Source: an uncultured Methanobrevibacter sp. (lineage in GTDB: Archaea; Methanobacteriota; Methanobacteria; Methanobacteriales; Methanobacteriaceae). From it: a stretch of 47,330 nt of DNA. Shown in pieces: positions 1 through 47,330 of the stretch. The DNA is taken from positions 1-47,330 of the forward strand of contig NZ_CACWVY010000021.1 of assembly GCF_902764455.1 (NCBI RefSeq), in the 5' to 3' direction. The notes under the pieces are model-generated. The model saw only the letters and a list, made by a program, of their open reading frames with translations, was not told the origin of the DNA and did not search any database. Position numbers and translations under genes: made by a program. The number at the start of each line of letters is the position of its first letter. Position 1 is the stretch's first letter.

Positions 1-3000
1 TCCACCATTTTCAAAGTAACCGTTTTTAACGAGAGTGTTATAAGCACCAGTGTGGATAGACAAGAATCCAGTACCAGAACCGACACCACGTTTATTAGCG
101 ACAATACTGACGCCATCAACAGTTACGTTAGAAGCACCTTTAATGTATAAACAATAGTTAATAAAGTCTAATCCAGTTATATTAGTGTTATCTCCACCAG
201 CAACAATATTAAATGAATTAATAGCATTACCAGCATAAGAAGCACCACAATCGAATAAAGCATCACCAGTAGATGAAACAACATTAACAGATTTATCAAT
301 ATATACAGGATATTTGCCTAAGAACAATCCTTGGAAGTCCAAAGTAACTCCATTAGGAGTTGGCAACAAGTAACCATTTTCATCGAAGTAATTATAGAAT
401 GTAGAGTTAGTAATTACACCATCAAGAATTATGAATGTTGCATTAGCTTCACCAGGGTTGACAGCTTCACTACCTCCATAAAATGCAGATACATTGTTAA
501 TTGCACCTTCAACCAATTCAGCAAAGTCAACTACTTGAGATACAGTACCATTTACAATTTGTAAATCTTTGTATTCTTTTTCATTTACTTTTAAAACGAC
601 ATACCCTTCGGTTGCGTTAGTAACAGTCACAGTAATTACATATTCATGTCCTTTAAATGCATTTGGAGCGTCAATGATTACTTCAGCAGTATAAGGAGGA
701 TAGTTGTTTCTGATTACATTACCTTCACCTTTTAAGATAGTAGCTGCATCATTACCCCATAATTCATGAGCATGTAAATTGTTTGCAATTACACTTGAAT
801 CTTTTGCATATGGGAAGTATACTGTATATTTACCATCAACAAATATTTCATTGTCTCTTATATCATATGTATGGTCATAACCACCATATGCTTCATCCCA
901 TTGAGCATAGCTTATACCAAATAAATAGTTGGTATCATCATAAGCACCGATACTTTGTGCATATATGGTATTTCCATATATATTAGCAACAGTATCCTGA
1001 AGTTCCATACCTGAAACTAATGCCCAATTACTACTATTAGTAGCTAAGCCTGTTACATTAATGGCATTATTTGTTATATTAAGTTCAGTTGCACCGTTAT
1101 AGTTTTGTGAATAAATACCTAAAGTAGGACCTTTACTAATTGAAGTTAATGTATTTCCATCAATTAAAACACCAGTGTAAGGACCAGTAAGTTGAACTGG
1201 ATATGCACTACCATGTCCGTCTACACCAGCAGTGGAATTTACTAAAATATCATTGTTTAATATTTTTGCATCATCACATAAGTATAAGTCTACAGCATTT
1301 GAGTATCCTGCACCGTCATTTGAGAAGTCAGTTTGAACTATGGTATTTTTACTGATTTCCAAATTAGTTACACCATTAGCCATAATTGAATCAACGGTTG
1401 GGAAATTACCATAAGTAGCAACTACATCAGTATTTATTTCACTGGTTGTGACTTTATTGTTTTCTCCACCCTGAATAGCAATAGCTAAAACTAAATCTTG
1501 GTCAACACCAGTTGCCCCACTATAATAATCCACATCACAAGCAGGCAATTTAGCATTTATTGTGCTTTTAGTTACTGCAGAATTGGTACAGTCACGGTAT
1601 TGAACAGCGTGTTGGGTGTATCCAGGAGTTCCAATAGAATTACTATTAAAGTTGACATCTGAGGATAACAATCTGAAGTTATCAACATCATATGCATAAA
1701 CTGCATATGCATTAGTGTCTTTAACAGTATCATAATTAACAGTTACATACTGTAAAGTTACATCATCACCAGCAATATTGAAAGCAGCACCGTGGTCACC
1801 TTCAAGATTTAAAACAATATACTTGATTGTAACATCATTTCCGGTAACTTTAAATGTAATATTATCAAATACACCAAAGTTTGAATATGTATCAAAGGTC
1901 ATTGGAGCTGTAATAGTAATTGTGTCAAGACCTAAACCGGTAGCGTTGAAATCATCACGGAATAATAATTTTGAATATGGAATATCTTCATACATGTATC
2001 CGTCTTCATCGAAGTAGTCGTGGAAGTTGGAGTTGTAGATGTAATCGTTTCTTGTGCTTGAAACTGTTAATGTAGCAGTACCGAAGCTTTCTTCAAATAA
2101 TCCTGCTTCATCAGTATATTTAGCAAGAATTTCATAAGTTCCTGCTGCTAATGATACAACAAATTTACCTTTAGCAGTACCGTTTTCAACATCTAAAATA
2201 CCCATAGATACCTCGTTAATGAATAATTCAACTGCACCTTGGTTTACAATAGTTCCATCAGCTGAAGTCACATTAATAATGTAAACAGGTCTTTCAGCTT
2301 TTTTAGCAGAAACATTGTTAAGTTTAACAGTGGTTCCACTGGAAACCATGAATAAGTTTTCTTTTTGATTGTCAACAGTTACATCAACGAATTTTAAATC
2401 AGCAGGAACAGTAAATACAGTAGAGAATGCACCGTTTTCCAATGTGCCTTCAATATTTCCAGCTGAAGTTTCAATGGTTACATCACGTGCTATACTAATA
2501 GGTTTTGTTAAAGTTCCAACAGCAGATCCTGTAGTGTATGAGTTAATGTCTGCTGTGATTGTTACGTTTTTACCTTCAACAAATGCAGTATCATTTGAAA
2601 CTGTTAAAACAGCCCATCTGTTTAAGGTTACTTTATCTGAAACAGAGGATTTAGGTGATTCACTGGATCCCCACCAGTTATCGTTTACAGTTACACTTGG
2701 AGTGACATAATTAGTGATTCTAGCATAAATAGTATAATTTGAATCATCAATGTTACCAATTAAAACTGAACTATCAACATTTACAGTGGAAGCTCTTGCA
2801 TAAATAGCTCCTCCACCAAGACCATCAACAGTATTTAATTCAAATAATGAATCAGAAACTGTTAAGGTTTCTTTTTTATCAGAGTATGCTCCAACAAAGC
2901 TAATAGCTCCTCCACCATAGTTACTTTCAGAGTCTTCACCTTTAGCAGAGTTTGCTACAAAGTTACAACCTGTAATAGTGGCTACATTTACATTTACGAT

Positions 3001-6000
3001 TTCTACAGCTCCACCACCTGACTTTTCAACATAGTTTGCAGTGAAGTTTGAGTTTTCAATGCTTAATCCGTCAGCAGCTTGTTGAACAAATATAGCTCCT
3101 CCACCGAAGTTACCGTTTCCTGCAGCGCCATTGTTGGTAAATGCAGAGTTAGTAACAGCTAAAGTAGGAGTTTGACCAGTTCCAGCATTTTGAGTAAATA
3201 TTGCTCCACCGTTTTGGCTAGCCTTATTGTTTTCAAAAGTAGAATCAGTTACAATTAAATTACCTGCATTGTAGATTGCACCACCGTTTTTGGAGGAAGT
3301 GGAATTAGCTAAAATACAGTTAATTATTGTTAAGTTTCCGGAGTTTCCAAAGAGTGCACCGCTTTCATCGGAAGTGTAACCGTTGATTAATGTGATTCCT
3401 TCGATTACAACATTTCCGGAGGTGCCAACGTATAAAACTCTGTTGTTGTTTTGAGCGTCAACAATAGCATCACCCTGACCGGAAATGGTTAAGTCTTTGT
3501 AGATTGAACCTAAATCACCGGTTTTGTGAGTACCATTTAATAAAACGATTTTTCCTTTAGGTGCAATGTCAATAGCATGAGCAATTGTTGCAACAGGTTT
3601 TGATTCGGTACCAACATTAGTATCATTTCCTTCAGGAGATACATAAATAATTCCAGCAACTAACGGGACAGTTACATCTCCAATGACAATAGCATCATCA
3701 TCAGCATCAATTGTATAATTTACACTTGCTTTACCATTTTTAGTAGTTACTGTTTCATTTAATTTTCCACTAGTGGAAGTGAATGTTACAATTATTTCTG
3801 AAGGTAAAGTACCTGCATATTCACTGACAGTACCATCAGCATGTTGAAGTTTATCGAAAGCAACATCAATAGTGATATTATCTCCTACTTGAGCTTCATC
3901 AGGAGATACTTTAGCATCCATGATTACCCAATTTTCAATATTGATGTTTTCAGACACTTTACTTGCAGGATTATCATTACCAGACCAGTAGTTTTCGTTG
4001 ATATCTACAGTATAATTAGAATTATCAGATACAATAATGCCCTCATTTTCATCATAGAATATTGAATTTTTAATATCCAAGATATTTACCTCTTCTGGAC
4101 TAACTATTGGAGAAGAAGTAGTACCATTATAATATTTTAAATATAATTCTGCGCCTTCTTCAGCAGCATTATTTTCAAATACACATCCAGTTAATGTAAT
4201 ATCACCAGCAGAAGCAAAAATTGCTCCACCTTTACCAGTTTGCCCATCACTAATAGCAACGTTGTTTTTAAATAATGAATCTTCAATACTAACAGTTACA
4301 TTGTTGTTTACATAGATAGCTCCACCGTTACCGCCATAATATGTACCGCCAAAAGCAGTGTTATTAATAAATTCACAGTTTTTAACTATTAAATTAGAAG
4401 CAATACCATCAGTAATTTTACCAGAAGATTTACTTTGGGTAGTAGAAGTACCACCTACATAAATACCAGCACCAGAACCTCCAGATGAGGAAGTAGCATT
4501 ATTTCCAATAAATGAAGAATTGTATATTTCAGCTTGAGATTGAGTAATATAAAATACTCCATATTTATTGTAGTTGTTAGTGAAATTACAGTTTTCCACA
4601 TATAAATTTCCTCCAGATACATAAATGTTTCCGTATGAAGTACCTGTTTTATGTGCAGTATTTTTATCAAATACAGAGTTAATAATTGTTAAATTACCAT
4701 TTTTATTTTGAATTAAAGCTTGTCTGTTTTCTCCACCATTGTTTGTGAATACACAGTTGTCAATAGTTACAACACCATAATCCTGACGGATTACAGCACC
4801 ATTATAAGTCTCATTACCATTAATAAATGTAATGTTTGAAAGACTTACCTCAGCACCATCTTTGACATATAATGTTCTTTTACCATTTGCATCCCAAGTT
4901 ACAGGACCGGTGGTAAGGAAAATAACACTATCTCCAATAGTAATTGCATTTTCAACATAGGTTCCTTCTTTAACGATAATTTTGCAGATATCCCCTTCAT
5001 CCAAATCATAGGATAAATCACTAGCTAATTCAACAGCTTTTTCAATGGTTTTAACAGCAGCAGCTTCAGTAAGACCATCGTTAGTGTCTAAACCAGTTAT
5101 AGAATCAACATAAACAGTATCGTGAACTGTTGGTTCAGGAGTTTCTCCCCCATCAATTCCAGGAATTTCTTTATCTATCGCTTCACCATTATTGAATTTG
5201 TAAGTACCATCTGGTTGTTCAACAGCCCAAACTGTAGCATTTACACCTTTAGGTAATGTGTTAGATCCCCAGTAATTTTTTTCTACATCTGCAGCACCAT
5301 TGTTAGTTTTAAAACCAGATTCATAAGTTGCATTGAAAGTGTTATTATAAATGTTATTATAATTCATGGTTGCCTTAGCGGAGGAACCTAAATAAACTAC
5401 ATTTTTAGCAACAGTATTATCAGCAATAATAGATTGTTCCATAGTCATTTGTCCGCTAGCACCAATATAGAATAAACTTTCTCCAACATAACCTGCAGAT
5501 GATAATTGAACAGTATTATTTACAAATTTAGATTTTTTAATGTCAACAGTACCGGTTGAACGTACAATACTGTTTGCTGGTGAAATACAGTTTTGAATGG
5601 TTACATTATCCATATTTAAGACAATATTTCCATTTGTCAAGTAAATGACACCTCCCATTTGACCGGAAGCAACACTTAACCTGCAATTGTCAAATACTGT
5701 GTTTTTAATGTTGATTGTTCCACCATTACTAGCATATATTGCACCTGCACCATTTGTAGTTGAAGATTTAATATCTGAAAAAGTACATCCGTCAATATTT
5801 ATGGTTCCAGTTGATGCGAATTGCATTACACCATATTTATTTGTCATATTTTCAAAAGTACAGTTGTTAAAGTCAATATTCATTACTTTTCCACCGGTGA
5901 ATCTTAAAATACCAGTTCCACCAGTTTTTGAAGAATCTGCAATTTTTAAATTAGTAAATGAAAGTACAAGACCATCATCAGTACCAACAAAGATTTCAGA

Positions 6001-6372
6001 ATTCATTGTTGATTTGACAGATACTCCGTCTTTACTTTCACCAAGTAAATTTACAGATTTTGTAAAAGTTATTGTTTCATTTACAGAGTAGTTTCCATTT
6101 TTTATAAAAATAGTTTCCCCACCAGTAACTTTGTCTGAGTTAACAGCGGCAGAAATTGTTTTATAAGGATTACTCTCTGTTCCTTGTTCGTCGTCAGTCG
6201 TAGAAGAACTATCCACATAGATAGTATCTCCACTTGCACCTAATTCAACACTAGCATCATCACTGGCTAGCGTATCATCAGTTGCATCGCTTGCACTAGC
6301 CGCACTGACGCATAAAAGCATCATTACGACCAATATTGCGCAAATAAAAATATTTTTTTTATTTATCTTCAT
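1..6372 (-). CDS. ALP1: giant adhesin-like surface protein, right-handed beta-helix type, 3' end cut by window edge
   Basis: The frame stays open for 2124 codons from an ATG at 6372 to the left edge, so the C-terminus and any wall-anchoring domain are outside the window. Residues 1 to about 28 are a signal peptide (MKINKKN, a hydrophobic core, then SAASAS). The motif YVD/YVS..(G)xDxNxG..(P)xxTIxxA recurs near residues 50, 416 and 910, each time opening a block of beta-helix repeats rich in 'NNxA..GGAIY' and 'TITNSTF' strings. A non-helical Ig-like stretch lies near residues 1270-1430. A different module starting 'NSxFxxYFDExGY' occurs near residues 1445 and 1980, which points to internal duplication. 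The family is secreted and thought to mediate contact with other cells or host material. GTGAT lies 3 bases before the ATG. Specific ligand unknown. Confidence 0.9.
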   Translation of the reverse strand, partial: MKINKKNIFICAILVVMMLLCVSAASASDATDDTLASDDASVELGASGDTIYVDSSSTTDDEQGTESNPYKTISAAVNSDKVTGGETIFIKNGNYSVNETITFTKSVNLLGESKDGVSVKSTMNSEIFVGTDDGLVLSFTNLKIADSSKTGGTGILRFTGGKVMNIDFNNCTFENMTNKYGVMQFASTGTINIDGCTFSDIKSSTTNGAGAIYASNGGTINIKNTVFDNCRLSVASGQMGGVIYLTNGNIVLNMDNVTIQNCISPANSIVRSTGTVDIKKSKFVNNTVQLSSAGYVGESLFYIGASGQMTMEQSIIADNTVAKNVVYLGSSAKATMNYNNIYNNTFNATYESGFKTNNGAADVEKNYWGSNTLPKGVNATVWAVEQPDGTYKFNNGEAIDKEIPGIDGGETPEPTVHDTVYVDSITGLDTNDGLTEAAAVKTIEKAVELASDLSYDLDEGDICKIIVKEGTYVENAITIGDSVIFLTTGPVTWDANGKRTLYVKDGAEVSLSNITFINGNETYNGAVIRQDYGVVTIDNCVFTNNGGENRQALIQNKNGNLTIINSVFDKNTAHKTGTSYGNIYVSGGNLYVENCNFTNNYNKYGVFYITQSQAEIYNSSFIGNNATSSSGGSGAGIYVGGTSTTQSKSSGKITDGIASNLIVKNCEFINNTAFGGTYYGGNGGAIYVNNNVTVSIEDSLFKNNVAISDGQTGKGGAIFASAGDITLTGCVFENNAAEEGAELYLKYYNGTTSSPIVSPEEVNILDIKNSIFYDENEGIIVSDNSNYTVDINENYWSGNDNPASKVSENINIENWVIMDAKVSPDEAQVGDNITIDVAFDKLQHADGTVSEYAGTLPSEIIVTFTSTSGKLNETVTTKNGKASVNYTIDADDDAIVIGDVTVPLVAGIIYVSPEGNDTNVGTESKPVATIAHAIDIAPKGKIVLLNGTHKTGDLGSIYKDLTISGQGDAIVDAQNNNRVLYVGTSGNVVIEGITLINGYTSDESGALFGNSGNLTIINCILANSTSSKNGGAIYNAGNLIVTDSTFENNKASQNGGAIFTQNAGTGQTPTLAVTNSAFTNNGAAGNGNFGGGAIFVQQAADGLSIENSNFTANYVEKSGGGAVEIVNVNVATITGCNFVANSAKGEDSESNYGGGAISFVGAYSDKKETLTVSDSLFELNTVDGLGGGAIYARASTVNVDSSVLIGNIDDSNYTIYARITNYVTPSVTVNDNWWGSSESPKSSVSDKVTLNRWAVLTVSNDTAFVEGKNVTITADINSYTTGSAVGTLTKPISIARDVTIETSAGNIEGTLENGAFSTVFTVPADLKFVDVTVDNQKENLFMVSSGTTVKLNNVSAKKAERPVYIINVTSADGTIVNQGAVELFINEVSMGILDVENGTAKGKFVVSLAAGTYEILAKYTDEAGLFEESFGTATLTVSSTRNDYIYNSNFHDYFDEDGYMYEDIPYSKLLFRDDFNATGLGLDTITITAPMTFDTYSNFGVFDNITFKVTGNDVTIKYIVLNLEGDHGAAFNIAGDDVTLQYVTVNYDTVKDTNAYAVYAYDVDNFRLLSSDVNFNSNSIGTPGYTQHAVQYRDCTNSAVTKSTINAKLPACDVDYYSGATGVDQDLVLAIAIQGGENNKVTTSEINTDVVATYGNFPTVDSIMANGVTNLEISKNTIVQTDFSNDGAGYSNAVDLYLCDDAKILNNDILVNSTAGVDGHGSAYPVQLTGPYTGVLIDGNTLTSISKGPTLGIYSQNYNGATELNITNNAINVTGLATNSSNWALVSGMELQDTVANIYGNTIYAQSIGAYDDTNYLFGISYAQWDEAYGGYDHTYDIRDNEIFVDGKYTVYFPYAKDSSVIANNLHAHELWGNDAATILKGEGNVIRNNYPPYTAEVIIDAPNAFKGHEYVITVTVTNATEGYVVLKVNEKEYKDLQIVNGTVSQVVDFAELVEGAINNVSAFYGGSEAVNPGEANATFIILDGVITNSTFYNYFDENGYLLPTPNGVTLDFQGLFLGKYPVYIDKSVNVVSSTGDALFDCGASYAGNAINSFNIVAGGDNTNITGLDFINYCLYIKGASNVTVDGVSIVANKRGVGSGTGFLSIHTGAYNTLVKNGYFENGG

Positions 6373-6375
6373 TCA

Positions 6376-6408
6376 ATCACTCGATTCAATGTTATTTAAA
6401 TATAAAGT
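6376..6408 (-). promoter_or_regulatory. ALP1 promoter (TATA box) and GTGAT ribosome site
   Basis: On the minus strand an AT-rich TATA-like element (CTTTATATTTAAA, 6396-6408) lies 24-36 bases before the ALP1 ATG, so the leader should be very short. GTGAT at 6376-6380 lies 3 bases before the ATG. Confidence 0.5.
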
Positions 6409-6412
6409 TAAC

Positions 6413-6745
6413 ATAAATAAAACTAAATTTAACTTTACATTCTTAATATATATGCATACTAATATATAAATTAATTTGTAATTGAAAAAAAATAAAATTT
6501 ATAAGATAAAATTTAAAATGAAAAAAAATTAAGTATAAATTATAAATGAATAACCTCCTAAACAATCATTTTTACATATCATTTAGAAAAAGAATACTCT
6601 ACAGAAATTGATGAGAAAAAAAGAAAATCAGAAAATAATTATCCATTCCATCAATATAAACATAGTTACATCATATTTTAATATTTAATTTAAAGCCAGT
6701 ATATATGCAAAAAAAGAAAAGAACGAGAAATTACAAAATTCCCAT
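6413..6745. other. Intergenic region between ALP2 and ALP1
   Basis: The stretch is very AT-rich. On the minus strand the ALP2 stop is followed by scattered T-runs (around 6705-6720), consistent with an archaeal U-rich terminator without a hairpin. An AGGAGG-like string on the minus strand near 6552-6558 is not followed by a usable start codon. No gene is supported here. Confidence 0.5.
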
Positions 6746-7498
6746 TTATTTAAGTTTAATAGTTTTCTTAACTGTACTTTTTACATAAGTAACCTGATAA
6801 GAGTATTTTTTACCAACTTTGAGTTTGTTGTACACATTCTTTTTGATAGTGAATGTAACAACACCTTTTTTATTGGTTCTGGCCTTAAATGTCTTTTTGT
6901 TGAATTTTAAAGTCACTTTCTTGTTTTTGAGATACTTATTATTAACTTTTTTCAAGGTAACTTTGATCATAATGCTCTTAGCGGATTTTTTAGCATTGAT
7001 ATTTTTAGCGGAAATTATGCTTTTTACAACTACTTTATTAGTCGCCTTTAAATCACCGTAAAATGCCTGAGCTTTGTATGTTTTTGGAGGCAAGCTGATT
7101 TTAACTGAAGCATAACCGTTCACATCAGTAGTTCTTGTATAGGTTTTACTGTTGATGATTATTTTAACCTTTTTACCTGCCAATGAAAGATCACCTTGTG
7201 TTAATCTAACCTTATAGTACTTACCGCTTGTATAAAGCATTGATAAATTAGACCCTGCCAATTTAACCGGAGGTGCAATAGTTATCACAGAACTTTTAAC
7301 TATAGGTGAATATTTGGCATCACCTGAATAAGTTACGGTAATGTTATGGCTACCTTCAGACAAATCAGAAACATTAACACTTGCCTTACCATCAACTAAA
7401 GTTGCAGTGTAATTAACACCATCAACACAAACAGTAAAAGTACCAGTAGCATCAACAGGAAGAGAAATACTATAAACAGAAGAATCACCAGACTCACC
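6746..7498 (-). pseudogene. ALP2 C-terminal segment, separated by frameshift (Ig-like module plus lysine-rich C-terminal domain)
   Basis: This frame continues ALP2 after the second frameshift. It resumes at 7495 with ESGDSSVYSISLP, goes through one Ig-like module, then a 'YYKVRLTQGDLSLAGKKVKI' type Ig domain, and ends in a very basic domain (many KK, 'KGVVTFTIKK', final TIKLK). The same basic ending closes ALP3 (final NKITIKK), so it is likely the native C-terminus that holds the protein at the cell wall. It has no start codon or ribosome site of its own; an in-frame ATG at 7525 lies in a stretch that does not look like protein from this family. It is translated only if both frameshifts are bypassed or are sequence errors. 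Confidence 0.7.
7398..7496. repeat. 99-bp direct repeat, copy A
   Basis: This copy is identical base for base to 7849-7947, at an offset of 451 bases (not a multiple of 3). The first differing bases are 7397 and 7497. Weaker similarity continues for about 55 bases on the 7341-7397 side. The right end of the copy falls exactly at the ALP2 frame change. Confidence 0.95.
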
Positions 7499-7946
7499 TA
7501 GCAACAACAACATACTCCCCAACACCTAAACCAGAAATATCAAGATTAACAACACCATTATCAACAACAACAGAATAATCCCGATTATCAACAGTTATAG
7601 TTATATTTCCAGTAGCATTTTCAGAAACCTTAACATTAACGGAAGCAACATCACCAACAAAGATATCACAAACACCAATAATTAAATCAGAAGAAATCTT
7701 CTCAGCAGTACCATTATCCTTTTTATCAACATAAACAACAGCACTTTTAGAAATTGCCGAATACTTACCATCACCAGAATAAATCACAGTAACATTATGA
7801 CTACCTTCAGACAAATCAGAAACATTAACAGAAGCTTTACCGTTAACCAAAGTTGCAGTGTAATTAACACCATCAACACAAACAGTAAAAGTACCAGTAG
7901 CATCAACAGGAAGAGAAATACTATAAACAGAAGAATCACCAGACTC
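7494..7946 (-). pseudogene. ALP2 middle segment between two frameshifts (two Ig-like modules)
   Basis: Read in the third minus-strand frame, this piece starts with ESGDSSVYSISLP at 7946 and carries two typical ALP Ig-like modules ('GKASVNVSDLSEGSHNVTV', 'ENATGNITITVDNRDYSVVV'), ending in GVGEYVVVAR and a TGA at 7494. The preceding ALP2 frame reads VPVTND and then leaves the family pattern at 7947, where AT is repeated (GATATGAG). At 7497 one extra base shifts the frame again. The two shifts together restore the original frame. Without them the three pieces would form one continuous protein. Confidence 0.75.
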
Positions 7947-10900
7947 ATATCATTAGTCACAGGAACATCAACCTTTAAAACACTGAAAGAAGTTGTGTTT
8001 ACACAAGGATTGTATGTATCATCACCGGAATATTGAACAACAACAGCATAGCTACCTGCTTCCAAATTAGATACAGTTAATGTTGCAAAAGCGTTTTCTA
8101 TGGTAATATCATAAGTTTTATTATTCAATGTTAATGTTATTTTGCCGGAATTGACAGATGCTGTAACATTAACAGTTAAAACATCACCCACATAAATATT
8201 ATAAGCAATAACAGATATTTCAGAAGGCAATTTATCTATATTTAATGAAACATTATTGAAAATAACAGATTCATATTTATTATCACCAGAATACATAACA
8301 GATGCAGTATAATCACCAGGATGCAAATCAGATATGCTTAAAATAGCATTACCATCAATTACTTCCTGAGTGTAAGCCTTATCATTTACATTGACAATCA
8401 AACTGCCTTTTGCATCAGAAGGAAGTGAAATTGCAAATATTGTTCCGTTAACATTTAAAACATCCTGAGATAGCTTAATTTTAGATACTATAAATGAAGT
8501 GATATTTTCACAGTCAGCATAGTTTTCACTTTCAAACTTAATAGTTACTGCATACTTTCCGGCTTCCAAATCTGAAATAGTTATATTTGAAATACCATTA
8601 TTAACCTTTGCAGAGTAATTTTTACCATTAATTACACATGAAACATTGCCTAAAACATCATTCGGCATTATAATGCTGATTGTTTCATTTTCACCAACAA
8701 AAATATCCTCAGAACTGACATTTAAAGCAGTAACAGATTTTTTAACTGTGAAGTTAGATGATACTGATTGACCAGTGAATCTGGCATCACCATTATAATA
8801 CACCTCCACTGTATGAATTCCAACGTTTAAATCAGAAAGGGTTTTAACAATGATTCCTTGATTATTTATTGAATCAGTATAAGTTTTTCCATCAATTTTA
8901 ATGATGACATCACCAATGCATTGGTTATTTATGCCAACAGTAATTGTAACGTCTTGTCCAACAGACACATCAGTAACATTAATTGTAATATCAGGACTGA
9001 TTAATTTAGCTGATGATAATGCTGCAATAGACCCATTTGTAGCAACATAAATTAAGCCATTATTACCTATTATAGGAGTGCCGATTATTTCTAATCCCAT
9101 ATCAGACTTCCACACTACATTACCTTCACTATCAAATGAGTATAACATGTTATTTGAACCAACGTAAATATTTCCATCATTTCCAACTAAAATACCAGAA
9201 GTGAAAGTCAGATTGGAAATTAATGATTCACTACCATCAATCAAATCATATCTGTACAGATTTCCTTGAGAATTGATGGAATATAATCCCCATTCATCAT
9301 CCAATGCAAGATAACTACCAGAACCCCCAGTTATTTTAGTTTTCCAGATTTGATTTCCGTCAGGAGTAATCTCAACGATATTGTCATCCAATACTGCATA
9401 AATCATATTTCCAGGACCCATAACAGGACGAATTCCATTATTTTTACCAGGAATACTAGACATGACTTGTTTGTTATCCAAATCAATTATTTTAAGACCG
9501 TCATCACATGAAACAACTGCAGTACTCTCACTAACAATTACAGGAGAAGAAACAGGTTGGGATTTTCCAAGACTTATTATTGTTGGATTTCCACCGTTTT
9601 CCCAGAGAGAATATGGAATTATAACCAGTTTATAGTCAGATGATGAGACTTGATATTCACTGGAAATGTATATATTTGCATTTGAATCAATTACCGGTGC
9701 AAATAAGCTGGAACCCTGATAAATATTGGATCTGCCGAATTTTTCACCTGTTGTCTGATTGATGAAATGAATAGTATTTCCGTTTTCAGGCACGATAATC
9801 ACATCACGACCAATAGCTACACCATAGAAGCTGCCATCAAACTTTTGAGTATAATTCCATAATTGAACTGCATTATTTAATGCATAAACAGCAGTTGAGG
9901 TAGCTAAATAGATATTGCCATTACAGTCGATTGCCAGATTTCCAGTGATTTCACCACTTACATTATAACTCCAAAGGATTGCACCATTTGAATCAGTATC
10001 ATAAGGTGATTTTCCAGTGTTTTGAATATCATATCCCTGATTCGGCCATAATGGAGTTTCATAATCCAAAACATTAAATTCTGTTGTATTTTCAACATTG
10101 AAATAATTATCACTTATTAAAATAGCGGAAATGACATATTTTTCCACAGGCAGGTTTGAAAGTTTCCATGAAACTTTTCCAGTACGTGGAATTGTTTTAA
10201 CAATACTTTGGCCGGCACATGTGATTGTAATGTTTCCATCAACACCATTTTCAACAATCACTTCAATATTTTCATCATGTCCAATCATTATGTCATTTGC
10301 ATTAATTGTTAATGTAGTAGAGGCTTTTAAAACATTAAATGAAGTTGTGTAATTTATAGCATTGAAAACATTGTTTCCACCATAATAAACGAATAATTCT
10401 TTATTTCCTACATTTAATTTAGAAATATTGAATAGAGATTTTCCGTTTATAATTTCTGATGTTGTGTTCTCATTATTCATAGCAATAGTCACATTTCCTG
10501 TTGCATCATCATCCAGAACAACTTCAATTATTGCATTTTGCCCGTAAACAATATCTTCAACATTAACTGCAATTGTAGTGTTCAGTTTGTCTACAGAGAA
10601 TTTGATGGAGTCCTGACTTGTTAAATATTTATAATTTCCATTATACAATACTTTAATATCATAATCCCCTCTTGTTATTGAGTTAATTGTATAGTTTGCT
10701 TTTGAATTAACAAGAGTTAAAGTTTCTTCCTTATTGTTAATGATTAAAGTTATGTTTCCGGTTACACTTGGGGAAACATTGATTGTTAATGTTACATCAC
10801 GGCCAACTTCAATTTGACCGGCAGACACTGCAGTTGTTGAATTATATTTATTTACACTGAATTGAATTGATTTTTCAGCTGATTCATAAAATTTATTACC

Positions 10901-13900
10901 GGAATATGTTATAACAGCAGTATAATCACCTGCAGATAAATCAGATAAAGTAAATGTTGTTTTTGGATTTGTAATATCTTGAGTTCTAGTAGTATTTCCA
11001 AAAGTTAATGTTAAATTACCTGTTGCATCATCAATTAAAGCAACAGCAATTATTTCATCATCATCAACTGAAATGTTATTGAATGTTACTTCCATTTTTG
11101 GATCTAATCTGGCTTTTGTAAAATTAATTACATCTTCAAAACCATTATAACTTGCAATTAACTTGCCTTCTACTTCATTTAATGTATAGATTGTATTTGC
11201 CATTCCATAAATAAGAGTAACATATGATTCACTGGATTTTCCTCCAACTGTTGAAATGGATAAATCCACAGTTGGCAATTTACTTGAATCCCAGTATGAC
11301 GCTTCGCCATTTTTATTATATATATTATTTAAATCAAAACTGACCTTTGCATTTTCTCCTATAAACATCTTTGTTGTATTTGCTGATGCATTCAAGTACA
11401 GCCAATAGCTGCATTTTGATGAAGAACTGATTTGTGGAGAAATATTATAATTTTCCTGAGTATTTCCAAACCAATTACCGTCACAATAAATATTCTTTAA
11501 GTTGGCAGAAGATTTAGCATTGATTAATGCATTGTTTGAATTTGCTATAGTATTCTGTAAAAATATTGAATCTGTGACATGGACTTCTGTTGATGTTAAA
11601 ATCAATGCACCTGTTCTGCTGGAATCAGTATTGTTAATGAATAATGATGATTTTACATCAAGCAGCCCTCCTGAATAAGGCATTAAAATACATGAACATC
11701 CTTCATTAGCACTATTTCCTATAAATGCTGAATCAGTTACTGTTAATATATTTTGAGTCGATTTTGCATAAAAATAAACACATCCGTCAATTACAGTATT
11801 ATTTGAAAATCTTACATCTGAAATGAATGCTTTTTGGCCATTATTGGATTTAATCAATGTAGACATTTTGGTTTTTGTATTGGCAACATTACTGTCAAAA
11901 ACAGAAGAAGTGATTTTATAATCATCAGCTAAAATCAATATTGCATTATTTTTTATGAATTTTAAATTATTAGCTTCAATTGATGCAGAAGACTCAATAA
12001 GAGTATTATATGAATTTGATTCAAATGTACAGTCTTCAAGATTTAAAAATCCTCCACTCTGTTTTATAATTCTTTCAGATGAAGATGATGCCTGTTTAGA
12101 ATTTTTAAATGTTATGTTTTTAAGTGACAGCTCAACATTGCCAACATTAAAAACATTTCCTTTAGATGAAACTACAACATTATCTTCACCTGCAATAGTT
12201 AAATCATAATTAATTTCAAGATTTTTTTCTGAGAATGTTCCATCCATGACTATAATATTCCCAGTTGCATTTGCAAGTTCAATTGCTTTTGCGAAAGTTT
12301 TTACTGGAGCATTTTTAGATCCGTTATTGTTGTCATTACCTGATTTTTGTGATAGATACATATACTCTATAGGCATACCAACAGAAACTTCGCTACTTTT
12401 ACTAATTGATATAGATGGGACTACATAAACTTGGGCTTTTTCAATGTTTTTTAAATTTATTGTAAAATCTTTTGAATTAACAGTCTTTAAATATTGCCCA
12501 TCCATGTAAACATCATAACCAGATTTCTCTAAAATATCTGAATCATAAAAATCAGGATTTTTTAAGGCTACATCAACATGTAAAGTTACCTCATCACCAA
12601 CACGTTCATCAGCTATAAGTTTAAGTTTTGCAAATTCTATGGAATTTGCCAAATAATAATTATCCCTGATTTCACAATCAGAATTATAGTTTAATTTGAT
12701 ATTTAATACATCACCTACACGAGTATGATTAATAAACCTGTTACCTATAATAGTAACATCAGGTGAACCATATTGACCTTGTGCAATGGCACATATGGCA
12801 GTACCTATTGAAGCACTATTTTTTATAAATGTAGTATTTAATACAGTTAGTGCACCTTCATCCATTAAAGATATAGCACCACCACGACCAGTACCTGTAG
12901 TAGATAGTTCATCCAATCCCCAACATAGATTCTCATTATCTTCAAATAGGGAATCTTCTATATGAATATATGGGCAATGTAAATACTTACTTGCACCTAT
13001 TGCACCACCACCATTATTAGTAGTACAGTTATTACCAATAAATATAGTATTATAAATTTGTAAATAACTATATGTATATAGTGCACCACCATTCCAACCT
13101 GCTAAATTATCAGTAAAGTTAGAATCATATATAGTAGTATTTGCACCACCATGAGTATGTATTGCACCAGCCCATCTTGAAGCAGTATTTCTATAGAAAG
13201 TGGAATTAGTAACTGTCAGTACACCACAATTATTAATACATCCAGGTTCAGTTCTAGCATAGTTACCTTCAAAGTAACAATTACTTATCTCACCACGTGC
13301 ATTAGTACATACATCCATAGGATTATCTTTAGGGTCATATAAACTTACACATCCAAAGTCAGAGAGAATATTTTTAAATGAACAATTATTTAAAGTAACA
13401 TCTCCTCTCAATAAATATACAAGAGAGGAATGTCCTCCTGTCAGTGTACAATTTAAAAAGTCACAGTTTTCAATAATGTTATTTGCATTTCCTGCCATTT
13501 GCAAAAATACTGCATCAGGCATGAAACTTGTTGAAATCCATTTAAATGTAATGTTTTTTAAAGTGATTCCAAAACCTGAATTTTCAGGCACATTTATAGC
13601 CAAATAACTGATAGATCTGGCATCAGGAGATGAATCTCCAAAGTATGCACCGGAACTTCCCAATATTGTTACATTATTATTTACCTGAATTTGATAACTG
13701 GAATCTTTTAAATCAGTCGGATAATAATTAGTATTTTCTTTCAGTTTCAACACATAATTTTTATCACTTTTAGAACAATATTCCTGCAAATCATCCCAAT
13801 TATCAACAGTAATTTCATCTAATGTGTCTCCAATCACATTATCACTATTTTCTGATAAAACAACTGTCCCATTATCAGGACTAATGTGATTGAGAGTTGT

Positions 13901-13990
13901 ATTTTCAAAATCGCTCGCAGATGCACTTCCTATAGAAAATATGAAAATCAGCAAAACCGCTGCGATTAAATATTTATTATATGACCTCAT
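7784..13990 (-). CDS. ALP2: adhesin-like surface protein with beta-helix, Ig-like modules and a PQQ-like beta-propeller; 3' end frameshifted
   Basis: The annotated frame gives 2068 residues. Order: signal peptide (about 1-25, MRSYNKYLIAAVLL...SASAS); beta-helix block with 'GGAIHTHGG' and 'NGGALYTYS' repeats (about 55-460); a second block opened by YLSQKSGNDNNNG near 543 and running to about 870; Ig-like modules (about 960-1310, 'DATGNLTL', 'VTGNITLIINNK'); a propeller of repeated 'xGNIYxAT/xDGNIYVGSNN' blades (about 1313-1660) starting at PLWPNQGYDIQNTGKS; and further Ig-like modules to about 2014. After VPVTND the frame turns into 54 residues of low-complexity hydrophobic sequence, which is the out-of-frame reading of an Ig module. 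The true gene very probably continued to 6746. As read, the product lacks the lysine-rich C-terminal domain and might be released from the cell. TATA-like sequence lies 25-34 bases before the ATG. Confidence 0.88.
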   Translation of the reverse strand: MRSYNKYLIAAVLLIFIFSIGSASASDFENTTLNHISPDNGTVVLSENSDNVIGDTLDEITVDNWDDLQEYCSKSDKNYVLKLKENTNYYPTDLKDSSYQIQVNNNVTILGSSGAYFGDSSPDARSISYLAINVPENSGFGITLKNITFKWISTSFMPDAVFLQMAGNANNIIENCDFLNCTLTGGHSSLVYLLRGDVTLNNCSFKNILSDFGCVSLYDPKDNPMDVCTNARGEISNCYFEGNYARTEPGCINNCGVLTVTNSTFYRNTASRWAGAIHTHGGANTTIYDSNFTDNLAGWNGGALYTYSYLQIYNTIFIGNNCTTNNGGGAIGASKYLHCPYIHIEDSLFEDNENLCWGLDELSTTGTGRGGAISLMDEGALTVLNTTFIKNSASIGTAICAIAQGQYGSPDVTIIGNRFINHTRVGDVLNIKLNYNSDCEIRDNYYLANSIEFAKLKLIADERVGDEVTLHVDVALKNPDFYDSDILEKSGYDVYMDGQYLKTVNSKDFTINLKNIEKAQVYVVPSISISKSSEVSVGMPIEYMYLSQKSGNDNNNGSKNAPVKTFAKAIELANATGNIIVMDGTFSEKNLEINYDLTIAGEDNVVVSSKGNVFNVGNVELSLKNITFKNSKQASSSSERIIKQSGGFLNLEDCTFESNSYNTLIESSASIEANNLKFIKNNAILILADDYKITSSVFDSNVANTKTKMSTLIKSNNGQKAFISDVRFSNNTVIDGCVYFYAKSTQNILTVTDSAFIGNSANEGCSCILMPYSGGLLDVKSSLFINNTDSSRTGALILTSTEVHVTDSIFLQNTIANSNNALINAKSSANLKNIYCDGNWFGNTQENYNISPQISSSSKCSYWLYLNASANTTKMFIGENAKVSFDLNNIYNKNGEASYWDSSKLPTVDLSISTVGGKSSESYVTLIYGMANTIYTLNEVEGKLIASYNGFEDVINFTKARLDPKMEVTFNNISVDDDEIIAVALIDDATGNLTLTFGNTTRTQDITNPKTTFTLSDLSAGDYTAVITYSGNKFYESAEKSIQFSVNKYNSTTAVSAGQIEVGRDVTLTINVSPSVTGNITLIINNKEETLTLVNSKANYTINSITRGDYDIKVLYNGNYKYLTSQDSIKFSVDKLNTTIAVNVEDIVYGQNAIIEVVLDDDATGNVTIAMNNENTTSEIINGKSLFNISKLNVGNKELFVYYGGNNVFNAINYTTSFNVLKASTTLTINANDIMIGHDENIEVIVENGVDGNITITCAGQSIVKTIPRTGKVSWKLSNLPVEKYVISAILISDNYFNVENTTEFNVLDYETPLWPNQGYDIQNTGKSPYDTDSNGAILWSYNVSGEITGNLAIDCNGNIYLATSTAVYALNNAVQLWNYTQKFDGSFYGVAIGRDVIIVPENGNTIHFINQTTGEKFGRSNIYQGSSLFAPVIDSNANIYISSEYQVSSSDYKLVIIPYSLWENGGNPTIISLGKSQPVSSPVIVSESTAVVSCDDGLKIIDLDNKQVMSSIPGKNNGIRPVMGPGNMIYAVLDDNIVEITPDGNQIWKTKITGGSGSYLALDDEWGLYSINSQGNLYRYDLIDGSESLISNLTFTSGILVGNDGNIYVGSNNMLYSFDSEGNVVWKSDMGLEIIGTPIIGNNGLIYVATNGSIAALSSAKLISPDITINVTDVSVGQDVTITVGINNQCIGDVIIKIDGKTYTDSINNQGIIVKTLSDLNVGIHTVEVYYNGDARFTGQSVSSNFTVKKSVTALNVSSEDIFVGENETISIIMPNDVLGNVSCVINGKNYSAKVNNGISNITISDLEAGKYAVTIKFESENYADCENITSFIVSKIKLSQDVLNVNGTIFAISLPSDAKGSLIVNVNDKAYTQEVIDGNAILSISDLHPGDYTASVMYSGDNKYESVIFNNVSLNIDKLPSEISVIAYNIYVGDVLTVNVTASVNSGKITLTLNNKTYDITIENAFATLTVSNLEAGSYAVVVQYSGDDTYNPCVNTTSFSVLKVDVPVTNDMSLVILLFIVFLFLLMLLVLLLFVLMVLITLQLWLTVKLLLMFLICLKVVIMLL
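7849..7947. repeat. 99-bp direct repeat, copy B
   Basis: This copy is identical to 7398-7496. Its right end (7947/7948) coincides with the first ALP2 frame change, just as copy A's right end coincides with the second. It encodes the start of an Ig-like module (ESGDSSVYSISLPVDATG...). Confidence 0.95.
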
Positions 13991-14007
13991 AATTACAACC
14001 TTTATTG

Positions 14008-14026
14008 ATAAAATATAAAATATATG
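14008..14026 (-). promoter_or_regulatory. ALP2 promoter (TATA box)
   Basis: On the minus strand ATATATTTTATATTTTA lies about 20-36 bases before the ALP2 ATG at 13990. AAGG follows closer to the start as a weak ribosome site. Confidence 0.4.
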
Positions 14027-14082
14027 CTAAATATTTATGTAAATCAAATTATATATACTTTTCAAATAAATTTGATATCTTT

Positions 14083-14117
14083 AAAAAAAAATAGTTAACA
14101 GGTTTAAAATTAAACCT
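14083..14117 (-). terminator. ALP3 intrinsic-type terminator
   Basis: Immediately after the ALP3 stop, the minus strand reads AGGTTTA / AATT-type loop / TAAACCT (14100-14117), then TGTTAACTA and a run of nine T (14083-14091). A short perfect stem followed by a U-tract fits a factor-independent stop. Confidence 0.6.
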
Positions 14118-14118
14118 A

Positions 14119-17100
14119 TTATTTTTTGATTGTAATTTTATTTGTGGCTTTTGATTTGCCGTAAGAAGTATATATTTTATAATTTCCAGCTCTTAATTTA
14201 AGTTTAAGTGTTAATGTAGCATAACCCTTTTTGTTAGTCTTTACAATGTATTTTTTGCCTCTAAACTTGAAAGTGATTTTTTTATTCTTTAAAATCTTAC
14301 CTTTCTTATCCAATAGTTTAACTTTAAAGGTGATTTTTTTACCATATTTTACAGCTACATTTTTAGTAATCAAAACCGGTTTAACGGTGATTTTATTTGA
14401 TACAGAATATCCTTTATATTTAGTGGTTATTGTGTATACTTTATTTTTCAAATTAACTTTAAGTGAAGCATAACCATCAACATTTGTTTTTACATTATAT
14501 GTCTTGCCGTTTAAAATCATTTGAACGATTTCACCTGATTTAACCGGATTTCCGTTATCATCAAGGACTAAAACTTTATAGTATTTTCCAGCATATTCAT
14601 ACATTACCAGATTATTGTTCTGAGCAATTCTAGGTATAACAGAGATATTTTTAGTCAGGGTTTCATTATTGATTGGATTTGTTAATGTTAATGTATGATT
14701 ACCCGGAGTTTGTAAAATATCTGCAGATAAATATCCCTGTGCGTCAGTGCTTTTTACATAGGTCACATCATCTATAGTGTAGACAACATTTGAATTTCTC
14801 AAAGGATTTCCTGCATTATCAAGGAATTTAACCATATATTTAGAGTTGTATGTCTTTGTTGTTGAATCAATTTCAACAATTGCACTTTTAACAATGATTA
14901 AATTGGAAACTGAACTGGAATAATACTGATAAACATCACCGGAATAGCTGACGTTAATATAATATGTTCCAACAGGAAGCTCAAACTCAAAAATAGCCTG
15001 ACCATACCCATCTGAAAGCACACTTGTCCTTACACCATTTAAATCAAATGCTACAAGTTTACCTGCTAAAGCATTACCATCCAAATCAGTTAATATGATT
15101 GAATAAGTGGATTTGTAATTATGATAAGCTGTTAAATCAGCTGAAATGATTTTAGAATCCTTAATGTCAATGACAAATTGAGAAGTAATATTTTTGAAAT
15201 ATGGATCATCAGTGTCATTCAAGGATATAGTTACATCATAAATTCCATTTGAAATATTATTCAACGGCAGGGCTTCAGTGAAATTGTTAACATCCACAGA
15301 GTAGATTTTATCATTAATTGTTACTACAAATGTTTCATTTGGGAATGAAGAGTTTAATTTAATTATAGTATCCGTGATGAAATTATCAGGACTGGCAGTA
15401 GTGTTTTTAAGAGCTTCAACCATGATTTTATTTGTAATAGAGAATTTGGAATAGTTATCATCGCCTCTGAATTGTGAGATAATATCATAGATTCCTTCAC
15501 TTAAATAAACCAATAATGATGCTTTACCGTTCATATCAGTAGTTTTGATATAATCTTTTCCATTCAAGTTAAATTCAACAGAACGATTAGTTACAGGATT
15601 TGAATTTTCATCAATCAAGGTTATATTGAAAATAGCCAATTCATTTTCCGTAACTGTCAAATCATTTGCAATTATTCTTGATTGTTTAAAATCAATTATA
15701 AACTGAGATTCAATATGATTGAAATCATAGAAATCCTCATCTAAACTGATATAAACATCATAAACTGAATTTTCGAGATTGGATAGACTTAAAGAAGCCT
15801 GATTATCATCAACAGTAATTTCATAGGTTTTATTATTGATTACAACAGTTAATGTATCATTTATGGATTTGGATAAATCAATAGTCATACTGAGATTATT
15901 TGCTGATTTTTCAATGCTTAAATCAATTGAGACTTTGCATTTGACATTAATAGAACTGACATTGCTGGTTTTGAAATGAGAATCATCACCCATAAATTCA
16001 GCTTTAACTTCATAACTACCAGGTTTTAAGTTAACTGGAATAATAACCTGACCATTACTATCAGTAGTTAAATTATAATATTGCTCACCGATTGTTAAAG
16101 CAACAGACCTATTTAAAAGAGCATCACCCTCCCCATCAGTTAGAGAAATTGCGTAATTGATGAAATCCTCATCATTAATAACTAAATCATCCAATAAAAT
16201 CACAGTTTCCTTAACATCAACAACAAACTTATCACTTACAGTATCATAATCATAAACCTTATCATCTAAAGCTGCATTAACATCATAAACCCCATTAGCC
16301 AAATCAAACAAACTTAAACAACCAACACCATCAACAACACTAACAACATAAGAATTATTGTTTAAATTAATAGTCAAAGTATCATTAACAGCTTTAGACA
16401 AATTAAATACCAAATCAACATTATTTAAAGAAATACTTCTATTTAAGAAAATAACAACTTTAGATTTAACATTAATAACACTACTGTTCATAGATTTGAA
16501 ATAAGAATCATCACCCATAAATTCAGCCTTAACTTCATAACTACCAGGTTTTAAGTTAACTGGAATAATAACCTGACCATTACTATCAGTAGTTAAATTA
16601 TAAAATTGTCCACCAATAGTTAAAGCAACAGACCTATTTAAAAGAGCATCACCCTCCCCATCAGTTAGAGAAATTGTGTAATTAATGAAATCCTCATCAT
16701 TAATAACTAAATCATCCAATAAAATCACAGTTTCCTTAACATCAACAACAAACTTATCCCTTACAGTATCATAATCATAAACCTTATCATCTAGAGCTGC
16801 ATTAACATCATAAACCCCATTAGCCAAATCAAACAAACTTAAACGACCAACACCATCAACAACACTAACAACATAAGAATTATTGTTTAAATTAATAGTC
16901 AAAGTATCATTAACAGCTTTAGACATATTAAATACCAAATCAACATTATTTAAAAACATATTCCAATTTAAATTAATAGTTACTTTAGATTTGACTTTAA
17001 CAACGCTGCTGCTACTGGATTTGAAATAAGAATCATCGCCCATAAACTCAGTTGTAACTTCATAATTTCCAGGTTTTAAGTTAACTGGAATTACAACTTG

Positions 17101-20100
17101 ACCATTCATGTCTGTAAATAAATTATAAACAGTCCCATTTAAATTAATTATAATTGACCTGTTTTTTATGGAATTTAAATCTTCATCTATGAGAGAAATT
17201 GTGTAATTGATGAAATCCTCATCATTAATGAATAAATCATCCATTATAATCTCAGTTTTTCTAACATCAACAACAAACTGACCACTTACAGCATTAAAAT
17301 CATAAATATTATCATCTAGACCAACATTAACCACATAAATTCCATTAACCAAATCAAACAAAGTTAAATAACCAACACCATCAACAACACCAACACCATA
17401 AGAATCAATATTAATTCCAACAGTCAATGTATCATTAACAGCTTTAGACAAATTAAAAGCCAAAGTAACATTATTGGCAAATTTATCAATACTTAAATCA
17501 ATAACAACTTTACTTTTAACATTTATAACACTGGAGGAAGTGTTTTTGAAATAAGAATCATCACCAGCAACATTGACAGTCAATGTATAAATTCCAGAAG
17601 TTAAATTAATTGGAATAAAAATCTGACCATTACTATCAGTTTTATTATTAATAACAGCACCATCCAATATAATTTCAGCTTCTTTACCAACAATTAACTG
17701 ATTATTACCATCAATTAAAGTAACATTATAAATGAAATAATCTTCATCATTAATAACAATATCATCACACAAAATGTTAATTTCTTTCATATCAATTACA
17801 AATTGAGCTTCTGCAACATCAAACTCATAATCATCTTCGTCTAAATTAACACTAACATCATAAACCCCATTAACCAAATCAAAGAAACTTAAATAACCAA
17901 CACCATCAACAACACCAACAAGATAAGAATCATCATTAATTACAACATTTAAAGTATCATTAACAGCTTTAGACAAATTAAAAGTCAAAGTAACATTATT
18001 GGCAAATTTATCAATTTCCATACCAAGATTTACTTTTGTTTTGACTTTAATTGTTGTTGAATTATTTGATCCGATATATTTATCATCACCTTTAAATGCA
18101 ATGTTTAAAGCATATATGCCTGATTTGAGATTTAAAGGAAGGATTATTTTACCGTCATCATCGGTTTTTTGATTATAATAACTTCCATTCATATTTATTT
18201 CAAAAGACTTATTTAAAACAGGATTGCCATCATTACCCATCAGATAAATTGTATAATTTAGAGTACTTTCATCATCAGTTATTAAATCCTCTGCTAAAAT
18301 CTGAGTATGAATAACATCAATTTCAAATTCTGATAAAACCTCATTATACATGTAAATATCATTATTCAAGTTAACGGATAAATTATATATACCATTTTCC
18401 AAATTGAATAATCTGTGTCTTGCCATTCCGTTAATGACTTTAACTGTGGTTGTATCATTATTAATGATTAATGTCAAATAGTCAGTAATCATTTTAGATA
18501 TGTTTATTGAAACCAGGACATTATTCTGAGTGACCACAGAGGTTAAATTTATATCCACTTTTGTTTTAACCTTGAAATTACTTGAAGAATCTGATTCTAT
18601 ATAATCATTATCTCCATTAAAGTTAATGGCTGAAACATAATCTCCAACATTTAACTCAACTAAAAATACTGCCTGACCGTTAATGTCAGTGAATGCATTA
18701 TAAGTCATTCCATCCACAACAAGTTCAACAGACTTATTTGACAGAGTATTGTTAAATTCATCCACTAATAGAACAGTATAATTTTGACCTTCATCTGATA
18801 TTACTGCATCATCTGCAATAATTTGTGTGCGCCTTACATCAACTATAAAACCGGTTGAATCATTATCATAAACATAAAATAGACCATTTATATCAACAGT
18901 AACATTATAAACATCATTATCCAAATTAATTAAATTTAATGAAGATGTACCATTTTTAACTTCAATTATTTCTGTTTTATTGTTAATTACAACAGTTAAT
19001 GTATCATTTATTTGTTTTGAAATGTTAATGTTTAAGGTTATGTTATTTCGAACTTTATCAATTCCTAAATCAATTAAAACATGTCTTTTAAGTACAATAT
19101 TTGATGTTGCATTTGAATTGAAGTAATTATTGTCCCCTTTAAAATTAATGTCAACATTATATGAGCCAGGATTTAAATTCAATGGCATTACAGCACGACC
19201 ATCACCGTCAGTTGTCAGATTATAGATTTCACCATTCAGAATTACTTCAAGAGTCTTATTTAAAAGAGGATTATCATTTTCATCAAATAAAAATACTGTG
19301 TAATTCATTTCATCCTCATCTGTGATTAGCAAATCCCCTGCAAGGATTTTTGAGTTTTTCATATCTATTACAAAGGTACCGTTTACAGTGTTATTTTCAT
19401 ATATTGATTCGAATGGGAATGTGATATCTAATGTTAAATTATATATTCCATTTTCCAATTCCGTTAAGTTCAATGAGTATTTTCCGTCAGCAAAGGTAAT
19501 TATATACTCCTGTTCATTGATAAAGAGTTTAGCTGTATTGTTGATTTTATCCATAGCTATTATATCAAGGACGATATTATTCAATTTTTGAGTTATATTG
19601 AAATCAATGCCTAATTTATATTTCTCAATGAAGAAATCTGTGTAATTTTGTGAAGATATATAGCCGTCACTTTCAAATAGTGCGTAGATATTGTTAAAAA
19701 CTTCTGAAAAAGCATAATGAAGCAGGGCAATTCCATCTACAACATTAACACTGTAATAATCATTATTTACATTGAATGTTACTTCACCGCTTTTTAGAGG
19801 ATTTCCGTATTGATCTAAAACTTTTGCAGTGATATTTGCAGGATTTTGATTGTTGAATTCTACAGTCAAATTCAAAGTGGTTTTAATTTCATCCAAAACA
19901 GTGAATGCTTTAATGCATGCCACCTGTGAAAGATAGTAATGTCCAGGATATGTCCAGGAAAGCTCAAATAAATCCTGCCAGTTTTCACCGTCATAACTCA
20001 TATAAGAAATTCCTGGTTTATATATTAATTTGTTAAAGTTAGTTGCCTCAGATATTGGAAAAGCAGCTTCACTGTCAACTTTTATATTGAAAACAACTTC

Positions 20101-22311
20101 AAAAACATCTCCAATATTTAACGGAATGAGACGATTCAGGTCAATTGTATAGTAACCTGGATTGGATTTTCCTTCTTTAACAAGTTTTAGCTCATCATTT
20201 ACATAAATATAAGCTGTCCAATTAGTATTTTTTTCAAAATAAGTTGAAACTGCAGCAAGATATTCATCATCTGTTGCTTCAAACATATTTTTATACCAAA
20301 CAGAACTGGAAGAGTTTAAAAAGTAATCACTCATTCCGGAAATATCATACTGATAGTTTTTATCATATTTTATAGTGTCATTAAAGATTATTGTATAAGA
20401 AGCATCACTAACTCCAGGTCTTGCAAAGTTCTTATCATAATATGAAACGTAGAAATATCCTTTATTTCCCCAATTCGGACCCCAGCTGTTTTTTACAATC
20501 CATGCACCATCACCTTCAATAGAACTTCCCCTGTAAAAGTTTGATTTAGAATAGTTATCATCCCATCCTACAATGGTTACTGCATGATTACAATCCATGA
20601 CATTATAGCAATAATAATTATTATTCCTCAAATAACTGTAATAAAAAGCAAAAGAAGTTGAAACTGCACCATACTGCATTAACGCTTTTTTAATTGCATC
20701 ATTTTCAGTGAAATTGTCACGTTTTAAAAATAGGATATTTTGAATATGCAATATACTGTCAATTACTGGGGAAACTGCTGAATTGTCATCATGCAAATCA
20801 TCGATTTCCAAAACAGGACCTAACCAACTTGTAAGGTATCCCCGAACAAGATAATCATTACCTCCTGAATTTACATCATAATTCCATCCATAATCTGAGT
20901 ATAATGCCATTAAATTTTTCATGTTTTCTTCTGAGAGATCTATGGAAGTACCGTTTGCCTTTAAAATACATGACTCTATAACCGCTATTGCAGCAAATGC
21001 CCAGCAATTACCTCCTGATTCCTGGTTTTTAACAGGTGTTGTGTATCCTTCATCAATCAGATTATATTTTGAAGGCAGAACTTCAATTTCAACAGGATTT
21101 GCTTTATACATACTATAGTTTCCATTTCCAATTGTCAAATTGAGTTGGGATGTATCAAAGATGTCATCCATATAATATGCAAAGTTATCCTTAAAAATGT
21201 TATATGGTTCAATAGGGCTTTTTAATTTATTTAAAAGAGAATAAATAGCCCCTGCGGCATAAGATGCTGTGTTGTTGGTAAATATATTGGATCTCATATA
21301 TAATGAAGTTGAATTATCAATAAATAATGCACCCCCGTTACGTGCTGAGTTATTTGTGAACTTGGAACCTGTTAGGGTAAAATCACCGTACATGTGATAA
21401 ACTGCACCACCGTCCCATTTAGCAGAGTTATTTTCAAAATTGGCATTTGCAATTGAAACCGCTGAGTTAAGTGAAGTAATAGCTGAACCGAATGTTGAAG
21501 AGGAATTTACAAATTCAATGCTTTTTCCTGTAAAAGGAGATAATCTTAGATAAATAGCTCCGCCGGCGTCATCTACAGATATTGAATTATAAAACTTGGA
21601 TTTGGAAATAGTTACATTTTTTGCTTTTTCACAGGCTATCGCCCCACCGTAATTATATGCCATGTTTGAATTGAAAATTGTATCAATTACTTCAAGATAA
21701 CCGTTACCCATATAGATTGCACCGCCATAAACTGCAAAATTATGTTCAAAAGTACAGTTATTTAGAGTTACATGGGCATTCGGGTAACTTTCATGAGAAT
21801 ATATTGCTCCTCCGAAGTTATTTCCATAGTCATCAGGCTTAGAACCAGAACCATAGCTAAAAACAGTATTATTTGCAGTAATATCTCCATAATTGGTAAT
21901 TGACATGTCTGTAAAAGTCACATTTTGAATTGTCAGACTGCTGCTTACTGTAAAACCTATACCATTATATTGTATTATTGTTTTTTCAACATCACTACCG
22001 TAAATATTGACTTTATCAATGGATTTTGCTTTGTCCAATTGATATTCACCATTGGAAAGATGAATATTGCAATTAGCTTTGATTCTATCAGCAGTCAGAT
22101 ATTTAAAAGGATTATCCAGTGACCCGTTACCGTCTGTTTCAGCTGATGCATTGAAATAATAATCATTTGAAGCTTTTAGGACATCCTCTGAATTAGGAAC
22201 GACAAGTGAATCATCACTATCAACTGTCAGTGCTGTTTCATTATCCGCTGCAAAACTCAATGGAATAATGAGAAGCAGCAAAAATGCAAAAATGACATAC
22301 TTTTTGTACAA
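14119..22311 (-). CDS. ALP3: giant adhesin-like protein with papain-like (C1A) cysteine protease and nine 175-residue repeats
   Basis: I chose a TTG start at 22311 because GGAGGG lies 6 bases upstream and it begins directly with a signal peptide (LYKKYVIFAFLLLL...SFAADN). An ATG at 22371 would add 20 residues and place the ribosome site inside the gene. Order: beta-helix block ('GGAIYMGNG', 'NGGALFID', about 45-400); C1A protease (about 410-640) with Gln430, Cys436 in GGNCWAFA, His576 in CNHAVTIVGWDD and Asn608 in IVKNSWGPNWG; a region resembling the lectin-like domain that often follows C1 peptidases (about 650-800); nine units of about 175 residues; and a lysine-rich C-terminal domain (about 2563-2730, ending NKITIKK). 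The protease catalytic set is complete, so it is probably active outside the cell. Substrate unknown; pseudomurein peptides, dietary or host protein, or self-processing are all possible. Confidence 0.9.
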   Translation of the reverse strand: MYKKYVIFAFLLLLIIPLSFAADNETALTVDSDDSLVVPNSEDVLKASNDYYFNASAETDGNGSLDNPFKYLTADRIKANCNIHLSNGEYQLDKAKSIDKVNIYGSDVEKTIIQYNGIGFTVSSSLTIQNVTFTDMSITNYGDITANNTVFSYGSGSKPDDYGNNFGGAIYSHESYPNAHVTLNNCTFEHNFAVYGGAIYMGNGYLEVIDTIFNSNMAYNYGGAIACEKAKNVTISKSKFYNSISVDDAGGAIYLRLSPFTGKSIEFVNSSSTFGSAITSLNSAVSIANANFENNSAKWDGGAVYHMYGDFTLTGSKFTNNSARNGGALFIDNSTSLYMRSNIFTNNTASYAAGAIYSLLNKLKSPIEPYNIFKDNFAYYMDDIFDTSQLNLTIGNGNYSMYKANPVEIEVLPSKYNLIDEGYTTPVKNQESGGNCWAFAAIAVIESCILKANGTSIDLSEENMKNLMALYSDYGWNYDVNSGGNDYLVRGYLTSWLGPVLEIDDLHDDNSAVSPVIDSILHIQNILFLKRDNFTENDAIKKALMQYGAVSTSFAFYYSYLRNNNYYCYNVMDCNHAVTIVGWDDNYSKSNFYRGSSIEGDGAWIVKNSWGPNWGNKGYFYVSYYDKNFARPGVSDASYTIIFNDTIKYDKNYQYDISGMSDYFLNSSSSVWYKNMFEATDDEYLAAVSTYFEKNTNWTAYIYVNDELKLVKEGKSNPGYYTIDLNRLIPLNIGDVFEVVFNIKVDSEAAFPISEATNFNKLIYKPGISYMSYDGENWQDLFELSWTYPGHYYLSQVACIKAFTVLDEIKTTLNLTVEFNNQNPANITAKVLDQYGNPLKSGEVTFNVNNDYYSVNVVDGIALLHYAFSEVFNNIYALFESDGYISSQNYTDFFIEKYKLGIDFNITQKLNNIVLDIIAMDKINNTAKLFINEQEYIITFADGKYSLNLTELENGIYNLTLDITFPFESIYENNTVNGTFVIDMKNSKILAGDLLITDEDEMNYTVFLFDENDNPLLNKTLEVILNGEIYNLTTDGDGRAVMPLNLNPGSYNVDINFKGDNNYFNSNATSNIVLKRHVLIDLGIDKVRNNITLNINISKQINDTLTVVINNKTEIIEVKNGTSSLNLINLDNDVYNVTVDINGLFYVYDNDSTGFIVDVRRTQIIADDAVISDEGQNYTVLLVDEFNNTLSNKSVELVVDGMTYNAFTDINGQAVFLVELNVGDYVSAINFNGDNDYIESDSSSNFKVKTKVDINLTSVVTQNNVLVSINISKMITDYLTLIINNDTTTVKVINGMARHRLFNLENGIYNLSVNLNNDIYMYNEVLSEFEIDVIHTQILAEDLITDDESTLNYTIYLMGNDGNPVLNKSFEINMNGSYYNQKTDDDGKIILPLNLKSGIYALNIAFKGDDKYIGSNNSTTIKVKTKVNLGMEIDKFANNVTLTFNLSKAVNDTLNVVINDDSYLVGVVDGVGYLSFFDLVNGVYDVSVNLDEDDYEFDVAEAQFVIDMKEINILCDDIVINDEDYFIYNVTLIDGNNQLIVGKEAEIILDGAVINNKTDSNGQIFIPINLTSGIYTLTVNVAGDDSYFKNTSSSVINVKSKVVIDLSIDKFANNVTLAFNLSKAVNDTLTVGINIDSYGVGVVDGVGYLTLFDLVNGIYVVNVGLDDNIYDFNAVSGQFVVDVRKTEIIMDDLFINDEDFINYTISLIDEDLNSIKNRSIIINLNGTVYNLFTDMNGQVVIPVNLKPGNYEVTTEFMGDDSYFKSSSSSVVKVKSKVTINLNWNMFLNNVDLVFNMSKAVNDTLTINLNNNSYVVSVVDGVGRLSLFDLANGVYDVNAALDDKVYDYDTVRDKFVVDVKETVILLDDLVINDEDFINYTISLTDGEGDALLNRSVALTIGGQFYNLTTDSNGQVIIPVNLKPGSYEVKAEFMGDDSYFKSMNSSVINVKSKVVIFLNRSISLNNVDLVFNLSKAVNDTLTINLNNNSYVVSVVDGVGCLSLFDLANGVYDVNAALDDKVYDYDTVSDKFVVDVKETVILLDDLVINDEDFINYAISLTDGEGDALLNRSVALTIGEQYYNLTTDSNGQVIIPVNLKPGSYEVKAEFMGDDSHFKTSNVSSINVKCKVSIDLSIEKSANNLSMTIDLSKSINDTLTVVINNKTYEITVDDNQASLSLSNLENSVYDVYISLDEDFYDFNHIESQFIIDFKQSRIIANDLTVTENELAIFNITLIDENSNPVTNRSVEFNLNGKDYIKTTDMNGKASLLVYLSEGIYDIISQFRGDDNYSKFSITNKIMVEALKNTTASPDNFITDTIIKLNSSFPNETFVVTINDKIYSVDVNNFTEALPLNNISNGIYDVTISLNDTDDPYFKNITSQFVIDIKDSKIISADLTAYHNYKSTYSIILTDLDGNALAGKLVAFDLNGVRTSVLSDGYGQAIFEFELPVGTYYINVSYSGDVYQYYSSSVSNLIIVKSAIVEIDSTTKTYNSKYMVKFLDNAGNPLRNSNVVYTIDDVTYVKSTDAQGYLSADILQTPGNHTLTLTNPINNETLTKNISVIPRIAQNNNLVMYEYAGKYYKVLVLDDNGNPVKSGEIVQMILNGKTYNVKTNVDGYASLKVNLKNKVYTITTKYKGYSVSNKITVKPVLITKNVAVKYGKKITFKVKLLDKKGKILKNKKITFKFRGKKYIVKTNKKGYATLTLKLKLRAGNYKIYTSYGKSKATNKITIKK
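14950..19350 (-). repeat. Array of nine ~525-bp coding repeats inside ALP3
   Basis: The marker 'I(I/L)xDDxxINDEDxxNYT' recurs nine times between about 19350 and 15120 at a spacing of 525 bases (175 codons). Each unit has two Ig-like halves: one with 'NRSV...L(T/D)DSNGQVIIPVNLKPG', the other with 'NNVxLxFNLSKAVNDTL...DLANGVYDV'. Two neighbouring units (about 16005-16435 and 16530-16960) differ at only a few bases, which suggests recent duplication or gene conversion. The outer units are more diverged. Edges are approximate. Confidence 0.85.
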
Positions 22312-22317
22312 AACTTT

Positions 22318-22368
22318 CCCTCCAACAATATATAATATATAATTTATGTAAATAATATTATAAATAAT
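22318..22368. promoter_or_regulatory. Divergent promoters for ALP3 and the DUF123 gene
   Basis: The region is almost pure A/T. On the plus strand ATTATAAATA (about 22357-22366) lies 26-35 bases before the ATG at 22392 and could drive a leaderless transcript. On the minus strand AATTATATATTATATATT leads to the ALP3 ribosome site GGAGGG at 22318-22323. Confidence 0.45.
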
Positions 22369-22391
22369 CAACTTTACTTAAATGAATTACT

Positions 22392-22814
22392 ATGAAAGGA
22401 ACATACTGTCTGATAATCAATTTGAATAATACCTCAAAAATTAAAATTGGTAAAAAATTAGGTAAAATCGAGTTTGATAAAGGATATTATGTCTATGTCG
22501 GTTCAGCTATGAATTCACTTGAATCACGAATAAACAGACACTTGAGTGATGAAAAAAAGATGCATTGGCACATTGACTATTTTTTAAAAGAATCTGAAAT
22601 CGAAGAAGTAATATTCAATGAATCAACAAAAAAGATAGAATGCAAACTGTCACACTACATTTCAAAAAAAGCAACCTGCACACAAGGCTTTGGATGCTCT
22701 GACTGTGAATGTGAAAGCCATCTGTATTATTTTAAAAATAGAAAAGAAGCTATTGAATGTGTTGAAAATGCATATGATTCAATAGCTATGGAATTCAAAT
22801 ATTTCAGAAGATAA
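22392..22814 (+). CDS. GIY-YIG / DUF123 family protein, putative nuclease
   Basis: The 140-residue protein opens with GTYCLIINL and has 'KGYYVYVGSAMNSLESRINRH' followed by HWHIDYFL, the layout of the archaeal DUF123 family in the GIY-YIG nuclease superfamily. In this family the GIY-YIG tyrosines are replaced by the GTY...YYVYVGSA pattern, and Arg in SRINRH with the HWHIDY motif is conserved. A cysteine cluster (CTQGFGCSDCECESHLYYF) near residues 95-112 is also typical. Activity is inferred from fold and not shown. The gene is transcribed towards the helicase operon on the other strand and overlaps its last gene by 11 bases, stop against stop. No ribosome site is seen, so the transcript may be leaderless. 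Confidence 0.8.
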   Translation: MKGTYCLIINLNNTSKIKIGKKLGKIEFDKGYYVYVGSAMNSLESRINRHLSDEKKMHWHIDYFLKESEIEEVIFNESTKKIECKLSHYISKKATCTQGFGCSDCECESHLYYFKNRKEAIECVENAYDSIAMEFKYFRR

Positions 22815-23295
22815 ATTCCCTGTTTTTCTTGTGTTTATATGAAATTTCAAAAGAATCCAGTGCCAATTTCCTTAAAACTTCCAAATCTTCATCGTTAATG
22901 TTGACTACACTTTCCCAATCTTTTTCCAAGTCGGCAATTTCTGCTAAAATTTCCAGTCCCTTGGAAGTCAGTGTGCAGTCATACTCTAGGCCGTTATCAG
23001 GATTCAGGTCAATTTCAATCAGGCCATATTTTTCAAGTTTTTGATATTTTTTCAAATACAAACCCAAATGCAGATTAAACAAATCATCCTTTTTAGCCTT
23101 TTCAAACTGTTTAATTCTAATTCGTTTGTGATGAGGTTTTTCATGTTTTTTAACCTGTTTCAGGAGTTTAATTTGACTTTCATGCAGGAATATGCTTAAA
23201 TTTTCACGGACATAAGTCATTTTAGACTCTTCAATTATGCCGATTAAAGATGAAGCTGACATTTCAGCTATTGCATTCTTGTGAGGATGGGGCAT
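22804..23295 (-). CDS. Small helical protein, possible winged-helix; function unknown
   Basis: I do not recognise a named family. The 163 residues are highly charged. The stretch from about 90 to 120 ('YQKLEKYGLIEIDLNPDNGL', 'CTLTSKGLEILAEIADLEK') looks like the recognition helix, wing and end helix of a winged-helix domain, where 'YxLTSKGxExL' is common. The N-terminal half is rich in K, H and R ('KKHEKPHHKRIRIK'). GGTGAT lies 4 bases before the ATG. It is the last gene of an operon: 8 bases separate it from the HerA-like gene. A regulator or DNA-binding partner for the ATPases is an inference from context. Confidence 0.65.
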   Translation of the reverse strand: MPHPHKNAIAEMSASSLIGIIEESKMTYVRENLSIFLHESQIKLLKQVKKHEKPHHKRIRIKQFEKAKKDDLFNLHLGLYLKKYQKLEKYGLIEIDLNPDNGLEYDCTLTSKGLEILAEIADLEKDWESVVNINDEDLEVLRKLALDSFEISYKHKKNREFIF

Positions 23296-23303
23296 TTTAT
23301 CAC

Positions 23304-24905
23304 CTATTTCATTTGTCCGAAGATTCCTCTCATGATTCCTTTTGTAACTTCACGTGCAACAGTATTTGCTGCCTGTGAGGCTGCTCTTTCAGCCATTTTT
23401 TGGGTTTCAGATTTTTTAGCTCTTTTTCCTGTGGTCTGTTGACCCCCTCCTAATACAGTTCCCAAAATGTCGCCTAAACCGAATGCAGGCTGTTCAGGAG
23501 CAGATTCTTCAGCTTGAGTAGATTGTTCAACAGGTGCTTCATGATTTTGTTCTATTGCTTCTTCAATAGCTTCCTTGGTTTCAGGCACCACTTCGCTTTC
23601 AAGATTGGAATCCTCTTCAATTTTATTCAACAACAGTTCATATGCAGACTCAGGGTCAACCGGTTCCCAGTACTTGGATTTAAGTTCAGAGAGATTAATT
23701 AACTCAGTTCTCATTGAATCATCAATGGCTCCAATATAACTTTGAGGAGGTACAATGTCGACTTTTTGAACAATTCCAGGAACACCCTTCTCATCAAGTA
23801 CAGATACCAGTGCTTCCCCTATTCCAAGTTCAGATATTACATCAGAAGTATTAAAGTCAGGATTTGGTCTGAATGTTTCAGCAGCTACCTTTACAGCTTT
23901 CTGGTCTTTTGGAGTGTATGCATGAAGGGCATGCTGGACTCTGTTACCCAATTGTGCCAAGATATCATCAGGAATATCTGCAGGAGACTGTGAAATAAAG
24001 TACAATCCCACACCTTTTGATCTGATTAGCCTTACAATCTGCTCTATTTTTTTACCGAATTCGGCAGACATGTCATCAAACAAAAGATGTGCCTCATCAA
24101 AGAAGAATACAAATTTAGGTTTGTCCATATCTCCTACTTCAGGTAAATTCTCAAAGAGTTCGGAAAGCATCCATAAAAGAAATGTTGAGTATATTTCAGG
24201 AGAAAGTGAGAGTTTTTGAGCATCCAGTATGTTAATGATACCTTTTCCGTTTTCATCCACCCTGATAAAATCATTCAAGTCAAGTGAAGGTTCAAAAAAG
24301 AAGTCATTTCCGCCCTGGTCTTCGAGAGTGATTAAGCTTCTCAGAATTGTATTTGCTGATTTTTCAGCTATTGCACCATATTCGCTTTCATACTGCGCTT
24401 TATTTTCAACAACATGATTAATCATTGCTTTTAAATCTTTTAAATCGATTATAGGTAATGAATTATTATCAGCAACCTTAAATACAATATTTAAAACACC
24501 TGATTGTGCTTCAGATAAGTTTAAGATTTTGGAAAGAAGTGTAGGTCCCATTTCAGATAATGTTACACGTACAGGAAGGCCTTTTTCGCCAAACAAATCC
24601 CAGAATTCAACAGGATATGCCTGATATTTAAATCCCATATCTGCAAGCCCATAATTTTCAACATTTGTCTTGATTTTTTCAGTTTCAGAACCGATTTTGG
24701 CAAGACCTGAAATATCTCCTTTCATATCTGCTAAAAATACAGGAACTCCCATGTCTGAAAATGATTCTGCAAGAGTCTTTAAAGTAATTGTTTTACCTGT
24801 TCCGGTTGCTCCTGCTATTAGTCCGTGTCTGTTAGCCAGTTTAGGTAACAAAAACACTTTTTCATTCTCATTACAGCCAATCAATATTTTATCTTCTGCA
24901 TACAT
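23304..24905 (-). CDS. HerA/YjgR-like ATPase (DUF853 family)
   Basis: The 533-residue protein begins with 'ILIGCNENEKVFLLPKLANR' and then HGLIAGATGTGKT (Walker A, about residues 29-41), 'VFLADMKGDISGLAKIG', and FFFDEAHLLF (Walker B, about 265-274). The closing 'AANTVAREVTKGIMRGIFG' helix matches the bacterial YjgR/DUF853 type. These are HerA/FtsK-superfamily pumps thought to act on DNA; the role of YjgR itself is not settled. A glutamate- and alanine-rich linker lies at about 425-480. The start is set by GGGTGA, which contains the stop codon of the upstream helicase gene (6-base gap), so the two are probably translationally coupled. The family is mainly bacterial, so transfer into this lineage is possible. 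Confidence 0.85.
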   Translation of the reverse strand: MYAEDKILIGCNENEKVFLLPKLANRHGLIAGATGTGKTITLKTLAESFSDMGVPVFLADMKGDISGLAKIGSETEKIKTNVENYGLADMGFKYQAYPVEFWDLFGEKGLPVRVTLSEMGPTLLSKILNLSEAQSGVLNIVFKVADNNSLPIIDLKDLKAMINHVVENKAQYESEYGAIAEKSANTILRSLITLEDQGGNDFFFEPSLDLNDFIRVDENGKGIINILDAQKLSLSPEIYSTFLLWMLSELFENLPEVGDMDKPKFVFFFDEAHLLFDDMSAEFGKKIEQIVRLIRSKGVGLYFISQSPADIPDDILAQLGNRVQHALHAYTPKDQKAVKVAAETFRPNPDFNTSDVISELGIGEALVSVLDEKGVPGIVQKVDIVPPQSYIGAIDDSMRTELINLSELKSKYWEPVDPESAYELLLNKIEEDSNLESEVVPETKEAIEEAIEQNHEAPVEQSTQAEESAPEQPAFGLGDILGTVLGGGQQTTGKRAKKSETQKMAERAASQAANTVAREVTKGIMRGIFGQMK

Positions 24906-24911
24906 TCGTAT

Positions 24912-27503
24912 TCACCCGTTTTCTATTTTTTTAATTAAATAATTAGTTTTTTTGACAATATTCTGTCTGTTATAAGCTTTAGCTATTCTTTTTATTGCAT
25001 CCAAGTTTTTTACAAAATTATCAAGCCATGAAAAAATATCACCAGGATAAACCTGAATCTGATACTTTCTAAATAACTTATTTGATATATCTTGAGGGTC
25101 CTTGCCTTTAAGTCTTTCGTGAACTATAACTTCTGAAATTCCCCTTTGCATACAGCTGCAGAATGGCCTGTCCTGACATCTGCACTGCATGAAATCACTT
25201 TGAAGACCAATCAACGCATCCTGGAATTTTTTATCAACTTTTTCTATTGCTTCACCTGACGAAATTATATCAAGAGTGGATTCTGCAAAGAGTCTTGTTG
25301 AAAACTTGATTTTAAGGGCATTTGCAATCTGATTGTGAATAACACTTGAAAGATACGCATTTTCAAACATTTCCAAATCAAGTGCCATTGCCAATATTAA
25401 TACTTTTAGCTTGTCATACTTATCCTTTTTCTTATACATCGGCGACAAGCCAACATAACGTTTTAAATAGTTATAATCATTCAATGTATTTTTGATAAAC
25501 TCTGCATCATCAATTGATAAAAATGAAACTGATGTGGCTCTACCATACTTGGTAACTTCCAGTTTGTTGTTGAAACTTTTATTTATTAATCCCAAATCAT
25601 CCATTTCATCAACAGCTATTTTAATACTGATGGGAACATCAATGTTTTTGTAAAACTTGTTCAGCTCATCCATTGACTTTATGGATGTTGACGAAATATC
25701 TGCAAGAATCTGTTCATATGCTGAATCCTCATCATACTCTATGTAGACATCTTCACTATTGCTTTCAAGTAAATCCAGTGCCATTGCCTCTTCAGATTCT
25801 CCTGCAAAATCATTTCCAACTTCAGGAATTAGATAAACAATTCCCCGGTCGTGATAGGAAGGCCTTCCTGCACGCCCAAGCATCTGTGAGAATTCATTCG
25901 GATTAATCCATTTGTTTCCCATAACCAGAGAGTCAAATATTACCTGTGAAGCCGGAAAGTCAACACCTGCTGCAAGAGCTGCAGTCGTTACAACACAGGA
26001 TATTTTACCTTTATCAAAATCCTTTTCAATTTTTTCCTTTTTATAATAGGACAAACCGGCATGGTATGCCTTTGCATTAACACGTTTATTATTTAAGAAA
26101 TTAGCAATTTGATGAGTCTTACGCCTGGAATTTGTAAATATTATGGTTTGACCCCTGTAACCCTTTTTGGATTTTGTATTGAATTCCCTTTTAGCAAGCC
26201 TTTGCATGAGATGGCGTTTTTGAGACTCATTTCTCACATAAACCAAATGTCTCTCCAACGGAACCGGCCTTTCATCATATTTAACAAGTTTCATGTTGAA
26301 TTCAGAAGCTAAAAATTCAGGATTTTTAACAGTAGCTGATAGACCGATAATTTGAGTCTTAGGATATAAATGCTTTATACGTTTTATCAAACCGTTAAGA
26401 CGGGTCCCACGGTCTTCATCATCAATCATATGAATTTCATCAATCAAAACAACTCCCAAATTAGACAGGGATGATGAATTTCCATTTCTTAAAAGATAAT
26501 CTATTCCTTCATAGGTTGCAACTACAATATCCGCTTTGGACACATCAGAATCCGGCAAATTCAGCTCACCTTTTGCCTTGACTCTGTTTCTTCCAACCTT
26601 AATTGCAACTTTAAGACCCAACTTTGAATACTTCTTTTTAAAATCACGGTATTTCTGATTTGCAAGAGCAACAAGAGGTGTGAGAAATACGAACTTTTTA
26701 CCTTTTAGAGCTTCTGTAATACCTGCAAGCTCTCCAACCAAAGTTTTACCAGATCCCGTTGCACTTACGACAAGCAAATCTTCACCCTTAAGAAGGCCTT
26801 CCTTAATGGCCAGATACTGAACAGGCAGCAATTTTGTGTTGCCGGAATCCAGAAGAACCTGCTTAAAGTCTTTAGGTATCTTAAGTCTTTTCATATCAAC
26901 TGGAGGTATGATATGCTTTGATTTTCGGGTCTTGTCAAACAATGTTAAATTTCTGTTTTTTATTGCATCAAAGTGAGGGTCCAGAACAGATAAAGTCTTT
27001 TCCAAACTTCCTGTCTTTTCCAGGGTTTTTTTAAGGTTTCTGAAAATGCTTGTATCAAATCCCTGAAGTTTAAGCTCTTCTTTTATTGTGTCATGCGCAC
27101 AGTCCTTACAGATCAGCTGACCGTTATACTTATAGGAATATGATGAGTTTACAATTGTAATGTTTCCTTCAAAGGCACAGTAATCACATACCTGAGTTTT
27201 TCTAACCTTAATGTTATAGGACCTTAAGAATTTCTCAACCTTTTCATCGGGAGTTGCAAGAAAAACAGCCTGAGACCTTAATAATTTAATTACTTCCCCC
27301 GGCGGAAGCAGTTTTTCATTTAAAGTGGAATTATCCTTAAAATTATAATCTGCAACAAAGCGGGAAATAGCTAATGAATCTCCTTCATGAGAAAATTTGA
27401 TATTTCCAACAAATTCAGGTTCTCTTTTATGATTTAAAGCTCCTTTTGGAGAACCTATTGGATATAATCTCCACTGTTTTTTTACTTTCTTTAAAACTAG
27501 CAT
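24912..27503 (-). CDS. DEAD/DEAH-box (Ski2-like) helicase with N-terminal zinc finger, DUF5814-type
   Basis: The 863-residue protein has a CDYC...CKDC zinc-binding pair (about residues 104-134), SATGSGKT (Walker A, about 246-253), 'VLIDEIHMIDDEDRG' (DEIH box, about 352-366), GLSATV (about 387), and QMLGRAGR (motif VI, about 540). Near the C-terminus, 'CRCQDRPFCSCMQRGI' is a dense cysteine group followed by a helical 'DPQDISNKLFRKYQI' region. Motif spacing fits superfamily 2 Ski2/Hel308-like enzymes; in methanogens this arrangement is annotated with DUF5814. It probably unwinds nucleic acid in repair or RNA processing. It is the first gene of the helicase, HerA-like and small-protein operon. 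No ribosome site precedes the ATG. Confidence 0.85.
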   Translation of the reverse strand: MLVLKKVKKQWRLYPIGSPKGALNHKREPEFVGNIKFSHEGDSLAISRFVADYNFKDNSTLNEKLLPPGEVIKLLRSQAVFLATPDEKVEKFLRSYNIKVRKTQVCDYCAFEGNITIVNSSYSYKYNGQLICKDCAHDTIKEELKLQGFDTSIFRNLKKTLEKTGSLEKTLSVLDPHFDAIKNRNLTLFDKTRKSKHIIPPVDMKRLKIPKDFKQVLLDSGNTKLLPVQYLAIKEGLLKGEDLLVVSATGSGKTLVGELAGITEALKGKKFVFLTPLVALANQKYRDFKKKYSKLGLKVAIKVGRNRVKAKGELNLPDSDVSKADIVVATYEGIDYLLRNGNSSSLSNLGVVLIDEIHMIDDEDRGTRLNGLIKRIKHLYPKTQIIGLSATVKNPEFLASEFNMKLVKYDERPVPLERHLVYVRNESQKRHLMQRLAKREFNTKSKKGYRGQTIIFTNSRRKTHQIANFLNNKRVNAKAYHAGLSYYKKEKIEKDFDKGKISCVVTTAALAAGVDFPASQVIFDSLVMGNKWINPNEFSQMLGRAGRPSYHDRGIVYLIPEVGNDFAGESEEAMALDLLESNSEDVYIEYDEDSAYEQILADISSTSIKSMDELNKFYKNIDVPISIKIAVDEMDDLGLINKSFNNKLEVTKYGRATSVSFLSIDDAEFIKNTLNDYNYLKRYVGLSPMYKKKDKYDKLKVLILAMALDLEMFENAYLSSVIHNQIANALKIKFSTRLFAESTLDIISSGEAIEKVDKKFQDALIGLQSDFMQCRCQDRPFCSCMQRGISEVIVHERLKGKDPQDISNKLFRKYQIQVYPGDIFSWLDNFVKNLDAIKRIAKAYNRQNIVKKTNYLIKKIENG

Positions 27504-27527
27504 TATATTTAAATATATTTCTAATTG

Positions 27528-27542
27528 TTAATATAGTTTAAA
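27528..27542 (-). promoter_or_regulatory. Helicase operon promoter (TATA box)
   Basis: On the minus strand TTTAAACTATATTAAC lies 25-40 bases before the ATG at 27503. With no ribosome site present, a leaderless transcript starting close to the ATG is the simplest reading. Confidence 0.4.
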
Positions 27543-27618
27543 AAACAATAAAAATAAAAAAATAGTAAAAGATTGATTAGTCAATGTAATCCGCTGCAAA
27601 CATGTTTGATTACGATAA

Positions 27619-27631
27619 GCTTTATATAACA
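27619..27631 (+). promoter_or_regulatory. TATA box before the integrase-like remnant
   Basis: GCTTTATATAACA lies 22-34 bases before the ATG at 27653, the spacing expected for a near-leaderless archaeal promoter. Confidence 0.4.
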
Positions 27632-27652
27632 TCATGGGCATGAAGAATACGC

Positions 27653-27915
27653 ATGTCAAAAAAGGTGAAATTTTCAAAAACAGACACAAAAATGAAACAA
27701 ATGTTAGGCCGCAAAAAAAGATATAACCAAAAAGAATTAATACATATTATTTGGTATTTAAAGAAATACACGGATTAACAGGACTTACACCAAGTCAAAT
27801 AATAGAAAAAGCAAAAAAAGTGTTTTGTGAGTTGTTATTCTATCATAATAATAAAAATAATTTTATAGTATACTATCATAAAATTTGGCTGATATCCACA
27901 TACACCACATTCTGA
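27653..27915 (+). pseudogene. Degenerate N-terminal piece of a tyrosine-recombinase-like (integrase) gene
   Basis: A frame from ATG 27653 reads MSKKVKFSKTDTKMKQMLGR, continues KKRYNQKELIHIIWYLKKYT, and stops at 27776-27778. In the next frame the sequence carries on with GLTGLTPSQIIEKAKK and ends at a TGA at 27913-27915. Joined, 'WYLKKYT...LTGLTPSQIIEKAKK' resembles the SAM-like core-binding domain of archaeal phage-type integrases ('YxxxLKxYxEFTGxTPxELIEEA'). No catalytic domain follows. This looks like a broken remnant with one frameshift. The first 41 residues could alternatively be a real small protein. The rest of the 27504-27986 gap holds nothing else I can support. Confidence 0.4.
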
Positions 27916-27986
27916 TTCTAAACCGGATATAATAAGCCACATCTTGGACATTCAACCATATTACTACAACATTTGAATCAGCAAAA

Positions 27987-28124
27987 TCATTTTTTTCTTT
28001 CATCAACAAGCTGTGGCCTGTCACCAGACTTGTCCCAGTACTTGTTTAGCTCCATTCCACAGTTGATGCATCGTGTTGCATTGTCTTTGTTTGGATAGCT
28101 GCAGTAAAAGCATTGTTTGGTCAT
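27987..28124 (-). CDS. 45-residue zinc-ribbon protein
   Basis: This short frame reads MTKQCFYCSYPNKDNATRCI, then NCGMELNKYW, and ends DERKK. CxxC-x10-CxxC is a treble-clef/zinc-ribbon pattern common in archaeal membrane-linked and regulatory small proteins. Its ATG lies 1 base after the stop of the SHOCT-domain gene, and the GGTGAT ribosome site overlaps that gene's final codons, so co-transcription and coupling are very likely. Role unknown; zinc-dependent binding to its partner is a guess. Confidence 0.75.
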   Translation of the reverse strand: MTKQCFYCSYPNKDNATRCINCGMELNKYWDKSGDRPQLVDERKK

Positions 28125-28125
28125 A

Positions 28126-28779
28126 TTAATCACCCCCAAGTAATTTCTTCTTTGCTAATGCAAACTCATCATCAGTCAATAATCCTTCCTTGTACATATT
28201 TCCAAGCCTTTCCAGTTCATCCAATAATGAACCATTTTCCTGTTTAGTTTCCTGCGGTTCTGCTGTTCCGTGTTCAAGACCCCATCCACCTTCTTCGTAT
28301 TGAGCACCACATGCACGTTCGTTGATTATATTTGTTAAATGATTTCTTACATATAATGGTGAGTTAAGCTCTCCTTTTATAGAAAACAAATGCACATGAA
28401 TTTCTTGATTTTCAAGTAATAATATTGTGAATTCAAACATACCCTCCTTACGATTGGCTTTTACAATATTATCATAAGGTATTCTTAAATCCTTTTGGTC
28501 CCTAGTTGATTTTTTAAAAACAATTCCTTTATTAACAACCTGTAATTCTGTTTGTAAAACACGATTTTGTTCTGTTTGTTTTATACCACTAGTTGCGGCC
28601 CATCCAACAATACCTAATGTTAATGTAGCAACACCCCTTGTAAAGCCATCATGTGTAGATATTTTCAGGTCAGTGACTGGAAAAACCACTTTGCAACTTA
28701 CACCCTCAAAAATATTATTTTCTGCCAATGCTTCTTCAAATATCTCTTCTTCTGATTTATTGTTACTAAATAATCCCAT
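28126..28779 (-). CDS. SHOCT-domain protein
   Basis: I start at ATG 28779 (MGLFSNNKSEEEIFEEAL), giving 217 residues. A GTG at 28848 would add 23 residues but would put the TATA-like sequence inside the gene. The C-terminus 'LLDELERLGNMYKEGLLTDD' + 'EFALAKKKLLG' is a clear SHOCT domain, a short helical oligomerisation motif found at protein ends. The middle (about residues 45-150) has a short hydrophobic stretch (ATLTLGIVGWAATSG) and a beta-rich part ('NKGIVFKKSTRDQKDLRIPY') reminiscent of the PH-like fold that often precedes SHOCT. It is probably associated with the membrane or with stress responses, but no specific function is known. The zinc-ribbon gene follows in the same operon. Confidence 0.75.
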   Translation of the reverse strand: MGLFSNNKSEEEIFEEALAENNIFEGVSCKVVFPVTDLKISTHDGFTRGVATLTLGIVGWAATSGIKQTEQNRVLQTELQVVNKGIVFKKSTRDQKDLRIPYDNIVKANRKEGMFEFTILLLENQEIHVHLFSIKGELNSPLYVRNHLTNIINERACGAQYEEGGWGLEHGTAEPQETKQENGSLLDELERLGNMYKEGLLTDDEFALAKKKLLGGD

Positions 28780-29029
28780 ATCAATCAATAGTATATCTAT
28801 CCCACAAAGATAATATAAGTTGTGTATAAATTCACTAATGCAGTACACTAGTAAGCAGGAATGTAACTTTGTATTGTCTTGCTTTCATTATTAACTGGAA
28901 GCAGGAGTATATTGGTGGGAGTTTGTGTTGGTATAATTAAATTAATGTTAAATCAATAAAAACAGTGATTATTACCTAAAAAAATAAAATGTTAACTGAT
29001 AAAATATAAAAAAAAAATAATTTTGTGAT
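28780..29029. other. Intergenic region upstream of the SHOCT gene
   Basis: On the minus strand ACTTATATTA (28811-28820) lies 32-41 bases before the ATG at 28779 and is the likely TATA box of the SHOCT operon. The remainder is AT-rich and non-coding as far as I can see; a 17-codon minus-strand frame near 28900 has no support. Confidence 0.45.
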
Positions 29030-29068
29030 AAAAAAAACTTACCAAAATCCAAAAAAATTTTTAGTAAG
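29030..29068 (-). terminator. Terminator of the DUF368 gene
   Basis: On the minus strand CTTACTAAAA and TTTTGGTAAG (29038-29068) pair over about 10 positions with one wobble and an 11-base T/G-rich loop. An eight-T run follows (29030-29037). Confidence 0.6.
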
Positions 29069-29087
29069 GTGGCAAGTTTTGCACACC

Positions 29088-29957
29088 CTACTCAATGTAA
29101 TCAAATTTGGTTTCCATAATTATAATAATTACAAATGCAATAACTGCAACAACAAGGCAAGGTAATAAACTTGCGAAGTTTAAACTAACTGAACTCATGA
29201 TTTCATAACCCGGAACCCTTAGTGATCCAAGCATTACACCAATAAGAAATGCCATGGTTACTTCTTCATGATTTTTAATAAGGTAATTTAAGATTTTTGA
29301 AAATCCAAGAATACCAATTACTGCTCCAATAACAAAAACAACCAGTTCTGTAATACGAAGCTCATGAATTGCATCCAGCATGTATGCATATTGGCCAAGT
29401 AACAGTAATAAAAATGATCCTGAAATTCCAGGTAAAATCATAGCACAAATTGCAATCATTCCTGAAATAAATATAACTGGCAGAGCGTGATTTGCTGCAA
29501 TCGGATTAATACTTACGAATATATAAGTTAAAATTAAACCGATAAATGCAAATAAAATATTTTTAAGGCTGATTTTACTTAGCTTTCTAAATAAAATCAC
29601 AGCAGATGCTATAATTAAACCAAAGAAGAATGAATATGTTAATGCAGTGTGCACTTCCATACAGTAAGTTACAACTTTAGCCAAGGTTAGAAATGCAATA
29701 CCTATACCCAATACCAGTGGAATAAAGAATTTAAAATCTATTTCTTCCAACAAAGCATTTTTAAAACCTTTGAAATCCCCTTTAAAAAGAGGTTTTATAA
29801 AAGCAAATTTAATTTTACTGATAGATTCAATCAAATGACCATAAATTCCAGTTATCAGTGCAATTGTTCCACCTGAAACACCGGGAACAATGTCTGCAGA
29901 CCCCATCAAAAGCCCGCGAATAAATATAAAAAAAGCTTCCCTAATATTAAAACTCAA
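29088..29957 (-). CDS. DUF368 membrane protein, polyprenyl-phosphate translocase (PopT-like)
   Basis: I start at TTG 29957 because GGGTGAT ends 3 bases upstream, the same spacing used by prs and glnK here. An upstream TTG at 29969 would place that site inside the gene. The 289 residues form about eight to nine membrane segments with the family signatures 'GSADIVPGVSGGTIALITG' (about residues 17-35) and 'ILPGISGSFLLLLLGQY'. Bacterial DUF368 proteins return undecaprenyl phosphate to the inner membrane face for wall synthesis. In a pseudomurein-walled methanogen the same carrier-recycling job, for wall or glycan precursors, is the natural inference. It appears to be a single-gene transcript with its own terminator. 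Confidence 0.85.
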   Translation of the reverse strand: MSFNIREAFFIFIRGLLMGSADIVPGVSGGTIALITGIYGHLIESISKIKFAFIKPLFKGDFKGFKNALLEEIDFKFFIPLVLGIGIAFLTLAKVVTYCMEVHTALTYSFFFGLIIASAVILFRKLSKISLKNILFAFIGLILTYIFVSINPIAANHALPVIFISGMIAICAMILPGISGSFLLLLLGQYAYMLDAIHELRITELVVFVIGAVIGILGFSKILNYLIKNHEEVTMAFLIGVMLGSLRVPGYEIMSSVSLNFASLLPCLVVAVIAFVIIIIMETKFDYIE

Positions 29958-30019
29958 ATTATCACCCAATAATTAATTACTATATATATTAGTAATACTT
30001 AATTTAAATAGCTTATTGA

Positions 30020-30059
30020 AAAAAAGAAAAAAATTTGAATAATTCAAAAAGAATTATTC
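30020..30059 (-). terminator. Terminator of the DUF2193-aquaporin operon
   Basis: A perfect 9-bp inverted repeat, GAATAATTC-AAAAA-GAATTATTC (30037-30059), overlaps the aquaporin stop codon and on the minus strand is followed by long T-runs (30020-30036). Confidence 0.75.
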
Positions 30060-30827
30060 ATCATTAAATGGCTGAGGAAGTTCACAAACTCCACTGCCTT
30101 TTGCAAGGTATGCGTATGCAAATGCCGCACAGATTGCACCGAGAATAGGTCCGACCAGATATATCGGGAAGAATCCCCAGAGGTTTTGACCTCCTAAAAT
30201 CATATCCATCAAGTATGGTCCAAATGTACGGGCAGGATTAATTGAAGCACCTGTAAATGCACCCAGTACCGCAATTACTGCAGCTACGGTCATACCTATT
30301 GATATTCCTGCAAAGCCAGGTTCGGCTTTTTTATCAACTGCTACACCCATTACGACCATCATCAGGAAGAATGTTCCTAAAAACTCAGCAAACATTGCCT
30401 GCATGTAGCTTACTCCAAGTCCCGGAGCAGTTGCACCTAATCCTCCAACAGCTACTGCCGGAGCACCAAGACATAAGAATAAAGATAAACTTGCCAAACA
30501 TGCACCTATAACCTGTGCAACTATATAATAGATACTGTCAACCAAAGCAATGTTTTTGGTTACAAGAAGCCCAATAGTTACAGCAGGATTCAAGTGTGCA
30601 CCGGAAATCTTTCCAAACACATAGATACATACCATTACAGTTAGACCAAATGTCAATGCAATAGCAATCCAGTCACCCAAACCTCCTAAAAGTCCGATTC
30701 CTGCAAGACCAGGAGTAACACTCTCAGAAATCAATAAAGTCACTACAGCTGATCCTGTACCAAAAAATACAAGGAAAAATGTTCCAAGAAGTTCTGCAAA
30801 GAATTTTTTTCTTATATTACAAGTCAT
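30054..30827 (-). CDS. aqpM: Aquaporin / MIP family channel
   Basis: The 257-residue protein has six membrane segments and two NPA loops: 'ISGAHLNPAVTIGLLVT' in the first half and 'TGASINPARTFGPYLMD' in the second. 'FFAELLGTFFLVFFGTGSAV' is the typical first helix. Archaeal AqpM channels carry water, glycerol and small uncharged gases or solutes; the selectivity here cannot be read with certainty. The gene starts 9 bases after the DUF2193-like gene with a good ribosome site (AGGTGAG), so the two form an operon ended by a strong hairpin inside the aquaporin stop region. The symbol is by family analogy with the methanogen AqpM. Confidence 0.9.
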   Translation of the reverse strand: MTCNIRKKFFAELLGTFFLVFFGTGSAVVTLLISESVTPGLAGIGLLGGLGDWIAIALTFGLTVMVCIYVFGKISGAHLNPAVTIGLLVTKNIALVDSIYYIVAQVIGACLASLSLFLCLGAPAVAVGGLGATAPGLGVSYMQAMFAEFLGTFFLMMVVMGVAVDKKAEPGFAGISIGMTVAAVIAVLGAFTGASINPARTFGPYLMDMILGGQNLWGFFPIYLVGPILGAICAAFAYAYLAKGSGVCELPQPFNDE

Positions 30828-30836
30828 TTACCTCAC

Positions 30837-32336
30837 CTATACAGCTTCTCTCCATTGACAGTATTCATGTTTGTTATCCACAAGTGAAGCTGCAGCACAG
30901 TTTTTACAACCTCTTACAGGTGACCCTGGTGCCTCTTTGTTAAGTGCAATGATATTTGTCATCATGGTTGCGGTAATAGGTTCTGAAGTTAAAAGACATG
31001 GATAGTCTGCCAATCTCATAAGTGAAGAGAATCTTACTGTAATTGCGCATGCAGGATAAGTGTATCTTTGTGGATTCATTACAATTTCGCTTTCTAAAAT
31101 AGGACTTAAATCAACTGCAAATCCATTGATTTTTGGTACTAATTCTCCGCCGGTGCCTGCTCTGAATTTTCTTGCTGCACTGATTGCATTGAATCCTCTG
31201 TAAATCATGTCCATGAAATCACAGTTGTGCAACTCTGCAGCCGCACCTCTTGTCGGATATTGCTGTACAAAGTTATGGAATCTTTTAGAAAATAAATCAA
31301 CCACCATTGGTGCATTGAATCCATCCAATTCTAAAATGAATTCTGTTGCACATGCAGATGAACCTGTAGCTAATTTAAGCACATCAAATTCAGATTTATA
31401 ATTATCCAAGTTGGATGTTAATGTGTTTGCAATAACATCTGCAGTTGAGCGAACAATAGCTAAAGTCACGTCATCCTTACACATGTTATATGTGGACTGG
31501 CCGATGTGGTGTCCGATATCTCCAACACAGTATGCAGGCACTGTTACAATGTTTCCGTAATGCACTCCATCATCCATTGCAGATTTGACAGCAGAAGTCA
31601 TTGCCTTTTTGTATTTGTTCATATAATCCCTTACATCAAATGAGGAGTGGTCTGCATCATCCATCAATGTGGCCTGACCTTCAATAGGAGTTTTGTAAAT
31701 CATTTGAAGTGCTGCAATTTCTTTTTCTGTTGCTTCAGCGGCAGTTGCACCGGCTTCAATAGCGTTTGCAAATGCATCTCCAATACCGTATGAAGTATTC
31801 ATACCCCAAGATTTTGCAGATAAAATTGCCTGTTTATGAGCTTCAGGAATGTCTGTTTTTTGAAGTATTTGATTTACAACATTACTGGTACTTCCAGGCA
31901 TTAATGCAAAGTCCACGACACATGTTGGTCCATAAAATCCACCATATCTTCTAATGGATTCCTTTGCAACAAGAGCTTCATTATCGGCAATGGCCTGAAT
32001 GAATTTGTCTACACTGTCAGCAAATTCGCCGTCCTCTTCACATAATATTTCCAATACAGGAGGAGTTTGGAAGTGTTCTATGAAAGGATCGTCTTCACAT
32101 TTTAGAGTGTCTGTAATGGAAGATAAAATCTCGTAGTGGTTTTTAACAGATTCCTTGTGCAGGTTAATTACTGATTCTGCCTGATTGTCCAATGCTTTCA
32201 TGCCTGCTACTACATCTGCATAAAGTTTTGCATCAGTAATTTTAAAGTCGTTGTACCTGTTTTCTGATATAACTGCAACGTCCGCTTTTTGAGCAGAAAT
32301 TGACTCGTTAATCATTTTCTCATATAACTCTCTCAT
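30837..32336 (-). CDS. DUF2193-like methanogen protein, function unknown
   Basis: I start at ATG 32336 (MRELYEKMINESISAQKADV), 499 residues, because CAGGTGAT lies 4 bases upstream; a longer frame to 32417 begins with sequence not typical of this protein. It appears soluble and has no obvious signal or membrane segment. Notable parts are 'RRYGGFYGPTCVVDFALMPG', 'YCVGDIGHHIGQSTYNMCKD', and a C-terminal 'GCKNCAAASLVDN...EYC' cysteine group that could hold a metal. I believe it is the archaeal DUF2193 family, with moderate confidence; no biochemical role is established to my knowledge. Being co-transcribed with an aquaporin suggests a small-molecule uptake or detoxification link. The leader contains a hairpin. 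Confidence 0.75.
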   Translation of the reverse strand: MRELYEKMINESISAQKADVAVISENRYNDFKITDAKLYADVVAGMKALDNQAESVINLHKESVKNHYEILSSITDTLKCEDDPFIEHFQTPPVLEILCEEDGEFADSVDKFIQAIADNEALVAKESIRRYGGFYGPTCVVDFALMPGSTSNVVNQILQKTDIPEAHKQAILSAKSWGMNTSYGIGDAFANAIEAGATAAEATEKEIAALQMIYKTPIEGQATLMDDADHSSFDVRDYMNKYKKAMTSAVKSAMDDGVHYGNIVTVPAYCVGDIGHHIGQSTYNMCKDDVTLAIVRSTADVIANTLTSNLDNYKSEFDVLKLATGSSACATEFILELDGFNAPMVVDLFSKRFHNFVQQYPTRGAAAELHNCDFMDMIYRGFNAISAARKFRAGTGGELVPKINGFAVDLSPILESEIVMNPQRYTYPACAITVRFSSLMRLADYPCLLTSEPITATMMTNIIALNKEAPGSPVRGCKNCAAASLVDNKHEYCQWREAV

Positions 32337-32353
32337 TTTTATCACCTGATAAC

Positions 32354-32396
32354 AAAGGCAAATCAAGTATAATTGATAAAATACTTTTCTACCTTT
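32354..32396 (-). promoter_or_regulatory. Structured leader of the DUF2193-aquaporin operon
   Basis: Nested inverted repeats lie in the predicted 5' leader: AAAGG/CCTTT (32354-32358 and 32392-32396) enclosing AAGTAT-N10-ATACTT (32365-32370 and 32381-32386). They could form an RNA hairpin or serve as an operator. Confidence 0.35.
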
Positions 32397-32423
32397 AGTT
32401 AATAAATAATTATTCATATTATT

Positions 32424-32434
32424 ACATAAATATG
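32424..32434 (-). promoter_or_regulatory. TATA box of the DUF2193-aquaporin operon
   Basis: On the minus strand CATATTTATGT sits about 90 bases before the ATG, which would give a leader of roughly 65 bases containing the hairpin. Confidence 0.35.
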
Positions 32435-32507
32435 TTTAAATAATTTTTAAAAAAAAGAAAGTTACTAATTAATATATAACCAAATAAAAAAAGAGTTAAA
32501 CAATATT

Positions 32508-32536
32508 AAAAAAATAAAGTGGAAAAATAACCACTT
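32508..32536 (-). terminator. Terminator of the amt-glnK operon
   Basis: On the minus strand AAGTGG-N8-CCACTT (32517-32536) is followed by a seven-T run (32508-32514), 16 bases after the glnK stop. Confidence 0.65.
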
Positions 32537-32552
32537 CAAAAAAATAATTCAG

Positions 32553-32891
32553 CTAAACTGCATTGGAGCCTCGCTCACCTGTTCTTATCCTAATCACTTC
32601 TTCAACATCAGAAACGAATATTTTTCCGTCCCCAACATCACCTGTTCTGGCGCTTTCAAGAATTATGTCAATGATATCCTCCAAATCCTCTTCATTAACA
32701 ATTAATTCAACCCTTGTTTTTGGAATCAAATCTATACAGTAGCTTGAACCCCTGTAGGATTCTTTAGTACCTGTTTGTCTGCCCCTTCCTTTTACAGTAG
32801 ACACATTCATTCCTTCACAACCTGATGTTAAAAGTGCATGTTTAACATTTTCAAACATTTCCTCACGAATAACCGCAATAATCCTTTTCAT
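32553..32891 (-). CDS. glnK: Nitrogen regulatory protein PII (GlnK/GlnB)
   Basis: The 112-residue protein is full length for the family. The T-loop contains Tyr51 (KESYRGSSY) and the second signature 'ARTGDVGDGKIFV' is near residues 82-94. PII trimers sense 2-oxoglutarate and ATP/ADP and plug the ammonium channel when nitrogen is plentiful. The gene lies 17 bases after amt, with GGTGAT 3 bases before its ATG, the standard amt-glnK pairing; the pair is preceded by an NrpR-type operator and ends in a hairpin terminator. Whether Tyr51 is modified cannot be seen; archaeal PII proteins are usually not uridylylated. Confidence 0.93.
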   Translation of the reverse strand: MKRIIAVIREEMFENVKHALLTSGCEGMNVSTVKGRGRQTGTKESYRGSSYCIDLIPKTRVELIVNEEDLEDIIDIILESARTGDVGDGKIFVSDVEEVIRIRTGERGSNAV

Positions 32892-32908
32892 AATATCACC
32901 AATAATTT

Positions 32909-34117
32909 TTAAATCCTGTAACCTGATTCCTTGTGCAATGCAGAATCAAGGCCCCTAATTTCTTCTTTATCTTCAACTCTTAAACCTATGACCTTATCCA
33001 ATATTTTTGCAATAAGCAAGCTTACAACAAATGAGTAAACTACAGTTGCCACAACCGCTATCAGCTGAATTATCAACTGGTTGGGATTTCCATAAAATAG
33101 CCCGGCCACTCCATTAATGGCAGGACATGCAAACAGACCTGTAGCTATCAATCCCCAGACACCTGACAGTCCGTGAACTCCAAATACATCCAAAGCATCA
33201 TCATAACCAAATCTGCCTTTAAGATTGTAAACAGCCAAATAAGATATTACGGCCGCACCGATTCCGATAACTATTGAACCTGAAAGAGTAACAAAACCTG
33301 AAGCTGGAGTAATAGCCACCAACCCTGCAACGGCACCGGTAATTGCGCCCAAAACTGTTGGTTTTCCGATTTTTATAACATCAAAAATGACCCAAAGAAT
33401 CATTGCAACGGCCGCTGCAGTATTTGAAACAAGAATGGCAGAACCTGCAAGCCCGTTAGCGGCAAGAGAAGATCCTCCATTGAATCCCATCCATCCAAAC
33501 CATAAAAATCCTGCTCCTAAAACTGAATAGCCCATGTTATGAGGAAGCAATGAAGGGTCCTTTCTTTTTCCCAATATTAATGCCAATGCAAGAGCGGAAA
33601 CTCCGGAATTGACCTCAACGGCAACTCCTCCTGCAAAATCAATTGCGCCCATGTTCATCAGCCATCCTCCACCCCAAATCCAATGACATATCGGGATGTA
33701 AACTATGCTGACCCATAAAATAATGAATAAAATCCATGCTCTGGACTTCATCCTTCCAACAATCGAACCGGAAACGACAGCTGCAGTCAATGCAGCGAAA
33801 GTTAACTGGAAACCTGCAAATACAAATGTAGGAATAGTGCCTGTTAATGAATCAACACCTATCCCTTCCATAAACAAGTTTTGAGGGATTCCAATTATAC
33901 CTGCATAACTTTCAGGAGCAAAAGCTATCTGATAACCATATAAAATCCATATTATGCTTGCTATCGCAAATGCAATAAGCGACAGAAACATCGAGTTTAA
34001 TACGTTTTTTCTTTTGGATAAACCACCATAAAAAAATGCAATACCCGGAACGCTCATCAGCAAAACCATAATTGTTGCAACAAGCATCCAGGCAGTATTT
34101 CCTGTACTTAACACCAT
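32909..34117 (-). CDS. amt: Ammonium transporter Amt
   Basis: I start at ATG 34117 ([20 protein letters not shown]) with AGTGAT just upstream; a GTG three codons earlier is possible. The 402 residues give about eleven membrane segments. Family marks are '[19 protein letters not shown]', the Amt signature '[17 protein letters not shown]', and the two pore histidines in [11 protein letters not shown] and [11 protein letters not shown]. It conducts ammonium or ammonia into the cell under nitrogen shortage and is gated by GlnK from the next gene. The promoter carries GGAA-N6-TTCC, the operator of the methanogen nitrogen repressor NrpR, so induction on nitrogen limitation is expected. Confidence 0.95.
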
Positions 34118-34154
34118 AATAATCACTAAAAATAAAATTAATGAAATTAAAACA

Positions 34155-34172
34155 TCGGAATACCTTTTCCGA
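34155..34172 (-). promoter_or_regulatory. NrpR-type operator of amt-glnK
   Basis: A perfect inverted repeat, TCGGAA-TACCTT-TTCCGA, contains GGAA-N6-TTCC (34157-34170), the operator known for the nitrogen repressor NrpR in Methanococcus. It lies just downstream of the TATA box, over the expected transcription start. Confidence 0.8.
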
Positions 34173-34173
34173 C

Positions 34174-34186
34174 ATAAATATATTGT
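34174..34186 (-). promoter_or_regulatory. TATA box of amt-glnK
   Basis: On the minus strand ACAATATATTTAT lies directly upstream of the NrpR-type palindrome. The expected start is about 25 bases further on, inside the operator, and leaves a leader of roughly 40 bases. Confidence 0.55.
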
Positions 34187-34241
34187 AAAAAATAGTATTT
34201 AAAATTTAAGAAATAAAAAAATAGAGAAAAAATAGAAGAGA

Positions 34242-37130
34242 TTATTTTCCAATATCTTCTACCAGTTCTTTTGCATAAGGAGTTATATTTTCATCAAGCA
34301 TACGCTCTAAAAACTCACCGGTGTATGTTCCGGCACTTGCAATGTCTTCAGGAGTTCCAGTAGCAATTACCTCTCCACCACCGTCTCCGCCTTCAGGACC
34401 AAGGTCAATGATATGGTCAGCAGTTTTAATAACATCCAGATTATGTTCAATGACAACTACAGAATTACCCGCATCAGTAAGTCTGGCTAAAACATCCAAT
34501 AATCTTTTAATATCTGCAAAATGAAGACCTGTAGTAGGTTCATCCAAGATATACAATGTTTTGCCGGTACTTGTTCTGGACAGTTCTTTTGCAAGCTTGA
34601 TTCTTTGTGCTTCACCACCGGACAATGTTGTTGCAGGCTGACCGATTTTCATATATCCTAGTCCCACATCATACAGTGTCTGGAGTTTTTTGGTGATTTT
34701 TGGAATGTTTTCAAAGAATTCCAATGCCTCTTCAACAGTCATTTCAAGGACTTCATAGATATTTTTACCTTTATATCTTATATCCAAAGTCTCTTCATTG
34801 TATCTTTTACCGCCGCAGACTTCACATGGAACATAAACATCAGCCAAAAAGTGCATTTCAATTTGAACAATACCGTCACCGGAACATGCTTCACATCTTC
34901 CGCCCTTGACGTTAAATGAGAATCTTCCAGGTTTATAGCCTCTTGCTTTTGATTCAGGAGTGTTTGCAAACAAATCACGAATATCTGTAAATACACCAGT
35001 ATATGTCGCAGGGTTGGATCTAGGAGTTCTTCCAATAGGTTTTTGATCTATTGCAATAACTTTATCTATATTTTCCAAACCTTCAATTTCATCATATTTT
35101 CCTGCAAAAGTGAATTTTTTAGCCAGTTTTCCCTGAGCCCCTTTATATAGGATTTCATTTATTAAACTGCTTTTACCTGAACCGCTTACGCCTGTTACAC
35201 AGGTAAATTTGCCCAATGGGATTTCAACATCTATATGCTTGAGATTATTTTGAGAAGCACCTTTGATGTTGATAAACAATCCGTTACCTTCCCTTCTGGT
35301 TTTAGGAATATCGATTTTTTTGGCTCTTGAAATATACTGGCCGGTAATGGAGTCGGGATTTTTCATAATGTCAATAGGTTTTCCCTGAGCAACAATCTTA
35401 CCTCCGTGCTCACCTGCACCTGGACCAATATCTACAACATAATCTGCAGATAAAATAGTTTCCTCATCGTGTTCAACGACAACCAATGTATTTCCCAAAT
35501 CCTTAAGCCTTTTAAGTGCTTCAATAAGTTTAATATTATCTCTTTGATGAAGTCCAATACTTGGCTCATCAAGAATATATAAAACACCAACCAGCCCTGA
35601 ACCTATTTGGGTGGCCAGTCTGATACGCTGTGCTTCACCACCTGAAAGAGTACCTGAAGACCTTGACATTGACAGATAATCAAGTCCAACCTCAACTAAA
35701 AAGCTTAAACGTTCTTTAACTTCCTTTAAAACTTCTTTTGCAATGAAATTTTCTCTTTCAGTCAGTTCCAAATCCTGGAAGAATTGATATGAATCCTTGA
35801 TTGCCATATCACAAACATCAATGATTGATTTTCCGCCAACAGTAACTGCCAAAATTTCCGGCCTTAAACGTTTTCCGTCACAAACATGACATTTTCTGTC
35901 ACTCATGAATTTTGAGATGTATTTTCTTGAATAGTTTGATTTGGTTTCAAGATATAATCTTTCCATTCTTGGAATGACCCCTTCAAATTTACGGTTTACC
36001 ATGTAAGACTTATTTCTTCTTTTAAAAGTAAATGGAATCTTATCATTGCATCCATAAAGAATTGTATCCTGATATTCAGGGTCCAGTTCATTGAATGGAA
36101 CGTCCATACTGAAATTGAAATGCTTTGAAACCGCTTCAAGCATTTGATAATAATAATTTTCCCTTTTTGAAGACTTTGACCAAGGTGCAATTGCACCTTC
36201 ATTCAATGTTAATGTCTTATCAGGAACAATCAAATCAGGGTCAATCTCCATTTTGGAACCGATTCCATTACATTCAGGACAAGCCCCCTGAGGAGCATTG
36301 AATGAAAACATCCTAGGAGTTAATTCCTCAAAATTTATTCCACAGTCAACACAGGCAAAGTGTTCGGAGTATTTTTTCTCATATTCTTCTTCACCGTTAT
36401 CAAACAGGACTGAAACCAAACCTTCAGTAAATTCAGCTGCAGTTTCAAGAGAATCAACAAGCCTTCTTTTGAAATCAACATCCTTTCTGGTTTTTAATCT
36501 GTCAACAACCACATCAATATTATGTCTGTATGTTTTTGCAAGCTCTATATCTTCATCCAAGTCCCTTATCTCACCATCGACTCGGACTCTTACAAAACCT
36601 TTATTTCTTAAATCTTCAAGAACATCCTTGAACTGTCCTTTTTTATCACGAACAATAGGAGAGAGAATCTGGATTTTAATTCCTTCCCCCTCTTCAATTA
36701 TAGAATCTCCAATCTGACCTAAAGTCTGTTGTGAGATTTCCTTTCCACAGTTAGGACAATGAGGAATTCCAATTCTTGCAAATAATAATCTTAAATAATC
36801 ATAAATTTCTGTAATTGTACCTACAGTTGATCTCGGGTTTTCTCTTGTGGTTTTCTGGTCTATTGAAATAGCTGGTGACAATCCTTCAATTGATTCCATC
36901 TCCGGCTTTTTCATTTGACCCAGGAATTGTCTTGCATAAGCTGAGAGTGATTCCACATATCTGCGCTGTCCTTCAGCATAGATTGTATCAAAAGCCAATG
37001 AAGACTTTCCGGACCCACTGAGACCTGTAATTACAATGAATTCATCACGGGGAACACTGACATCAATATCCTGAAGATTATGCTCACGTGCACCCTTAAT
37101 GACAATTTGTTTTTTAGAATCTTCTGCCAT
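34242..37130 (-). CDS. uvrA: Excinuclease ABC subunit A (UvrA)
   Basis: The 962 residues match the family length. There are two ABC ATPase halves: '[17 protein letters not shown]' near residue 35 with '[16 protein letters not shown]' and '[14 protein letters not shown]' near 490-520, and '[17 protein letters not shown]' near 645 with '[17 protein letters not shown]' near 835. Zinc modules include CPNC near 125, [12 protein letters not shown] near 415, and CEACSGDG with [12 protein letters not shown] near 745-780. UvrA finds bulky DNA damage and loads UvrB. Presence in a methanogen reflects old transfer from bacteria. AGGAG lies 6 bases before the ATG; 117 bases separate it from uvrB, and a separate TATA box lies there, so it may also be transcribed alone. 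UvrC is not in this window. Confidence 0.97.
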
Positions 37131-37169
37131 AATAATCTCCTAAAATTAGTTATATAATATTAGAACAAA

Positions 37170-37182
37170 CTCACTTATAAAG
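37170..37182 (-). promoter_or_regulatory. uvrA promoter (TATA box)
   Basis: On the minus strand ACTTTATAAGTGA lies about 40-52 bases before the uvrA ATG, which allows a leader of about 18 bases containing the AGGAG site. Confidence 0.45.
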
Positions 37183-37247
37183 TATTTGAGAGAGCATCTG
37201 ATAAGTAAAATGTTAATGTGAGCGTATGAAAAAACACAAATAAAAAA

Positions 37248-39215
37248 TTATTTTTCAAAACCTTTAAGGGCATAAAGCTTGTTTCTTAACTCTGCTGCTC
37301 TTTCAAAGTCAAGTCTTGCAGCAGCATCTTTCATGTCCTTTTCAAGGTCTTTGATTAACAACTGAAGTTCATCTTTAGGCATTTTTTCAACATCAGATCC
37401 TTTAATGCCTTTGTATTTCTCATCTTCTTCAGCCAATTTCTCTTTAAGAGACCTTTGAGTTGATTTTGGTGTAATTCCGTGAACTTCATTGTATTTCATC
37501 TGAAGTTTACGCCTTTTAAGTGTAGTGTCATATGCCTTTTGAACAGAATCAGTCATTTCATCCACATACATTATTACACGACCGTTGACGTTTCTTGCAG
37601 CTCTTCCGATAGTCTGTATCAGTGAAGTTTCGTTTCTTAAAAATCCTTCCTTATCCGCATCAAGAATAGCAACGAGAGACACTTCAGGCAAATCCAGTCC
37701 CTCTCTTAGAAGGTTTACACCAACCAGAACATCAAATTTACCTCTTCTCAAGTCATCGACAATATCAATCCTCTCAAGAGTATCGATTTCAGAGTGCATA
37801 TACCTTACTTTAACACCGATTCTTGCATAATAATCTGTCAAATCCTCGGCCATCCTTTTTGTTAATGTAGTAACCAGCACTCTTTCGTCTTTTTTGGCAG
37901 CTTTTCTTACTTCTTCAAGCAAATCTTCTACCTGACCTGTTACAGGCCTGATTAGCACTTCAGGGTCAACCAATCCTGTTGGCCTGATGATTTGCTCAAC
38001 TACATTTCTTGATTTTGCAAGTTCATACTGTGCGGGAGTAGCAGATACATAAATGACCTGATGGACTGATGATTCAAACTCATCAAATCTTAAAGGACGG
38101 TTTTCCTTAGCTGACGGCAGTCTGAAACCATATTCGACCAGAGTTTCCTTACGTGCTCTGTCTCCATTATACATTCCTCTGATTTGAGGAACAGTAACGT
38201 GTGATTCATCAATTATTGTTAAAAAGTCATCAGGGAAATATTCCAAAAGAGAATAAGGTTTATCTCCCCAGTTACGTCCTGAAAGGTGCATTGAATAATT
38301 TTCTACACCAGGACAATATCCCATCTCCTGAAGCATTTCTATATCAAAACGAGTTCTCTGTTCAAGCCTTTGTGCTTCAAGGAGCTTTCCGGTTAGGTTC
38401 AGTTCATTTAATCTTTCATCCAATTCCTGTTTTATATTGGCAATAGCAACATCCATCTTATCCTGGCCGACAACAAAGTGCTTTGCAGGGAAAATCATAT
38501 ATCTCTTAAGAGACTCCTGTTTTTTACCGGTAATCTTATCAATTATGCTTATAGCATCAATTTCATCACCAAACAGTTCAATTCTTATTGGAGGTGTTCC
38601 ATGAACCGGATTGATTTCAATAACATCACCGCGTACCCTAAACTGACCACGGTCAAATTCAATGTCATTTCTTTCATACTGCATGAACACCAGTTTAGAA
38701 AGGATTTCAGATCTGTCGTAAATATCGCCAACATTGATTCCAAAAGCAAATTCACCATAGTCCTGAGGTGAACCGATACCATAAATACAGCTTACACTGC
38801 TTACAACAATAACATCATCTCTTGAAAGCAGAGACTGAGTTGCAGAATGCCTCATTATATCAATTTCTTCATTAATTGAAGCTTCCTTGTCAATAAAAGT
38901 ATCTGTACGGGGCACATAAGCCTCAGGCTGATAGTAATCATAATAACTGACAAAATACTCAACTGCATTATCCGGGAAAAATTCTTTAAATTCTTCATAC
39001 AACTGTGCAGCCAAAGTCTTGTTGTGAGAAATAACAAGGGTTGGTTTTTGGACTTCTTCAATGACATTAGCCATTGTAAAAGTCTTTCCCGAACCTGTAA
39101 CACCCAAAAGAGTTTGCTCTTTTAGGCCGTTTTTTATGCCTTCAGCTAATGAGTTAATGGCTTTTGGTTGGTCACCTAATGGTTTGTAAGGTGACTTTAG
39201 CTTGAATTCTTTCAT
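37248..39215 (-). CDS. uvrB: Excinuclease ABC subunit B (UvrB)
   Basis: The 655-residue protein is full length. It shows [15 protein letters not shown] (Walker A, about residues 38-52), the damage-probing hairpin '[20 protein letters not shown]' (about 91-110), DESHVT (about 337-342), '[17 protein letters not shown]' and '[17 protein letters not shown]' (helicase motifs V and VI), and a C-terminal UVR motif ('[20 protein letters not shown]') that binds UvrA or UvrC. UvrB verifies the damage and holds the pre-incision complex. It starts 5 bases after the stop of the 96-residue gene, with no strong ribosome site, so translation is probably coupled. Confidence 0.97.
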
Positions 39216-39220
39216 GATAT

Positions 39221-39511
39221 CTAATTTGAAATAGTGATATTAAAACTGATATGAGTATAACTTGGAGAACAGCACGGAGTGACTCTCTGGTCTCTTATTA
39301 CCAGCTGTCCATAGCCTTTCAGTTCCTTTTCCAAATCTCTCATAATATTTGGAATTACTTCAGTTCTATAAACTTTAAGAGACCCCAAAAATACTGTTTT
39401 TACAGCCATATTCATAACAGAAACGTTTTCTACAACATCCATTTCATCATATTTTGCTAAAATATTATTAGATTTATCCATTAATTCAGATTTGATATGT
39501 TCTTTATCCAT
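39221..39511 (-). CDS. 96-residue unknown protein between prs and uvrB
   Basis: I do not recognise a family. The protein starts [18 protein letters not shown], has a helical, charged first half ('[20 protein letters not shown]') and a beta-rich end with [19 protein letters not shown]. No signal peptide or membrane segment is visible. Its ATG is 1 base after the prs stop and its stop is 5 bases before uvrB, so it sits inside a tightly packed operon and is very likely translated. Context alone cannot say whether it serves nucleotide supply or repair. Confidence 0.7.
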
Positions 39512-39512
39512 C

Positions 39513-40427
39513 TTAATCCCTCAATGCATCCGCAATAGCTTTTGCGATAGATACACGTGAAGTATCAGAAGATAAACTGTTAGTTCCAATGATTTTATTA
39601 GCACCTGCAGCATATATTCTTGTAGCACCATTATTGGTTAAAATCGGATGAACGCAGCATACATCAATTGATGATGCACCATATTGTTTTAGGATGTTTA
39701 TTGCATTGACAATGGTTCCACCAGTTGCAATAATATCATCAATAATAATTGCATGCATGCCTTTTACTGAATCCACATTAACAGTATTTTCACTTTCACT
39801 ATCACATCTAACATCAACAATCTTGGTTTCTACTTTATCAGGACCTAAACGAACTTTAGTCAAATAAGTACAGTCACAGTCGAGGATTTCTGACATTTCC
39901 TGTGCAAATCCATATGCACCTTTATCCGGAGCAATGATTAATGGTTTTTTATCCTCTTTTTTAACGTATTTTTTATTTAAATACTCTGCAATGGAAGGCA
40001 TCGCTGAGATGTTTCTTGCAGGAATATCAAAGAAGTTTAAAACACACTGTTCATGAATATTGAATGTAATAAACTCATCAGCACCTGCTGACTGAATCAA
40101 TTCGCAGATGATTTTAGCAGAAATTGTTTCACCAGGATTGAAACGTTTTTCCTGTCTTGCATACCCCATATATGGAACTACAACTCTTACTTTTTTAGCA
40201 CCCAAATCCTTTAGATTTGCTATTATAAACAATAATTCCATCAGATTTTCATCCTGAGGATATCCAGTAGACTGAATAACAGTTACCTCATCAGAAATTT
40301 CACCGTCTATCCTTAAATATCTTTCACCATCCGGAAACTTGCGAGTTTCAACGTAACATAATTCTTCTCCAAGCTCACGGGCTACATGAGCTGCCAAATC
40401 TTGTGAAGCTGAACCACCTATAATCAC
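39513..40427 (-). CDS. prs: Ribose-phosphate pyrophosphokinase (PRPP synthase)
   Basis: The 304 residues are typical for the enzyme, which makes PRPP from ribose-5-phosphate and ATP for purine, pyrimidine, histidine and cofactor synthesis. Visible are 'KFPDGERYLRI' near residue 30, 'VVPYMGYARQEKRF' near 85 (ATP-binding loop), 'IAPDKGAYGFAQEM' near 160, and the PRPP-binding signature 'AIIIDDIIATGGTIVNAI' near 220. The start is a GTG at 40427 with GGTGAT ending 4 bases upstream. It is the first gene of a series with the 96-residue unknown gene and uvrB. The link between PRPP supply and excision repair is probably co-location and not a direct pathway. Confidence 0.95.
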   Translation of the reverse strand: MIIGGSASQDLAAHVARELGEELCYVETRKFPDGERYLRIDGEISDEVTVIQSTGYPQDENLMELLFIIANLKDLGAKKVRVVVPYMGYARQEKRFNPGETISAKIICELIQSAGADEFITFNIHEQCVLNFFDIPARNISAMPSIAEYLNKKYVKKEDKKPLIIAPDKGAYGFAQEMSEILDCDCTYLTKVRLGPDKVETKIVDVRCDSESENTVNVDSVKGMHAIIIDDIIATGGTIVNAINILKQYGASSIDVCCVHPILTNNGATRIYAAGANKIIGTNSLSSDTSRVSIAKAIADALRD

Positions 40428-40440
40428 AATATCACCAAAA

Positions 40441-40463
40441 ATTTATATAATTTTATTTATGTT
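40441..40463 (-). promoter_or_regulatory. prs promoter region
   Basis: On the minus strand AACATAAATAAAATTATATA lies about 14-36 bases before the GTG at 40427. The exact TATA element within this AT-rich stretch is unclear. Confidence 0.35.
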
Positions 40464-40517
40464 GGTGATAATTAAAAAAGTTAAGTATTAATATTAAAAT
40501 ATTTAATAAGAAAAATT

Positions 40518-41036
40518 ATGGGAAAAGGAAAAATAATATTAGGAGCGATAGCAGCAATTATTGTTTTGTTTTTATTATTTACATTAACAAGTCCAATATT
40601 GATTGTTGCTGAAGATACCGACGAAGGAACACCCGGAATTGATATGGCTGCTAAATTCAGTCCAATTGGAGGTTTTGAGTGGATTTATCCCGGAAGTTCA
40701 GTTAATGCAAATGGACAGACACTTCATAATGTTCATTTAGACTCCCCAAATAATCCTTACGGAGCGGCACGTGACATAATGACATATACATATAAGTTTA
40801 CACCGCATTTGATTGTCAGTGTAAATCCCGAAGCCGCAGAAGACATTTTTGGTGCAGGCCTGATTGACAACATCAGAGCCAATGACGCCTACAACGGTTA
40901 TGCAGGAAGCGAAAATGTACAGGGAACAATGTCAAGAGGAGATGCTGTGAGTACAGCTATGGGAGGCGGCACTTTTAATCCGTTAGCTATTCCATTAAAT
41001 CTTCTAATGGGAAATATTAGATTAATTCCAGTCTAA
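40518..41036 (+). CDS. Membrane-anchored or secreted protein of unknown function
   Basis: The 172-residue protein starts MGKGKIILGAIAAIIVLFLL, a single hydrophobic N-terminal helix (residues 5-30) that either anchors it or is removed. The remainder is soluble, glycine- and asparagine-rich ('KFSPIGGFEWIYPGSS', 'GYAGSENVQGTMSRGDAV') and ends in a hydrophobic stretch ('GTFNPLAIPLNLLMGNI'). I recognise no family. It is transcribed away from prs and towards the zinc-ribbon membrane protein (14-base gap between stops). No ribosome site is clear. Confidence 0.7.
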   Translation: MGKGKIILGAIAAIIVLFLLFTLTSPILIVAEDTDEGTPGIDMAAKFSPIGGFEWIYPGSSVNANGQTLHNVHLDSPNNPYGAARDIMTYTYKFTPHLIVSVNPEAAEDIFGAGLIDNIRANDAYNGYAGSENVQGTMSRGDAVSTAMGGGTFNPLAIPLNLLMGNIRLIPV

Positions 41037-41050
41037 TTTTCCTCACTTTT

Positions 41051-41425
41051 TTATCTTAACTGAAGCAATGTGTAAAAGGATAATGCCACACCAACTACAG
41101 AAATAACAATCATTATCAGTCCATGTTTTTTAACTGTAGGATTTCTTGACTGCACCAAATAAAAAGGCAGGAAAAATCCGAAAAAAGTAAAAATAGAAAA
41201 TCTTGTGCTTTTAAAAAATGTACCTATTATGAACCCGCTCCAGGAGAGAAATATTGTAAGCAAATATGATACAATAATGACTTTTTTATTAACTGGAGGA
41301 GCCTGATTTTTAAAAACTATAACATTTTTAGGTTGCAGACCTTCAACTAATGGTGTTCCGCATTTTGCGCAAAAGTCATAATCATCCTGATTTACAAATT
41401 CACAATTTTTACATATTCTAGTCAT
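41051..41425 (-). CDS. Zinc-ribbon membrane protein
   Basis: The 124-residue protein begins with a zinc ribbon (MTRICKNCEFVNQDDYDFCA, KCGTPLVEG; CxxC...CxxC, residues 5-22) and then has three hydrophobic segments: 'VIIVSYLLTIFLSWSGFIIG', 'FSIFTFFGFFLPFYLV' and 'GLIMIVISVVGVALSF'. This layout is very common in methanogens; functions are mostly unknown. A TATA-like AATTTATATTAAG lies about 20-33 bases before the ATG and overlaps the end of the upstream acetyltransferase gene, so it has its own promoter. Confidence 0.75.
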   Translation of the reverse strand: MTRICKNCEFVNQDDYDFCAKCGTPLVEGLQPKNVIVFKNQAPPVNKKVIIVSYLLTIFLSWSGFIIGTFFKSTRFSIFTFFGFFLPFYLVQSRNPTVKKHGLIMIVISVVGVALSFYTLLQLR

Positions 41426-41454
41426 TAGTTAAAGTTAATATTTCTTAATATAAA

Positions 41455-41964
41455 TTATTTTTCCAAAATCATTGCAATTTCTTTAAAAAATTCTCCAAGA
41501 TAATTTTCATTGACCAAATCAGCATAATATTTAAAGCCTAATTTTTCTAAAACTCTTTTTGACTGTGAATTTTCAATTCTATAACTCGCATAAATCTTTT
41601 CAACATTTAATTCATCAAAAGCCCTACTGATTAAAACCTCAGACGCTTCAACAGCATAACCATTTCCCCAGTATTGCTCCGCTACCCAGTAACCGAGTTC
41701 GCAGGCTCCTTCACCCCACCAGTGATTTGTATCAGGATGAAACAGAAGACCCGCACATCCAATGGGAATATCATCTTTTACTATCGCATAGGTTTCTTTT
41801 TTGGAAAAAACTGTTTTAATAATATGCAAACTATCTTCAATGCTTTCATGAGGAGGCCATCCTGCAATCGGACCAATATTTGGATTTTTGGCAAAATGAT
41901 ACAGGCATTCCGCATCGGAATCCAACCATTGCCTTAATGTGAGATTTTGAGTTTTAAAAATCAT
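41455..41964 (-). CDS. GNAT-family N-acetyltransferase (RimJ/RimL-like)
   Basis: The 169-residue protein shows the GNAT_3 layout: 'TQNLTLRQWLDSDAECLYHF' at the N-terminus, then 'CELGYWVAEQYWGNGYAVEA' (the acetyl-CoA binding region, about residues 85-105), and 'YRIENSQSKRVLEKLGFKYY' (about 128-147), where the Asn-x-x-S-x-x-V-L-E-K-L-G-F motif is diagnostic. It transfers an acetyl group from acetyl-CoA to an amine; RimJ/RimL relatives act on ribosomal protein N-termini, but the substrate here cannot be assigned. Its promoter region faces that of the ADP-ribosylglycohydrolase gene. Confidence 0.88.
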   Translation of the reverse strand: MIFKTQNLTLRQWLDSDAECLYHFAKNPNIGPIAGWPPHESIEDSLHIIKTVFSKKETYAIVKDDIPIGCAGLLFHPDTNHWWGEGACELGYWVAEQYWGNGYAVEASEVLISRAFDELNVEKIYASYRIENSQSKRVLEKLGFKYYADLVNENYLGEFFKEIAMILEK

Positions 41965-41999
41965 TAAAAAGATTATGTTTTTTAGATATTTAAAAATTT

Positions 42000-42015
42000 T
42001 GTAAAAAATTTTACA
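42000..42015. promoter_or_regulatory. Palindrome between divergent promoters, possible operator
   Basis: TGTAAAA-AA-TTTTACA is a perfect inverted repeat with 7-base arms, 36 bases from the acetyltransferase ATG and 38 bases from the ADP-ribosylglycohydrolase ATG. No regulator is known to me for it. Confidence 0.4.
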
Positions 42016-42052
42016 CTAAAATTAATTACTTCAAAAAAATATATAGTTAACC

Positions 42053-42958
42053 ATGAAAGTCAAAGACGGGATTTGCGGCTTTGTTGTAGGTGATGCTTTA
42101 GGAGTTCCTGTTGAGTTTTACTCAAGAAAAGAGCTTGAAGATGACCCGGTTACTGATATGAGAGAATTTGGAACATACAACCAGGTCAAAGGTACATGGT
42201 CTGATGATTCATCAATGACAATAGCCACTATGACAAGTATAGTAAATAAGAATGGCATTGATTACAATGACATAATGGAAGAGTTTTGCAAATGGGCATT
42301 TGAAGGTGAACACACTCCTCACGGTGAGAGATTTGATATCGGAAACACTACTCTCAGAGGATTGGAGAGATATATTGACGGAGCAGATCCGCTGGAATCA
42401 GGAGGAAAATCAACACATGACAACGGAAACGGTTCCCTAATGAGAATTTTGCCGCTGGCTTATATTCCTGATATTGATTATGAAACTATAGAAAATATCT
42501 CCTCTTTAACACATGCTCATCCAAGGTCAAAGATTGCATGCGTATTGTATGTTGAAATTGCAAGATCCATGCTTGAAAATACATTAACAATTGAAGAACA
42601 TATAAAGTGTGCATGTGAAAAAATCAAAGAGTATTATGCAGATAATGAAGAGCTTCACCACTTCAAAAGAATATTTGAGGATGATTTAACCACAGATATA
42701 AGAAGCGGAGGATATGTTATAGACACCTTTGAAAGCGTTGTTTACTGTTTAAAAAATACTGACAATTATAAAGATGCGGTTCTAAAGGCCGTTAATCTGG
42801 GCGGTGATACCGATACAACTGCAGCAATATGCGGCGGACTGGCAGGAATTTATTACGGTTATGATGATATTCCTATAGATTGGCTTAATGAAATTCACAA
42901 ACTTGATGATATAATTTCATTATGTGAAAAGTTCGAGGCATTTTATGATAGATATTAG
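42053..42958 (+). CDS. ADP-ribosylglycohydrolase family protein (DraG/ARH-like)
   Basis: The 301-residue protein carries the family's metal-binding motifs: 'GFVVGDALGVPVEFYSR' (residues 9-25), GTWSDDSSMTIAT (residues 47-59, Ser50-Asp51-Asp52), 'HDNGNGSLMRILPLAY' (about 122-137), and 'NLGGDTDTTAAICGGLAG' (Asp252 and Asp254). With two Mg ions such enzymes remove ADP-ribose from proteins, as DraG does for nitrogenase reductase, or act on related glycosides. The target here is unknown, and no ADP-ribosyltransferase is in the window. The following gene overlaps it by 14 bases, so the two are translated together. No ribosome site is seen before its ATG. Confidence 0.92.
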   Translation: MKVKDGICGFVVGDALGVPVEFYSRKELEDDPVTDMREFGTYNQVKGTWSDDSSMTIATMTSIVNKNGIDYNDIMEEFCKWAFEGEHTPHGERFDIGNTTLRGLERYIDGADPLESGGKSTHDNGNGSLMRILPLAYIPDIDYETIENISSLTHAHPRSKIACVLYVEIARSMLENTLTIEEHIKCACEKIKEYYADNEELHHFKRIFEDDLTTDIRSGGYVIDTFESVVYCLKNTDNYKDAVLKAVNLGGDTDTTAAICGGLAGIYYGYDDIPIDWLNEIHKLDDIISLCEKFEAFYDRY

Positions 42959-43430
42959 CAAAACCATTGAAAATATTAGGGCTACATGCAATAATTATGT
43001 AGACCCTGATCTTGTTGCTACAGTCATTCATGACAACTACTACATGGGTTCAAACAACATTCTTGAAATCGAAAAATTTGACATTGAAAAAGAGGATTCT
43101 TTTGAAGAAAGGATTGTAAAAATTTTAAAATATGAAAATGTATTTTTAAACATTGGAATGTATGCATTTGTTCCCGTAATCAATGAATGCGACATATATT
43201 CAACCGAAGACTATAATCTGAAACTATCTAACGAGGAATTTGAAAAATATGCCAATGAAAAAGAACGTGTTTTTGGAATATTAATTAAAAAAGAGTCTGA
43301 AGATTATATAATCGGAAGCTGTGATTTGTGCGGATGCAGTATAGATGCAGCATTTAAAGAAATAGAATCCTCCGATTTACCATTCTATAAAAAATTAAAG
43401 GAGATAATAGATAGTAAAATTATCTATTAA
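42945..43430 (+). CDS. Unknown protein overlapping the ADP-ribosylglycohydrolase gene
   Basis: I start at ATG 42945 (MIDISKTIENIRATCNNYVD) because GAGG lies 6 bases upstream; an ATG at 42924 would add seven residues. The 161 residues are acidic. Visible features are 'DLVATVIHDNYYMGSNNILE', a central 'VFLNIGMYAFVPVINECDIY' and 'SCDLCGCSIDAAFKEIESSD' with three cysteines near 125-130. I recognise no family. The 14-base overlap with the upstream hydrolase suggests a functional pair, for example a substrate or modulator of ADP-ribose removal. It overlaps the Mur ligase gene by 11 bases, stop against stop. Confidence 0.72.
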   Translation: MIDISKTIENIRATCNNYVDPDLVATVIHDNYYMGSNNILEIEKFDIEKEDSFEERIVKILKYENVFLNIGMYAFVPVINECDIYSTEDYNLKLSNEEFEKYANEKERVFGILIKKESEDYIIGSCDLCGCSIDAAFKEIESSDLPFYKKLKEIIDSKIIY

Positions 43431-44844
43431 TCATTTTCTTTTTAATTTCTTCCCACATTGCCTGTTCTTCACCACAGCCGGTCATGATAACATATTTATA
43501 ATCAGAATTTCTGGCCATTTCATTTAACCTTTCAATTCTAACATCCATTTCATCATAACTCAACGGATAGAAATCGGCATCAGGGAAATCCTGTTTGATA
43601 ATGTTGCAATATTCCTCTGCTTTTTCAATTGATTTTCTTCCAGGAACAACAATAACATGATCAGGATTCATGCTTTTGATGACTTTATAGTGGTCTTCAA
43701 AGATTTCTTCTTCTTTTTCATCAGGTGTTGTGTAGATAAACTCAAATGGAGCATCAATGAACTGCTTCATAAACATTGCATTTATTTTAAGAGCATCACC
43801 GTTATCTCCCTGACCTAATCCAACAAATTTTCCACCAATATCAACGACTTCAAATCTTCCAGGCGGAATAAATGACATGTCCAGATTGTTGAATACATCT
43901 TTAACAGTGGATTCTATGTTTTCCACCTTAGGAGTGAATGTTGCATAGGCAGTAATTGAAGCAAGAGTATTGTAGATATTGTGGAAACCGAATGGAGGTA
44001 CATTAAGTTTTAGATTAAATTTAACATTCTTTTTGGCAAAATAATTATATAAATCTCCTTCGATATCCAAAATCCATGAATCTGAATTGAACTCTGCATT
44101 CACTAATTTTACATTAGGTTCAGGACGTTTAAATCCGCACTCACAAGAATAAATTCCTCTGTGATTTAAGAAAAAGTGAGAATAATTAAGTTCTTTACCG
44201 CATTTAGGACATTCTATTGTTTCAGCACCAATATCTTCAATTACATCAGTTTCTATTCCATAATAGTTAATGTCAACATCTTTGGATTTATCAAGACCAA
44301 TCAGTGCAGTTCTTGGATCATCACTGTTAGTAACGATAGCCCCCCTTTCCATGCCTTCTGACAGTAATTTTTTAGCCTTATAATATGATTCAAATGGATT
44401 TTTTACACCTGCAACCTGAGTATGTTCCTGTGAAATTGTAGTATAAACCACACCTACAGGATTTATCAGTTTCTGAACGGTATCAGGAATACCATATGTC
44501 ATATCACGAATTCCGTATTCAAATATTCCCAAATCACCTTTTTGATTTAAAAGAGCAGTTACAATAGAGTTTAAAATGTTGTTTTCATAACTTTTCCTAA
44601 TCTGAATATCCTTTGACATTAACTTTATCAGAAGAGTAGTTGTAGTAGTTTTACCGTTAGTTCCAGTAATCAGAACAGAACCTAACTTCAAATCAGAAGC
44701 TAATTTTGGAATGGACTCCTGACCACCAATCTTTGTAAAAACATGACCTGGATAAGTTCCACCGCTTCCAGGACCATGTTTTGCAAGTTGACATGCAACT
44801 TTTCCAGATAATTTTGCCATATTAAATTTAAAAAAATTAACCAT
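43420..44844 (-). CDS. MurT-like Mur ligase (DUF1727 type)
   Basis: The 474-residue protein has SVLITGTNGKTTTTTLLIKL (ATP-binding, about residues 56-75), 'EYGIRDMTYG', a cysteine cluster inserted in the central domain (ECPKCGKELNYSHFF ... YSCECGFKRPEP, about 208-236) and a C-terminal ligase domain with 'VPPGRFEV/ GGKFVGLGQGDNGDALKIN'-like motifs. The zinc insert and DUF1727 end are typical of MurT, which with GatD amidates the peptide glutamate of lipid II in Gram-positive bacteria. In methanogens with pseudomurein, similar ligases act in wall peptide synthesis; the exact step here is inferred. No gatD gene lies beside it. ATG 44844 is used; ATG 44820 is an alternative. Confidence 0.88.
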   Translation of the reverse strand: MVNFFKFNMAKLSGKVACQLAKHGPGSGGTYPGHVFTKIGGQESIPKLASDLKLGSVLITGTNGKTTTTTLLIKLMSKDIQIRKSYENNILNSIVTALLNQKGDLGIFEYGIRDMTYGIPDTVQKLINPVGVVYTTISQEHTQVAGVKNPFESYYKAKKLLSEGMERGAIVTNSDDPRTALIGLDKSKDVDINYYGIETDVIEDIGAETIECPKCGKELNYSHFFLNHRGIYSCECGFKRPEPNVKLVNAEFNSDSWILDIEGDLYNYFAKKNVKFNLKLNVPPFGFHNIYNTLASITAYATFTPKVENIESTVKDVFNNLDMSFIPPGRFEVVDIGGKFVGLGQGDNGDALKINAMFMKQFIDAPFEFIYTTPDEKEEEIFEDHYKVIKSMNPDHVIVVPGRKSIEKAEEYCNIIKQDFPDADFYPLSYDEMDVRIERLNEMARNSDYKYVIMTGCGEEQAMWEEIKKKMINR

Positions 44845-44952
44845 GATAAATATATTGTAAACATATGATATATAAATATTATTTTATTGAATAATTTAAA
44901 AAAATGAGTTTATTTTAAAAATAAAGAAAAAATAAGAAAAATAATAATCCAA

Positions 44953-46929
44953 TTAGTTGGTTGTTGGATTATTAATTGATGTCTGCGGTACTTTTTCGGC
45001 GACTCTAGAACCGATATTTTTCATTTTTTCTATGAGTACATCTTTTTTAGAACCGCTGATTAAAATATTTTCAAGTACATCACTTAAAGTTTCAGTTGGA
45101 ATGATTTCAATCATGTCTTCGTATTTCTTCTCAATCATAACGTCTTTTAAGTTAGATTTAGGGATTAATACTTTTTTCATTCCGGCTTCTGCAGCAGCTT
45201 CAATTTTTGCTGTTGCACCACCGATAGGCATTACGTCTCCACGAACATTGAGTGAACCTGTTAATGCTACGGTCTGGTCAATTGGAATATCTTCAACAGC
45301 TGAAATAACCGCAGTAGCAATACTTACACTGGCGGAGTCACCTTCAACACCATCATATGTCTGGATGAACTGAACGTGAATATCATAATCGGAAATGTCC
45401 TTGTTAGTGTACTTTTTAATTAATGCACTTACGTTTTGTACTGATTCCTGAGCGATTTCTCCAAGTTTACCAGTTGCAATTATCTGACCACCGTTTTTGG
45501 ATTGGGTTGGAGCGGCTTCTGCTGCAATTGGAGATACAATTCCGCTTCTGTCACCAATAACTGCAAGACCATTTACAAGACCAACTCTTCCACCTTCAGA
45601 GGAAACCATACTGTAGTCTTTTCTTTGGATAATAGACCTGTCTGCTATTTGCTGTTCTAAGGTTCTTGCAAATCTTTTGGCTTCAGTAACATGAGCTGCA
45701 GTAACTATTTCTTCTCCTTTTTCGATAGCTACATCTCCAGCAGATCTGACCAATCCGCCTAAGTCTCTTAATTTTAAAGTTAAAGCGTTTTGTTTTCCAG
45801 ATCTTCTTTTAGCTTCCATGATTATTTCATCTAATGCATCAGGAGCGAAGTGAGGAATTCTTCCATCGTTTTTAACTTCCTGAGCTACGAATTGAACTAG
45901 TTTTTCACGATTTTCAGTTGTATCATCCATATAATCTTTCATGAAAACTTCATAACCATATCCTCTGATTCTAGATCTCATTGCAATATGCATTCCTTCC
46001 AATACCTGAAGGTTTCCTGATGCTACAAGAACAAAGTCACATGGTACTGCCTGAGACCTTACCATTGCACCACTTGAGTTTTCGCTTTGACCTGTGATTG
46101 CATATTGTTTTTCCTGCATTGCAGACAATAACTCCTGTTGAGTTTTCATACTCATTGTACCAATTTCGTCAATGTATAAAACTCCACGGTTTGCCTTGTG
46201 AATCATACCTGCTTCTACACGTTCATGTGCAGGAGTACCTAATCCTCCGGATTGGTATGGGTCGTGGCGAACATCACCGAGTAATGCTCCTGCATGAGCA
46301 CCTGTTGCATCCATAAATGGTGCAAATCTAGATTCTTCATTGTTAACTAATAATTTTGGAGACAAATTACTATTTTTTGGCTTAATCTGTATTGAAATAA
46401 GTAAAATTAAAGCGGCAGCAATAATGGATTCAAGCAGTCTTCCATACATGAATCCAATGACCAAAATTCCACCGATGGCAAACATGGTAATGATAGTTTT
46501 TCTTTCCTCATGACCTTTAGCTGACCCTTTGGTTGCTTTTACAATTTTCTTACCTTCACCTGCAGGAACTGTTCTTACTAAAGGATGGTTATTATCTTCC
46601 ACATTCGGATATACCAAAACATCTTGTAGGGTTTCATGAGGCAATATTTGCGCCATACCTTTTGCAAGCATAGATTTTCCCACACCAGGGTCTCCAATAA
46701 GCAAAACATTCCTTCTTTGTTTTGCAGCCTTCTTAATTGTTTCAATGGACTCTTCATGTCCAATAACCTGATCAATTAATAAAGGTGGAACTTCAATATC
46801 TTGTGAGCTTTTTATGTTATCATAATTCAACATATGTTTGCTTTCCTCACCAGCAGTTTCTTCTTCTACCGGTTTTTCAACAACATTTTCTAAAGAATCA
46901 TCAATTGATTCCTGTTCTTCAAAATTCAT
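44953..46929 (-). CDS. lonB: Membrane-bound ATP-dependent protease LonB
   Basis: The 658-residue protein has '[20 protein letters not shown]' (Walker A, about 77-96), an inserted pair of membrane segments ('[20 protein letters not shown]' and the next hydrophobic run, about 143-182), [12 protein letters not shown] (Walker B, about 248-259) and the Lon peptidase domain. The catalytic Ser532 is in [10 protein letters not shown] and Lys575 in [10 protein letters not shown], 43 residues apart as in other Lon proteases. Archaeal LonB degrades misfolded and regulatory proteins at the membrane. The gene begins with a short acidic N-terminus. GTGAGG lies about 8 bases before the ATG and a TATA box about 85 bases upstream, giving a leader of roughly 60 bases. 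Confidence 0.96.
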
Positions 46930-47330
46930 AAAATTAACCTCACTGCTTGTAATAAATTCATCATTAAAAAGATAAGTTTCACATACTATTTAATATTATT
47001 TAAATTTAGGATATATAAAAAGCTTTCTATTTTAGTAAATAAAAGTAACTAAAATACAAAAATTTTTGAACCAATATATTTGACGAATACAACAACTCAA
47101 AAATACAAATACCATAGTTCAAAAATGTCCAAAAATATAATTTACATCTAGAATTTTGATGACAATGGATTAGATATCGAAAATATCCAAAAATTCGGAT
47201 ACAAATCATAGGTTAAAATTCTTATTTTTTAAAAAATATAATCAAAAACTTTATATATTATGTTTCAACGACTGCAATTTTTCAAAATGGCTTCAACAAG
47301 CTATTTATACCCTGTAAACTAAAAATAAAG
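46930..47330. other. Non-coding right edge
   Basis: This stretch holds the lonB leader and promoter and then AT-rich sequence. A 60-codon minus-strand frame (47027-47209) overlaps the lonB promoter and has no support. A TATA-like CTTTATATATTA on the plus strand (47249-47260) may belong to a gene beyond the window; only a 20-codon frame follows it here. Confidence 0.45.
47011..47020 (-). promoter_or_regulatory. lonB promoter (TATA box)
   Basis: On the minus strand TTTTATATAT lies about 82-91 bases upstream of the lonB ATG and is the best TATA match in the upstream region. Confidence 0.5.

Follow-up and report, generated by a model that had tools for sequence, protein, structure and literature searches.

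Two frame breaks at the ends of 99-bp repeats in a Methanobrevibacter adhesin-like protein gene very probably reflect assembly joins

Layout of the locus and its homologues

The window, a stretch of 47,330 nucleotides, is the entire contig C21 of an 85-contig, 2.75-Mb Methanobrevibacter draft genome. Its minus strand carries ALP2, a gene with the hallmarks of a Methanobrevibacter adhesin-like protein (ALP): tandem Big_3_5-like (archaeal Big) domains and a conserved C-terminal region. The C-terminal part shares 65-72% protein identity with the C-termini of other ALPs, and the Big_3_5 Ig-like domains detected in the individual segments are as expected for this family in Methanobrevibacter (PMC11532034). 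As assembled, the protein pattern is coherent across three successive frames (Table 1). The main frame runs from 13990 to 7948 and then reaches a stop at 7784. The pattern between 7947 and 7497 is carried by a second frame, made up of the open reading frame (ORF) at 7494-7850 together with the sequence upstream of it as far as 7947. A third frame (ORF 6746-7525) completes the pattern to the C-terminus. Because a ribosome would halt at 7784, the assembled sequence would give no full-length ALP2 protein. The frame changes, described as compensating in the initial annotation, thus compensate arithmetically, but not functionally.

Each frame change lies precisely at the right-hand end of one copy of a 99-bp repeat, a maximal exact repeat that recurs at an offset of 451 bp. 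Leftward of the exact match, homology continues at lower identity, giving a 210-bp pair. Exact-repeat and ORF analysis therefore confirmed the three-frame pattern, and its changes at the ends of identical repeats, that had been reported for this locus. A third copy of the 99-mer was looked for in the same genome and not found.

The nature of the lesions is better judged against intact homologues, which read without interruption across the join region (...GEYDVVAKYVGNDYYKESVNSTGFKVLKVDIPVGDETIVIPESGEEYSISLPADATG...). By this comparison, sequence has been lost at both positions: about 6 residues at the first join and about 33 at the second, the latter covering the final third of an Ig-like domain and the linker. 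Both counts are estimates drawn from homologues whose linker lengths vary. An AT duplication at 7947/7948 and one extra base at 7497, previously put forward as the lesions, were discarded, given that they leave the ~33 residues unaccounted for. We also set aside, as evidence, the observation that the implied missing lengths at the two joins sum to a multiple of three, since it is bound to hold when the homologues are in frame.

Table 1. Features of ALP2 and its repeat pair in the window
Feature	Position	Strand	Remarks
ALP2 open frame as assembled, 2068 aa	7784..13990	-	N-terminal part to join 1, then out of frame to the stop; Big_3_5 x5 and PQQ-like propeller region; syntenic G010 ortholog is one ORF
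ALP2 middle segment, shifted frame	7494..7850	-	Big_3_5, E 1e-14
ALP2 C-terminal part, main frame resumed	6746..7525	-	Big_3_5 and conserved C-terminal region
Copy A, exact 99-bp repeat; start of Ig-like/archaeal Big domain, ...ESGDSSVYSISLPVDATG...	7398..7496	-	Maximal exact match to 7849-7947; length equals the contig-end overlap of the assembly
Copy B, exact 99-bp repeat	7849..7947	-	Maximal exact match to 7398-7496
Join 1, main frame lost; ~6 linker residues absent vs homologues	7947..7948	-	...SFSVLKVDVPVTND / ESGDSSVYSISLP... vs intact ...VLKVDIPVGDETIVIPESG...
Join 2, main frame resumes; ~33 residues absent vs homologues	7496..7497	-	...GVGEYVVVAR / ESGDSSVYSISLP... vs intact ...GEYDVVAKYVGNDYYKESVNSTGFKVLKVDIPVGDETIVIPESGEEYSISLP...

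Gene order around ALP2 is shared with the sister species G010, with both flanking ALPs present and the non-ALP neighbors sharing 72-98% protein identity. Its syntenic ALP2 ortholog is one ORF of 2476 aa, containing tandem units with a 537-bp period that share 372 bp of exact identity. The best match in a goat omasum metagenome-assembled genome, Methanobrevibacter sp. RGIG2750, is likewise one ORF (2129 aa). The initial annotation had proposed checking the same locus in related genomes, and both counterparts proved uninterrupted. One scan of reference genomes for another allele from the same species returned only a different, intact relative. In the organism itself, ALP2 most likely forms a single unbroken ALP gene whose tandem Ig-like units are nearly identical.

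Both neighboring ALPs on the contig are also encoded on the minus strand. The one at 14119-22371 (2750 aa) has an intact frame and no exact repeat above 80 bp; besides Ig-like repeats with a 525-bp period, it contains a lectin-like domain and a papain-family peptidase domain. The other, at 1-6372, is cut by the contig end. Given that its G010 ortholog, a 4232-aa ORF, holds internal exact repeats of 490 bp, the contig probably ends here in another unresolved repeat.

Repeat lengths and frame breaks across the assembly

Beyond the locus itself, we surveyed maximal exact repeats of at least 40 bp in 1.84 Mb of the assembly, covering both ends of all contigs except ten short ones given as N. Exact repeats pile up at 97-100 bp, with 52 pairs in this range, 33 of exactly 99 bp, and none longer than 100 bp. 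Contig ends account for much of this excess: 36 of the 52 pairs match one contig end to another, as do 23 of the 33 pairs of exactly 99 bp, and a match of 97-100 bp is present at 60 of 150 readable ends. Such a pile-up at contig ends is the known overlap signature of a de Bruijn assembly with k = 99 (or k = 100, with an overlap of k-1). In the simulations published with COBRA, metaSPAdes and MEGAHIT at k = 99 and IDBA_UD at a maximum k of 100 produced end sequences of exactly 99 bp where repeats break contigs, and the same paper warns of errors introduced by scaffolding (PMC10914622). The repeat within ALP2 thus has the length of the overlaps at the contig ends of its own assembly, as an assembly join would leave it.

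Assembly joins should also leave their mark at other repeats of this length, and like damage was found at repeats of 99-100 bp on contigs C35, C10, and C47. On C35, an ALP carries a 99-bp exact repeat of its own (8726-8824 and 9122-9220) and loses its frame at the repeat ends; this ALP, split by a join at the repeat, is probably unbroken in the organism as well. Contig C10 has a 99-bp repeat of which the first copy (region 2125-2238) runs up to a 15-N scaffold gap (2224-2238), and a frame break marks the end of the second (2906-3004). The same contig carries a 100-bp pair (8327-8426 and 8930-9029) with identical sequence after both copies, save for 14 bp absent after copy 2, and it is there that the frame breaks. 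On C47, the frame breaks just after a 99-bp copy at 286-384, the other copy of which (1-99) is the contig end. A 42-N gap separates two 97-bp exact copies on contig C8. The affected C10 gene encodes a large repetitive surface-type protein, with its scaffold gap and two frame breaks each lying at the end of an exact repeat of 99-100 bp.

Across the survey, coding copies of 97-100 bp repeats had a frame end no more than 40 bp away in 9 of 13 cases; for 80-96 bp repeats the figure was 1 of 22 (Fisher p = 9e-5). The test is crude, as it counts natural gene ends and scores the window copy at 7849-7947 as unbroken despite the frame loss there. Even so, it excludes a chance coincidence of frame breaks with the ends of 97-100 bp repeats.

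Weighing explanations for the breaks

We conclude with high confidence that the frame breaks in ALP2 are an assembly-join artefact in a normal, uninterrupted ALP gene; the double break is very probably not a genuine biological feature. Working with an overlap length of 99, a short-read de Bruijn assembler would have left the repeat unresolved, so that pieces ended on the shared 99-mer. The joining step of the assembler, or of a scaffolder, may then have placed three pieces one after another (ending at 7496, spanning 7497-7947, and starting at 7948), with a small amount of repeat sequence lost at both joins. Dropped lengths that are not multiples of three would show up as frameshifts where the identical 99-bp segments end. 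An assembly join at the repeat ends was among the readings first offered for this locus, and it is strongly supported by the k-length signature at 97-100 bp, by the like damage in genes on C35, C10, and C47, and by the intact orthologs; from these observations, we infer the exact joining step and the true sequence across the joins. Two considerations count against an artefact. Identical tracts in tandem repeats are also made by gene conversion, and a single 99-bp repeat could occur by chance. The breaks could be real if, in this strain, repeat recombination truncated ALPs at several loci simultaneously and the 99-bp identities were gene-conversion tracts that coincidentally match the overlap length of the assembler, a combination that we consider extremely improbable.

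The initial annotation had also raised an on/off or length switch, in which recombination between the 99-bp copies would remove or add a 451-bp unit and thereby change C-terminal attachment. Direct repeats with 99-bp identity in a surface-protein gene are a plausible substrate for recombination, and their offset of 451 is 1 mod 3. However, a modeled deletion of the 451 bp leads to a stop at aa 2047, and a one- or two-fold duplication leaves the stop at aa 2068. Since every modeled loss or gain keeps ALP2 truncated, no simple exchange between the repeats yields an ON state, and the gain or loss of a unit does not toggle the frame between open and closed as it would in a phase-variable gene. The same damage, moreover, recurs in this assembly at unrelated repeats of equal length, and a literature search linking adhesin-like proteins, methanogens, and phase variation found no paper. 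A switch is thus an extremely unlikely account of the locus. Gene decay was the other biological reading, with real deletion scars from ectopic recombination at repeats having made ALP2 a pseudogene in this strain. ALP2 is truncated as assembled, and ALPs are large, repetitive, and prone to rearrangement; constraint nevertheless persists after the breaks. Measured against the G010 ortholog, codons past the breaks show pN 0.15 and pS 0.62, compared with pN 0.21 and pS 0.58 over the N-terminal 1297 codons. The corresponding dN/dS is ~0.13 after the breaks and 0.22 in the N-terminal part, with no sign of the relaxed selection expected of a pseudogene. The part after the breaks thus remains under strong purifying selection, with constraint no weaker than in the N-terminal part, although a break of very recent origin would give the same picture. 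Decay also leaves unexplained why the breaks in multiple genes cluster at overlap-length repeats and not at those of 80-96 bp, and we regard it as very unlikely. Simple base-calling indels in an otherwise correctly assembled ALP2 would fit the frames arithmetically, as one 2-bp and one 1-bp change. They fail to account for the absence at 7496/7497 of ~33 residues found in intact homologues, or for the position of both lesions exactly at the ends of the 99-mer, and their probability is close to negligible.

The assembly-join reading carries a caution for draft genomes. Where large, repetitive surface proteins show frame breaks and identical segments of one fixed length, these should be compared with the contig-end overlap of the assembly before pseudogenes or switches are called. 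Assembly joins may also inflate the number of ALPs counted as broken in Methanobrevibacter drafts.

Comparison with known systems

Like other Methanobrevibacter ALPs with archaeal Big domains (PMC11532034; PMC2812497), ALP2 encodes a very large surface-type protein in which Big_3_5-like domains are repeated and the C-terminal region is conserved. It differs in that its frame, as assembled, is broken twice, whereas the sister-species orthologs are intact. With phase-variable surface proteins switched by intragenic repeats, ALP2 shares direct repeats within a surface-protein gene; in ALP2, however, unit gain or loss restores no frame, and the repeat length equals the overlap of the assembler. 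A further parallel lies in the k-length end overlaps of de Bruijn assemblies (COBRA, PMC10914622), with which the ALP2 case has in common the exact 99-bp sharing at contig ends, the breaks at repeats, and the risk of scaffolding errors. ALP2 departs from these overlaps in that a single contig also contains two copies of its 99-mer, and each join has lost sequence.
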